Below are positions 1 through 64,000 of a DNA stretch of 64,000 nt, one piece after another (position 1 is the first letter of the stretch; every line of letters begins with the position of its first letter). Below the pieces are notes generated by a model that was given only the letters and a program-made list of their open reading frames with translations, had not been told where the DNA came from and ran no database searches. The stretch spans positions 62,001 to 126,000 of the forward strand of contig CALNWN010000003.1 of the NCBI GenBank assembly GCA_940746715.1. Direction: 5' to 3'. The stretch comes from an uncultured Paraburkholderia sp. Its GTDB lineage: Bacteria; Pseudomonadota; Gammaproteobacteria; Burkholderiales; Burkholderiaceae. The position numbers and the translations under genes were made by a program.

Positions 1-65
1 GACGCGATCGCGAATCTGCAGCAGGCCGAAACCGCGCTGCACTCACAGGGCGCCTACGCGGCGAG

Positions 66-560
66 CTAGTCGATCGACCCGCGCAGTAGTTCGCAGAGAT
101 CGGCGGTGATCGAGGACATCGACACATGGCGATGCTTTACGATGCCGATCGAGCGTTGCACTTCGGGGCTTGCGATAGGAACTGTCCGAATGTTCGGCGC
201 AAAGTGTGCCGACACCGCAAGCGACGGCACGATCGCGCAGCCGAGACCCGCATCGACCAGCGCGACGACGCATGAGATGTGTTCGACTTCGTAGAACCAT
301 CGCAGACTGATCGACTCCTGACCGAGCAGCAGTTCGAGCAGCAGCCGATTGCCACTGTCGCGCCCGCCGATGACGAGCCTCGCATTACGCAAATCCCGCA
401 AAGACACGCTCTCACGCGACGCCCACTCGTGCTAGCGATGCATCGCTAGCACATATCGATTGGCAAGCAAGGGCTCGAAAATTAGATCCTCGTCGTCGCC
501 CGGGTCGAGGCTGATACCGAATTCCGCAAGTCCCGCGCGTACCTGCCCGAGCACGAAGTC
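66..560 (-). pseudogene. LysR-family regulator, effector-binding domain remnant (in-frame TAG, HTH domain missing)
   Basis: ORFs 432..626 and 66..407 are in the same frame, separated by TAG at 432-434; text '...ALVDAGLGCAIVPSLAV...' is typical of the LysR C-terminal domain; N-terminal half absent. Confidence 0.65.
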
Positions 561-1075
561 ATGATTGCCGTCGAGTGCTACTTCTTCAGGTGGCTGGATC
601 GCGTGAACGTCGGTTTCGCCAAGCACAAATGATGAGCGATCTGAGTGTCACCGAAGCGGCATACGGCGTCGGCGCGGGACTTTTCTTCATCGGCTATTTG
701 TTACTTCAGGTGCCCGGCGGTTACCTCGTGAAGCGCATCGACGTGCGCGCCTGTCTCGGCGGCTCGCTGATCGCGTGGGGCATTGTCTCCATCGCCACAC
801 TGGCGACGCGCAACCAGACCCCATTCTATGCGCTGCGCTTCCTGCTCGCCTGACCGAGGTGAGCTTTTTTGCGGCGGTCATTGCGTACTTCGGTCCGTGG
901 TTTCCGTCGTATCGTCTGAGCAAGGTAATGTCCCCGCTGTTTCTCGCGATGCCGCTCGGCATGATCATCGACGGGCCGCTGTCGGGGTGGATCATGGATG
1001 CGACACACGGCGAATGGGGAATGAACGGCTGGCCGTGGATGTTCCGGATCCTTACGATTCCGGCGCGCTACATCA
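555..1075 (+). pseudogene. MFS transporter (ACS / phthalate-tartrate permease-like) fragment
   Basis: 'RWLDRVNVGFAK', 'MMSDLSVTEAAYGVGAGLFFIGYLLLQVPGGYLV', 'VSFFAAVIAYFGPWFPSYRLSKVMS' in different frames; frameshifts near 627 and 850, truncated near 1070. Confidence 0.75.
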
Positions 1076-1109
1076 AGGCGACGCATTGAGTTGCCGCGTG
1101 CGGTTATTG

Positions 1110-1123
1110 ACAACATATGTTGT
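1110..1123. promoter_or_regulatory. Perfect 14-bp palindrome ACAACATATGTTGT overlapping a TTGACA box, upstream of the aminotransferase
   Basis: Exact self-complementarity read in sequence; 72 bp upstream of ATG 1196. Confidence 0.5.
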
Positions 1124-1195
1124 AGTGTGGTTAGAATTGTAAATCGCATGTTGCGCACGTCCTTCACACCCAGATTCGCACCAAGGCAAAATTAC

Positions 1196-2554
1196 ATGAC
1201 CACGGTATTTCATCGCGCGCCTCGCGCCAGCCTGCCCATCGCCGTGCGCGGCGACGGCATAGAAATCATCGATTCGACCGGCAAGCGCTACATCGACGCG
1301 TGCGGCGGCGCGGCTGTCTCGTGCCTTGGTCACAGTCATCCGCGGGTGATCGAAGCCATTCAGCGACAAGTGCAGGAGTTGCCCTACGCACATACATCGT
1401 TCTTCACGACCGAGCCTGCCGAAGCACTCGCCGATCTGCTCATCGAAGCCGCGCCGGGAAACCTCGGCCACGTCTACTTCGTATCGGGCGGCTCAGAAGC
1501 GATGGAAGCCGCGCTAAAGCTCGCGCGTCAGTATTTCGTCGAGAGGGGCCAGCCTGAGCGGCGGCACTTCATCGCGCGCCGGCAGAGCTATCACGGCAAC
1601 ACGCTCGGAGCGCTTGCCATTGGCGGCAACGCATGGCGTCGCGAGCCGTTCCTGCCTATCCTGATCGAAGCGCATCACGTAACTCCCTGCTTCGCCTATC
1701 GCGAGCAGCAAGCGGGCGAAACCGACGAAGCCTTCGCGCAACGTCTTGCCGACGAACTTGAAGCAAAAATCCTTGAACTCGGCGCGCAATCGGTGGCGGC
1801 ATTTGTCGCAGAGACGGTCGTCGGCGCGACGGCGGGCGCGGTGCCGCCCGTGCGCGAATACTTCCGTAAGATTCGCGCGGTCTGCGACAAATACGGCGTG
1901 CTGCTGATTCTCGACGAAGTGATGTCCGGCATGGGCCGCACGGGCCACCTGTTCGCTTGCGAGGAAGACAGCGTTTCGCCGGATATTCTCGCGATCGCGA
2001 AAGGTCTCGGCGCGGGCTATCAGCCGATCGGCGCGACGCTCGTCAGCAACGAGATTTTCAATACCATCGTCGGCGGATCCGGATTTTTTCAGCACGGTCA
2101 CACGTATATCGGCCATGCGACGGCGTGCGCGGCGGCGTTCGAAGTGCAGAAAGTCATCGCCGAAGAAAAGCTGCTCGACAACGTGAAAGCGCGCGGCGAG
2201 CAACTGCGCGCGCGGCTGCGCGAGCGGCAGGCAAATCATCCGTTCATCGGCGATGTGCGCGGGCGCGGCCTCTTCACTGGTGTTGAACTGGTGCAGGATC
2301 GCGCGAGCAAAACCCCGTTCGATCCGAAGCACAAACTGCACGCCATCATCAAGAGCGAGGCGATGAAGCGCGGCCTTATGGTGTATCCGATGGGCGGCAC
2401 TGTGGACGCCCGCATCGGCGATCACGTGCTCATTGCGCCGCCGTTCATCACGACCAGCGCGCAGATCGACACGATCGTCGAGCGCCTTGCAGATGGGATC
2501 GACGGAGCGCTCAGCCTCATCGACGTGAAGGCGGCATGGACGACGCCGCGCTAA
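1196..2554 (+). CDS. Class III PLP-dependent aminotransferase (aspartate aminotransferase family protein)
   Basis: 'DACGGAAVSCLGHSHPRVIEAI', 'LILDEVMSGMGRTG', 'AIAKGLGAGYQPIGATL'; full length, uninterrupted. Confidence 0.9.
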   Translation: MTTVFHRAPRASLPIAVRGDGIEIIDSTGKRYIDACGGAAVSCLGHSHPRVIEAIQRQVQELPYAHTSFFTTEPAEALADLLIEAAPGNLGHVYFVSGGSEAMEAALKLARQYFVERGQPERRHFIARRQSYHGNTLGALAIGGNAWRREPFLPILIEAHHVTPCFAYREQQAGETDEAFAQRLADELEAKILELGAQSVAAFVAETVVGATAGAVPPVREYFRKIRAVCDKYGVLLILDEVMSGMGRTGHLFACEEDSVSPDILAIAKGLGAGYQPIGATLVSNEIFNTIVGGSGFFQHGHTYIGHATACAAAFEVQKVIAEEKLLDNVKARGEQLRARLRERQANHPFIGDVRGRGLFTGVELVQDRASKTPFDPKHKLHAIIKSEAMKRGLMVYPMGGTVDARIGDHVLIAPPFITTSAQIDTIVERLADGIDGALSLIDVKAAWTTPR

Positions 2555-2703
2555 AAGCATGGGCGGCGACGCTCGACATCGCGTTGCCCGACGCGTTGCT
2601 GGCCGACGTCGCATCGCTGCTCGACTCGATGCATGCGAGCGCGCGGCCACTTGCCGTCGCTCTCGACGAAGCGGAATCCGGCGATGATGCAGAGGGCGCT
2701 TGA
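2536..2703 (+). CDS. Small AtzG-like (DUF4089-type) protein preceding the amidase
   Basis: 55-aa ORF 'MDDAALKAWAATLDIALPDALLADVASLLDSMHASARPLAVALDEAESGDDAEGA' overlapping the 3' end of the aminotransferase and the 5' end of the amidase. Confidence 0.6.
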   Translation: MDDAALKAWAATLDIALPDALLADVASLLDSMHASARPLAVALDEAESGDDAEGA

Positions 2704-4025
2704 AATCGCCGCGGACGTGCGCGCACGAAAGCGTTCGGCCGTCGACGTGACGCGGGAAACGCTCAGTGGCATCGAACGCGCGAACGCCTCGCTCAACGCT
2801 TTTCATCACGTTTTCATCAACGAGGCGCTCGAACAGGGAACGCGTATCGACGCGCTCGTCGCGCAGGGCATCGATCCGGGACCGCTTGCCGGCGTGCCGT
2901 TCGCGGCTAAAAGTATCTTCGATATCGAAGGTCACACGACGATCGCCGGTTCGCGTGCGCGGCTCGACACACCCGCCGCGATCCACGACGCCGATGCCAT
3001 CGCACGGCTGAAGCGGGCCGGCGCAGTGCTCGTCGGCACGACGCACATGGACGAGCTCGCGTGTGGCGCGACCGGCGAGAATCCGCACTTCGGCCCGGTG
3101 CGTAATCCACACGATGTCGATCGCATGACGGGCGGGTCGTCGGGCGGATCCGCTGCCGCTGTCGCCGCGCGATGCGTGCCGCTCGCGCTTGGCAGCGACA
3201 CCAATGGCTCAATTCGCGCCCCCGCCGCGCTGTGCGACGTGTGGAGCATCAAGCCCGACTTTCGGCAGGCTGTCGCGGCGAGGCGTGCTCGCTTACGCCA
3301 GTTCGCTGGATTGCATCGACGGCTTTGCGAACGATGTCCGCGATCTCGCGGGGCTTTATTCGGTACTCGATGGCAATCCATCGGACGAGCGCGAATCGTG
3401 CCTGAGAGTCGGCATATTGAGCGGGTACTTCGAAACGTACGCATCGCAACAAGCGTGGGACGCGGTGCTGGAAACAGCGTCGCTCATCGGGCCACACGAA
3501 TCGATCGACATGTGCGAGCACGATATGCAGCTCGGGCGCGGCGCGGCGACGATCGTCTCGAACGTGGAGGTAGCGACCGCGCACGCGAATCTGCTCGACG
3601 CGCCGGAAGACACTGTCTCGCCCCGCCTGCGCACGCGTCTCCTCGCCGGCGCGTTGAGTCCGGCCGCGTGGTACGCCCGTGCGCTAAGCTATCAGCGGGG
3701 TTTTCGCGCGCGCATGGCCCGGCTCTTCGCCGATTTCGACGTCATCCTCGCGCCGTGCACACCCTTCGCCGCGCCGGGATTCTCTGACGCGACAATCGCG
3801 GTCGGCAATCACGAACTCGAACCCGCAAAGCATCTCGGCATGCTGACCCACCCGGTTTCCTTCGCCGGACTTCCTGTCGTTACCGCTCCCGTCTTGCGCG
3901 ATGGCAATATGCCGCTCGGCGTGCAGATCATCGGCGCACCGTTCGACGAGGTCGCGTGCTTCGCGGCCGCCCGACGCATCGAGCAAGGCTTCACGGACAC
4001 CTCACGGACATCAATCGAATCATGA
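2684..4025 (+). pseudogene. AtzE-like amidase (amidase signature family), single frameshift
   Basis: 'GPLAGVPFAAKSIFDIEG', 'MTGGSSGGSAAAVAA', 'LGSDTNGSIRAPAALCDVWSIKP' then frame change near 3254 to 'TFGRLSRRGVLAYASSLDCIDGFANDV'. Confidence 0.8.
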
Positions 4026-4576
4026 ACAAACGACTTCCCGACTTCCAGATCGCCACCGCGTCCGACGAACAGAAGGCCGTTTTGGAGGATATCCTGAGTG
4101 GCCCGCGCGGCAATCTGAACGGGCCGTTCCTCGGCTGGATCTTCAGCCCAGAACTTGCGCAGAACGCGCAGAAGCTCGGCGCGTTCTGCCGCTACAATAC
4201 CGGCCTGCCGCTGCGCCTCTCCGAACTCGCGATTCTCGTGACCGCGGCGCGCTGGCGATCGCAGGCGGAATGGCACATCCATCATCCAATCGCGCTCGAA
4301 GCCGGCCTGCCCACCGATGTCGCCGAAGCGCTCCGCACAGGAAAAACGCCGACCTTCGCCGATGCCGACGACAGGATCATTTTCGATTTTGCCACCGAGC
4401 TATACGACACGAAGCGCGTAAGCGATGCCACGTACAACGCCGCTGTCGCGCGCTTCGGTCATACGGTCGTCGTGAATCTCGTCGGGTTGCTGGGCTACTA
4501 CGCGCTCGTGGCGATGACGCTCAACACGTTCGGGATGCGCGCTGAGGGGCAGACCAATCTGCCCTTCGCGGAGTGA
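4022..4576 (+). CDS. Carboxymuconolactone decarboxylase family protein
   Basis: 'LPLRLSELAILVTAARWRSQAEWHIHHPIALEAGL' CMD-like motif; intact 184 aa. Confidence 0.8.
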   Translation: MNKRLPDFQIATASDEQKAVLEDILSGPRGNLNGPFLGWIFSPELAQNAQKLGAFCRYNTGLPLRLSELAILVTAARWRSQAEWHIHHPIALEAGLPTDVAEALRTGKTPTFADADDRIIFDFATELYDTKRVSDATYNAAVARFGHTVVVNLVGLLGYYALVAMTLNTFGMRAEGQTNLPFAE

Positions 4577-4594
4577 CGCCATTTCGCCGACGCG

Positions 4595-5500
4595 TTACTC
4601 GAATGCCTTGTCGTTCGGCTCGGCAAAGAGCTTCTGCATCGTGCCGCTCATCGGGAATTCAAAATTGATGTTCTTCGGCGGCACCGGTTTCGTGAACCAC
4701 TTGTCATACAGCGTCCTGATCTCGGGGCTTCTCATCACCTGGCTCATTGCATCGTCGACGAGCTTTTTGAACTCCGGCTCGTCCTTGCGCATCATGAAGC
4801 CGTAAGCCTCCGATGACTGCGGCGTGCCAACCAGCACCCAGTCCGAGGGCTTCGCCGTCAGGGAGCGCGTGCCGGCGAGCAGAACATCGTCCATCATGTA
4901 AGCGACTGCGCGGCCAGTTTCAAGCGTCGCGCGTCCCTCGCCGTAATCCTTCGCGCTGATGATACTCATGTTCATTTTCTTTTCTTCGTTCATCTTGCGA
5001 AGAATGCGCTCGGACGTCGTGCCCTGATTCGTCACTACGGTTTTGCCCGCGAGATCGGGAAAGTCGTTGATGCCCGAATCCTTCCTCGTGAGCAGACGCG
5101 TCGTCGCGACAAAGAATGTGTCCGAAAACGCAACCTGGTTCTGGCGCGCCGTGAGATTCGTCGTCACGCCGCATTCGAGATCGATCGTGCCGTTCTGTAC
5201 AAGTGGAATGCGGTTCTGCGACGTCACCGGAATGAAGCGCACGCGCAAATCGGGGTGCTTCGTCTTTGCCTTCACCGCGTCGATTACCTTGTTGCACAAG
5301 TCCTGCGAAAACCCGACGACATTGTTATTGGTATCGACATACGAAAACGGTATGGATGTTTCCCGATGGCCGACCGCGATGAGATTCGTGCTTTGAATCT
5401 TGGCAAGCGTCGGCTGGCTGCTTTGGCCGTAGCTCGTCCCCGTGACGAGCGCGAGCACGGCAAGCGCGAAAGCTGATGTGAGTAGTGGCCTTGTTTTCAT
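4595..5500 (-). CDS. Amino-acid ABC transporter substrate-binding protein (GltI-like)
   Basis: Signal peptide; 'ETSIPFSYVDTNNNVVGFSQDLCNKVIDAVK', 'NRIPLVQNGTIDLECGVTTNL'; intact 301 aa, no permease/ATPase genes adjacent. Confidence 0.88.
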   Translation of the reverse strand: MKTRPLLTSAFALAVLALVTGTSYGQSSQPTLAKIQSTNLIAVGHRETSIPFSYVDTNNNVVGFSQDLCNKVIDAVKAKTKHPDLRVRFIPVTSQNRIPLVQNGTIDLECGVTTNLTARQNQVAFSDTFFVATTRLLTRKDSGINDFPDLAGKTVVTNQGTTSERILRKMNEEKKMNMSIISAKDYGEGRATLETGRAVAYMMDDVLLAGTRSLTAKPSDWVLVGTPQSSEAYGFMMRKDEPEFKKLVDDAMSQVMRSPEIRTLYDKWFTKPVPPKNINFEFPMSGTMQKLFAEPNDKAFE

Positions 5501-5525
5501 AGATTACCCGTGTGATGTGAATGAT

Positions 5526-5562
5526 ACATATGTTGCCATGAAAAAAACACAGCTACATATGT
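5526..5562. promoter_or_regulatory. Two ACATATGT operator-like sites (5526-5533, 5555-5562) upstream of the SBP gene
   Basis: Same core as the palindrome at 1110-1123; centres 29 bp apart. Confidence 0.45.
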
Positions 5563-5737
5563 ATTTACCCATAGTTCCGTGTTCGCGCCGACTGTCCGAT
5601 GGGTTTTCACTTCAATCGAAACTCGGCGGCGCTGCTCGGCCTCTCCGGAACTACAAGAAGTGTTGTGCAGTTGGTGTCCGCAAGCCGCAAGGCTCGCATT
5701 TGCGCGCCGAGTGAATGCAGACAGGCAGCGATCTCTA

Positions 5738-5779
5738 TGTGCACGTTTATGCATGTTTACATTCTTGTTTGTGCACGTT
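5738..5779. promoter_or_regulatory. Direct repeats TGTGCACGTT (5738-5747, 5770-5779) upstream of deoR-like gene
   Basis: Identical 10-mers 32 bp apart immediately before ATG 5790. Confidence 0.45.
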
Positions 5780-5789
5780 ATTATGGTGC

Positions 5790-6572
5790 ATGAACGACGA
5801 CATTCCTCTTTCCCGGCGCGATGAGATCGCCAATCGGCTTGCACAGGGCCAGCCAGTCGTGGCAGCGGCGCTCGCCGCCGAATTCAATATTTCCGAAGAC
5901 GCCGTCCGTCGCGACCTTCGCGCTCTGGCGGCCGAGGGGCGCTGCCGGAGGGTCTATGGTGGGGCGCTGCCGATCACACCTGCTTCCGCGCCGATGGCTA
6001 GCCGCATTGATACAGCCTACGAGCAAAAGTCGGCATTGGCCCGTGCGGCTGTGCCGCTAATCCGGCGAGGGGAACTTTTGTTTCTCGATAGCGGCAGTAC
6101 CAATTTCGCGCTCGTTGACCTGCTGCCGGAAGAGGCCGACATCACCATCGCGACCAATTCAGTCGATATCGCCGCCGCGGTGCTGCGCCGATCCGACATT
6201 CGTCTGCTCGTCATCGGCGGTGTGGTTGATCCAGCGGTCGGCGGGTGTGTCGATGCGAGCGCCGTGCAGAACGTTGTGCAAATGAATATCGATCGATGCT
6301 TCATCGGATCCTGCGCGATCTCGCCGAAGGGCGGCATCAGTGCGTTCGACCTCGCCGACGCGACTTTCAAACGCGCCGTTCTGGCGGCCAGCGATCACAG
6401 CGTGGTGCTGGCGCTCACTGAGAAGTTCAACACTCGCGCCCCTTACAAGGTGACCGCCATCAAAGAGATCGAATATGCCGTCGTCGAACATGATCTGCCG
6501 CGCGTACATCGTGCGGCCTTGTCGAAAGCCGGCGCGTCAGTTGTCCCGGCACAGGAACCCGCCAAGCCATGA
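5790..6572 (+). CDS. DeoR/GlpR-family transcriptional regulator
   Basis: 'SRRDEIANRLAQGQPVVAAALAAEFNISEDAVRRDLRALAAEGRCRRVYGGA' plus 'FLDSGSTN' sensor domain. Confidence 0.9.
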   Translation: MNDDIPLSRRDEIANRLAQGQPVVAAALAAEFNISEDAVRRDLRALAAEGRCRRVYGGALPITPASAPMASRIDTAYEQKSALARAAVPLIRRGELLFLDSGSTNFALVDLLPEEADITIATNSVDIAAAVLRRSDIRLLVIGGVVDPAVGGCVDASAVQNVVQMNIDRCFIGSCAISPKGGISAFDLADATFKRAVLAASDHSVVLALTEKFNTRAPYKVTAIKEIEYAVVEHDLPRVHRAALSKAGASVVPAQEPAKP

Positions 6573-7752
6573 ACACCCGGCCAAATCTGTTCACGTCGCG
6601 AGCAACGGCTCCAGGCCTGCCTGCAGCCCGCTTGCCACCCGCCTTGCGTTCCTTGTGGCGGGATTTGGCGTGGCTTGCTGGGCACCGCTCGTGCCTTTCG
6701 CCAAGCAGCGTCTTGGCGTCGATGACGGCGTGCTCGGACTCCTGCTGCTGTGCATCGGTTTCGGTTCAGTCATTGCAATGGTAGTCACGGGGGCGCTCAG
6801 TGCACGATACGGGGCCAAGCCCATCATCGTTGCGGGCGGCTCGGGGCTGGCCGTCGTTCTGCCCCTGCTGACCATCGTTAGTACGCCGCTGACGCTTGGA
6901 ATTGCGTTGCTCGCGTTTGGTGCATTCCTCGGCTCACTCGATGTCGCGATGAACATTCATGCGGTCGATGTCGAGCGCGCGGAAGCTCGACCGTTGATGT
7001 CGGGCTTTCACGCGCTCTTCAGCATCGGTGGATTCGTCGGCGCAACGGTGATGACCTTCCTGCTTTCCTTGCACGTCGGGATGCTCGCAAGCGCATTGCC
7101 ATGCGCCGTTCTGATGCTCGTCGCCATCGCGGCGGCGCGCTCTCGTCTGATTGTGTCGACACACGCGAGCAATGGACCGCTGTTTGCGTTGCCGCGCGGC
7201 ATTGTGTTCATGCTTGCCGCGCTCGCCGCGATCACCTTTCTGGTCGAAGGCGCGCTGCTCGACTGGAGTGCCTTGCTCGTCACCGGTACAGGACTGGTTT
7301 CTGCCGCGCACGGAGGACTGGGCTACATCTTCTTCTCGATCGCCATGACCGCCGGCCGATTTGGCGGTGACGCGCTCACCGCGCGCATCGGCGACCGCGC
7401 GACCATGTTCTGGGGAGGACTGCTTGCAACCGTCGGTTTCGTCGTGCTGCTGACTGCACCGACCGCAGCGCTCGCGATGAGCGGATTTGTCCTGATCGGT
7501 CTCGGCGCATCGAATGTCGTGCCAGTGTTATTCCGGCGCGCCGGGTCGCAGCGCGCAATGCCTTCAACGTTCGCGGTTGCCGCAATCACGGCGACGGGTT
7601 ATGCCGGGCATCTCGCCGGACCCGCGGGGGTGGGCTTCATTGCCAAGGCAGTCGGATTGCCGACTGCCTTCTGGGTATTAGCCGCGAGGTTTTGTCTCGT
7701 TCCGGCATGCGCCCATCTGGCAACGCGCCGACTCCAGGAGGACCGCTCATGA
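6569..7752 (+). CDS. MFS transporter (YbjJ-like); N-terminus possibly frameshifted
   Basis: Long hydrophobic ORF; the natural-looking ATG at 6569 is in another frame ('MNTRPN' then 'SVHVASNGSR...' in the main frame). Confidence 0.75.
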
Positions 7753-8131
7753 AGATTGCCCACGTTGCCTTGTGGACGCGCGATCTCGACGAGGCCGCCT
7801 TGTTCTGGCGTCGATATTTCGATGCCGATGTTGGGGTGACCTATCAGAGCGAACGCCGGCCCGGATTCGTCTCGCACTTCGTCAGATTGCGGGGCGACCG
7901 GACCATGATCGAACTTATGAGCGGTCCTTGGATCGCAAATGGTTCCACAATGGACCGCGTCGACTGGGATCATGTCGCCATTTGCCTTGGAGACGCGGTT
8001 GCGGTCAATGAACTGGCCAAACACTGCCATGCCGATGGCTTACTCGTTTCAGCGCCCGAACGACAGGCGATGGATTTTATGAAGCGGTAATCGCAACACC
8101 GGACGGCACGCGGATCGAAATTACTGAGTAA
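7749..8131 (+). pseudogene. VOC/glyoxalase family protein, C-terminal frameshift
   Basis: 'MKIAHVALWTRDLDEAALFWRRYF...' ; C-terminal 'DGFYEAVIATPDGTRIEITE*' is in another frame (shift near 8060). Confidence 0.7.
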
Positions 8132-8470
8132 CGGCGTGACACAACCAAGCCTGCGGCCTTCATAGCTGCATCACTTACTGTCCATTTCACCCCTGCGAGT
8201 ACCACGGACGACGACGGCGTCCACATATGGTGCTGACGCAGAGACTAGACCAGAACGTCCGGTGTCCGATGTAGAGAAGTCGATCAAGTGTCGTACACGA
8301 TGCAACGGCGGATGGCGGAAAGTGGCCGATGGGGTGAGGTCGCCCCCGGCGGCTACACGCTGGACAGGTTGCAACGGCTGCGCCCCGATCTGCCACCGCG
8401 TGCGAGGGGAGTGCCTTCGGCGGCGAGGCACTGAACAATACCGGGATTGGCTTCCGCCTCGGACGTATCT

Positions 8471-9349
8471 TTAAGCCGCTGCGGACCGCCGTTTCGTCTC
8501 GGAGAGGTATGCCAGCCCGAGGCTCTCAAGCGCCCGCGCCTGGATCGATGTTGCTTGGGTGTTGAGGGCGTCAGCGCCGAATGACTGCCCCACGACCAAA
8601 CGTGCGGGGCGCGTACCGTTTGCCTGTTCGACTAGCTGCACGATTGCATCGGCGACGTCGTGCGGATTCGGCGCGTGGTCGCTCGCGAACAGTGCCATTA
8701 ACGTCTCTACCATCTTGTCGGGAATCGCACCGGCTTCACCGTAGCCAGGCGCACGCGCCGCATCGGCGGGCCGCTGCGCGCTGGCGAAGATATTCGTTGG
8801 ATATTTACTGGGTTGAACGAGAACGACGTCGATGCCCAAAGTCGACAACTCATAGCGATAGCTGTCGGTTAAAGCTTCAATCGCGAACTTCGATGCGCCA
8901 TAGAGACCGAAGAACGGAAAGGTCACGCGGCCGAGTATCGAGCCGATGTTCACGATCAGGCCGTCACCCTGTTTCCTGAAGGTGGGCAATGTCGCTCTCA
9001 ACATTCGCTGGATGCCGAATACATTCACGTCGAAGAGTGCCTGTACCTGTTTTGTCGTGAACGCCTCGGAAACGCCGGCCGACCCGATGCCTGCGTTGTT
9101 GATGAGGACGTCGAGGCGCCCGGTATTTTCCAGCACGGAAGCTACGCCGCGCTCGACGGACGCGTCGTCCGTTACGTCGACTTCGATGACATGCAGGCCT
9201 CTCGCCTCGAGGGCATCGGCATGGGGACGGTTTCGGCCGGCGATGTCGCGCATCGACGCGAATACCCGGTGCCCGGCGCGTGCGAGCGTCTCCGCAGTGT
9301 CGCGGCCGAAGCCGCTGCTGGCCCCGGTGATCAGAATATTTCTGGACAT
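8471..9349 (-). CDS. Short-chain dehydrogenase/reductase
   Basis: 'MSRNILITGASSGFGRDTAETLARAGH', 'DVLINNAGIGSAG', 'YGASKFAIEALTDSYRYEL'. Confidence 0.92.
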   Translation of the reverse strand: MSRNILITGASSGFGRDTAETLARAGHRVFASMRDIAGRNRPHADALEARGLHVIEVDVTDDASVERGVASVLENTGRLDVLINNAGIGSAGVSEAFTTKQVQALFDVNVFGIQRMLRATLPTFRKQGDGLIVNIGSILGRVTFPFFGLYGASKFAIEALTDSYRYELSTLGIDVVLVQPSKYPTNIFASAQRPADAARAPGYGEAGAIPDKMVETLMALFASDHAPNPHDVADAIVQLVEQANGTRPARLVVGQSFGADALNTQATSIQARALESLGLAYLSETKRRSAAA

Positions 9350-9399
9350 GTTGAGTGTTTCCCAGCCAATAAGATTAGAGGACCGCAACCGCATCCGTA

Positions 9400-9726
9400 C
9401 GTGCATGTCCGATGCGATTGAGATGAAACGTGCGACGTAATTGAAAACCCAGGCGCTCATACAGCTGAATCGCGGAAATGTTGTCGCTGAATACGTGCAG
9501 AAACGTCCGCGCTGCCTAACCGAACGACCTCCTCGTTGTCCGTCCCTCGTGCTTTGCGGTGCAAAGCGATCATTTGATGAATCACGCCGACATGCGTGGT
9601 TTGAAGTACATCGACTGGACCAATCGGTTCGGCGGATAGCAAGGCGACCTGCTCGTCAGGCCGTAAAAGTTGACGGAGCGCGTGATATGCAGAAGTCGTT
9701 TCGGCGGCTAGCGCAGAAGGCGCCAC
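9400..9726 (-). pseudogene. GNAT N-acetyltransferase remnant
   Basis: 'PIGPVDVLQTTHVGVIHQMIALHRKARG' and, in another frame, 'SAIQLYERLGFQLRRTFHLNRI'. Confidence 0.55.
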
Positions 9727-10383
9727 GTCGGCATGGTATCGACGCGCGAGCGCGTCACCTTGCCCAAGGTGCGCCTGCTTCGGCGAAATTCAAGGCATCG
9801 GTGGCTTCGGCTTTCAAGGTCCTCAGGTTTTGCCGGCCGTCCCCGGCGAGCGACGTACGAGGGCGCCGCGACCGTCACAATCCGAGTATCGAGCAGCTTT
9901 CTCGCGATCAGCGTAGATGCCTGGGGTTCGCCGAATCGCACGGCGAGGTCGAAGCCATCCATGACGAGGTCGCCAAGGCTGTCTCGCGCGATGAACTCGA
10001 TTTCGAGTTCGGGATGCGCATCCATGAACGCATCGAGTTGTTGCCCAAGAATGGTCTGGTAGACGACAGGATCCAGATTGATTCTCAGCTTTCCGCGCAC
10101 AGCGGAGGCACCACCTGCTGCGGCCGCGGCTGCTTCCTCCAGCCCCGCGAGATGGGGCATGACCTGCTCGTAAAAGCGGCGGCCCTCTTCAGTCAGCGAG
10201 ACGGAGCGCGTCGTTCGGTTGAAGAGCCGGATGTTCAGCCTTTTTTCCAGCCGCGCAATCGCCCGACTGACGCCCGGCGGCGTCATGCCTATCACCTTCC
10301 GAGGCGGCCGCAAACGTCCCGGCATCCACCACGGCGGCGAACACGCTGATGCTGCCGGAGAGCTTTTCGCTACTGGATCTCAT
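9720..10383 (-). pseudogene. LysR-family regulator, N-terminal frameshift and truncated C-terminus
   Basis: 'MRSSSEKLSGSISVFAAVVDAGTFAAA' then frame change to 'MTPPGVSRAIARLEKRLNIRLFNRTTRSVSLTEEG'. Confidence 0.8.
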
Positions 10384-10594
10384 GGTGGTTCGAGTGAATA
10401 CGGGTGGCAAATCGCGAGCGACCCACTGAAGGCCGGCACGCCAACGCCGCCCAGTACAGCAATGCTGGGCGTCTGCGTCGATCATGCCGAATTGGTGACT
10501 CGTTGTCACTTATCTAATGCCATCCATGTTGTTTTGTTTCGTTCGGTGTTTGCCCCAGAATGCGAACGACGTATTCACACATGGAGGATGAGCA

Positions 10595-11453
10595 ATGTAT
10601 GCAATAACAGGAATCACCGGCAAGGTCGGCGGCGCACTGGCCCGCCAGATGCTGGCATCAGGTCAGCCAGTGCGCGCAGTCGTGCGCGACGCGGGCCGGG
10701 TCGTGGGCGGAGCGCGGTTGCGAGATCTCGACGGCTCGCATGGAAGACCCTTCGTCGCTCGCCGACGCGTTTGCAGGCGCGATGGGCGTTTTCATCCTGC
10801 CGCCTCCGGAGTTCGATCCGGAGCCCGGGTATCCGGAAGCACGCAAGGTAATCGAAGCCGTGTCCGCAGCGCTGTTGAAGGCGCGCCCCGAAAGGGTTGT
10901 TTGCCTGTCGACGATCGGCGCGCAGGCTAACGAGCCCAATCTGCTCACGCAACTCACGCTGATGGAGCAGGCGCTGCGCGAGATGCCGATGCCGGTGACG
11001 TTCCTGCGACCTGGCTGGTTCATGGAGAACGCCGCGTGGGATGTCGCGTCCGCGCGCGACAATGGCGTCGTCGCCAGTTACCTCCAGCCGCTCGACAAGC
11101 CCGTGCCAATGGTCGCCACCGCGGACGTAGGCCGCGTGGCGGCAGAACTGCTCCGGCAGACGTGGCACGGTGTGCGCATCGTCGAGCTCGAAGGCCCCCG
11201 CCGGGTGAGTCCCAACGACCTCGCGTCGGCCTTTGCCCGCGTATTGGGCCGTGAGGTACGCGCGGAAGTGGTCGACAGGCGAACCTGGGAGGCGCTGTTC
11301 TGCGCGCAGGGCATGAAGCATCCGTTACCGCGCATGCGCATGCTGGACGGCTTCAACGAAGGGTGGATCGATTTCGAAAGTCATCCTGACGAAATCTTGC
11401 ACGGCCACGTCGCACTGGAGACGGTTCTGGGCGAGCTTGTGTCGCGGGTCTGA
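10595..11453 (+). pseudogene. NmrA-like NAD(P)-binding protein, one frameshift
   Basis: 'MYAITGITGKVGGALARQMLASGQPVRAVVRD' then frame change near 10700 to 'MEDPSSLADAFAGAMGVFILPPP...'. Confidence 0.8.
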
Positions 11454-11678
11454 ACAAATTCGGTGGGCGACGCGTGGCGCGTTGGCGCTACGCTCCACCT
11501 ACGCATCAGGTCCCCCGTCAAACGAATGACGATATTCCACGTCGGGAGGAGTGTCGCAATTGTCGCCATTAATGTCATTTATGACTATGGCGCACGCCCC
11601 CGTCGCGAGTCTAGACTGCGAAGCATTCCGGCATCCGCAGGTCTTGCCTGCACTTTCAGTCCGATAGGGGCCCATCCG

Positions 11679-12086
11679 ATGACATTTTCGCCAGAACTCC
11701 GCCTGCTGACGCTGACTGTGATTGCGACGCTGCTGATGTGGATCCCCTACATGCTGGCCAGAATCATGACGCGTGGCCTGATGGCGGCCTTCAACAATCC
11801 CGATCCGTCCCGTCCGCCCGATCCGGCGTGGGCAGAACGCGCACGGCGCGCGCATGCGAACGCGGTCGAGAATCTCGTCGTGTTCGCCCCGCTCGTGTTG
11901 ATGTGCGCAATGACAGGTGCGAGCAGCCCGGCGACGGTGTTCTCGGCCAAGCTCTATCTGGGCGCTCGGCTGATTCACTACATTGTCTACGCCGCAGGCA
12001 TTCCCGTCGTTCGCACGATCGCTTTCCTGGCCGGCTTCGCGGCGACGCTCACGTTCGCTGTTGCGTTGCTCGGCCACGCGGTCTAG
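11679..12086 (+). CDS. MAPEG-family membrane protein
   Basis: 135-aa four-TM protein 'RARRAHANAVENLVVFAPLVL...LYLGARLIHYIVYAAGIPVVRTIAF'. Confidence 0.85.
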   Translation: MTFSPELRLLTLTVIATLLMWIPYMLARIMTRGLMAAFNNPDPSRPPDPAWAERARRAHANAVENLVVFAPLVLMCAMTGASSPATVFSAKLYLGARLIHYIVYAAGIPVVRTIAFLAGFAATLTFAVALLGHAV

Positions 12087-12130
12087 CCACCCCCTTGCAT
12101 TTTACCTGTTCGCATACTCCAGAGGTCACC

Positions 12131-13068
12131 ATGAAATCGACTCCCGGCAACATCCTCGACACGATCGGCAACACGTCGCTCGTACCGTTGCGAAACGTGG
12201 TCCCGAAGAACGGCGCGCGCGTTTTCGTCAAGCTCGAAAGTCAGAATCCGACTGGCAGCATGAAAGACCGGATCGCGCTCGAGATGATAGAAGCGCCGGA
12301 GCGCGACGGGCGTCTGAAACCCGGCGGCGCAGTGGTCGAATACACCGGCGGCAGCACAGGCGTGTCACTTGCGCTGGTGTGTGCCGTCAAGCGGCATCCG
12401 CTGCATCTGGTTTCATCGGATGCGTTCTCGAAGGAGAAACTGGATCACATGCGTCTGCTTGGCGCGAAGCTGACGATCGTCCCCAGCGACAACGGCAAGC
12501 AAACCGAGAAGCTGACGAAGGACATGATTCGCGAAGCGCATCGGATTGCGGGAGAGATGGGCGCTACATTACTGCGCAGATGGAAAACACCGATCAGCTC
12601 AACGCCTATACCAAGATGGCCGACGAGATCTGGGAGCAGACCGGCGGCCGTCTCGACGGCTTCGTTCAGGGCGTCGGCACTGCCGCGTCGCTGCGCGCGA
12701 TCTCGCGGCGCTTGCGCGAACACGATGCACGCATTCGGATCACCGGGGTCGAGCCGGCAGAATCTGCGGTGCTGTCGGGTGGCCCGACCGGGTCGCACAA
12801 GATAGACGGGATCGACGCGGGCTATGTCGTGCCGCTTTGGCACGACGGCATCGCCGACGAACTCGAGAGTGTCTCAACGGACGATGCGAGAGCCATGGCG
12901 TTCCGGCTGGCCGCTGAGGAAGGGCTCTTCTGCGGGACTTCGACGGGAGCCAACGTAACCGGCGCATTGCGACTCGCCGAACGGCTGGGCCCGGACGCCA
13001 CGGTCGTGACGATCATGTGCGACACGGGCATGAAGTATCTAAAGTCGTTCGCGCAAACGATGGACTGA
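12131..13068 (+). pseudogene. Cysteine synthase-family PLP enzyme, one frameshift
   Basis: 'ILDTIGNTSLVPLRNV', 'KLESQNPTGSMKDRIAL' then frame change near 12565 to 'MENTDQLNAYTKMADEIWEQTGGRLDGFVQGVGTAAS'. Confidence 0.85.
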
Positions 13069-13215
13069 TGGCTCCTTTGATACATCGTAGCCGGTACCGC
13101 TTTGCACCGAACGGCAGCCGCCTGCATTGGGTGCACTTGTCACAATACCTCCGCTTTATCTCGGAAGAGATCGTTTCGCAGTACGCATGCGATATCCGAG
13201 TAAATCGAAGCCGTC

Positions 13216-13251
13216 GCACCTATGCGACGATGAGCACCTATGCGACGATGA
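13216..13251. repeat. Two-copy 18-bp tandem repeat GCACCTATGCGACGATGA
   Basis: Exact duplication visible in sequence. Confidence 0.85.
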
Positions 13252-13607
13252 GGGGAAGCTGATCAACCATTGAGCAGCGCGCGTCAGGAGAGGCAGACTA
13301 GCCGCCGGTTGTATCGGCGGCGTTGATCGCTGATTCAACTGCCGGGCGGTTCTGCCGCTCGCCGACTAGGATCTGCTGCCGAAACGACTGACGATCCAGT
13401 CTTCGTTGATGGGTTCGCCGCACGTCATCCTGACACGCGACATGCCAAGACTTGCCGCGAGCGTCCACGTCGGCAGCGTAGGGCATGTCGCTTCGCAAAT
13501 CTGGCGTTAGCTGACCGGCCAGTGCACCGCGTTCCGTACGGTGTGGCTTGAGCGTCTTCTGTCGCTCGCGAAGCAGTCGTAAGCTCTTATCAGCGGAGCG
13601 TCCGGAT

Positions 13608-13725
13608 AGGGTCCGGGAGTACGCACTGGCGACTGGCCGTTTCCAGGCAGCGAAATTCCACTGACTGCTTTAGGGCGATGCATTTGACGAGCGGACTGAC
13701 GCAGTTCGACCCATAGGCGTCCTTC
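13608..13725 (+). repeat. Dispersed repeat copy A (about 110 bp), related to reverse complement of 42426-42545
   Basis: GGTCCGGGAGTACGCACTGGCGACTGGCCGTTTCC... matches GGTCGGGAGTACGCACTGCCGACTGGCGGCTTCC... with conserved spacing. Confidence 0.7.
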
Positions 13726-14189
13726 GACCAAGCGTGTCGCCTATGGCGGTTTCTAAACTAGAGCGGTCATTCGAGTTGCCGGCCCGGCCGACGACAACCG
13801 GCCGTAGCAGACACTCGCCGTCAAACTGCCATGCAAGGGGAATGCACCGGTTTGCGGTCGTTCGCGATGGAATGTGGTAGAACGTCCGCTCTCAAGAACG
13901 GAGAACGCGTCCTGACGACCCACTGTGGCCGATCGACCCAACGCGACGGATAACGTGACTTTCAAGGCAAAATGGCTTCGTATAGTCGCATTGGACGACG
14001 TTGACTCGGCCGTTGCTGCATTGACGCCGAGTCGACACTCCGTCGGCAATGTAGCGGCTGCGGACGCTGAGTAAGCGTGTCGCCGGTACCTTCTCCACCT
14101 GAGGGGGTACGCAGGACGTGCCCGCTTGCGCGAGCGGCTACGCGCCTACGTCTACAATGCGATTCAAGATACCCTGGACGTCCACCGCG

Positions 14190-14552
14190 ATGAGCAACCC
14201 TTTGAACATGGACCTGCGCGCTCGGGCGGAGCTGCTGTCCTATCTTGTTGCGTCACATTTTCTTGCGCGGCATATGACGGGCAAATGGCTGTCGGTCGAG
14301 CATGTCGTTGAGTCGACGGGCCTTTGGCTAAAGACGAACGGTGCGGGAGTTGATGTGATGGGGCGGGTGATGTTGTCGGCCCGCGCCCATGATCTGGCTC
14401 AGAGGCTCGAAAACACGCTCGGGTCAGCGGTGACGTCCAAATCGGTAACCGCGCTCTTCTGTGAAAACCTGCGCCCCGATTTCCGGTCACCAGTTGCGCG
14501 GCAAATCTACCAGCACTGCCTCACGCATCTGTTCAACTCGGGATGCTGGTGA
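14190..14552 (+). CDS. Hypothetical protein, convergent to the recombinase operon
   Basis: ORF 'MSNPLNMDLRARAELLSYLVASHFLARHMTGKWLSVEHVVESTGLWLKTNGAGVDVMG...'; family not recognised. Confidence 0.45.
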   Translation: MSNPLNMDLRARAELLSYLVASHFLARHMTGKWLSVEHVVESTGLWLKTNGAGVDVMGRVMLSARAHDLAQRLENTLGSAVTSKSVTALFCENLRPDFRSPVARQIYQHCLTHLFNSGCW

Positions 14553-14561
14553 ACGCGGGCT

Positions 14562-15176
14562 TCAGGCCTTATTGATGCGGCGCCTCCTGCGTTTTTTGCC
14601 TTTCGACGTTGCGACTATTCCCGTGACCACCTCGTAGGCAAGCTTCATGTGGCGCCCCGGTGCCATCGAGATGTCTGCTTGACTGACGGCGCGGTCGAGC
14701 ACCGCGGCATATTCGGGATGACGGGATGCAAGCCAGTCAGCGATGACTTCGTCGTGAATCCAGGTCCGTGCCCAACCTGCAGCCAGTGTCACAAAAACGA
14801 GGTTTTCGTGATGGTGAGCCAGAAGGGCTTCCACGTCTCTTTGCGCCGCAGTCAGTTTTTCGACGGTGCGACCAAGCTGACGTGCTGAAGCAGGGTTCAA
14901 CTGAGCGCTATGCCCGTGGTCGATACGCTTCGCTGGGGGCGTCGCCGCCAGCAGGGCTCGGGCGAAATCACCGCTCAGGTTTTCCTGGCGAACCATAAGC
15001 GAGAGAGTCTCCCGCTGCTGCGCTGGAGACATTCGCTGCAGCGCTTGGACTGTTCGTACAGGTAGCGTCCGTCCCGCAACAATCGCTGCGGCTTCCTCAC
15101 TGAGGCAGGGTGGTGCGACACTGCTCCCTGGCGCACCGGTGCGGCAGACGAATCGCGGGCTCGGCGCTGCTCTCAT
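14562..15176 (-). CDS. RepB/ParB C-terminal-domain-like protein
   Basis: 'RTLPVRTVQALQRMSPAQQRETLSLMVRQENLSGDFARALLAATPPAKR' resembles the RepB partition family C-terminal domain; ATGA overlap with upstream ORF. Confidence 0.6.
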   Translation of the reverse strand: MRAAPSPRFVCRTGAPGSSVAPPCLSEEAAAIVAGRTLPVRTVQALQRMSPAQQRETLSLMVRQENLSGDFARALLAATPPAKRIDHGHSAQLNPASARQLGRTVEKLTAAQRDVEALLAHHHENLVFVTLAAGWARTWIHDEVIADWLASRHPEYAAVLDRAVSQADISMAPGRHMKLAYEVVTGIVATSKGKKRRRRRINKA

Positions 15177-15496
15177 CGCGGCCTCCTCGTGAGGCGCTCG
15201 TGAAGGAGCCGAGGCACAGTGGTGAAACCACGAGTCGTCATGAGCGCGACGAAGGCGGGGTCCCCCAGGAGTTCACGCAGAATCGCAACGAGCTGAGCAG
15301 CCTCGCTGTGAGTAGCTCGCATGCGGTTGACTGCGTGTCGTTGCTTCGCCAGTTCGAGGCTGAGAACGGACTGCGCCTTAACTCGCGGCGTTTTACGCGC
15401 GCCGGCGTTGGACGTGTGAGGCGCGGCATCGTCGCGTGGACGACTGCGTTCCGCTACGCGTGCCTCGCCGTTTTCCCTGTCGCCTATCGGTCTCAT
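15173..15496 (-). CDS. Hypothetical protein (107 aa) of the recombinase operon
   Basis: ATGA overlaps on both sides with recombinase 3' end and RepB-like ORF. Confidence 0.55.
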   Translation of the reverse strand: MRPIGDRENGEARVAERSRPRDDAAPHTSNAGARKTPRVKAQSVLSLELAKQRHAVNRMRATHSEAAQLVAILRELLGDPAFVALMTTRGFTTVPRLLHERLTRRPR

Positions 15497-17082
15497 GGTC
15501 GCTCGCCCGCCAGACTGTGACCCGTCAGTGCTTCGAGCGGCACAGTGTCAGCAATAGCCAGCAGTGACTTCAGGTCCGGCCGCTGGTACACACGAAAGTG
15601 TGTCTGCCCGTGACGGTAGACAACGGTATATGCCCCAGCGACAAGACTTCCGCGTGGGAAGACATGAAAGTCGAGCAATTCAGCCCCCGACCGTTCGATA
15701 CGTCCGTAGACGAGGAAGTCGACAGGAAAGCCGTCAGGCCAGCGCGCCACCCAGTAAGGCACATGCCCCGCGATGAGCCACGGACTGCGGACGGCAAGCT
15801 TGATTCTGAGCCACTTGTCAACGCACAGCGTATCGGTGTGCTTTGCGTACTTTGCTTCGTGACCGCGAGAGCGGAACACTTCCAGAGTGACGTCTGCAAC
15901 CTGCATTTCCACCCGTCGCTCAACGTACCGATTGGCTGAGCGCTCTGCAGCCAGCTTCGGAACATAGCCTACCTGCTTATACGCCTCGTACAGACTTCCG
16001 AATTCGTGCATGACCTGCTCGACGGACGGTGCGCTTCGATAACGCCTCAGCGTTGCCTGGTCCAGTCTGCCTCCTTGCCAACCACTTTCCGCAAGCCCTC
16101 GACAATTTCTTCGCGCGTGGGCTTTCTGCGCCGCGCCTCCATCTTTTTCTGCACGGCCGAGAAAATGCGCCCCTCGACGACCGGTTCAAACGCATTCTCT
16201 GCGCGTATCCACTGCTGACGAGGGACCCGTTGCCACCCAGTGTCGAGCTTGGACGAGGTCCTGCTGTAGACGTTGGTGCCGATATAGGCTTCACTTCTGA
16301 GGATGCGAAGAATGTTCTGTGCCTGCCATGGTCGCCCAAAGCTGTTGCGGAGGCTCAAAGTCATTGAGCCGCCTGGCGATGGTCTCGCCAGTGACCAATG
16401 GCGTTGCATACCATTCGAACATCTTCCTGACGAGCGATGTCTCCACTGCGGACGCCGGAGCGATGACGACGCGGTCATTCTGGACGCTTTTGTATTCGTA
16501 TCGACCAAGCGGCCGCCGCGTCCCGCTTTTTGAGTCAACGAGGATGCGCTGAAGACCGTATCCTGGTGGTCCGCCGGCGTGAAAGCCGCGCTGCGCATTG
16601 AGGCATTGTCCAAGGAAAACCTTGCGGGACATCTCGCGGCTAAACTCTGCCGCCATCGCCCGCTTGAGCGCCTTCATGACGGAGGTTGCGGGACTTGCAT
16701 CGTTCGAGAACGACTCGGCAACATAGATGACATTTACACCTGCGCGCCTGCACGCGTACTCGTAGAACGCCGCCTCATCCACGTCCTGAAAGCGGCCCCA
16801 CCGGCTCACATCGAATACGAGAACGGTGTTGAATCTCCGGCGCGGATTCTGGACGTCCAGCAGCAACTGCACCAGTGCCGGACGTTGCCTGAACGTGAGG
16901 CCGCTCAAGCCAGCGTCTTCGTAATCAGCAACGACGCGGAAATTGTGGGCACGCGCATATTCCGCGATAGCCTGTCGCTGGAATAGAGGTGAATATTCCT
17001 GGTGGTCCGTCGACATGCGGATGTACTGAGCCGTTCGCTGAAGCGCATGGGGGTTGGTTCCGCTCGTCGTCACAAAAGCCAT
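15493..17082 (-). pseudogene. Large serine recombinase, two frameshifts
   Basis: 'AQYIRMSTDHQEYSPLFQRQAIAEYARAHNFRVVADYEDAGLSGL', 'VLVFDVSRWGRFQDVDEAAFYEYACRRAGVNVIYVAE'; frame changes near 16345 and 16065; C-terminus '...MHEFGSLYEAYKQVGYVPK...'. Confidence 0.85.
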
Positions 17083-17759
17083 GGCGTACATCCAAAGGCA
17101 GCACAAGTCTGTAGTAGTGACTTTGGATGGAAAATCAAGTCAATTCGGATCCGGGCGCCCGTTCGGGCACCCTCCGAAGGGAAATAACGAGCACTGGCAA
17201 TGTGTTACGGGACTGTCGGCACAGCAACGCCAAACGGCTTTTTGCCGCGGTTTTCTCCGGCCTGCGAATAAAACCATTCCTCCCTGTGCAGGCGGCTCCG
17301 CCTGGCGCGACTCAACGCATTGCGGAAACGCAGAAGAGGTGATGACTCAAGGTATGTGCATCGATCCATGCGGGGGCCCAATCAATCCTGCGGCTGAGCG
17401 TCCTCTCACTTGCAAAGTGTCCCGGAACGCCCGAAGCATGGACCACCTTGGCGCGAAGTCCGATGGCTCCGCTCCTCGCATAAGGATGGACATTGTGGCG
17501 CTCATGCGCCCGATGTGACTGCATGACCGCGTCGTGTCTTGCAGCGTTGAATGCCGGCGGGCATGTATCGGACGCCGCCGCCCACTGACTCGCAACGGAG
17601 ACCGCACGCAGGCGCTGCTCGATCAACTGAGTAATTTCAGCAGAGCCAGGCTGGGTCTGGCGATTTACATGGCACCGAAGAGCATTGACTCGGCCGACGA
17701 ACTCGATGAAGGGAATGCAGGGCACCCGGGCAGGCAACCTTGAGCTGGATATCAGCCGC

Positions 17760-18115
17760 AGACCCTTGGGACCGTGGGCCGGCGCCTGCAGCAACTGGTT
17801 CAAAATCTGACAGTCGATGCTCTTCAACATGTCGCGCCGGATGCGGTGGTGCGCGTGAAGGTGGACGGGGACGCCCGGTGCGAATCGACGCGAGGAACCG
17901 TGGACCGGCGATCGAGCGGGAGGCGCTGGCGCGCATCTTTGAACCGATTATGCGGGGAGCAAGCGATGCGCAAACCTGTGGTGAGGGCAGCCTTGGACTC
18001 GGCCCGCACATTGCACGGCAGATTGCGTGGGCGCATCATAGAGGAATCGACGCGCGCTTGAACGAAACGGAGACTGTGTTTCTCTCTGTCACTGCCGCGC
18101 CCACTGGACGGCGAA
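17760..18115 (+). pseudogene. Sensor histidine kinase HATPase-domain remnant
   Basis: 'LQQLVQNLTVDALQH', 'GPAIEREALARIFEPIMRG...GEGSLGLGPHIARQIAWAHH' across two frames. Confidence 0.7.
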
Positions 18116-18312
18116 ACACCATTGAAGACGGCTGCAGAGGCATAGGCCCGCGCGTGTTCGACCGTCTCACGGCACCATGCTTTGCCGGGGATAAACCGCG
18201 CCATTCAGTACAGCGAGCGGAAAGCGGGGAATGGAATGCCTTCGCCCGAAGGGGTGGCCTTCGGCTCGTCGCATTTGCTCGCCGGGACATTCGTGCGCTT
18301 CCCATGGCGTGC

Positions 18313-19076
18313 CTAATCTGGCGCGGCTCCCTGGTCGCCTGCGCGCTGGCCGGCAACCATCTCCGTCAGCCAGTTCACGAGGAGGCTGGTATAGGCCCGC
18401 TGGCTGGCGTCGTCCGACAGCCCGTGATCTGCTCCAGCGATGATCCGGTAGGTGAGCGAGTGGGCATTCAGAAAGGCCTGTAAATAGCTGGCGATTGCAG
18501 GGTGCGGCACAATCTCGTCGTGCTCCGATTCAACGAGCAACACATCACCGCCAAAGCGGGCGGCCGCCCGCAATGCGCGGTTGTCCGACGACGCCACAAT
18601 CCGTTTGCGATACGCCACCAGGTCATGTTCGACATGGAGTGCGCGCTTTGGTGTATTCCAGCCGTCGTCGAGGTACAGCGCCGGCACGCGCAGACCCAGC
18701 CAACGAACGGGTCGCAGTTCAGTCAGAATGGATGCGAGATAGCCTCCATAGCTGCTGCCGACTACGGCGACTGCCTCCCGGTCGATCGACGGGAGTGCAA
18801 CGAGCGCATCATACGCAGCGAGCAGATCCTGCAGATTGGTCTCCCGGGTTACGTTCTGCTGTTCGTCCTGTGTTCGCCCATGCCCCGTCAGATCGAACGT
18901 CAGGCAAATGCAGCCCAGTGCCACCGCCTGCTTGGCGCGCTCCAGATACTGCTCTTGGCTGCCCCCCAGCCATGCACGAAAAGAACACCCGGAACGGCAG
19001 TCTTCGGTGCGAGGACGGTACCGTCGAGGTATCCACGCTCCAGCTTTATCTGAACGCTGTAACGTTCTGCTGTCAT
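18313..19076 (-). pseudogene. Alpha/beta hydrolase, one frameshift in a G homopolymer
   Basis: 'MTAERYSVQIKLERGYLDGTVLAPKTAVPGVLFVHGWG' then, in another frame, 'GGSQEQYLERAKQAVALGCICLTFDLTGHG', 'GSSYGGYLAS'; shift at the run 18962-18967. Confidence 0.8.
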
Positions 19077-19385
19077 CTGTTACCACTCCCTTGCAATATA
19101 TGGTGATCCACCGTGTAGTACTTCGTGATGGCGCCCGCGTGCGGATCGACGCCTTGATAAACAATCGAGGCGCATCGGGAGTTGACGGCTTGCCAGCGCG
19201 CCGATGTCGGGTACTCCGATTCGCGTGATGCCCGGGCATAGGTCAGACGCGCTGGCCCGTGTTCGATTTGAGACACCGTCGACATTTCTCGTCCAGCCTG
19301 TGGGTAACGGACAGCGTGGCGCCGATAGCGGTACTTTCGACCACACATTGGCAGAGCACCGATGCGCGCGTACTCAGTTACGCCT

Positions 19386-20558
19386 CTATGAACCGACGCT
19401 CAGGCGCGTCGGCCGAGTGATAAGAGCTGACATTGAGATCGAGTCGATGGTTTTTACCCCACAGAGCATCATTGCGCGTCGCGCTTCATCGAGAAGGATG
19501 TCAATGGCGCGTAGTGCGCCGTCCGTGGCCGCCGGCAGCGGCGCCGAAAAGCGCAGGCCTTCCTATCGCGACCGCACGCGCCCCAACAGCGACTGACTTT
19601 ACTAGATCCACACCACGCCGAATCCCGGAATCAATAATGAGCTCTATCCCGCTGCCAACCGCCGCTGCAATCGCCTGCAGCGATTCGAAGCTTGACTCAG
19701 CACCGTCGAGTTGACGTCCGCCGTGATTGGAAATCCAGATGGCGTCAACCCCAACCTGAGACAGTCGGATAGCGTCGCGAGGGTGCTGCACGCCTTTGAC
19801 GACGATCGGGCCGTCCCAAAGATCTCTGAGCCGCGACAGATCCTCCCAGTCAAAGCGCGAATCCAGCATTCGACCCACCTTTGCGGCAATAGTTAACCCG
19901 GCATCATCGCTTCCCCCCAGCCCGCGGATGTTTTCGAATTGAGGCGTTCCCCTTGCGGCGACCTGCAACGCCCACCTCGGGGAGTCAGTAGTTGATACGC
20001 TTGGGGAATGCCAAGCCGCATGGGAATGCCAACCCCATTTCTAAGGTCTCGTTCGCGTTTTCCCCCAATTGCAAGGTCGACTGTGACGACTAGTGCTTCG
20101 AAATTTGCCGCTTTCGCGCGCTCCACCAACGACCGCGTGAATGCGCGATCCTTCAATGTGTATAGCTGAAACCATAGGCGTCCATCGACACTCCGCCTAA
20201 CCTCCTCCATGGAGGTCGTCGCCATGGACGAGAGGACGTACGGGATGCCGCGCTTTGCTGCGGCTCGCGCGATAGCAACGTCAGCTCCACGACAAGCCAG
20301 CGCACACGATCCCATCGGAGAAATCACCAGCGGCGCAGCACTTGGTAGGCGGAGCAACGTGGTACGGAGTTCAGGGTTTTCAACATTGTTCAGCACGCGC
20401 GGAGCCAACGTCGTCTGCTCAAACACTGACCGGTTTCTCGCGAGAGTGATTTCGTCTTCCGCGCCACCGTCGATGAATTCGAAGATGAATCTCGGAAGCG
20501 ACTTTCGAGCGATTCCACGAAGATCGCTAATCGAAAGCGCACGCTCAAGCTTATTCAT
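19386..20558 (-). pseudogene. FMN-dependent alpha-hydroxy-acid dehydrogenase (LldD-like), two frameshifts
   Basis: 'LSISDLRGIARKSLPRFIFEFIDGGAEDEITL', 'GPIVVKGVQHPRDAIRLSQVGVDAIWISNHGGRQLDG', 'AIDILLDEARRAMMLCGVKTIDSIS' in three frames. Confidence 0.85.
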
Positions 20559-21439
20559 TCTATGTCTCCCGACTCTCACAGGCGAACCCAGATACAGCGA
20601 CTCGTTTCGCGAGGGCACTTAACGAGTGATAAGCCCCAGATACCGTGACGTCCCACGCGGCGAGTGCCACCTCTTGCTGATTAACCACCTTCGTATCCCG
20701 TGTGCAGGCGGCCCCATCACCGCGTCTTTCGGGCCCAAAGTCATGATATCGCCGACAGAGTTACGCACAGTGTCTTAAGCATGATTTCAGGCAAATCGTC
20801 AGCAACTCCGTGGCACGTATATCGTCAGACAGGTAATCGATCGATACGACACGATTGAAAAAGAACTGGCACCCGTAAAAAATGCCATTCAAACGCTCCA
20901 TGCGAATCCCGACGTGTTTTCGTTTGGGACGGCCGTCGGCGACCCTGCCTACTGGTGACGGGAGGCCTCAGTCGATTCGCAATGCGAACCATTGCAACGT
21001 CATGACCGCAGCACGGGCTCTATCTGCCGCCGCCAGATCAGCGGCATGAGCACGTAACGCAGCGACGATCATGCCCATCAGCACCCGCATGCCCCGATAC
21101 ATCACCGAGCCGACGTCGTAACTCAAGCCGACCGTGCCTCGAGCGAGGACCGCCTATTGCCACACGACGAACTGTTCGGCGAATAATTCGACGGGCAGTT
21201 GCGTCCGGACGTGAGCACGGTATAGCCGACCGGTAGGATCCCGAGGCCGATCTGGGCGCAGCCGGCATCGGTGGCCGCGTGCTCAAGCGCGGACAGCGCA
21301 TCCCGATGGCGAACGGACGCGACGCGCTGCCCCGCTCGACGTCGATCCTGCCGTGCGCGCACGCGCGGCCGCACGACATATCAAAGCGACGCCCCCTCGT
21401 CGTGCGTGGGCCTCGCCATCAGAACATCGGTCAATTTGA

Positions 21440-21698
21440 GCACGGGACAATGCGCACCGGCGCCGGCCAAGGCATCGCGAATCCGATCGGGCAGATCTGG
21501 TCGGCCGCGTTGCTGCTTCAGCACCTCGGTCGCGGAGAATCGCGCTACGAAGCCGCGGCCGCCGAAATCGTCGCCGCGATCGAATCCGTCCTCGTCGCCG
21601 GCCCGCGCACGCGCGACATGGGCGGCACCGCCACCACCGAAGAACTGGGCGCCGCGATAGCGCACACCATCGTGAATCCCGCATCGATCGAGGAATGA
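21440..21698 (+). pseudogene. C-terminal remnant of isopropylmalate/tartrate dehydrogenase-family protein
   Basis: 'GAGQGIANPIGQIWSAALLLQHLGRGESRYEAAAAEIVAAIESVL'. Confidence 0.65.
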
Positions 21699-21701
21699 CC
21701 C

Positions 21702-23150
21702 ATGCAATTTGATCACTACCTCGACAACGCCCGCGTAGCGCCGAATACTGGCGCGCGGATCGAAGTCGTCGACCCGAGCACCGGCGAACCGTTCGCGACG
21801 ATCGCACGCGGCGACGCAACGGACGTGCAGCGCGCCGTTTCTGCGGCACAGCGCGCGATGGGCAATACGCTGGACGGCGCGTGGGCGAAGCTGTCGCCGG
21901 TCGAACGCAGCAACCTGCTGTTCGCGTGCGCGGCGGCCGTCTCGCAGTATGCGGATGAACTCGCGCAGCTCGAAGCCCGCGACACGGGCAAGGCGCTGAA
22001 CACCGCGCGTACCGATGCAGCGGTGCTGGCGCGCTACCTCCAGTACTACGCCGGATGCGTGGACAAGCTGCACGGCGACACGCTGCCCTATCCGGCCGGG
22101 TTCACGGTACTGACGGTGCGCGAACCGATCGGCGTGACGGGCCACATCATTCCGTGGAATTACCCGATGCAGATCTACGGCCGCTCGGTCGGTGCGTCGC
22201 TCGCCGCCGGCAATGCGTGCGTGGTCAAGCCGGCGGAGGATGCGAGCCTGTCCATTCTCCGGCTGGCCGAAATCGCGGCCGAGGGCGGCTTTCCGGCCGG
22301 CGCCATCAATGTGGTCACGGGGTTGGGCGGCGAAGCCGGCGCGGCACTACTGTCGGCCAATCGTGGCATTCGTCACATTTCATTTACCGGGTCGACGGTA
22401 ACGGGCGCGCTGGTCGGGCACGCCGCTGCCGAGCGTCACTTCCCCGCAGTACTCGAGCTGGGCGGCAAGTCACCGCAATTGCTGTTCGACGATGCCGACC
22501 TCGACCAGGCGCTACCCGTTATCGTCAACGCGATCGTGCAGAACGCAGGGCAAACCTGCTCCGCCGGCAGCCGCCTGCTCGTCCAGCGCACCGTCTACGA
22601 GCGTGTGCTCGATCGTCTGGCGCGGCAGTTTGCGCTGCTGCGTTCGGGGCCGCCGTCGATGAATCTGGAGATGGGGCCGCTCGTCAACGCAAAGCAGCAG
22701 GCGCGCGTCCGCGCTATGGTCGAACGCGCGCAGGCCGACGGCATTCGCGTGGCGGCCCGCGGCACCATCGCGGCGGGCGCATCGGGCGCAGGCTACTACC
22801 AGGAAGCAGTCCTGTTCCGCGACGTGCCGCCCGACAGTGAACTCGCGCAGGAAGAGGTATTCGGCCCGGTGCTCGCGGCCATGCCGTTCGACGACGAAGA
22901 CGCTGCGGTCGCGCTCGCGAACGGCACGCAGTATGGCCTCGTCGCGGGCGTCTGGACCCGGGACGGCGCACGTGCGCTAAGGCTCGCGCGCAAGCTGCAG
23001 GCCGGACAGGTATTTATCAACAACTACGGCGCCGGCGGCGTGGAACTGCCGTTCGGCGGCGTGAAGGCAAGCGGACATGGCCGCGAGAAAGGCTTTGAGG
23101 CGTTGCTCGGCTTTACCGCGCTCAAGACCATCGCGATCAAGCACGATTGA
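21702..23150 (+). CDS. Aldehyde dehydrogenase family protein
   Basis: 'GVTGHIIPWNYPMQIYGRSVGASLAAGNACVVKPAE', 'FTGSTVTGALVGHAAAERHFPAVLELGGKSPQLLFDDADL', 'NAGQTCSAGSR'. Confidence 0.95.
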   Translation: MQFDHYLDNARVAPNTGARIEVVDPSTGEPFATIARGDATDVQRAVSAAQRAMGNTLDGAWAKLSPVERSNLLFACAAAVSQYADELAQLEARDTGKALNTARTDAAVLARYLQYYAGCVDKLHGDTLPYPAGFTVLTVREPIGVTGHIIPWNYPMQIYGRSVGASLAAGNACVVKPAEDASLSILRLAEIAAEGGFPAGAINVVTGLGGEAGAALLSANRGIRHISFTGSTVTGALVGHAAAERHFPAVLELGGKSPQLLFDDADLDQALPVIVNAIVQNAGQTCSAGSRLLVQRTVYERVLDRLARQFALLRSGPPSMNLEMGPLVNAKQQARVRAMVERAQADGIRVAARGTIAAGASGAGYYQEAVLFRDVPPDSELAQEEVFGPVLAAMPFDDEDAAVALANGTQYGLVAGVWTRDGARALRLARKLQAGQVFINNYGAGGVELPFGGVKASGHGREKGFEALLGFTALKTIAIKHD

Positions 23151-23199
23151 TCGCCGCAACGGTGCGACGGCCGTTCGGGGCCGCCGCCGGGGAATCGCC

Positions 23200-24028
23200 A
23201 TGTCTCGACTGACTATTGTAGGTGCCGGCCGCGTCGGCAAAACACTCGGCAACCTGATCGTCGCGAACCGCGTTGCCGACGTGGGGCAGATCTGCGATTG
23301 CGACATCGCGTGCGCGCGTGCGGCGGTCGAATTCGTCGGTGCCGGACGACCGGTCGATGATCTCGGCCTGATCGAGCCTGCCGACATCTGGCTGCTGTCG
23401 GTACCGGACACCCGCATCCGGGAAGTCGCGGACCAGCTCGCACGCCGGTTCGAGCGCGATGCCCGATCGATCGTCGTGCACTGCAGCGGCGCGCTGAGCT
23501 CGGAAGCGCTGGCACCGTTGCGGGCGATCGGCTGGTCCGCGGCCAGCGCGCATCCGGTGCTGAGTTTCGCGGACCCGGGAACGGCCGCGTTCCAGTTCGA
23601 AGGAACGCCGGTCGGAATCGAAGGAGATCCTGAAGCCTGTCGCGCGTGGGGCGAGACGCTCGCGGCCGTCGGTGCGCGCTGTTTCGAGATCCGGAGCGAA
23701 CAGAAGACGCTCTATCACGGTGCCGCGGTGGTCGCGTCCAACTTTCTTCCCGTGCTCGCGTCGCTGTCGAGCGAACTATGGCGCAGCGCGGAGCTTCCCG
23801 AAGCGCTGATACAGGACATGCTGCGCACGCTCGTGCGCAACGCCCCGACAACCTGCTCGCGCTCGGCCCGCGCGAGGCGCTCACCGGCCCTGCCGCGCGA
23901 GGCGATACGGAGGTCGTGAACGCCCACGTTTGCGCGATCGGCGCGTGGGACCCTCTGCGCGCGACGCGTATGACGCGCTGTCCATACTCGCCGCGCGCCT
24001 CGCGAAAACTGGGAACGTTCGCGCCTAA
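23200..24028 (+). pseudogene. Rossmann-like / DUF2520 domain protein, two frameshifts
   Basis: 'MSRLTIVGAGRVGKTLGNLI', 'VHCSGALSSEALAPLRAIGWSAASAHPVLSFADP'; C-terminus 'PDNLLALGPREALTGPAARGD' and 'DAYDALSILAARLAKTGNVRA*' in other frames. Confidence 0.75.
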
Positions 24029-24094
24029 AAAAACCCAGTGCGGCACATGGCTGTCGACCGGCGCAGCCGTGAAAACGGCTTCTGCCCGCACTCG

Positions 24095-24259
24095 CTCGCG
24101 CACACGCACACCGGCCTCTTTCACTGCTGCAAGTGCACCAATATGAACGACGCCTTGAGCGCCACCGCCTTGGAAAGTCAATAGGACGGGCACGACTGCC
24201 GGCCGCTTCCACCATGGCTTGGGAAGTGAGAAGCGATCAATGGTCCAAGTTCTCGGCAT
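24095..24259 (-). pseudogene. Patatin-like phospholipase N-terminal fragment
   Basis: 'VPVLLTFQGGGAQGVVHIGALAAVKEAG' (G-G-G-x nucleophile-loop region); truncated. Confidence 0.55.
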
Positions 24260-24370
24260 GAGATGGGGCCCCACCGAGCGGACGTGGTTCAAGAGCGGCG
24301 AGCGGCGATTCTACTACTGAGCTAGCGATTTCACTCAGGCATTCGTTCGGCGACGGATTAGTAATGCGAT

Positions 24371-25087
24371 GTGCTGTCGATGTTGAAGGAAGACGGCACG
24401 ATTTCGTCGCTGCCGGCGAAGGTGGGTACCACGGCGCCGCCGCTGGCGTCAGGGCCGAGCATTTCAAGCGGTGCGGGCATCTACGGCAATTCCGATTCGC
24501 CGTATCAGGTGCTCGCCGACGCGGACGGTAGTCTGCAGATCAATCAGTGGGATGCCAATACGCGAGGTTGGGCGCAGATTGGCGCTTACCAATACCGCAG
24601 CGACGGCTGGTGGTGGAGCGAAACCGATACGGTGTCGTATCGCTTCGCGGTCGTGTCGGGCAACGATAGCGAAGGAAATGCGTTCAACTATCGCTATCTG
24701 ATGAAGCGGGTCGTGCCGGGCGCGGGCTACGCGTATCTGACGCTGCCAGTCGGTCAGCAGCTGGCACCGCTGGAGGGGATCGACAGCGCGTGGCAGCAAC
24801 GCGTCGGAACGCAATGGACATTGACCAACGATTCACCGAGCGCCGTGCCGATTGCCGTTCTTGGCAATCCGCCCGCGTTTTTCGCGACATTAGGCGAACT
24901 TCCGGGCTACCTGCTGTACGGCAACGAAGATCTTCGCTACCAGCTGGTCGTCCCGGTGAGCGATACGCTCAGCGGCATGTCGGTCAAAGTGCCGGGCAAT
25001 TTTGGACGCGATCTCTACGAGATTCGTTTCGCGTCGACCAGTGCGACGACTCTGACGATCGGCAGTTCGATCTACGCGCGGATCTGA
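24371..25087 (+). CDS. Hypothetical protein (possibly C-terminal part of a larger gene)
   Basis: 238-aa ORF 'GIYGNSDSPYQVLADADGSLQINQWDANTRGWAQIGAYQYRSDGWWWSETDTVSYRFAVVSG...'; family not recognised. Confidence 0.5.
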   Translation: MLSMLKEDGTISSLPAKVGTTAPPLASGPSISSGAGIYGNSDSPYQVLADADGSLQINQWDANTRGWAQIGAYQYRSDGWWWSETDTVSYRFAVVSGNDSEGNAFNYRYLMKRVVPGAGYAYLTLPVGQQLAPLEGIDSAWQQRVGTQWTLTNDSPSAVPIAVLGNPPAFFATLGELPGYLLYGNEDLRYQLVVPVSDTLSGMSVKVPGNFGRDLYEIRFASTSATTLTIGSSIYARI

Positions 25088-25277
25088 CGATGAGGCGTTC
25101 GATGCCGGCGGACGTCGCGATTTCCGTCAACGGCGTCCGAAAAATACGATCGTGCCGGCTCAAAACCACGACTATGGTCGATTCTTTGACTCCCCGCTCG
25201 TCGTGCATATAGGCGGCGGTGTTGCGATGCGCTGCCAACCAGTACCTACAGTACATATGGAAACAAGGAGATTGCAA

Positions 25278-25631
25278 ATGAATTACATCGACGGATTTGT
25301 TGTCCCCGTCCCTACGGCCAACCGCCAAATTTACAGGCAGTTCGCCGAAAGAGCGGCAGCCGTCTTTAAGGAGCACGGTGCGTTAAAGGTGGTTGAGTGC
25401 TGGGGAGATGACTTTCCAGAAGGCAAGGTGACGTCGTTCCCAATGGCGATCAAGCGCAGGGATGATGAGACGGTGGTGTTCTCCCGGGTTGTCTGGCCGT
25501 CGCGTCAGTCGCGAGACCAAGGGATGAAAGCGGTGATGGCGGACCCGCGGCTGCAACCGGAAAAAGAGCCGATGCCTTTTGACGGTCAGCGGCTAATCTA
25601 TGGTGGTTTCGAAGTGATTGTCGACGCGTGA
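25278..25631 (+). CDS. DUF1428-family protein
   Basis: 'MNYIDGFVVPVPTANRQIYRQFAERAAAVFKEHGALKVVECWGDDFPEGKVTSFPMAIKR'; RBS AAGGAG upstream. Confidence 0.85.
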   Translation: MNYIDGFVVPVPTANRQIYRQFAERAAAVFKEHGALKVVECWGDDFPEGKVTSFPMAIKRRDDETVVFSRVVWPSRQSRDQGMKAVMADPRLQPEKEPMPFDGQRLIYGGFEVIVDA

Positions 25632-26021
25632 TGGCGGAAAAATATGGCGCCGGTTCGAGTTGAGACGCGAGTCTATGTTGCTGCCTGCCATTGAACATCC
25701 TATGGCAGCTGGTCGGCACCTACGTCGCGGAATTCCCTTCCGACCGACAACTCGGGACCTGTTGGAGTGAGCGATCTAACGACCATCCGTGCTGACGGGG
25801 GAAAGAAGGCAACTGTCGACGGCTTTGCCACCGAAAGTTCGATAGCTACGCGGCGTGGATATGAGATATCTATCCGGCCTGGCGCACCTCCGGCGCGGCA
25901 ATCAATCTCGATCAACAGTGACGTCATTTATCTGAATTTTTGAATTTGCCCTCATAGCGTCAGCCGGCGATCGGCCCAGGAACGGTCACTTGATTCGTTG
26001 AAGAATGAGCCGGTGCTTTAG

Positions 26022-27239
26022 TCATCTTGCACCGTAGAAATGACGGTACTGCCACGCGGCTTGCCTGATCAACTCGTCGTCCGGCCATGGGCCGGCTCCG
26101 AATCTGCGAATCGATAGCGGCATTAGATCGATCGGCGGGGCACCGTCGACGATCCACTCGGCGAGCATCTCGCCGAGTGCCGGGGCAATGGAGAGCCCTG
26201 CAACATTGCAGCCGCTCGCAAAGTAAAACCCCCGAACGGCGGTCGCGGGGCCGACGATGTGCTGGCCATCGGCTGTCATGGTTGGCAGCCCGCCACGATG
26301 CTCGCGCACCCCCGCCCTCAGGAGGATGGGAAGCTGGGGCTCGACGTCCCGAGCGTAGTGCCAGAGAATGTCGGCGTCGAGCGACAGATCCTTGACGTCG
26401 AAGTCAGCGCCGAAGGCATCCATATCGAAGAATTGTGGATTTTCCTCGTAGATTCCCCAAAGGAATCCTCCATCACAAGGTCTCATATACACCGCAGCAT
26501 CCATGATTCGGACCATCGGCAATTCGGCTCGGGCATCGGGCACGGGTTCAGTGACAAACAGCTGCTGCGCTGTGGTCACAAGAGGAACCCGAATTTCGCT
26601 GGCTTTGGCCACCTGTCGAGTCCAGGCGCCGGCTGCATCCACGACGACGGGGGCCCGTATGCGGCCGCGCGTGCTGTCTACTCCGACCACCGCGCCATCC
26701 TCAATGACGACGCGCGTCACCGCAGTGTTCGGCAGTACGACGGCCCCCTTTTCCTGCGCTGCACGAGCGAAGCCGACGGCGAGTTGACCCGGATTAAAGT
26801 ACATGTCGTCGCCGATACGAATCACCGCAGCCACGCCCTAGGTTCGAAGAAACAGGTTGAGCCGGTGGGCCGCGTCGACGGAGAGTTCCTCCACGTCCAG
26901 GCCGTGGTGCCGGCCGCGCACAATATCTTCCTGAAGCACCTCGGCGTCCGCCGGTCGCCGCGCCACTTTGAGGCTGCCTGAGCACACCCAATCCAATGGC
27001 TGGCCGGTGTCTTCAGAGAATTGCCTGATCCTTTGCGCCGCGAGTTTGACCAGGTCGATCATCAAGTCGCTCTTGCGCAGGCAACTGACCATGCCGGCCG
27101 CTCGGGGTGAGGTCTGTGAGCCGATTTCGAGCCGCTCGACCAACGCGACGCGGAGAGCGCGTTTCTTCGCCAGGTAGAAGGCTGTTGCCGCTCCTAGCCC
27201 GCTGGAGCCAATGACGATCACATCTGCCGATTCGATCAT
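26022..27239 (-). pseudogene. FAD-dependent oxidoreductase (D-amino-acid/sarcosine oxidase-like) interrupted by one in-frame TAG
   Basis: 'SADVIVIGSSGLGAATAFYLAKK' (Rossmann) and 'VVVDAAGAWTRQVAKAS' in the same frame, separated by TAG at 26838-26840. Confidence 0.8.
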
Positions 27240-27617
27240 CGATGCATCTCCCGTTTATCACGCCGGCTGAATCGCCAGGCGAAAGGGTGCTTGACACATG
27301 ATAGACCTCGAAACCAAGGCGCAGGCGACCGCGAATTAACCGATAGCTATTAGCAATCGACACCCGACTTCGCGTGCGAAGGTGGGAAAGGCAGAAACTT
27401 GCGGCGACGTGACGGGCGGCACTGCGCACTGCACGGGGCCTAAAGGGCTGCTGCCACAGATCCGGGCGCCCCAGATCAAAAGGTCGTCCGGTGCAGTGTC
27501 AGGTCAGAATATTGGGCGTGGCGAGCACATTGTGAGGCATAGAACGCTCCATCAGGCCTTGGCAGATCCTCGCCGCGCCCCGTCAAAAGATTTTCATCTA
27601 GACGGTTTGTTAGGGGT

Positions 27618-28312
27618 TTGACAAATCTTCCAGTAATGGCCAAACTACCCAGCATGCCAAAGAAAACCACTGGAGCGGACATGCCGAAGAAGACTCCCGA
27701 ACAGCAGCTACTGCTGGCGCAGATCAAGCAGGTCGCCGAAGGCCTGGCACAGACTTTTGCCCCATTTACCGAGGTCGTGGTCCATGACCTCCTCGACCCG
27801 GAGCACGCGGTGCTTGCAATCCACAACAATCTGTCCGGTCGGGAAGTCGGACAGCCCGCGACCGAACTCGGGCTTGCGCGGATCATGGACCCTGCCTACG
27901 AGCAGATCATCGCCAACTATCCGAACCAGTTCTCGGATGGCCGCTAGGTGAAGAGCACTTCCATCGGCATCAAGGACTCCAAAGGCGACTACATTGCCGC
28001 GCTGTGCATGAACGTCGACCTCACGCTGTTCCGGGGGTTTCAGAACATGCTGAGCAGGTTCATGGCGGTCGAGGGCACCACACCCGCCAGGGAATCGCTG
28101 GATCCCGCTAGCGCCGATCTCATTCGCGCCCGTATCGACGAGTTCGCCGCGCGCATGGCGTCCACACCGCGCTCGTTTAAGCCGGAGGACCGCCGCTCGC
28201 TCCTGAAGGACCTCAAGGCGGCTGGCCTCCTCGAGGTCCGTCGCGCGATGGACACCATTGCCGTCCACCTGGGCGTCTCTCGCGCAACGCGGTGTACAGC
28301 GATGCCAAGTGA
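27618..28312 (+). pseudogene. YheO-like PAS/HTH regulator with in-frame TAG and 3' frameshift
   Basis: 'PFTEVVVHDLLDPEHAVLAIHNNLSGREVGQPATELG' and 'KSTSIGIKDSKGDYIAALCMNVDLTLF' in the same frame around TAG 27945-27947; 'VYSDAK*' end in another frame. Confidence 0.8.
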
Positions 28313-29283
28313 CGCCACGCTCCTTCTCGTCGACAAGCACGTCGTCGAGCAATTTGCTCATACCGGACGACGTCATCGCGGCAGTGCGCGAGGCTTTCGA
28401 ACTGCACGGACAGCGCGCGGGGCGCGTGTTCCCGGTCGTGCGCGAAAAGCTGACCACAGGCGGCATCTTCGGTATCAAGTCCGGAGACGTCGGCAGCCAG
28501 GACCTTCTGGGGTTCAAGGCGGCCGGCTTCTGGCCCATGAACCGGACGCTCGGCGGCGAAGCGCATCAGGGCCACCGTGCTGCTGTTCGATCCGGCCACC
28601 GGCCGGCCCATGTGCGTGATCGACGGCAACGCCATCACCACGGCGCGCACGGCCACGGCCGGCGCCTTGGGCTTTCCGTGCTGGCACGCTAGGATAGCGC
28701 AGTAGCCACGGTCTTCGGCACAGGCATTCAGGCGAAGGCGCAGCTCGCGTTTGCGCTGAGGACGCTACCTTCGCTGACGCATGTGAATTACGTCTCGGTA
28801 GATCGGGAACCGCGGGTAGAGTTTGAATCTTTGTTTGCGGACCAATGCATGTTGAAATGCGCCGCCAATGCGGACGAGGCGGTCGCCCAGAGCGACCTCA
28901 TCATCACCGCGACGACCGGTAGCAGCCCGCTTTTCGATGAAACAGCCCTCCGCGCCGGCACGCATTTGAACTGCGTCGGCTCGGACACCCGAGGTAAGCG
29001 CGAGTTCCAGTGGGCATCCTCGATCGAGCACGGATCGTCGTCGACGATCCTGGACGATCCTGGAGCAGGCCCGCGAGCTTGGAGAATTGCAATGGGCGCC
29101 GCACACGCCATCCATCGAGTGGGGGATCTGGTCACGGGCCGCGCCCAATGGCGGCGCGAACCGACAGATATCAGCGTGTTCGACATGACCGGCCTGGCCC
29201 TGCAGGACCTGATCGTCGCTCGATTGATCCACCGCCGCGCCACTAACCTCGGCCTCCGCGTCACCGTGGCGTGGCCCTGGTGA
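28313..29283 (+). pseudogene. Ornithine cyclodeaminase/mu-crystallin family, multiple frameshifts and one in-frame TAG
   Basis: 'IPDDVIAAVREAFELHGQRAGRVFPVVREK', 'ATVLLFDPATGRPMCVIDGNAITTARTA', 'ATVFGTGIQAKAQLAFAL', 'GTHLNCVGSDTRGKRE' across frames. Confidence 0.85.
29043..29062. repeat. 10-bp tandem duplication GACGATCCTG x2 inside the cyclodeaminase pseudogene
   Basis: Exact duplication at the site of a frame change. Confidence 0.8.
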
Positions 29284-29358
29284 CCGCTGCCCTGGCCTGA
29301 ACCCGGAGTCCGGACGCTCTTGCAGCGATCCGGCATGCGCCAAAGAGGAGTCCGAAAC

Positions 29359-30466
29359 TTGAAATCGCACTATGTCGAGCCGCTCAGCGGCACCACCTAT
29401 CCTTTAGACACGCCCCGGTGGTGTTCGGACGACCGCAGACCACTCCTGATCTCGCCGCTGGCTGGAATTTCCCGGGACGACATCGACCGACGCCTTCGCT
29501 CGCAATGGCGCTATCGCGCATCGCTTCCAGTCGAGATCGCCTCTCCCATCTCCATGGGAGAAGGGTGCACGCCGCTCGTCCAGAAGACATGGGACGACCA
29601 CCGGCCGCATTTCAAGCTGGAGTGGTTCAGCCCCACCAGCAGCTTCAAGGATCGCGGCACCACGGTGATGCTCTCGATGTTACGGCAACCAAGGCGTCAC
29701 GTCCGTACTGGAAGACAGTTCGGGCAACGGCGGAGCGTCGGTGGCGGCTTATGGCGCTGCAGGCGCGATGGGTGTGAAGATTCTGGCACCCGCCTACGCG
29801 TCGCCCGCAAAGATCGCCCAGATGCGAGCCTGCGGGGCGGAGGTACAGCTGGTCGACGGGCCTCGACAGGCGTGTGAAGACGAGGCAGTCCGGCAGTCCG
29901 CGAGCATCTTCTACGCGAGCCACAATTGGCAGCCGTTTTTCCTCGAAGGGACCAAGTCGGTCGGCTACGAGATCTGGGAGGACCTCAACTTCTAGGCGCC
30001 GGACAACATCGTCATGCCTGCAGGCGCAGGCAGCAATGTACTGGGCTGTTATCTGGCGTTCTCGGAATTGATGCGCTCGGGTCAGATCCGCAAAATGCCC
30101 AAGCTCTTCGTTTGCCAGCCATTGAACTGCTCTCCGCTCTCCCATCGACGAAAGACCGTCTCCGAGGGGACGGCCATCGCCCATCCTCTGAGGCTCGCGC
30201 AGGTGGTCAACGCTGTCAGGGAGACGGGCGGGACGACCATCGCTGTGGAAGAAGAGGCAATCGTCGAAGCGCTCAGGCGGATTGCGCGATTAGGGCTTAT
30301 GCCTGAGCTGACTTCGGCGACTGCAGTTGCAGGATTCGATCGGCTTAGCCAGGTGGGGGCGATTCAGGCGCGAGAGGAGACGGTTGTCCTGTTGACAGGT
30401 ACGGGTATCAAGAACGCCGAAGCCATCGCCGATATGTACTCGGACACTCCCGAGACTCTTGTCTAA
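29359..30466 (+). pseudogene. Threonine synthase-like PLP enzyme with frameshift, in-frame TAG and probable internal deletion
   Basis: 'MGEGCTPLVQKTWDDHRPHFKLEWFSPTSSFKDRGTTVMLSML', 'GAAGAMGVKILAPAYASPAKIAQMRACGAEVQLVDG', TAG 29993-29995, 'APDNIVMPAGAGSNVLG'. Confidence 0.8.
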
Positions 30467-30478
30467 AGGCCCCATCTG

Positions 30479-31426
30479 ATGAAAATCGGACTCCTGAATT
30501 GCGGCGGCACCATCACGGAAAGCTATCAGGCCGATGGGACGATCAAGCGCCTATTGGCACGCGATCTGATCGCATTGAGCGGTAAGACAGGCTGGATCGG
30601 ATATGACATCGATCCCGTCGATAGCTGCGATTTGACCTTCGCCTCACTTTGCCGGGCTCGCGATGTCATGCGGCAGGATCGGGAGAGCGAAGCTTTCGTG
30701 ATGTGCTGCGGCACCGACGCAATGGAAGATGCCGCCTATGCCGCCGCGCTGCTTTTCGATCGCGACCGGCCTGTCGTTGTGACGGGTGCTGCGATTCCCG
30801 GCGACAACGCCAATGCCGATGGTCCGCGCAATCTGGCGGATGCTGCTAATCTGGCACGGGCCATGCCGCAGGGCGCGAGCGCCCTCGTTGCCTTCGCGGG
30901 ACGGATTTTCGATCCGGTTTCGATCGTCAAGATATGGCCGCAGGCCATTCAGCCCTTCGGACCGGAAACGGCGATCCGCGGCTCCATCGAGGCCGATATC
31001 GTCACGCTCACAGGATCGGGAGTCGTTGAGGAGAGTTACTCGAAACTCGATGTAGCCGATCTCGGCGCCCGCGTTGCGATCGTCATGGAGACGTTCGGGT
31101 CACTCGTTGGCTTCCCGGATATCTCCACACTCGACGGTATTGTCGTGGCAGGCAAGGGCGCAGGGGGCTTCTCGGCGCTGTCAGAGAGACTTTTAAGCGA
31201 AGCTGCGGCGCACATCCCTGTCGTGCTATCGACACGCTGCGCCCATGGTTTCCGGGTCAATCCAGCCGTCACCAAATATGCCTACGATCGCGCGCACAAG
31301 CTCGGCCTGATCACGGCAGGGTACGACGGTCTGAACGCATCAAAGGCACGAATTCGGCTCATCGCGGAACTGGGGGTCGTGCCGGTCGCAGCGAAAAGGC
31401 GGCGCGCTGACCAACTGCGCGAATAG
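30479..31426 (+). CDS. L-asparaginase-family protein
   Basis: 'MKIGLLNCGGTITESYQADG', 'FVMCCGTDAMEDAAYAAALLFDRDRPVVVTGAA'; intact 315 aa. Confidence 0.9.
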   Translation: MKIGLLNCGGTITESYQADGTIKRLLARDLIALSGKTGWIGYDIDPVDSCDLTFASLCRARDVMRQDRESEAFVMCCGTDAMEDAAYAAALLFDRDRPVVVTGAAIPGDNANADGPRNLADAANLARAMPQGASALVAFAGRIFDPVSIVKIWPQAIQPFGPETAIRGSIEADIVTLTGSGVVEESYSKLDVADLGARVAIVMETFGSLVGFPDISTLDGIVVAGKGAGGFSALSERLLSEAAAHIPVVLSTRCAHGFRVNPAVTKYAYDRAHKLGLITAGYDGLNASKARIRLIAELGVVPVAAKRRRADQLRE

Positions 31427-31566
31427 TACGGTGTCCCAATAGGCCCCACGTGGAGTAGGCAAAGCGCTGATCTCGATCCGAAGCCGTCTTCTTGGCGAGC
31501 GCACGAGAGAACGCCGCCGCGGACGGCGGCTATTCAGTGATTGCAGCAAAGAATGCACCGCTTCGA

Positions 31567-32712
31567 TCACATCTTCTCGACCTCCAGCAGGGTTCGCTTG
31601 CCCTTGACGTACTTGTAAAGAGAGATGGAGCTGTCCTTCAGGTCGCCGTGCTCGTCGAACCGGATATTACCAATCAGAGTGTCGAGATTGGTCGCGGGCA
31701 TCGCGGACAGGATGCCCGCGCGCGTGATCGAGTTCGAACGTTTCATGGCATCGACGATCACGTAGACGGCGCTGTACGCAACCGGCGAGTAGACCACCGG
31801 ATCGTGGCCGTACACGGCCTTCAGTTCCTTGCCGAACGCGGCGCTGCCGGACATCGCGGACATATCGCCACCCGCGACCGAGCAAACCAGGTTGTCGGCG
31901 GCGTCGCCGGCCAGCCTGGCCAGGTCGGTCGTGCAGACACCGTCGCCCGCGAGGATCCTGGCGCGGATTGCCAACTGCATGGCCTGCTTGGCGAAGGGAC
32001 CGCCGGTGGCGTCCTCGCCGCCATACATGATGGCGGCGGGGCGTTCGGCTTTGATCTTGGTCAGGATGGCCTTGAAGTCGGTGGCCTTGTCATTGGTCGC
32101 GTCGCGCGACAGCACTTGGATGCCTTGCGCCTTGGCGGTCTTCTCGAACTGGTCCGCAAGGCCCTGGCCGTAGGCCGTGGCGTCGTCGACTATCGCGACC
32201 GTCTTGACCTTCTGGTTTTGCGCGTACTTGGCGAGGGCGGGGCCCTGCTGGGCGTCGGTGCCGATCACGCGGAAGGCCGTCTTGTAGCCTTGCAGCGTGT
32301 ACTGCGGGTTGGTGGAGCCCGGGGTGATCTGGGTGACGCCGTTGTCGCGGTAGATTTTGGACGCGGGGATAGACACGCCGGAGTTCAGGTGGCCGATCAC
32401 GGCCACGACGCCGTCGTCGACCAGCTTCTGCGCGACATTCGTGCCGGTCCGGGGATCGGCCTGGTCATCCAGCGAATCGACCTCCAGGACGACCTTCTGG
32501 CCGCCGATGACCAGATTGCTGGCCTTGTTGATCTGCTGGACGGCGAGCTTGACGCCGTCGGCGGCATCCTGGCCCATGTGGGCGATGTTGCCGGTCAGCG
32601 GGGCAGCGCTGCCGATCTTCACAGTCACGTCGGCGAGAGCGGCTTGACCGTAGGCCATGGCGATGCAGGCGACAATCAGCGCGGCGCTGAGGGGTTTGAG
32701 TTTAAATTTCAT
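31567..32712 (-). CDS. Branched-chain amino-acid ABC transporter substrate-binding protein (LivK-like)
   Basis: Signal peptide; 'VKIGSAAPLTGNIAHMGQDAADGVKLAVQQINK', 'AVIGHLNSGVSIPASKIYRDNGVTQITPGSTNP'. Confidence 0.93.
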   Translation of the reverse strand: MKFKLKPLSAALIVACIAMAYGQAALADVTVKIGSAAPLTGNIAHMGQDAADGVKLAVQQINKASNLVIGGQKVVLEVDSLDDQADPRTGTNVAQKLVDDGVVAVIGHLNSGVSIPASKIYRDNGVTQITPGSTNPQYTLQGYKTAFRVIGTDAQQGPALAKYAQNQKVKTVAIVDDATAYGQGLADQFEKTAKAQGIQVLSRDATNDKATDFKAILTKIKAERPAAIMYGGEDATGGPFAKQAMQLAIRARILAGDGVCTTDLARLAGDAADNLVCSVAGGDMSAMSGSAAFGKELKAVYGHDPVVYSPVAYSAVYVIVDAMKRSNSITRAGILSAMPATNLDTLIGNIRFDEHGDLKDSSISLYKYVKGKRTLLEVEKM

Positions 32713-33569
32713 AGCTTGAGCCTCTTGTTGAACTGGGTTGCTGTTGAAAAATGCGTGCGGCGTCTCCTATCGAAGTTGCCGGTATTGGCGACATTTCGAA
32801 TGTCGGTATTTGTCAGAGCAGCCCATCGACCGAGGGCAGGCTGATTAGCACTCCGTAGCGTAGCGATCCGCAACCTGGCCGCTCGTCCGCGGTCCATCTG
32901 TTCCGTGAGCCCCGTCGTTCTAGAAAGATTATCTAGAATTAAATAAAATGTATTGTAGGGGTAAACACCTGGCTCCAGTCCGGCCTCCGACTAGGGGCTG
33001 AACTACTGATAGATGGAGGGGAGGCCTAGAGTCGAAACAGATTCGCCGAATCTCGGTGCAGTCAGTTGACTTGAACGCAACGTCGCTCGCCGGATCGACA
33101 TGGGGACATGTGGCGTTGCCGATCCCGCAGATGCCTACCGCTGTTGGCGCCTCTGGGCTGAATGCGATCGGGATTACGCGAAGTCTCGAAGACCTCACAA
33201 GCAGCCGCCCATTCCGTCAAGCACGAGCGGCCGATGTGGGTCGGTCTTAGCCGACGGCATCAGGCACAGTTGGACCATCGGCGGGCATCCGCCGGTATGC
33301 AGGCGCACAAAGGGCTGAGCTGCTGCCGCGCATCCCGTTTCTGGCATTGTCGCAGTCTTGCCTGAAAAGGCGACGTGAAGTTCATAACGGCTACCTTTCA
33401 ACACGCAACCTCCGACACATACCGCTTTGGCGGCCGCTGACCCTCTCGAAGGCACACGCCCGCAGGCTCATTGCATGCGCCCGGAAGCATCTCCGTTCGT
33501 CAGTTCGGCACCTGTACCGTCTCGCCGCGTCGATGCATGACGAGCGGATAGAGATTGCCCGTGCGTCCC

Positions 33570-34155
33570 AGGAGAAACCGATGATACGGTGATGCGAGCT
33601 TTCGAGTTCCTGGGGATGCGAAGGAGTACCTGCCAACCCCAGATATCCGGGCGACGCGAAGACGCCGAGCGAGAGCTCCGTTACGCGCCGGGCGACCATG
33701 GATTGGTCGTTTGGCTCACCTCCACGCACGACGCAATCCACGTTCTCGCCGATGATATCGACGGTGCGGTCACTCACTCCCATGTCCAGTTGAATGTCGG
33801 GATAGCGAGCAAGGAATGCAGGAAGCGCTGGGATGAGGATCAGGCGGGCGAACGGGCTCGGCACGTCGACGCGAAGGCGACCGCGCGGTGTGGCCAATGC
33901 GCTCGAGAGGCTCGTCTCGGCGTCGTCCATATCGGCAAGCAGTCGGACCACACGGTCGTAATACGCGATGCCATCTGGCGTGACATTGATCTTGCGCGTC
34001 GTCCGGTTCAGCAGTCTGACGCGCAAGCGCGCTTCGAGTTGCTGCACCAGATGCGTCACGGTGGTCTTGCTCATATGAAGCGTTTCTGCCGCCTTCGTGA
34101 AGCTGCCTGCCTCGACTACCCGGACGAAAGCGCGCATTGCGTCGAAGCGGTCCAT
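33570..34155 (-). pseudogene. LysR-family regulator, truncated/frameshifted C-terminus
   Basis: 'MDRFDAMRAFVRVVEAGSFTKAAETLHMSKTTVTHLVQQLEARLRVRLLNRTTRKI'; reading breaks down after 'HHRIIGFSWDAR' near 33590. Confidence 0.75.
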
Positions 34156-34176
34156 GACTGTTTCCTCGTGCTTGAA

Positions 34177-34197
34177 CTGTTTGCATTCTACAAACAG
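34177..34197. promoter_or_regulatory. Inverted repeat CTGTTTG-N7-CAAACAG between divergent lysR-like and ridA-like genes
   Basis: Perfect 7-bp arms; intergenic 34156-34271. Confidence 0.55.
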
Positions 34198-34271
34198 TGA
34201 TGGACAGAGTTGACCGTTTATCGCGCGCGCGGGTCGGTAGAGTGGGGCTCATCGAAACCAATGATCAATCA

Positions 34272-34682
34272 ATGGAGGTGGAAGTGGGAAAGCGCGATGT
34301 GGTATTTCCGCCGGGACGTCGGGCGCTCTATGAGCGCAACCGGTACTCCCCGGCCGTGCGGGTGGATGGGTTGCTGTTCGTTTCGGGTCAGGTCGGCAGC
34401 CGCGAGGACGGAACGCCTGAGCCGGACCTGCAGGAACAGGTGCGGCTCGCTTTTCGGAACCTGAATGCGATCCTACGCGAGGCCGGATGCACGTTCGACG
34501 ATGTGTTGGACGTCACAGTGTTTATGGTCGATCCGCAATCGATCTTCGAGCGTGTCTGGAAGGTCGTGCCTGAGTTCTGGGGCGATGCGCCGCATCCGAC
34601 GCTCACCGCAGTCGGAGTCACCTGGCTTTACGGCTTCGACTTTGAAATCAAAGTCGTTGCGAAGCTTCCGCTCTATGATTGA
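34272..34682 (+). CDS. RidA/YjgF-family protein
   Basis: 'VDGLLFVSGQVGSREDGTPEPDLQEQVRLAFRNLNAILREAGCTFDDVLDVTVFMVD'. Confidence 0.92.
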   Translation: MEVEVGKRDVVFPPGRRALYERNRYSPAVRVDGLLFVSGQVGSREDGTPEPDLQEQVRLAFRNLNAILREAGCTFDDVLDVTVFMVDPQSIFERVWKVVPEFWGDAPHPTLTAVGVTWLYGFDFEIKVVAKLPLYD

Positions 34683-34981
34683 CGCGTTGGTTCAGCGAAC
34701 GGGCGTCTTTTCTTGACAACGGGCCTAAGGTTTGCGACTTTGGAACGACCGCTGGACCTCGATAAGAGACGTACTTCGGGACCGGTTTCGAAGGTCGGCT
34801 TGGGGTCGGTTGGGCGTCTTCCCCGACGGCCAATTGCTGCAACGACGGCGGAGTGAAGAGGTGCATCGCTACGAAGCTCGAGCCTCCGACTTCCTTTCAT
34901 TGTTCCGATCATGTCTGAGTCGTTGAAAGGTCTATCATGGGAACTGGGAGCTTCCATGCGTTGCCAGCATCCGAACATCGA

Positions 34982-35833
34982 ATGAAGCCACTACGCAATA
35001 CCGACTCCGTCCTAGGGGAGTGGTACGTCGACACCGCGTGCATCAATTGCGGCGCATCGCGTCACGTCGCGCCCGGGCTTATTGCCGAACGAAACGACAA
35101 GAGCGTCTTCGTTCGGCAGCCGGTCACGCCCGAGGACCAGCTCGCTGCCTGGCGTGCAGTGTTGATATGTCCTACGGCATCGGTACGCAGCGAAACGAAG
35201 CAGCCGCGCCCGAGCGCTGCGATCTTTCCGCAGCAAATCATACCGGGGGTATGGCGCTGCGGATTCAACGCTCGGCCGTCGTTTGGCGCGCATTCTTATT
35301 TCGTGGCGCGGCCAGACGGCAATCTGCTGATTGACTCACCGAGGTATGCGGCGGAACTGGTGAAATGGTTTGACGCTTCCGGGGGAATTGCGCATATCCT
35401 TCTGTCGCACCGTGACGACGTCGCGGACGCAGACAAATACGCGCGCCGGTTTCGAGCCCGTGTCTGGATCCACCGCGAAGACAGGTCGGCTGCCCCCTAT
35501 GCGACGGATCTGCTCGACGAATCACCACCGATCGTCGCGGCAGGTGTACGCGCAATCCCGGTACCCGGGCACACTCGGGGTAGCGTCGTGTACCTGCTTG
35601 AGGATCGCGTCTTCTCGGGGGATTCACTTGCCTGGAGTCCGCGTGAGCAGGACCTCGTTGCGTTCAGGGACGCGTGCTGGTATTCATGGACCGAACTCAC
35701 GGAATCGCTCGGCAAGCTGGCCGCGTATCGTTTTGAATGGCTGCTTCCTGGACATGGCTGGCTCGCGCACTTGCCGGCACACGAGATGACGGCTCGTTTG
35801 CTCGCGTTGGTCGCTCGTATGGGAAGCGGTTGA
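34982..35833 (+). CDS. Ferredoxin-like N-terminus plus MBL-fold hydrolase
   Basis: 'YVDTACINCGASRHVAPGLI' (ferredoxin-like) and 'HILLSHRDDVADADKYA', 'PVPGHTRGSVVYLLEDRVFSGDSL' (MBL). Confidence 0.85.
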   Translation: MKPLRNTDSVLGEWYVDTACINCGASRHVAPGLIAERNDKSVFVRQPVTPEDQLAAWRAVLICPTASVRSETKQPRPSAAIFPQQIIPGVWRCGFNARPSFGAHSYFVARPDGNLLIDSPRYAAELVKWFDASGGIAHILLSHRDDVADADKYARRFRARVWIHREDRSAAPYATDLLDESPPIVAAGVRAIPVPGHTRGSVVYLLEDRVFSGDSLAWSPREQDLVAFRDACWYSWTELTESLGKLAAYRFEWLLPGHGWLAHLPAHEMTARLLALVARMGSG

Positions 35834-36006
35834 AGTCGCTGGAACGGTGCCATCCCGCATGACGCGCCTTCAATCCGTTAGCTTCTCGGCCTGCAATGAG
35901 GTGGCGATACTCGGACAAAACTGGACTTTCCCAGCATCGCTCTTTCAATCGTCGGCTATATACCCCGTAACTGGCCATCACCGGCAAGAGCAAGACGTCG
36001 CCGAAA

Positions 36007-36590
36007 GTGGAGATCCTTAAGCCGCTCGCCTCGGCGATCGCCATCGGCAGCGGCGGACCTTTTGGTGCAGAAGGGCCGATCATCATGACGGGCGGAGCGA
36101 TCGGTTCGCTCATTGCCCAATACTTTCACCTGTCGAGCGCAGAAAGAAAGGCGCTTCTGGTGGCGGGCGCGGTGGCCGGCATGACCGCGGTGTTCGGCAC
36201 ACCCGTTGCGGCTGTGCTGCTCGCCATCGAGCTCCTGTTGTTCGAACTTGCGGCCTCGCAGCCTTCTGCCGGTCGCCATCGCGTGCGCTGTGGCGGGTTT
36301 CACCCGGCCGCTGCTTTTGGGCAGCGGTCCTTTGTTTCCGCGGCATACGTTGCCGCTCGGCCCAATGGGTCTCGTGTCGTCGCTCGTCGCAGGCGTGATT
36401 ACCGGTGCGTTGTCCTGGTGTCCACGGGGCTCTACAAGGTAGAGGATATGTTCGGCAAGCTACTGATCCACTGGATGTGGTGGCCGGCATTGGGTGCAAT
36501 CGCAGTCGGTATCGACGGCTATTTTCAGCCACGCACGCTCGGTGTCGGATATGCGCAATTCGCACTAGACGAACAGGCAACGAAGGTGCG
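36007..36590 (+). pseudogene. ClC-type chloride channel fragment, two frameshifts
   Basis: 'IAIGSGGPFGAEGPIIMTGGAIGSLIAQYFHLSSAERKALLVAGAVAGMTAVFGTPVAAVLLAIELLLFE' then 'RPRSLLPVAIACAVAGFTRPLLLG' in another frame. Confidence 0.85.
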
Positions 36591-36604
36591 CAACGAATGG
36601 GAGA

Positions 36605-36967
36605 TTGGTGATGCGGCAGCTTGGTCGGCGACGCGTGATGTTCAACTTGAACGGGATCGATTGCCCGAGAATAGAGCGAGAATTGATGCCGAGATTGCAT
36701 TGCAGGAGCGAGCGCGAGTCTTCGAGTATCAGCGTACATCGGAAAAGAAGTATTCGAGAATATGATCGGTTACATCATGAAGATGGAGAGATCCGATGAT
36801 GGCCCGCATCATTTCCATTGCATTTTCTTCTTTGACGGTCAGAAGGTGCAGAGCGTCAAATATCTCGTGAAGAAAATCGAGGCGTACTGGTCAAGACGAT
36901 CGATACACGTGCGCATGGCGCCGTTGTTTTCAAGGCAAATAAAGATGGAGCCTGGCGAATGAAATGA
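36605..36967 (+). pseudogene. Small conserved hypothetical remnant
   Basis: Changing frames; C-terminus 'VLVKTIDTRAHGAVVFKANKDGAWRMK*'. Confidence 0.35.
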
Positions 36968-37160
36968 GCTCGCTGTTGAACCGGTCGGCCGCCTCGATGA
37001 ATGGCGCGTGACCCACTCCTTCGTACATTGAAAGGAGGGAGTTCTTCAGCACCTCGCTCAGGCGCGAGGCCAGCGTCGGTTTCACGAAGCTATCGTGCGT
37101 TCCGTGGCTCACAAGAACCGGAACCGGGAGAGAAGCAAGTAGTTCGTCATAGACGAGTGC
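36952..37160 (-). pseudogene. Alpha/beta hydrolase C-terminal fragment
   Basis: 'LVSHGTHDSFVKPTLASRLSEVLKNSLLSMYEGVGHAPFIEAADRFNSELISFA'. Confidence 0.65.
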
Positions 37161-37176
37161 GCAGTTCAGTCGCCCA

Positions 37177-37686
37177 AGCGTGTCGCAGTCCTATGTGATG
37201 AAGTGCGCGGACGGCAAATGGCTCGCGCTGCACATGTCGTCGCCGGAAAAATTTTGGACGGGCCTCGCGACCGCGATCGGTCAGCCGGAACTACTGCACG
37301 ACGCGCGCTTTGCCGATCGTGCGGGATGCATCGCGAATCAGGAAGCGCTGATCGAAGTGCTCGGCGCGGTGTTCGCGCAGAACGATCGCGCTCACTGGTG
37401 CGCGCGCCTGGAAGCGAACGACGTGCCGCACGCGCCGATGTACGACGCGAGCGAAGCGCTCGATGATCCGCAGGCGCGCCATCTCGAACTGCTGGTCGAA
37501 ACGACGCATCCCACAATGGGTCGTTTCCGCACGGTGCGGCCACCGGTTTCGTTCGACGGCGTACGCACGACCGACGTAGTCGCACCGCCGACCCTCGGCG
37601 AGCACAACGTGCAACTGCTGGACCCGCTGCGTAAGGATGCGAGACGGATGCGGGCCGACTCACTCGATGGCAGCGAAGCAGCATAG
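37177..37686 (+). pseudogene. CaiB/BaiF CoA-transferase C-terminal fragment
   Basis: 'SYVMKCADGKWLALHMSSPEKFWTGLATAIGQPEL', 'LEANDVPHAPMYDASEALDDPQ'; N-terminal half missing. Confidence 0.75.
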
Positions 37687-37731
37687 CCTCAGGAACCGCT
37701 GCAGAACCACGAATATATTGGAGACCTCGCC

Positions 37732-39093
37732 ATGGAACCGACTAACAGTGCGCTGACGCGCAGCGGCCTCGACGGCCCGCCGTCCGAAACGATGAACAAC
37801 GACACGGTGAATGCGGAGGCAGAAAGACTGTTCGGCCGCATCGCGCGGCGGCTGATTCCCTTTCTGTTTCTCTGCTATGTGCTCAACTACATCGACCGCG
37901 TCAATATCAGCTTTGCCCATCTGCAATTCCGCGCGGATCTCGGCTTGACAGAAGCGTCTTATGGGCTTGGCGTCGGCGTGTTCTATATCGGCTATGTGTT
38001 GTTCGAGGTCCCGAGCAATCTGCTGCTGCGCCGCATCGGACCGCGCCGGATAATAGCGCGAATCATGGTGCTGTGGGGTCTCGTGTCGGTGTCGATGATG
38101 TTCGTGCGCAATCCGACGCAGTTCTATATCGCGCGCATTGCGCTCGGCATCGCGGAAGCGGGGTTCTTTCCGGGAATTGTCTACTACCTGACGTCATGGT
38201 TTCCGGAGCGCCATCGCGCGAAAGTACTGTCCGCGTTCGTGCTGGGTATTGCCGTCGCCGGTATCACGGGCGGCCCGGTTTCCGGCTGGATTCTGGGCAA
38301 TGCAGACGGCTGGCACAGCTTGCATGCATGGCAATGGCTCTTTTTGCTCGAAGGCGTTCCACCCGTGCTCGTGGGTCTGATCGCGCTCTGGTATTTGCCC
38401 GATTCCGCCGCGACCGCGAAATGGCTAACGGCGCAGGAAAAAGCCATTGTCGAGCGCGAACTGCAAGGCGTCGCACACCGCGATGCGCATGGCGGCGATC
38501 ATCGCATCGATCACTTTGGCGCCGCGCTCAAAAACTGGCGGGTGTATGTATGCGCGTTTGGCTACTTCACCATTACGTGGGCGGGCAGCGTGCTGAACTT
38601 CTGGGCGCCTTCAGTGATTCGGCAAGCGGGCGTCGCCAATCCTTTGCATATCGGGCTCATATCCGCGGTTCCGTATCTGATCGGCGCGATCGGCATGACG
38701 CTCGCGGCCCGTCACTCGGACGCAACCAACGAACGCCGGCTGCATTTCGCAAGTCTCGCGCTGGTGTCGGCGGCCGGGGCAGTGCTGCTCGGCACAGCGC
38801 ACGCGTCGTTCGCGCCGGCGCTTGGGGCGCTTGCGCTCGTCGCGATCGGCTATCTGTCGTGCACGGCGATCTTCTGGACGATACCGGCGAGCTTTCTCTC
38901 TGGCACTGCATCGGCAGGCTCGATTGCGCTCATATCGAGCATCGGGCAACTCGGCAGCCTCAGCGCGCCTACCGCCATCGGCGCATTGACAGCAGCGACG
39001 CATGACATCAGCGCGGGCTCTTACCTCGCGGCGGGGGTCCTTGCGTGCGGCTCTGTCGTGATTGCGGTTGCGATGCGCCACATGAGGGGTTGA
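37732..39093 (+). CDS. MFS transporter (ACS family)
   Basis: 'FLFLCYVLNYIDRVNISFAHLQFRADLGLTEASYGLGVGVFYIGYVLFEVPSNLLLRRIG'; intact 453 aa. Confidence 0.93.
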   Translation: MEPTNSALTRSGLDGPPSETMNNDTVNAEAERLFGRIARRLIPFLFLCYVLNYIDRVNISFAHLQFRADLGLTEASYGLGVGVFYIGYVLFEVPSNLLLRRIGPRRIIARIMVLWGLVSVSMMFVRNPTQFYIARIALGIAEAGFFPGIVYYLTSWFPERHRAKVLSAFVLGIAVAGITGGPVSGWILGNADGWHSLHAWQWLFLLEGVPPVLVGLIALWYLPDSAATAKWLTAQEKAIVERELQGVAHRDAHGGDHRIDHFGAALKNWRVYVCAFGYFTITWAGSVLNFWAPSVIRQAGVANPLHIGLISAVPYLIGAIGMTLAARHSDATNERRLHFASLALVSAAGAVLLGTAHASFAPALGALALVAIGYLSCTAIFWTIPASFLSGTASAGSIALISSIGQLGSLSAPTAIGALTAATHDISAGSYLAAGVLACGSVVIAVAMRHMRG

Positions 39094-39892
39094 TCGATGC
39101 GGCGGGCAGCCGGTTGTTCGACTTGCAGTTCGTCGCTGCCTGGCTGGTCGGTCAGCAAAGCAGGAAGGGGCCGGATGATGACCATCCCTATGGACATCGA
39201 CGCTTCGAAAATGCGGCCTCTTTTTTTCTGGGGCTGCTCCTACTTGCTGTTGGCGTTGGAATGCTCTGGACCGCCTTTGTGAAGTTCCGTCATCCCGGGG
39301 CGATACCGCGTGTACATGTGGCCGCCTTGTGGGTCGCATCGGTCGCACTTGTCGCGAAAGAACTGCTCTTCCGCTACATGCTCGCAGTTGCCAACCGTGC
39401 TCGTTCGAGCATGCTAGCCGCGAATGCCTGGCAAGCACGGTCGGATGCTGCGTCATCGCTGGTTGCATCTGTTGGCACTTGCTTGGCTACCCGATTCTCG
39501 ATCCGGTCGCGGTGCTTATCGTGGGCATCATAGTGACTCGCATGGGTTGGCAATTTGCATGGGCCGCGCTGAATGACCTGATGGATCGCGCGGCGGACGC
39601 GGACGAGGTGGCAGCTATTCGACAGACGCTAGCGGCAATGCCTGCAGTCGCGGGCTTTCACGACCTTCGAACGCGCAAAATGGGCGACATGGTCGCGGTT
39701 GACGTGCACCTCGAAGTCGATGCGGGGTTGTCGCTGGTAGAGGCACACGATGTCGCGGCGGCCGTACAACGCGAGTTGATCGAAAATCACCCGGTGCTGA
39801 CTGTGATGACGCATCTAGACCCCGTGGGTGACCCGCTGCCCGTAAAGGCAATAACGGATCGCCATGAACACGGACTTAGCTTGTCAAGCTGA
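39094..39892 (+). pseudogene. Cation diffusion facilitator, N-terminus lost and one frameshift
   Basis: 'LIDAAGSRLFDLQFVAAWLVGQQSRKGPDDDHPYGHRRFEN' and 'GYPILDPVAVLIVGIIVTRMGWQFAWAALNDLMDRA'. Confidence 0.8.
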
Positions 39893-39971
39893 CTCGCGGA
39901 CACCAAACAGCTCACCGGTCTAGCCCCCTGATCCTGACTGAGCGCTGTGTACCCAGCTACGCAAGCGGCCG

Positions 39972-40996
39972 ATGACTTCCCTGAGGAACCTGATGTTCGA
40001 CACCCTGATTTCGCAGTTCGGCAACGCCGTGTCGTGGTTGCAGACGCTGCTTTTTATGGACGTGGTCCAGCCGATCCTCTACAAGTTCGACTGGATGAGC
40101 TATGAGGAGGACACCTACGACGCGCTCTATTGGGTGATCGTCGGCGCATTACAGGTCGGGCTGACCTATGCCGTGCTGCGTCCGCTCGAAGCGATATGGC
40201 CAGCCGAGGCCTGGCGCGACCGCAAGGCGTTGCGCTGCGACGTCTGGTACACATGGCTCGCCAAACTCGGAGTGCTGAATCTCGCGTTCTTCTTCATACT
40301 GCAGCCGATGTTCCGCCACTGGCAGAGCCTGATGGCGATCCATAACGTGCCGAATCTCGACGTGGACAGCCTGTGGCCCGGTGTTACCGACAGGCCATCG
40401 TGTCGTTTCTGATCTATCTCGTCGTACTCGACTTCGCTGCCTACTGGTATCACCGCTGGCAACATCGCTTCGGCGTTTGGTGGGAACTGCATGCGGTCCA
40501 TCACAGCCAGCAGCAGATGTCGTTCTGGTGCGATGACCGCAATTATTTCATCGACGACTTTCTCAACGCGGCGTTTCTCGCGGCTATTTCTCTCTTTATC
40601 GGCGTACAGCCATCGCAGTTCGTCGTGCTCGTGGCTGTCAGCAACTCCGTGCAGAACGTCCAGCACATCAATGTGCGGCTGCCCTTCGGTCCGGTGCTGG
40701 AGCGCATCATCGTGAGCCCGCTGTTCCATCGCCGCCATCACGCCATCGGCTATGGACACGAAGGCACGCGCTACGGCTGCAACTTCGGCGTGCTGTTTCC
40801 GTGGTGGGATATGCTGTTTCGCAGCGCGTCCTGGAACAAGAAGATGGAGCCGACCGGTATTCGTGACCAGTTGACCGCGCCGGAGGGCGAGGGGCGCGAG
40901 TAAGGAGCGGGCGTGATCTCCCAGCAGTGGCATGCGCTCGTGCGCATCGCGCAACGCCTGCGCAGCAAGCGCATTTACGTGGATGCCGCGTCCTGA
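39972..40996 (+). pseudogene. Sterol desaturase/fatty-acid hydroxylase family, one frameshift plus in-frame TAA
   Basis: 'AAYWYHRWQHRFGVWWELHAVHHSQQQMSFWCDDRNYF', 'RRHHAIGYGHEGTRYGCNFGVLFPWWDMLF' (His boxes); frame change near 40385, TAA 40901-40903 followed in frame by 'GAGVISQQWHALVRIAQRLRSKR'. Confidence 0.8.
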
Positions 40997-41274
40997 CTTC
41001 GCTCGCTCCATCCGCATCGACGATATGTGCGTTCGGCACCACGCGTCCGCTGACTTGCCCGTGCTGGTGCTCGATACTGTTCCGAAGGTCCGATGTACGC
41101 CATGTTGCAGCCTTTCGAATTTCTGTGCTTCGAATGTACGGTCGAGACGATCGCCGCGCTCGGTCGTCGGGCGCTAGCCGGCCCAGTAGCCGCCGATCGC
41201 AAACATTGTTCCGCGGCCACTCGAGAGACCGAAAATGACGCACCTGCCGACATCACCGGTAATAGGGAAACACA

Positions 41275-42101
41275 ATGATCGATTTGCGCAGTGATACCGT
41301 TACCCGTCCGACAGCGCCGATGCTCGCGGCGATGTCGGCGGCCGAAGTCGGCGACGACGTCTTGGGCGACGACCTCACCGTTCTGCGTCTACAGGCCACG
41401 CTAGCCGAGCGTACCGGCAAGGAGGCGGGGCTGTTTTTCCCGAGCGGTACGCAAAGCAATCTCGCCGCGTTGATGGCGCACTGGGCGCGCGGAGACGAGT
41501 ACATCGTCGGGCGGCAGCTTGCTCACACTTACAAATACGAGGGCGGCGGCGCGGCGGTGCTCGGCAGCATCCAGCCGCAACCGCTCGAGAATGCGGTCGA
41601 CGGTTCGATCCCGCTCGAAAAGATCGCCGCCGCAATCAAACCGATCGGCGATCACTTCGCGCGCACGAGGCTGCTAGCGCTGGAAAACACAATCGGCGGC
41701 AAGGTGCTGCCGGCCCATTACGTCGCCGACGCGACGCAGCTCGCGCGTGAGCGCGGCCTCGCGATCCACCTCGACGGCGCTCGCGTGTTCAACGCGGCGG
41801 TCGCGTCGGGCGAGCCGTGCTGGTCGGCAGCCGCGCGTTGATCGACGTCGCGCATCGCTGGCGCAAGGTGCTCGGCAGGTCTCGAAACGATCGAGCAGGT
41901 CAAGGTGCAATCGGTGGCGACCAACATGGTGTTCGCGCAGTTTCCGCAGCGCATTGCGCGCCGCTCGAGAAGTGGCTCAAGGAACGCGGCATCCTCACAC
42001 AGATGCTGTATGCGTCGCGCTTCGTCACGCACAAGGACGTTTCGCGCGACGATATCGATACGTTCATTGCCGCGGTGAAGGGTTATTTCGCCGCACGTTG
42101 A
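41275..42101 (+). pseudogene. Low-specificity L-threonine aldolase, internal deletions/frameshifts
   Basis: 'MIDLRSDTVTRPTAPMLAAMSAAEVGDDVLGDDLTVLRLQATLAERTGKEAGLFFPSGTQSNLAALMAH'; PLP-lysine region after 'GEPCW' missing; C-terminus in other frames. Confidence 0.85.
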
Positions 42102-42425
42102 TCCAGGAGTGAGGCGTGCTGCGGCCCCCGTAGCCACAGCGCACCAGAATGTTATCCCATTTGGGGATCGGCTCACGCGATGCAGGGCTGCGCGTCTGGA
42201 CACTGAATTAGCCGAGGAATTGCTCTTCACCATGCATGTAATTCTTCGGAGCTTCATCGCTCATCATGCCATTTGCAATGCCATCGAGCTTGAAAGTCGT
42301 TCACCCTGCACAATGACGCAGAGCGGGCGCCGCAGGGCATTCGTTCGTCTGAGGCGCAGAGTTGGACGGCCAGAGCTCGCCTTAGAGCCGCCATCGACCT
42401 CCGCGTCGCTTCAACGGCCGGAGAG

Positions 42426-42545
42426 GGTCGGGTTGCGTCAGCCCGCTCTTCAAATTCATCGCCGGAAAGCCGCCAGTGGAACTCCGCTTCCCGGAAGCCG
42501 CCAGTCGGCAGTGCGTACTCCCGACCCACAACGGCCCTCTGCCTT
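42426..42545 (-). repeat. Dispersed repeat copy B (inverted relative to copy A at 13608-13725)
   Basis: Reverse complement aligns with copy A, e.g. GCTTTCCGGCGATGAATTTGAAGAGCGGGCTGACGCAACCCGACCC vs GCTTTAGGGCGATGCATTTGACGAGCGGACTGACGCAGTTCGACCC. Confidence 0.7.
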
Positions 42546-42618
42546 TCTTGAAATCGGCCATTCGCGATGAGTCGGGGATAACTGGTCACTCACACCCTTC
42601 TGGTTGAACCTGTGCCCC

Positions 42619-43558
42619 CTACAAGTCACCTGCAGAAGCAGGCAGGTGACATACCTGCTGTATGTACCTCTCCAAACCAGCGGCGAGCGCCGCGAAAGTC
42701 ACTGCGCAGCGCGCGCTTTCGCGCAGATCCTCGTGCATGGCGATCCATGTGTCCATCTTCAGCGAGAATTCGCCCCGTAGCACGCGTACCAGCGCTTCGT
42801 CCCGTGCGGCCAGCGCCGATTGACACATGCCAATGCCGAAGCCCGCTCGGATGGCCCCTAACTGGGCGAGGTCGCTGTCGGCACGAAACGCAAGGGCAGC
42901 GCGCGAGAACATGGGGAATTGATCCAGCAGTCGGCGAATGTACGCGTTCTCGTGGTCGAAGCCGATGAGCGCATGGTAGGACAACTCATCGATCGATTTT
43001 GGCGTGCCATGCGCGACCAGATAGCGTTCGTGAGCATGTAAACCAAGTTCGATGCCGCCTACGCGCCTAGCCACCAATGCGTCCTGCGTGGGCCGGAGCA
43101 TGCGCACCGCGATGTCCGCCTCGCGATGCAGCAAATCGTCCACCTTGTTTGACAGAACCAGCTCGATGATCAGTTCAGGGTGCTCACTTCGCAGCGTCGC
43201 GAGGATTGGCGGAAGCACCTCTACGCCAATCACCTCGCTGGTGCTCAGTCGCACCGTGCCACGAACGCCTGACCCATGGCTGCTGGCCACCCGGAGGAGC
43301 ACCGCGGAGGTCGCGGCCACGTTTGCCGCATGGCTTCAGTTCGAACGCGGCATCGGTGGGAGCGAAGCCATCGAACGAGCGAGTGAAGAGCTTCAACCCC
43401 AGCGCCGATTCAAGGCTGTCGATGTGACGGCCGACCGTCGGTTGGGTCAGGCCCATCGTGCGCCCGGCCGCCGACAGCGAACCGGTCTCCCGCACCGTCA
43501 AAAAGGTGCGGTACCACTCCCAGTTCGGTTCGCTTTCGCTTTGAGTCACGCTATGCAT
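42619..43558 (-). pseudogene. LysR-family regulator, one frameshift
   Basis: 'WEWYRTFLTVRETGSLSAAGRTMGLTQPTVGRHIDSLESALGLKLFTR' and, in another frame, 'GSGVRGTVRLSTSEVIGVEVLPPILATLRSEHPELIIELVLSN'. Confidence 0.85.
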
Positions 43559-43911
43559 TTTTATATAGAGACGATGCCATTCTAGGCGATTTACGTATGC
43601 CTGTCTACTTGGCAATCTTCGGTCTCCTACAGCCAGATCGATCGAAGTCCACGGAGCGAACAATGGATATCGCAGCCACCATCGTCCGGACGGCGCCCCA
43701 CCACGGTGACTGCGTAGCAACCGTGTGGGTGAAGCGGGCAGGCAAACGTCGTGTTCGCCGCAGCCGTCGCCGCGCTTGAGGCATGGCTGTGGGCTCCCGT
43801 TCAACCCATTTTCGACGGCTACGTGCGGGCGGTGATCGCTCGTGCCTCGTCGATCGCCGCTGTGATCCTTCGCAAGCTCTCGTTTTGAGATTCCAACCCG
43901 GGAGAATAGTC

Positions 43912-44876
43912 ATGTCCAAAGTAGCCCTGTTCGGCGCCGCAGGCGTCATCGGTCAAAGCATCGCCGCCGCCCTCAGCAGCGAGGGGCGTCCCTATCGCGT
44001 GGTCGGCAGGAGCGAACCGGGCCTGCGCAAGGCATTCGGCGCCGACCCGCTCGCCGAGATCGTCACCTGGAATCCGAACTCGCCCGCCTCTGTGCAGGCC
44101 GCAGCCAAAGACGTCGAGACGCTGCTATATATGGTCGGCGTGAACTACTGGCAGTTCGAACTGCATCCCGAACTGATGCGAAGGACGATTGATGGCGCAG
44201 TCGCCGCGGGGGTGAAGAACATCATCCTGATCGGCACCGTGTACCCGTACGGCATGGCAAAAGCCAATCCGGTGCGCGAGGACCACCCCCGTGAGCCGCA
44301 CACGTTCAAAGGCCGCATGCGCAAGGCGCAGAGGACCTGCTGATGCAAGCGCATAACGACGGCCGCATCAACGCAACCGTCCTTTGCCTGCCGGACTTCT
44401 ACGGCCCAGGCGTGGAAGCGAGCCTGCTGCACCGCGCGGCGCTGGCTGCGGTGAACGGCGGCACCGCAGACATGGTCGGGCCGATCGACTGCCCACACGA
44501 GTTTGTCTTCGTGCCGGACGTGGGACCGGTCGTAGTCCGGCTGCTCGTTACGCCCGCTGCTTTCGGGAAGATCTGGAATCTCGCCGGCGCGGGTGTCACG
44601 ACGCAGCGCGAGCTGGTGTCGGAGATGGAGCGGCAGACGGGCACGAAGCTCAAGTTGCGCGTGGCGGCCAAGACGATGCTGCGCCTGATCGGTCTGTTCA
44701 ACCCATTCATGCGAGAGATGGTCGAGATGAACTATCTGATGACCGACCCGCTGTTCATGGATGATTCGGCGCTGCAGCAACTGATCGGGCCGATTCGTAA
44801 AACGCCCTATGTCGAAGGCATCCGGCAGACGCTCGCCGCTGCGGCGAACACCCGTGCCCCGGCCACCGCAGCATGA
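43912..44876 (+). pseudogene. NAD-dependent epimerase/dehydratase family, single frameshift
   Basis: 'MSKVALFGAAGVIGQSIAAALSSEGRPYRVVGRS' then frame change near 44330 to 'MQAHNDGRINATVLCLPDFYGPGV'. Confidence 0.85.
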
Positions 44877-45333
44877 GGAACCGTCATGAGCAGTTTCCTT
44901 TCCAGTGCAGCCTCGTGCCTCATTGCCGTGCGTCTGTTGGGACGGCCTTTGCAGTAGTCTCTGTTACCGCCGTGGTCACAGCACAACAGACCTACTCAGC
45001 GACTAAGGCAAGCATCGATCAGGCGGATCCGGTGGTGTCGCGCCATCACATCGACGCGCCGCTCTCACCGCACATTGTCGTCAATCTGGGCCGCGCCGTC
45101 CCATGACCGCTCGTGGCCGGGCTGAGTGCGACAGTGTCCGGCTCGGTTCGACCCTAAGCTGCCATCGCGCGTTTCCGGAACCAGCCATTCCCTCCACGCA
45201 CGCGGACGTGCTCGGCGCTTGGGGGCAACCCCGATTTCCAGGTAAGTCATCGTGCGAGTGTTTTCACAACCTTGCGCAGCTGACTGCGGTCGCGTTGCAT
45301 CCTCAGTCGCAGCGGTAGCCGAGTGGACCGGCG

Positions 45334-46067
45334 TCAATGAGAGGACCTTGGCCGAAAATCGTGGACCTCGATCGCAACGAGAGTCGGAGCTGGCAATGGA
45401 GCGTTGCCAACCGGCAACGGCTTCACGGTCCTGCGGGTCGGCACCAGAAATCCCTCGAACTCGCGGAAATCCTCGCAGATGTGAGCGGCCCGCGCCCAGC
45501 GTCCGACAACCATGGCGGTGTAATCGAGCCTGCAAAGCCTATGCTGCCTATCGAAATAGAAATCCTGGACCCGGCTGTGCGTTGGAACGTCGTTGGGAAA
45601 GGTCGCCCGGATTCCGAAGTCGCCAGTGGCGGAAGTTCTTTGAACGTAAAGCCGCCGCGCAAGAACAAGAAAGGCGCTGTCAGATAGTTCCAGAACGCGT
45701 AGGCGCCGAAATAGACAAAGTCGACGTCGTCCCAATAGACTTGCCGTCGCCAGCCACGAAATGCTGTTCGCGGCCCTTCGCGGCGCGCCAGAACCGCCCC
45801 GTCTCGGCCGACGATTTGAACAAGTTCTTCTCCTTGAAGTTCGCTCGTCTCGCCAACATGCGGAAAATCGCTGAAAGCGAATCGAGGCTCATGTGCCGAC
45901 GCTCGGACCTGCACTTGTCGCAGCACTGGCCGTCGCTTCGCGGTGAATAGAAAACCGTGGGCGGAAACCGTCGCCTCGATTTGCGCCAGTTCGGCCCACC
46001 GCGCTGCTCCGCCGTGTGCCTCAATCGCCGCCCGGATCGAATCCGGCAATGCATTGCCATGGTTCAT
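45334..46067 (-). pseudogene. Conserved hypothetical protein, one frameshift
   Basis: ORF 45423..46067 N-terminal part joins '...FPNDVPTHSRVQDFYFDRQHRLCRLDYTAMVVG...' of ORF 45334..45735. Confidence 0.55.
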
Positions 46068-46455
46068 GTCGTTTCCTCGCCGCCATCGCGCTGCCTACGC
46101 ACCTGCCAACAAGGGCGCACCGCGGAGTTGCATCATCACATGCAAGCCACCCTTAGCGCGACCGATTCTATCCCCCCGCCCAAATCGGTGGCCGCCAGCA
46201 CGTTGAAGACTAGGCCTTCGTAAACACAGCGATCAAAGAGATTACTAAGAGGCGTTAACAGAATGACTTTTGCAGATGTCGCCAGCATATGATGCAGCAA
46301 GCGATTTTCAGGCACCGCCACGGGCTGATCGGTGAGGCGGCGTCCGAGGCCGCCACTACGGCGCACCCACTGCTCTTCCGGTTCTTCCTACGGGCTGCGC
46401 AAGATAATATGTATGAAAAATACATTTTTACAGACGTTCAAAATGGGAGTTGGGT

Positions 46456-48076
46456 ATGCCGAACACACGGCAGGCGGTCGGTGCGATCCAGAACTGGTGG
46501 GACAAGTGGGTTGCATCCGTCTCTGACTATTCTATCCATGCGCTGTCGGGGGAAGGCCGGATCCTGACGTGGAATGCCGGCGGCACGGCTGCCTATGGAT
46601 ACGAGCCGGACGAGATCATCGGTCAGATGGCCGAAATCCTTTACACGGAGGACGATCGACAGAAAGGCACACCGTGGGCGGCACTTGAAGCCGCTCGAAA
46701 GGCAGGCCGCCACAGCACCGAGGGGTGGCAAACCCTCAAGGACGGCACGACGTTCTGGGGCAGCGAACTGATCACCGCGGTGCATGCGGACGGCGGGGAA
46801 GTCGTCGGGTTTGTCAGCATCGTGCGCGACATTTCGGACAACAGGGCTGCCCATGGCGCGGTGGTGGAAAGCGAGCGGCGCTTCCGCATGCTGGTCGACG
46901 GCGTCACTGACTATGCAATTTTCATGCTATCGCCGGAAGGCGTGGTCACCAACTGGAACTCCGGCGCGCGGCACATCAAGGGGTATGTCGCCGAAGAAAT
47001 CGTCGGCTCCCATTTCTCGCGCTTTTTCACGCCGGACGATGTCGCGGCCCGAGAGCCACAGCGTGAACTGACGGCTGCGGCAAGAGACGGGCGCTACGAA
47101 ACCGAAGGATGGCGGGTGAGGAAAGATGGCACCCCTTTTTGGGCGCACGTGGTGATCGATGCGATCCGCGACGAGAACGGAGCGCTCGCCGGATTTGCAA
47201 AGATCACCCGTGACGTAACCACCCGGATGGAAGCGGACCGGATTCTGGAGGAGACCAGGAAGGCCCTGTTCCAGTCGCAGAAGATGGAGGCCGTCGGCAA
47301 GCTGACAGGCGGCGTCGCGCACGACTTCAACAACGTGTTGCAGGTATTGCGCGGTAACCTGGAATTGCTCGAGAGCCGTCATGGTCGCGACGTTTGGACC
47401 CGCGAGCGGCTAGACAGGGCTGCCGATGCGGTGGATCGCGGGGCGAAACTGGCGTCCCAACTGCTCGCCTTTGCGCGTCGCCAACCACTGCAACCGGTTG
47501 TGATCAATCCGGCGCCCGCGCTACGGCGCATGGACGATCTCCTGCGGCGCGCAATTGGAGAGGACATCGAGGTCGAGACGATCGTCGCTGGCGGCCTGTG
47601 GAACACGCTCGTGGACATTCATCAGCTGGAGAATGTCATCCTCAATCTGGCAATCAACGCTCGCGATGCGATGCCCGACGGCGGAAAACTGACTATCGAA
47701 CTGGCTAACGCGATGCTCGACGATCACTACGCTGCCGGGTTGCCCGACGTGCCGGCAGGACAGTACGTGATGCTTGCCGTGACCGACACTGGCACTGGCA
47801 TGCCGCCCGATGTGCTTGAGCGGGCCTTCGACCCATTCTTTACGACGAAACCGGAAGGCGCGGGAACGGGTCTCGGTCTAAGCATGGCCTATGGTTTCAT
47901 CAAGCAGAGCGGCGGTCATATCCGCATCTACGGCGAGATCGGGCATGGTACGACCGTCAAGATCTATCTGCCGCGCTCGACCGAAACGGCTATCGAGCCT
48001 CCTCCGAGACCGACCGTCCGGTTGCTGGGCGGCAAGGAGACCATCCTCGTCGTGGAAGACGATCTGAAAGTGCAGT
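46456..48076 (+). pseudogene. PAS-PAS-histidine kinase, receiver domain truncated
   Basis: Two PAS blocks ('GRILTWNAGGTAAYGYEPDEIIGQ', 'GVVTNWNSGARHIKGYVAEEIVG'), 'GGVAHDFNNVLQVLRGNLELL', 'GTGLGLSMAYGFIKQSGG'; receiver starts 'KETILVVEDDLKVQ' and is cut at ~48076. Confidence 0.85.
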
Positions 48077-49478
48077 CTACCACCGTTGTCGATACGCTGT
48101 CGACGCCGCCGCCACTTCCTGCATCACGTTGCGCACTTTTTCGATCGACTGAACGATCTCCATCATCGTGCGGCCTGCCTGATCGATGAGCCGCGATCCT
48201 TCAGTCACGCCCGTCACGGCTTCGTCGATCAGCGCCTTGATTTCCTTTGCCGCCCTGGCGGAGCACTGCGCGAGCGTGCGCACCTCAGCGGCAACCACAG
48301 CGAAGCCGCGACCCTGCTCGCCCGCGCGGGCCGCTTCGACGGCGGCATTCAACGCCAGTATGTTCATCTGAAATGCGATCCCTTCGATCGTGCCGATGAT
48401 GGACGCGATCTTTGTCGACTGGTCCGATATGCCGGCCATGGTTCGCACGGCGCGATCCATCACGGCGCCACCCGTCTTCGCGATGTCGGATGCGTTGCTG
48501 GCGTATTCGGTCGCGAATCAGACACGCTCGTTATTTTGGGCGACGGTCGCTGTCAGTTCTTCCATGCTTGCCGCCGTTTGTTCCAGCGCGGCCGCCTGCG
48601 CCTCGGTGCGCCGTGACAGATCGGAGTTCCCCGATGCGATTTCGCTGGTGGCGCTTGCCATCGACTCGCTGCTCAAGAGCACCGTGGTGACCGTCGATTT
48701 CAGGCCCTCCTGCATCGATGAAAGACCTTGCATGAGCGCACTCATTTCGTGGTGGCCTTCCACTTGCACCTTGTTCGAGAGGTCTCCGCTGGACATCGCC
48801 GAACAGATCTCCAGCGCGCTGCTCAACGGACGGCCAATCGCGCGGTGCAGCCCGATCGCGCACACCAGCGACAGAAGGATGGCGACACAGAGTGCCCCGA
48901 CCGACGCACCGCTAACCGTGCTGAGCGTCGACTGGAAGTCTTCATAGCTCGATTCGCCGCTCATCATCAGGTAGTCGTTGAGCGCGTCGGTGCTTTTGGT
49001 GAACGCCAGCGCCAGCGGTGGCATCACGTCCATCGTGATCCGGTTGGCTGCGACCGCATCGCCCGTTTCGAGCGATTGCAGCGTGGGTTCGATTGCCCTT
49101 TTGACCAACATGTCGAATGTCAGCGAGACGGCGTCTGCAAGCTTTTGCTGTTCAGCCGACTTCGGAAGGGCGAGATAGCGTTCGTAGGCCTTCTTCGACG
49201 TTGCCAGATAGGCCCGCGTTTTTTGTAGAAGCACCTTGACGTCCGGGGATTCGGGATGCAGAAGCACCCGGTCCATCGAAACGCGCGCGATCGCAAGGTT
49301 GTATTTGGTATCGCCGAGCGCGACGGCGGACGACAACTGCACCGCATAGATTTCGTGCAGCGCCGACTTCCCCCTCTCGCGTTCCCCACTGACCGAACGC
49401 GGCAACCACCAACATCAGGGCGAGAGCAAGCCGAAGGCGAGCGAGATCCGCGCCCTGATCGATACTTTCGAAAACATG
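48077..49478 (-). pseudogene. Methyl-accepting chemotaxis protein, two frameshifts, C-terminus truncated
   Basis: '[51 protein letters not shown]' (MCP signalling tip) and 4HB-like periplasmic region; frame changes near 48515 and 49400. Confidence 0.9.
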
Positions 49479-49524
49479 TGCAGATGTCCGCTGGATGATG
49501 TGAACCCCGAAGGGTAGTGAGCCG

Positions 49525-49542
49525 AATATGTCCGTACATATT
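49525..49542. promoter_or_regulatory. Operator-like near-palindrome AATATGTCCGTACATATT
   Basis: Same AATATGT...ACATATT architecture as the sites upstream of gntR. Confidence 0.45.
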
Positions 49543-49584
49543 GGATATCGGTCACATCATCGAAATGCGAATAGGGGTAAGCGC

Positions 49585-50316
49585 TCACACCCCAGAACGT
49601 TTCAGCCTCATCGACACGGTGAACCGCTCGGCGGGATGAACGCTCACCGACACTTCGAAAGCCTCGCCCGTCGAATCGAGATAGCGCCGCACGATCTCCA
49701 GCGCCGCCGAACTGACAGGCATCTGAAGTCGCCCTGCCATCTCTTTCGTGACATTCACGGCCTGGACGTTCTGCTGGATTTCATCGACACAGCGGCCGTA
49801 TCGCGCCTCGATCAGCGAACTGATCAGCGTGGCGGGCGCTCTCTTCGCTTCCTCGGCGATCTCTCTGTAAGTGGGGTCGATGTAGACGTCCGTCCAGCCA
49901 ACGGGCGGACGCGAGCTGCCGCGTTCGATACGCAGGCTCGATACGCGCAGCCAGTGCGACCCTTCCTCGCATTGCGGAACCTTGGCGAGCTTGCCCGCAA
50001 CGGTGACCTCTTCCACCGACTGAATGACCCGCAGATGTTCCGAGCCGAACTGCACCAGATCCTCGACCGAACCCAGCGAAGGTCGGAAGTCGTTTTTCGG
50101 CTGCGCCGATTCGACGCGTGTTCCAGCGTTCTTGCGCCGCGACACGAATCCGAGTTGCTGAAGTTGGTTCAGCGCCGCGCGGATCGTGTGCCCACTGGTG
50201 TTGTACTGGTCGCGCAACTCGAGTTCGGTGGGCAGATAGGAGCCAACCGGAAAGCGCCCGCTGGCGATGCCCTCGGTCAGGTCGCGGGCGATCTCGGCGT
50301 AATGGGGTCTGTTCAT
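49585..50316 (-). CDS. GntR-family (HutC/UTRA) transcriptional regulator
   Basis: 'YAEIARDLTEGIASGRFPVGSYLPTELELRDQYNTSGHTIRAALNQLQQLGFVSRRKNAGTRV' wHTH plus UTRA-type C-terminus. Confidence 0.93.
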   Translation of the reverse strand: MNRPHYAEIARDLTEGIASGRFPVGSYLPTELELRDQYNTSGHTIRAALNQLQQLGFVSRRKNAGTRVESAQPKNDFRPSLGSVEDLVQFGSEHLRVIQSVEEVTVAGKLAKVPQCEEGSHWLRVSSLRIERGSSRPPVGWTDVYIDPTYREIAEEAKRAPATLISSLIEARYGRCVDEIQQNVQAVNVTKEMAGRLQMPVSSAALEIVRRYLDSTGEAFEVSVSVHPAERFTVSMRLKRSGV

Positions 50317-50378
50317 GCTGTACGAAGAAGGGCGACACGGGATCGATATTCATCCAGGGTAAATCATAACTTGAACGG

Positions 50379-50417
50379 TATGTTCGAACATATTATCTTT
50401 AATATGTTCGGATATAT
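50379..50417. promoter_or_regulatory. GntR operator candidates: perfect palindrome TATGTTCGAACATA (50379-50392) and half-related AATATGTTCGGATATATT
   Basis: Palindromes between gntR-like gene and divergent lyase-like gene. Confidence 0.55.
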
Positions 50418-50490
50418 TAGCCGAGTGCCTCAGTTGCGATCCGCCAGTCCGATCACCGCACAACCCTGTTTGCTTGACTCAAGGCCTCGT

Positions 50491-50920
50491 CATGACTACC
50501 CGCACCGCCCCGCTTCCAGCACCGTCTTCGATTCGATCCTGTTTCGCGACGCCTTCGGCACCGCCAAGATGCGCGCCCTGTTTCCGATCACGCGCTGGTG
50601 CAGCGCTATATCGATGTCCGAGGTCGCGCTCGCAAAGGCGGAAGCCCGCGTCGGCGTGATTCCGGCCGATGCCGCCGAGGTGATCGCGCGCGAGTCGCAG
50701 ATCGAACGCATCGACTTCGACCACATGCGTGAGGAGACGGACATCGTCGGCTATCCGATTCTTCCGCTCGTGCACCAGGCTGGTCGGCATGTGCGGCGAC
50801 GCTGGTCGCTATGTGCACTGGGGCGCCACCACGCAGGACATCATGGATACCGCCGTCGCGCTGCAGGTTCGCGACGCGCTCGACTCGATCGATGCCGATA
50901 TCCGCGAATTGCGCGGCTAG
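50491..50920 (+). pseudogene. Fumarase/adenylosuccinate lyase-superfamily (carboxymuconate cycloisomerase-like) N-terminal fragment
   Basis: 'VFDSILFRDAFGTAKMRALFPITRW...[23 protein letters not shown]' and, frameshifted, '[34 protein letters not shown]'; ends after ~145 aa. Confidence 0.75.
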
Positions 50921-51115
50921 CGCGAATGATTCAGCCGGACGACGGCAGCCGATAGCCAATACCAAATGGGTCAAACGGCGAAACATGTCGAGTTTCAGCC
51001 ACATGCCCCTGTCTAACGAGCGTCGCTCCATGGCCGGCCGCTGACGGGAAAAATTCCACTTTGCGCAGACCGGTGAAAGACTGGTCCGCATCGTGCAAAC
51101 GTTACCCCGAATGCC

Positions 51116-51946
51116 TTACTGTCCAACTTTCCGCTGCGCCATATACGCAAGATAAGCGACGATCAGATCGATTTCTCGATCGCTCAGCTGGTCCTGCGGG
51201 AAAGCGGGCATGGTCCTGCCGGGCCAGTCTCGAACCGATGCCGGATTGCGAATGTAGCGGCTCAAGGCCGCGGGCTGGAAGTACTCGACTGGATTCATTG
51301 GCAGGTCGGGGCCGGTGTCCGCGCTGCCCGCGTGGTTGAGCCGATGACAGGCGAGACACTGAGTGATGAACAGGCTTTGGCCCGCGCGGATCGGATCGGT
51401 TGCCGGCAGTGCCGGATCGACGGCGAGCACCGGCCAGCGAGCGGATGGGGACGGTTGCGTAGCAAGTTGCGCGATCTGGTAAGGCCATTGCTCGCTGCGG
51501 ACAGATGCCGCTCCCCTGCCGACCCAGACCAGGTAGAACGGGCCCGGGCTGACCGGCTTGCCGGGCAACTTCGGCCATGGCTGCGCCGGGTCCTCCACCG
51601 CGAGCCATGCGACGGCGATCGCGGGATCACGGTTGCGCACGAGGTCCATCGGCAGTTGCGCGGCAAAGCCGTCGGTCGCACGTGCCTCGAGCACGCTGTC
51701 CGCAGGTAACGCCGTAGCGTCGAGCAGGTCGGCCAGTGGCACTGCACGGTAGGTCGCTGACGTACCGTAGGCGACATCTTGCGGAACGTGAATCTCGGCA
51801 GCATCCGGACGCGCCAGCAACTCCGCCTGGCTAAACGACTGGGTCTTACCGCCAATCGTGAGTTTGATCAAGGACTGCGCGGCAGCACAATCCCCGATCG
51901 CGCCAAGCGTCAGCAGCAAAACCGCAAACAACACGCGTTTCGACAT
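51116..51946 (-). CDS. c-type cytochrome domain protein
   Basis: Signal peptide 'MSKRVLFAVLLLTLGAIGDCAAA'; haem motif 'CLACH' followed by '...RNPASVRDWPGRTMPAFPQDQLSDREIDLIVAYLAYMA'. Confidence 0.85.
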   Translation of the reverse strand: MSKRVLFAVLLLTLGAIGDCAAAQSLIKLTIGGKTQSFSQAELLARPDAAEIHVPQDVAYGTSATYRAVPLADLLDATALPADSVLEARATDGFAAQLPMDLVRNRDPAIAVAWLAVEDPAQPWPKLPGKPVSPGPFYLVWVGRGAASVRSEQWPYQIAQLATQPSPSARWPVLAVDPALPATDPIRAGQSLFITQCLACHRLNHAGSADTGPDLPMNPVEYFQPAALSRYIRNPASVRDWPGRTMPAFPQDQLSDREIDLIVAYLAYMAQRKVGQ

Positions 51947-52751
51947 TTGTCCTCCGTGCATTGTTGTTGCCGGCGATGTCGGCGGCAAAATCGCCGAACC
52001 CACGGGGATAGACAGGCCGCCAATTCATCCCGCACCGGTGAGCGGATTATGTCAGCGGTGGTGAATCCTCGGTAGCGCGCGTGCTGTCTGCGCGAACCGA
52101 TCAGCGCATGAAGCCGTGAGGTGCGAATCCCGCCTCGCTTGACATCATTGCAGCTGCAATCGCTTCTCGTTCGCGGGCCGCACCCGACCCTGAACGGATC
52201 TACGATTTTGCCGAAAGCGGACCTTGGCCAAAGCAGTCACTCTAGTTCGGCCATAACGCGATCCGCAACGCATGTTCTGCAAAAAATAGAGCAAGATCGT
52301 CGGTCGTCTGAGCGGAAACTACGGTTTTTTAATGTGGCCGCATGCGAGCTCCGCTTCCGTACTAATCAGCGATTTCGGGGGATCGGATTTGCTGTGCGCC
52401 TAGTTGCAGTCTCTATTTGGCGTGATTGAACTAAAATCCCATCTTGCCTCCGCCTGTGAACATAGTCGATGTTGAACAGTACAAATGCCCGCGGAATCGT
52501 TATGCGAGTCTGGCCACTGTCCTCAAAGCTTGGCCCTCGGGTTTCCACTGATGTGATGCGAGCCGCGCCATTGCGCATGAAACACGGCGGCCTGGAGGCC
52601 ACGGCTGCTGCGTCAGATGCCAACGGTTTTCAACCGTAAATCTTTGTATTCTAAAGATATTCTCGTCTCAAGCGGTGCGCTCGGCTCGAAGTCTGGCCTG
52701 GCCGAACGAGGTTGAGAGTTAGACGAACTTCGCCGCTCCTGCTCCCCGCTT

Positions 52752-52780
52752 CTTGAATTTGTCACCACCCGTCCATATAA
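52752..52780 (+). promoter_or_regulatory. Sigma32-like promoter for groESL
   Basis: CTTGAA, 14-nt spacer, then TCCATATAA; directly before CIRCE. Confidence 0.6.
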
Positions 52781-52807
52781 TTAGCACTCACTGCACGAGA
52801 GTGCTAA
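52781..52807. promoter_or_regulatory. CIRCE element (HrcA operator)
   Basis: TTAGCACTC-N9-GAGTGCTAA, exact match to consensus. Confidence 0.97.
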
Positions 52808-52879
52808 CAACTTCGCCGGCTGGCTCGGCCAGCCGGGTTTTCCAAGCGTTCTTCAGTCTCAATCAAGAGAGGAGTATGT

Positions 52880-53170
52880 ATGAACCTTCGTCCTTTGCAT
52901 GATCGCGTGATCGTCAAGCGTCTGGATCAAGAAACCAAGACCGCGTCGGGCATCGTGATCCCCGAAGCCGCAGCAGAAAAGCCGGATCAGGGCGAAATCC
53001 TGGCAGTCGGCCCGGGCAAGCGTGACGACAAGGGCGCAGCAATTGCCCTCGACGTGAAGGTCGGCGACCGCGTTCTGTTCGGCAAGTACGCAGGCCAGAC
53101 CGTCAAGGTCGACGGCAACGAACTGCTCGTCATGCGCGAAGAAGACATCATGGCCGTGGTGAACAAGTAA
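52880..53170 (+). CDS. groES: Co-chaperonin GroES
   Basis: '[47 protein letters not shown]'. Confidence 0.99.
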
Positions 53171-53221
53171 GCGCAAAGCCGCTACTTGCCCAGGTTATAT
53201 CCAAAGAATTCAAGGAGTTAG

Positions 53222-54868
<1,647 letters not shown>

Positions 54869-54950
54869 TTTCGTGTCCGCTTCCCGGTTGGGTCTCTTCA
54901 AGGAGGTTCAGTCGGGAGTTGATGGAGGAGCGCACCGCGAGGTGCGCTTC

Positions 54951-54988
54951 GCCAAAGAAAAACCCGCCTGAGCGGGTTTTTCTTTGGC
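54951..54988. terminator. Rho-independent (bidirectional) terminator after groEL
   Basis: Perfect 17-bp stem GCCAAAGAAAAACCCGC / GCGGGTTTTTCTTTGGC with loop CTGA. Confidence 0.93.
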
Positions 54989-55100
54989 TACGTGTACGTG
55001 CTTTGTTGGACTCAGTCGCCGTTGATCAGTAACCCAGCCTTCGACCTGCCGAGCTCAACCGACCGGCGGAGGATCGGAGGCGCGATCCCTAGCACTATCA

Positions 55101-55226
55101 TCAGCGCAAGACGCGAGAATGCCGACGTTCGCGATCCGCCTTTCGCCCGAGGTTGCTCATGTGTATGCCATACGCACAAATCGCAACCGTAATGGCCAGC
55201 GCAATAACACCGAAGCTCATAGTCAT
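55101..55226 (-). CDS. Putative 41-aa single-pass membrane micro-protein
   Basis: Reverse-complement ORF MTMSFGVIALAITVAICAYGIHMSNLGRKADRERRHSRVLR; GGAGA just upstream of the start. Confidence 0.45.
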   Translation of the reverse strand: MTMSFGVIALAITVAICAYGIHMSNLGRKADRERRHSRVLR

Positions 55227-55730
55227 TCTCCGTTTATATGGAATCTATGATCGGTAGCCCATCCTTATTGGATCAGGGCCCTTAGAATCGTAGGTGCTAG
55301 TTTTCCCCACACGGCTCGAGGGTACTAGAAATTTCGTCTACGACCAAGTCGGTTTCTCTACGGCAGCTTGTATACGATGCGCCTGCTGATGGCAATGCGA
55401 TAAGCAAGGCCCGATTAGGGAGCCAGTCTGACCCACCACACATCCGATAGTTCTCTGTATTTCCCTCACGTGGGATCGAACAGGTTGTAACTCCGATGTC
55501 CGAGTAGATGCGGAAATAATACGCGCAGGAAGACTAAGCCTTCTTCAATGAGACATCGAGTCACTGGAACTGATTTTTGTGGTTCCACTGACGCAGCGCA
55601 CTGCATTCGCCGTCGGGAAGTAATGCGGGAATCCCAAAAGACCTGACCGCCGCCAGGATCGCACCGGACTTAGTCCGCAAGCGCCGCCTCGTCGGTGAGC
55701 AGCGTTGTTTCGTCCGGGTGGCCCGTTCGC

Positions 55731-56342
55731 TTATGCCGTAGGTGGGAGACAGTGCTCGCCCAAGTACCCGAGAATCCCGGCCACGCTTTCGCTCGGCGTC
55801 AAAGTAGCGGTATCGATAAGGAGTTCCGGATCCAAGGGCGCTTCATATGGCGCTGAAATGCCGGTGAACCCGGGAATTTCGCCGGCCAGCGCCTTCGCAT
55901 AGAGACCTTTCGGGTCGCGGCTTGTGCAGGTGGCGACGGGTGCCGACAGGTACGTCTCGATGAAATTGCCCGCGCCGATGATGTCGCGCGCCATGGCCCG
56001 GTCCGCGCGCATCGGCGAAATGAGGGCCGCGATGACGATGAGGCCGGCGTCATTCATCAACTGCGCGACGTGCGCCACGCGGCGGATGTTTTCGTGGCGG
56101 TCATCCGGGTCGAAGCCGAGGTCGCTGCCGAGGCCGTGGCGAACATAGTCGCCGTCGAGCACATAGCACGCGTGGCCTTGCGCGACCAGTTGCCGTTCCA
56201 GTTCGAACGCGATGGTCGACTTGCCCGCTCCCGAGAGGCCGGTGAGCCAGATCGTGACTGGCTTCTGGCGGAGAATCCGCATTCTGTCCGCGAGCTTGAT
56301 GGTGCCGTGGAAGCGTTGTACCGGGCCGCAGGGTTGCTCCAT
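55731..56342 (-). CDS. cysC: Adenylylsulfate (APS) kinase
   Basis: 'TIWLTGLSGAGKSTIAFELERQLVAQGHACYVLDGDYVRHGLGSDLGFDPDDRHENIRRVAHVAQLMNDAGLIVIAALISPMRADRAMAR'. Confidence 0.96.
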   Translation of the reverse strand: MEQPCGPVQRFHGTIKLADRMRILRQKPVTIWLTGLSGAGKSTIAFELERQLVAQGHACYVLDGDYVRHGLGSDLGFDPDDRHENIRRVAHVAQLMNDAGLIVIAALISPMRADRAMARDIIGAGNFIETYLSAPVATCTSRDPKGLYAKALAGEIPGFTGISAPYEAPLDPELLIDTATLTPSESVAGILGYLGEHCLPPTA

Positions 56343-56360
56343 TCTCGTATTCCTGAAAGC

Positions 56361-57571
56361 TTAAATGCAGTGCCAACCTTGGCGCCATACGCCGGCGTTG
56401 TGCAGTCGTTCCGCCGAATCGGCGATGGCGACGTGGAATCCGTCTGCCGCGCCTAGCGGTAAAGCGATGGAAAAGCCGGCGTAGGCGCTGGGATAGCCCG
56501 CTTGGGCGACGTCCGGCCTATGCTCGCCGCTCGAGCCGCGAGCAATGACTTCGTTGCCGATCCGCACTTCGAGCGATACCTTTTGTTCCGGACGACTGAG
56601 GTTCACCGTCCAGCCGGAGACAATGCCGCCGCGCACCGAGTCGACAAATCCGTCGTACATGTCCGCAATCGTTTGCGTTTCGCTGCCTGCGAGCCGCAGA
56701 TATTCGTCGATCGGCGCAAGGTCGAAGCGGCCGATCACTCCATCCACCTTCGCGAGAAACGTCTCGTCGAAGCCGAACACCACCGACTTGTGCAGATACG
56801 GATTCTCAAGCCGATTGATCTCCGCCTGGATCACCTTGACCAGTTCAAGCGCTTTCACAAACACGCTGCCGGACCTGTGCGCATCGCTTTCAATTGCGCG
56901 CTTTGCATGCTCGAAAATCGCGTAATCGAGGCTATTGTCCTCGACGAATTTCTGTTTCGCGCTTTCGCTCAACTGGCCAATTTGTTTCGGCGAGCCATTC
57001 GTAATGTTCGTCTCAAAGTAAAGCGGCAATTTCAATCCGGTCTTCGCACAGAGCCGGAGTAAAAATTCGCTCATGTTTTCGCAAATGCCCACCGTGGTGA
57101 AGTGATGCCGCAAGTTGACTTTCGCAATATCGAGACTAAGCGCATCAGGCGGCAAGTGGCCGCTCAGCATTTGCACAAAGACGTTCCTGCCGCCGAGTGA
57201 TTCGCTCACCCCTCGTCAAGGGAGAGGGCGCCGCGCCGCACGAGCGCCTCCGTCGCCGACACGCTAGCCCCGCGCGCGACTTCGCCGTTTTTGCCGTTCA
57301 GCGCATAGCGGTAATGCGATATTTGCCGCGCGAGAGGATCCCGCAGGATGGTGCAATAGGCGAGTGGGGTCTTGAGGCTTCTATGAATGCCGTACGGCTG
57401 GTGGCCGCCGCCAATGCCTGTTTCGAGAAGCCTGGCGCGGCACCTGTCCCAACCTTCCCGGTCCCATTCGAAGACGACGAATTGGTCTTTACCTTTGTTC
57501 AGGTCGAAGAATGAGATCACCGTCGATCCCCCGCTCTTGGGCGGGTGGACGAAAAAGGTGGGCGCGGACAT
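56361..57571 (-). pseudogene. Sulfotransferase-family protein split by one frameshift
   Basis: 'FFVHPPKSGGSTVISFFD' (PAPS-binding-loop-like), 'ILRDPLARQISHYRYAL'; ORF 57206..57571 ends in ATGA overlap with 56361..57209, consistent with a 1-nt deletion. Confidence 0.7.
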
Positions 57572-57694
57572 ATAACGATATGACGAATTACGATTTGTAA
57601 GTGTAACCCGCGCGTGTTCGCTCCGTTGTAACGTTTAATTACACAGAAGGTTTGCTTACGTTCGCCGTGAGGCGTGACTGGCGGCGAAAAGAGG

Positions 57695-58555
57695 TCAGTG
57701 CCGGGCTTCCCCAGGCGCGGCATCCTTCCCGCTAGCCGGCGGCGTCTCCTCGTCGCTGCTGCGGGCCCAGAAAAACCGGTCCGGCATATACGCGCCCATA
57801 CCCGGCCGGAATGCGCTTTGCACGGCCTGATACAGATACTCCTGAGCCTCGCGGACCGCCTCGGCCGGCTCCTGCCCGTTGGCGAGGAGTGCCGCGATCG
57901 CCGAGCCGAGCGTGTCGGTCAAGCCCATGATGCGGTTGCTGCCGCGGTCCCACATGTCCTGACGCAACTGGCCGTCTTCGCTGAAAAGCGTATTGACGAG
58001 CCGGTGCGTGCCGGTTTCCGTCGAAAGGATGTATTCGCAGCCGTGCGACAACAGATGCGAGATCGCCGCGTCGAGGCTCGGCGCCTCGGCGTCGCCGTCG
58101 GGCTGCGCAAGCGCGAGCAGCGTTGCGGAATCGGCGACCAGCAGGGTGGTTTGCGGCGCGAGCAGATCGGCGATGGCCTCGCGCAGTTCATCGTCGGCGA
58201 GCACATGTTCGTCGTCAAGCGTGAAGTCGGGGGCGAGAATCAGGGGAATGTCGTCGTAGTCCGCTACCACTTCGGCGATCGCGCTCACCACTTCCGCGCG
58301 CGTGCAGGCGCCGACCTTGAACGCCGCAATCGGCATGTCCTCCAGCAGCATGCGCGCCTGAGTCGCCACCACTTCGGGATCGAGTCCGTTGACTTCGTCG
58401 CAGGTTGCCGAGTCGCGCACGGTGTAGCCGGTGAGCACGGAGGCGCCGTGACAACCCATGCTGGCAAGGGTCATCAGGTCGGCTTGCAGGCCGGAGCCGC
58501 AGGTGGGATCGGAAAGGCCGAAGGTGAGGACGATCGGAGGCGTGTCGCTGGGCAT
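57695..58555 (-). CDS. thiD: Hydroxymethylpyrimidine/phosphomethylpyrimidine kinase
   Basis: 'DPTCGSGLQADLMTLASMGCHGASVLTGYTVRDSATCDEVNGLDPEVVATQARMLLEDMPIAAFKVGA'. Confidence 0.9.
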   Translation of the reverse strand: MPSDTPPIVLTFGLSDPTCGSGLQADLMTLASMGCHGASVLTGYTVRDSATCDEVNGLDPEVVATQARMLLEDMPIAAFKVGACTRAEVVSAIAEVVADYDDIPLILAPDFTLDDEHVLADDELREAIADLLAPQTTLLVADSATLLALAQPDGDAEAPSLDAAISHLLSHGCEYILSTETGTHRLVNTLFSEDGQLRQDMWDRGSNRIMGLTDTLGSAIAALLANGQEPAEAVREAQEYLYQAVQSAFRPGMGAYMPDRFFWARSSDEETPPASGKDAAPGEARH

Positions 58556-58849
58556 GAAGTTTTACAAAGGAGCAGTGTTTTCGGCGCACTCGGTACGCAA
58601 TTGGCTCAATTATGCGTCCTAAACCGACGCGAGGGCGTTTTTTCGCATCCGGGCGCCTTCCCGCGATGCCGCGCTGCCCGGCTTTGGCGCGACTGTGACC
58701 GGCGCCGCACGCTGCGCCGTTTGACCCATCCGGCATGGCGGGAGACCGTCGGAGACTTGGAATGGACGTTTGCCATTGCTAGGCATTGGGGCGGCAACAC
58801 GGTACTATCATGGCTCCCGTTTCCACGGACTTCACGACGCGACACAAGA

Positions 58850-59020
58850 ATGGAATATCAAAGCTGGATGTGCCTGATTTGCGGCTGGATTTACGACGAA
58901 GAAGCCGGTTTGCCGGACGAAGGCATTGCGCCGGGCACGCGCTGGGAAGACGTCCCCATCAACTGGACCTGCCCTGAGTGCGGCGCGCGCAAGGAAGACT
59001 TCGAGATGGTGCAGATCTGA
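58850..59020 (+). CDS. Rubredoxin
   Basis: 'WMCLICGWIYDEEAGLPDEGIAPGTRWEDVPINWTCPECGARKEDFEM' with two CxxC motifs. Confidence 0.98.
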   Translation: MEYQSWMCLICGWIYDEEAGLPDEGIAPGTRWEDVPINWTCPECGARKEDFEMVQI

Positions 59021-59288
59021 AGTCCGATGGCGGCCGGCGGCGCGCGGCCGAGATGTGACACGCGCCGGAACGTCGGAACGTCGCCGAGCTCGCAGTGTCG
59101 CAACGGTAATCCAGACGTTGCGTGCCGTTTGCGGCGCATGGGTCGTTCAGCATTCATTCGTTACCGCACCACGCGTCATCGCATCGTTTTTTGCGTATTT
59201 GTCATTGTTCAGTCGCTGGTTCGCGCGTTAGGCGCTCAGTCTGCGCGCGGCGCCAGGCGGCGGCCCGCCGACTTTCCGTCGCCAACTC

Positions 59289-60698
59289 ATGACTCTTCGA
59301 TCCGCAGCCCCCGTTTCCTTCGACGCCTTGCCCAATCCACGCGGCGGCGCAGTCCGTCCGGCGGAGCTGGCGCTGGCCGAGGCGCTGTTGGCCTTCGAGC
59401 AGCACACCGGCTTGATCACCGCGCTGGTGCGCGCCTCGCACGCGTTGCGCAGCGCCGGCTGGCTGAGTGCCACCCGTTTCGCCGACGTGCTGGTGCGTCT
59501 CTCGCCGCTTGCCGCAGGCGATCCGGCCGAGGCCGAAAGCGTGCGGCCGGGCTTCGGCGCGGCGTTGCGCGATTTCCGGGCGGCGCTGGAGCGGCACAAT
59601 CTGCGCGAACTTGCCTGCTCGCCGACGCTCTTCGACCATTACCGCGCCTTGAGCGCCGATCTCGGCGAGCACACGGCGGCGTCCCCCGTGGCTTTCGAAG
59701 ATCTGGCATTGACCGCGCGGCCCGTGCCGCCGGTTTCGTTCCATGCTCAGCCGGCCGAGCAACTGGCGCATCTGCGAGCACGCTATGAACGCGCGCTGCT
59801 GCCGGTGCTGCGTTCGCAACCGGACACCGGCAGTGTGGCGGCGCGCGCAGCCACGGAGGCCGCTCTGGACGAACTCGACGCGGTCTTCACCGAGCTGGCC
59901 GGTCCCGATCCCTACGATTTCTGGCGCCTCGCCAAAGCCTGTGCCCGCGCCTTGCGAGTGAGCGGACGCGCAGCCGGCGAGCCGGACGCACGCCGTTTCT
60001 ACGCACGCTGCAATCTCGCGCTCGCGGACCATGCGCGGGGCATCGAGCGCGCGCAGCGATCGCTCGTGCGTGCCACGCTCGCGCTGCTGTGGCGCGACTA
60101 CGCGCTCTTCGGCGCCGCCGCCGAAGACGCTGACCAGGTCGAGGTGCTGCACGACTACGGCTTGACGGTCGACTGGCACGTCGCGGGCACCCAGGCATCG
60201 GAAATGCTTTGGGAAGCGGGCGCGGTCGAGGCGCAATCGTTCAGCGCGCGCACATCGCTGACGCGCGAACTCGGCGTGTTGATCGTCAATGCGCACGCGT
60301 ATGAAGATTTTTTGCAGACGGCCGACGCCGCCATCTCCGCACTCGCCGATCATGCGCGTGCCGCGGACCAGCCGGAAAAGGCCGACCCGAGCGAAGCGCT
60401 GCAAGCCGGCGACGCCGCATACCGGCTGGGATCCGCCGCCTGCGCGCTGGGCCTAGGCCACGTCGCGCTGCTGGCCGACGCGCTCGGGCTCGCCTGGCGC
60501 CGTCGGGCGCATGCTGCTGTCTCGACGCCTGCGGTGCGCGCGCATGTGATCGTCGACGCCCCGGCAGCGAGCGCGCTGGAAAACGCAGCTGAGGCCTTGC
60601 GCGCGACGCTGCACAAGGTGGCGGCGAGTGTGGCGCCGCCAGTGAGCGGCGCGGCGCTGGCGGCGCTCACGCGGGCGATCGAGCAGGGCGGCGCTTAG
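59289..60698 (+). CDS. Hypothetical protein; possibly FimL/ChpA N-terminal-like (Hpt-like) protein
   Basis: 469-aa intact Ala-rich helical ORF in the core-gene neighbourhood; family assignment from sequence impression only. Confidence 0.55.
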   Translation: MTLRSAAPVSFDALPNPRGGAVRPAELALAEALLAFEQHTGLITALVRASHALRSAGWLSATRFADVLVRLSPLAAGDPAEAESVRPGFGAALRDFRAALERHNLRELACSPTLFDHYRALSADLGEHTAASPVAFEDLALTARPVPPVSFHAQPAEQLAHLRARYERALLPVLRSQPDTGSVAARAATEAALDELDAVFTELAGPDPYDFWRLAKACARALRVSGRAAGEPDARRFYARCNLALADHARGIERAQRSLVRATLALLWRDYALFGAAAEDADQVEVLHDYGLTVDWHVAGTQASEMLWEAGAVEAQSFSARTSLTRELGVLIVNAHAYEDFLQTADAAISALADHARAADQPEKADPSEALQAGDAAYRLGSAACALGLGHVALLADALGLAWRRRAHAAVSTPAVRAHVIVDAPAASALENAAEALRATLHKVAASVAPPVSGAALAALTRAIEQGGA

Positions 60699-61036
60699 AA
60701 GTTGTGCGTGAACATCGCGCACAAGCGTGGCACATCAAGGTGGCGCATTACGTGCCACATGAACGGCGCGCAACGGAAGCAACCACACCTAGCGCGGCGA
60801 ACGCGGCGAGCGAAGCGAACAAGCCCAGCAGAACGACCCGCAGCGCACCGGCCGGACAGCGAGCGCGCCAATTAAGCCCGCTGCGCCGGCCCAACACGCA
60901 CCGTGGCGAGCCCCGCGTGCGTGATAGAGTGCAACATGATTTGCCGTCGATGGCTCGCGGCACGCTTTCATGATTCACGTCGCCGCTCCACGCTCAAAGC
61001 CCGCCATCCTGCATCGTCTTTGCTAAAATCCGAACT

Positions 61037-61615
61037 ATGTCCAAGAGTACCGATCGCATCAATCTGACCAACCAGTTCCTGATCGCCATGCCCAACATGG
61101 CCGATCCGACGTTTTCCGGAACGGTGGTCTACCTTTGCGATCACAGTGAGCGCGGCGCGCTCGGCCTCGTGATCAACCGGCCGACCGACATCGACCTGCA
61201 AGCGCTATTCAGTCGCATCGACCTCAAGCTCGAAATCGAGCCTCTTCTCCACGTTCCCGTGTACTTCGGCGGCCCGGTGCAGAACGAGCGCGGCTTCGTG
61301 CTGCACGATCCGAAAGAGGGCAATTCCTACACGTCGTCCATGTCGGTGCCGGGCGGGCTCGAGATGACCACGTCGAAAGACGTGCTCGAGGCCGTCGCGA
61401 GCGGTACCGGGCCGGAGCGCTTCCTGCTCACGCTCGGTCACGCGGGTTGGGGCGCGGGCCAGCTCGAAGAAGAGATTTCGAAAAACGGCTGGCTGACAGT
61501 CGAGGCCGATCCGAAAATCGTCTTCGACGTGCCAGCCGAAGAGCGCTTCGAGGCTGCGCTCGCGCTGCTCGGCGTCTCGCTGTCCATGCTGTCGGGCGAG
61601 GCCGGGCACGCATGA
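61037..61615 (+). CDS. YqgE/AlgH family protein
   Basis: '[49 protein letters not shown]'. Confidence 0.97.
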
Positions 61616-61625
61616 GAGGCACCAC

Positions 61626-62600
61626 ATGAGCCTGCCCGGCGGACGCGAGGCGACGCTGCTTGCGTTCGACTACGGTGAAAAGCGCATCGGCGTGGCGGTC
61701 GGCAATTCGCTTACCAGAAGCGCGCGCGCTCTCGTCGTCGTGCAGAATCGCAGCCGCGAATATCGCTTTGCCGAGGTCGGCAAGCTGATTGCGCAATGGA
61801 AGCCGGACGCGCTCGTCGTCGGCTTGCCGATGCACCCTGACGGCACGCCGCACGAAATGACGCAGCTTGCCAAGCGCTTCGGTAATCAGTTGAACGGCCG
61901 TTTCAATTTGCCGGTGACGTGGGTCGACGAGCGCTATTCGTCGGTCGAGGCAGAAGCGAACATTCGCGGCAACAAGGGGTGCACCGACATGCTCGACGCC
62001 GAAGCGGCCAGCATCATCCTTCAGCAATATCTTGGCGGACTTCCCGACACCATGAGTTCCATTGACGCTGAAGCGCCCTATCGCGCGCTGCTCGACCAGA
62101 TTCGCGCCGCTTATGGCGACAAGCTCGGCGCAAGGGAAGGCGCTAAAGGCGCCGAGGGCGCCGTGCTGGCCGGCATCCACAGCGGCGGCGCGTGGCTGGC
62201 CGAGCGCCTCGCGCGCGATCTGAATCTGGCGAGCTTCGGCGTCGTCAATGTCGCGCTGCATCGCGACGACTATGCGAAGAAGGGTTTGCACTCGCAGGCG
62301 AGCCCGACCTCGCTGCCTTTTTCGGTCGACGGCCGGCGCATCGTGCTCGTCGACGACGTGCTGTACACCGGCCGCACGATTCGCGCGGCGCTCAATGAGC
62401 TGTACGACTATGGCCGCCCGGCGGCGGTCGAACTGGCAGTGCTCGCCGATCGCGGCGGGCGTGAGCTGCCGGTGGCGGCGCGCTTCGTCGGCGGCGTGGT
62501 GGACGTACCCGCGGACGCGACGCTCGTGCTCGCACGCGACGAAACCAGCGGTGGCGGCGAGCCGCGTTTCACGTTCCATACCGAAGCACGGGTTGATTGA
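61626..62600 (+). CDS. Single-ORF fusion of RuvX/YqgF (pre-16S rRNA nuclease/Holliday junction resolvase-like) and PyrR
   Basis: RuvX: '[26 protein letters not shown]', '[16 protein letters not shown]'; PyrR from M143 (62052): '[22 protein letters not shown]', '[38 protein letters not shown]'; no stop between. Confidence 0.9.
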
Positions 62601-62799
62601 GCGGTGTCTGAGAGTGCTTCGAACGCGGCCCTGACGCCGAGCCTTGCCCCGACCAGCGCCCACGCGCCACGCGAGCCACAAGAACCGAAACACGAGCACG
62701 CCGAGCTCAAAAGCACAGCACACAAGCCCAGCCCAAAAACACCAACGCGCAGTTCGCCAAGCCCCCACGTTGAAGCCCGTATTTGCAAGCAGGTACACC

Positions 62800-63858
62800 A
62801 TGAACACCGCCACCCAGGCTCCGCAGGATTCCGCCGATAGCGCCACCGAGCGCTTCCGTTATGGCTTCCTGAAGGGCAACCCGCAGCTCACGAAGAACGG
62901 CGAGCTCAAACATCTGTTGTCGATCGAGGGCTTGCCGAAGGCGATCGTCAATCACATTCTCGACACCGCGAGCCAGTTCGTCAGCGTGACGGATCGCGAG
63001 GTCAAGAAGGTGCCGCTTTTGCGCGGCAAGTCGGCCTTCAACCTGTTCTTCGAGAACTCGACGCGTACGCGCACCACGTTCGAGATTGCAGCCACGCGTC
63101 TGTCGGCGGACGTGCTGAATCTGAACATCAACGCGTCGTCGACGAGTAAGGGCGAATCGCTGCTCGACACGATCAACAATCTGTCGGCCATGCATGCCGA
63201 CATGTTCGTCGTGCGTCATGCGTCGAGCGGGGCGCCCTATCTGATCGCCCAGCACTGCGCGCCTCACGTGCATGTGATCAATGCTGGCGACGGCCGTCAT
63301 GCGCATCCCACGCAAGGGCTGCTCGACATGTACACGATTCGCCACTACAAGAAGGACTTCACGAATCTGCGTGTGGCGGTCGGCGACATTCTGCATTCGC
63401 GCGTGGCGCGCTCGGACATTCACGCACTGACCACGCTCGGCGTGCCGGAGGTGCGCGCCATCGGCCCGCGCACGCTGCTGCCGGGCGGCCTCGAACAGAT
63501 GGGCCTGCGCGTGTTCCACAATCTCGACGAAGGCCTGAAGGACGTCGACGTGATCATCATGCTGCGTCTGCAGAACGAGCGCATGAGCGGCGCGCTGTTG
63601 CCCTCGGCGCAGGAGTACTTCAAGAGCTGGGGCCTGACGCCCGAGCGGCTGGCGCTGGCCAAACCGGATGCGATCGTGATGCACCCGGGCCCGATGAATC
63701 GAGGCGTGGAAATCGACTCCCAGGTCGCGGACGGTCCGCAATCCGTGATCCTGAGTCTGGCTGCGTCCCGTGGACGCGTATCTGGGCAAAGGCGGCGTTG
63801 CTGCGAGCGGCGCGCTGGCGTCGCGGCTCGGTCTGTCCGGCGTGCCGGTTGCGGCTGA
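62800..63858 (+). pseudogene. pyrB: Aspartate carbamoyltransferase catalytic subunit, C-terminus replaced at a deletion junction
   Basis: '[56 protein letters not shown]' through '[26 protein letters not shown]', then unrelated '[15 protein letters not shown]...'. Confidence 0.85.
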
Positions 63859-64000
63859 AACCATCGCGCTGCATACGATTTTTGAGCTTGTGCGCGTGAC
63901 GGGCGCGCGGGTGCATCTGTCGCACGTGTCGTCGGCGGCGGGGATTGCGCTCGTGCGCGCGGCGAAGGCCGAGGGTCTGCCGGTTTCGTGCGACGTCACG
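63753..64000 (+). pseudogene. pyrC: Dihydroorotase (PyrC-type) internal fragment, N-terminal part deleted; continues beyond window
   Basis: Frame '[81 protein letters not shown]'. Confidence 0.8.

Follow-up and report, generated by a model that had tools for sequence, protein, structure and literature searches.

What is a site-specific recombinase doing in one operon with proteins of the plasmid-partition type that lack an obvious ParB N-terminal domain? This question is raised by a locus in the 64,000-nucleotide stretch of DNA of an uncultured Paraburkholderia sp. that was analysed here (positions 62,001 to 126,000 of contig CALNWN010000003.1; hereafter the window). A preliminary description had proposed a single-strand operon encoding a large serine recombinase, a 107-aa protein and a RepB-like protein, and had suggested a mobile or excision-control module. 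The operon layout was confirmed: the three units, on the minus strand, end at 15493, 15173 and 14562, and are joined by 4-nt ATGA overlaps at 15493-15496 and 15173-15176. A fourth conserved gene, absent from that description and called ORF4 here, lies at 14190-14552 on the plus strand and converges on the trio. In the account that we consider probable, though well short of certain, the locus represents a minimal mobile module for site-specific recombination that has been inactivated, its two RepB remnants constituting one protein-protein accessory. The features of the locus are as follows; short B1 and short B2 are the two small proteins, and the full trio is a homologous three-gene unit with longer partners.

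16291..17082, minus strand: N-terminal piece of the recombinase (catalytic domain; PF00239, E 5e-20), 87% identical to the intact P. dilworthii WSM3556 recombinase (locus L046); premature stop after a +1 shift near 16355, the frame break being seen in the DNA alignment.
16047..16334, minus strand: middle piece of the recombinase (PF07508 domain, E 1e-12), in the +1 frame, with 73-75% identity to L046; -1 nt near 16080 restores the first frame.
15493..16046, minus strand: C-terminal piece of the recombinase, in the first frame again, without Pfam match; its stop overlaps the next start by ATGA, and the homologous region is continuous in intact relatives.
15173..15496, minus strand: short B1, 107 aa; its homology is restricted to the C-terminal ~65 residues of the first ParB-like partner (~300 aa) in the full trio, and within the short clade it is conserved.
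14562..15176, minus strand: short B2, 204 aa, the counterpart of the second ParB-like partner's RepB C-terminal region (PF07506), without ParB N-terminal domain and without recognition helix-turn-helix.
14190..14552, plus strand: ORF4, 120 aa, of unknown family, convergent with the trio; found with most relatives of the module and also common alone.
17101..17143, minus strand: conserved, promoter-like block TTGACTT...CACTACTACAGACTTGTG, which precedes the start of the recombinase and is common to most short-form loci.

The proposal of a large serine recombinase stood as regards its domains, PF00239 and PF07508, which are both present in the window, but the gene is not intact. The frame open from 17082 ends at a stop at 16291, the middle third lies in a different frame, and 15493-16046 is back in the first frame. 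Alignment of the DNA with two intact relatives, re-derived a second time, places one additional nucleotide near 16355 and one missing nucleotide near 16080. Large serine recombinases were defined as single proteins of >450 aa carrying both a Resolvase N-terminal domain and PF07508; whereas the two domains of the window copy are in different frames, such a two-domain protein is encoded only in the relatives. Substitutions relative to L046 fall at third codon positions in 119/157, 48/76 and 95/153 cases for the three recombinase segments, the shifted middle segment thus showing the excess as well. Because this bias is found in all three segments, the breaks are either recent or assembly errors, and the same bias shows past purifying selection on all of the window genes. 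The source genome is an assembly of 5.18 Mb in 51 contigs, and the breaks may reflect real decay or assembly indels, as other genes of the window are also frame-broken. Cysteine-synthase-like (12131-13068) and FMN-dependent-dehydrogenase-like (19501-20618) genes are each split over two frames. With its recombinase frameshifted twice, the window copy is probably immobile, an inactivated fossil. The source genome contains a second trio, of the full-length type (G000:C5, locus L044, 7844-11263), in which the first ParB-like gene is split over two frames; hence both trios of this genome are broken.

A zinc-ribbon C-terminal domain is usual, although not universal, in large serine recombinases. The C-terminal part of the intact L046 recombinase had no Pfam match, to a zinc ribbon or to any other family; in its predicted structure, residues 330-520 form helices followed by a beta-rich part (pLDDT ~80) at the place usual for the zinc-ribbon part. 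The PDB relatives of the recombinase are large serine integrases, and none of the PDB hits listed for the predicted C-terminal domain was a confident match.

Concerning the small proteins, the RepB-like assignment of the 204-aa product was retained, its PF07506 match reaching 27.9 bits, just under the Pfam cut-off of 30, and 36-44 bits in relatives; what had been overlooked is that the 107-aa protein is of RepB/ParB type too. The missing ParB N-terminal domain had been correctly recognised and is a property of both proteins: Pfam searches and alignment to the full partners detected this CTP-binding domain in neither, and Pfam recognised no DNA-binding domain in either. Short B2 aligns to the part of the second partner that follows the helix-turn-helix, the alignment gap spanning the N-terminal domain and the recognition helix-turn-helix, with the short stretch before it and the later helices kept. 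Its structural model has confident helices only at residues ~25-80 (overall pLDDT 64, moderate confidence). The best PDB matches of these predicted helices are ParB proteins, at a non-significant E of 2.3, and sequence comparison of short B2 with the PDB gave no meaningful match. Chance homology of the 107-aa ORF was ruled out by its alignments to the full partner and by its conservation in the short clade.

The same three-gene order was found elsewhere, as the preliminary description had suggested looking for. All genes of the operon have intact homologues in identical order, which, together with the third-position substitution bias relative to L046, argues that they are not chance reading frames. 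The closest comparison is with the full trio, annotated on Sphingobium and Agrobacterium plasmids as a 'recombinase family protein' followed by two 'plasmid partitioning protein RepB C-terminal domain-containing proteins'. It shares gene order and overlapping frames with the window locus, and homology extends to the recombinase and to the C-terminal parts of the two partners. However, the full partners, of ~300 aa, carry ParB-type N-terminal parts in addition to the PF07506 RepB region (Pfam, loci L004 and L050) as well as a helix-turn-helix, whereas the window partners, of 107 and 204 aa, are devoid of these. The window therefore has the trio pattern, a recombinase and then two RepB/ParB-type partners on the same strand, with the partners shortened and the recombinase broken.

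A scan of genome contigs recovered seven short trios, none outside Paraburkholderia/Burkholderia: two in Burkholderia sp. OK233 and one each in P. dilworthii, P. bryophila, P. ultramafica, P. sediminicola and Paraburkholderia sp. BCC1884. Within the genus, short B2 was found in ~22/148 Paraburkholderia genomes. A maximum-likelihood tree of 36 recombinases groups the 17 intact ones that have short partners in a single clade (support 100/100) on a long stem (0.82); one loss of the ParB-like N-terminal parts therefore accounts for the data. The short form was seen only in Paraburkholderia-type genomes, in contrast to the full trio, which occurs elsewhere in Pseudomonadota and is also carried by Paraburkholderia, Sphingobium, Agrobacterium and Sinorhizobium plasmids. 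With a full-length-type B2 as query, 22/299 sampled Pseudomonadota genomes gave a match (~7%, counting a small number of partial matches and the source genome of the window); no described function was found for these modules. Loss of domains with retained conservation, as in the short form, is unusual.

Are the small ORFs then decayed, functionless leftovers of full ParB-like genes, beside a recombinase that alone matters? They are truncated relative to the full partners, the window recombinase is itself broken, and several of its neighbours in the window look degraded. However, throughout one clade the small ORFs accompany intact recombinases with identical truncation boundaries and overlapping frames; fusions of B1 and B2 exist in some loci, and both small ORFs display the third-position bias. 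We therefore regard decay as unlikely. Lack of conservation of the small ORFs next to homologous recombinases had been named in advance as a possible refutation, and the check showed that they are conserved in the short clade. Fusion is informative in a second respect. Short B1 and B2 are a single protein in loci L122 and L133, the same fusion being frame-broken in L132, and these three loci branch first within the short clade in the recombinase tree, meaning either that the fused state is ancestral or that fusion occurred more than once. On either reading of this history, short B1 and B2 would work together, and both the fusion and the overlapping frames support their joint production.

The mobile character of the module was supported in relatives of the window copy, by near-identical units (3.5 kb, 90-94%; 6.85 kb, 82-89%) in unrelated surroundings. 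L048 and L049 (both from OK233) and L052 (P. sediminicola) have ~3.49 kb in common, comprising ORF4, the recombinase, B1 and B2, with 89-94% identity and no similarity beyond this unit. A longer unit of 6.85 kb, in which a short trio and a full trio flank ORF4 (short trio > < ORF4 > full trio), is 82-89% identical in G327, G397 and G341 and has no alignable flanks in these genomes. Two further comparisons concern loci devoid of an element: (i) over 7 kb, the ORF4-SRAP-dnaE2-imu locus of G349 (L137) is 85-88% identical to that of L046 and L130 but has no trio, and the homology ends at the ORF4 stop codon, which is the trio's place in L046 and L130; (ii) in a homologue of the L049 left flank without the element, homology ends at the element's left end. 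Taken together, these alignments demonstrate movement or clean loss of entire units, and it is presumably the trio's own recombinase that moves them.

The ends of the units are less uniform. Apparent element ends and the position of ORF4 vary between sub-clades, and no clean two-sided empty site or matching attL/attR pair was found for any unit; for L049 the left half was recovered but not the right side. A candidate empty site for L124 was rejected, as only the right flank (the SRAP gene) is shared. For the window copy, the att-like direct repeats that were to be looked for around ~14.1-17.2 kb did not materialise: only imperfect repeats at chance level were detected, no joined empty site was found, and the flanks are a mosaic of small repeats. 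About 105 bp at ~13606-13730 of the window recur at 75-88% identity in many Paraburkholderia genomes. A 46-bp junction-like sequence, AACGCATTGC.GAAACGCAGA, is common to window positions 17306-17351 and L130 positions 13085-13130, with a similar sequence in L055 (~3180-3250); it sits upstream of the recombinase and close to the 3' end of a small gene, and a neighbouring 95-bp sequence with a hairpin is dispersed in the genus. As an att site this junction was rejected, since no second copy of its core lies across the module in the window and some of the adjacent L130/L055 sequence is dispersed in the genus; as a looser designation, it is a possible attachment region. The 6.85-kb units start ~10 bp upstream of the TTGACTT block, and the block at 17101..17143, a candidate promoter, is thus possibly also near one element end.

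This conserved promoter-like block upstream of the recombinase, together with the operon-like arrangement, would suit short proteins that act as repressors of the recombinase operon instead of as partners in recombination. Yet neither short protein has a recognisable DNA-binding domain, and we consider such a repressor role very unlikely. A function in plasmid maintenance, with the recombinase resolving multimers and the RepB-like proteins helping partition, has in its favour the RepB homology and the frequent presence of full trios on plasmids, many of them conjugative. However, the module as recognised is without ParA, the short proteins are without the ParB N-terminal and helix-turn-helix parts, and several short copies reside on multi-megabase contigs; we give this explanation very little credence. 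The comparison with ParB/RepB partition proteins leads to the same distinction: short B2 shares their C-terminal RepB region (PF07506), but the short proteins lack both the ParB N-terminal domain and the recognition helix-turn-helix, and no ParA partner was seen.

We also considered that the short trio might depend on a full trio at another genomic location, with the DNA-binding ParB-like partners of the latter acting in trans. Such pairs of trios do occur: short and full trios are arranged head to tail around ORF4 in G327, G397 and G341, lie close together in G387 and G404, and are in tandem in P. ultramafica. However, a full-length partner is present in ~12/22 short-B2 genomes and missing from ~10/22, and once five adjacent or close cases are left out, ~7/17 have a full trio, to be compared with about a third of the genus. 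Outside the composites there is no excess of full trios and no dependence is visible, making reliance in trans improbable. In the loci L123, L124, L125 and L050, a short and a full trio follow each other head to tail as a double array, which in three cases encloses ORF4; with the 6.85-kb unit common to three genomes, this is a two-recombinase element.

We return to the module in which the RepB remnants are a protein-protein accessory. In intact relatives, the large serine recombinase would cleave DNA at the termini of its own element and join it again, and in the full trio two DNA-bound ParB-like proteins would assist it. The ParB N-terminal (CTP-binding) and helix-turn-helix parts were lost once, in an ancestor of the short clade. 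Since the remaining C-terminal regions cannot read DNA in the manner of ParB, the function of the short proteins would have to lie in contacts with each other and with the recombinase. The co-translated short B1 and B2 would thus act jointly, through protein-protein contact and not through DNA reading, as an accessory that sets synapsis or the direction of integration and excision. In this account the recombinase would be bound by the short pair. Integration, the joining of attP and attB, is achieved by large serine integrases alone, excision requiring a directionality factor, and known directionality factors have little sequence in common (PMC5311408). Control of direction is our best guess for the short pair, roles in synapsis or stability being close alternatives; the excision-control role put forward earlier is kept as plausible, and no more. 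That the pair represents a new class of directionality/synapsis factor, made of two parts, consisting of RepB C-terminal regions only, acting on the recombinase without DNA binding of its own and descended from two ParB-like partners that lost their DNA-binding halves in a single event, is a possibility that we advance tentatively.

Several characterised systems are comparable. XisF of the Anabaena/Nostoc excisive element is a serine recombinase, and XisH is a further small protein needed for excision. XisI is the RDF of this element (PMC5311408). Here too a serine recombinase requires extra small proteins, but the trio partners are of RepB type, and the comparison with XisH and XisI concerns organisation. 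Phage large serine integrases (Bxb1, TP901-1, SPbeta SprA/YokA) have the catalytic and recombinase domains in common with the trio, and phiRv1 and SPBc likewise encode small partners beside the integrase (PMC5311408); they differ in that the C-terminal part of the trio recombinase has no zinc-ribbon match and in that the partners in the trio derive from RepB. Co-occurrence of the two full partners in the phage collection was limited to one 7.5-kb uncultured contig, and a phage integration module was rejected because no annotated phage carries both. An anti-phage defence system was rejected as well, no part of the module having a PADLOC match. Full trios are visible in public annotation as separate product names and are uncharacterised; no published description of the full trio or of the short form was found in the open-access literature. 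The short form is an apparently undescribed variant of modules composed of a serine recombinase and RepB-like partners. It constitutes a natural deletion experiment on which parts of the partners the module can spare, and points to a role in protein contact. The short trio might also serve as a compact recombinase system that comes with its native partners, a scarce kind: only seven characterised integrase-RDF pairs were counted in 2017 (PMC5311408).

Most of the Paraburkholderia trios examined have ORF4 as a neighbour; depending on the sub-clade, it lies at the 3' end of B2 or upstream of the recombinase. A homologue is present in 120/148 genomes of the genus, in most of it without a trio, and ORF4, for which there is no convincing Pfam match, is an associated gene, not a defining part of the module. 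The family is multi-copy in Paraburkholderia, with up to nine copies per genome, some of them close together. The 3' ends of SRAP genes recur as neighbours of trios, and in L046 (8021-14575), L130, L137 and L055 the trio and/or ORF4 have an SRAP (YedK-like) gene and a mutagenesis cassette, dnaE2/imuB/imuA, as neighbours.
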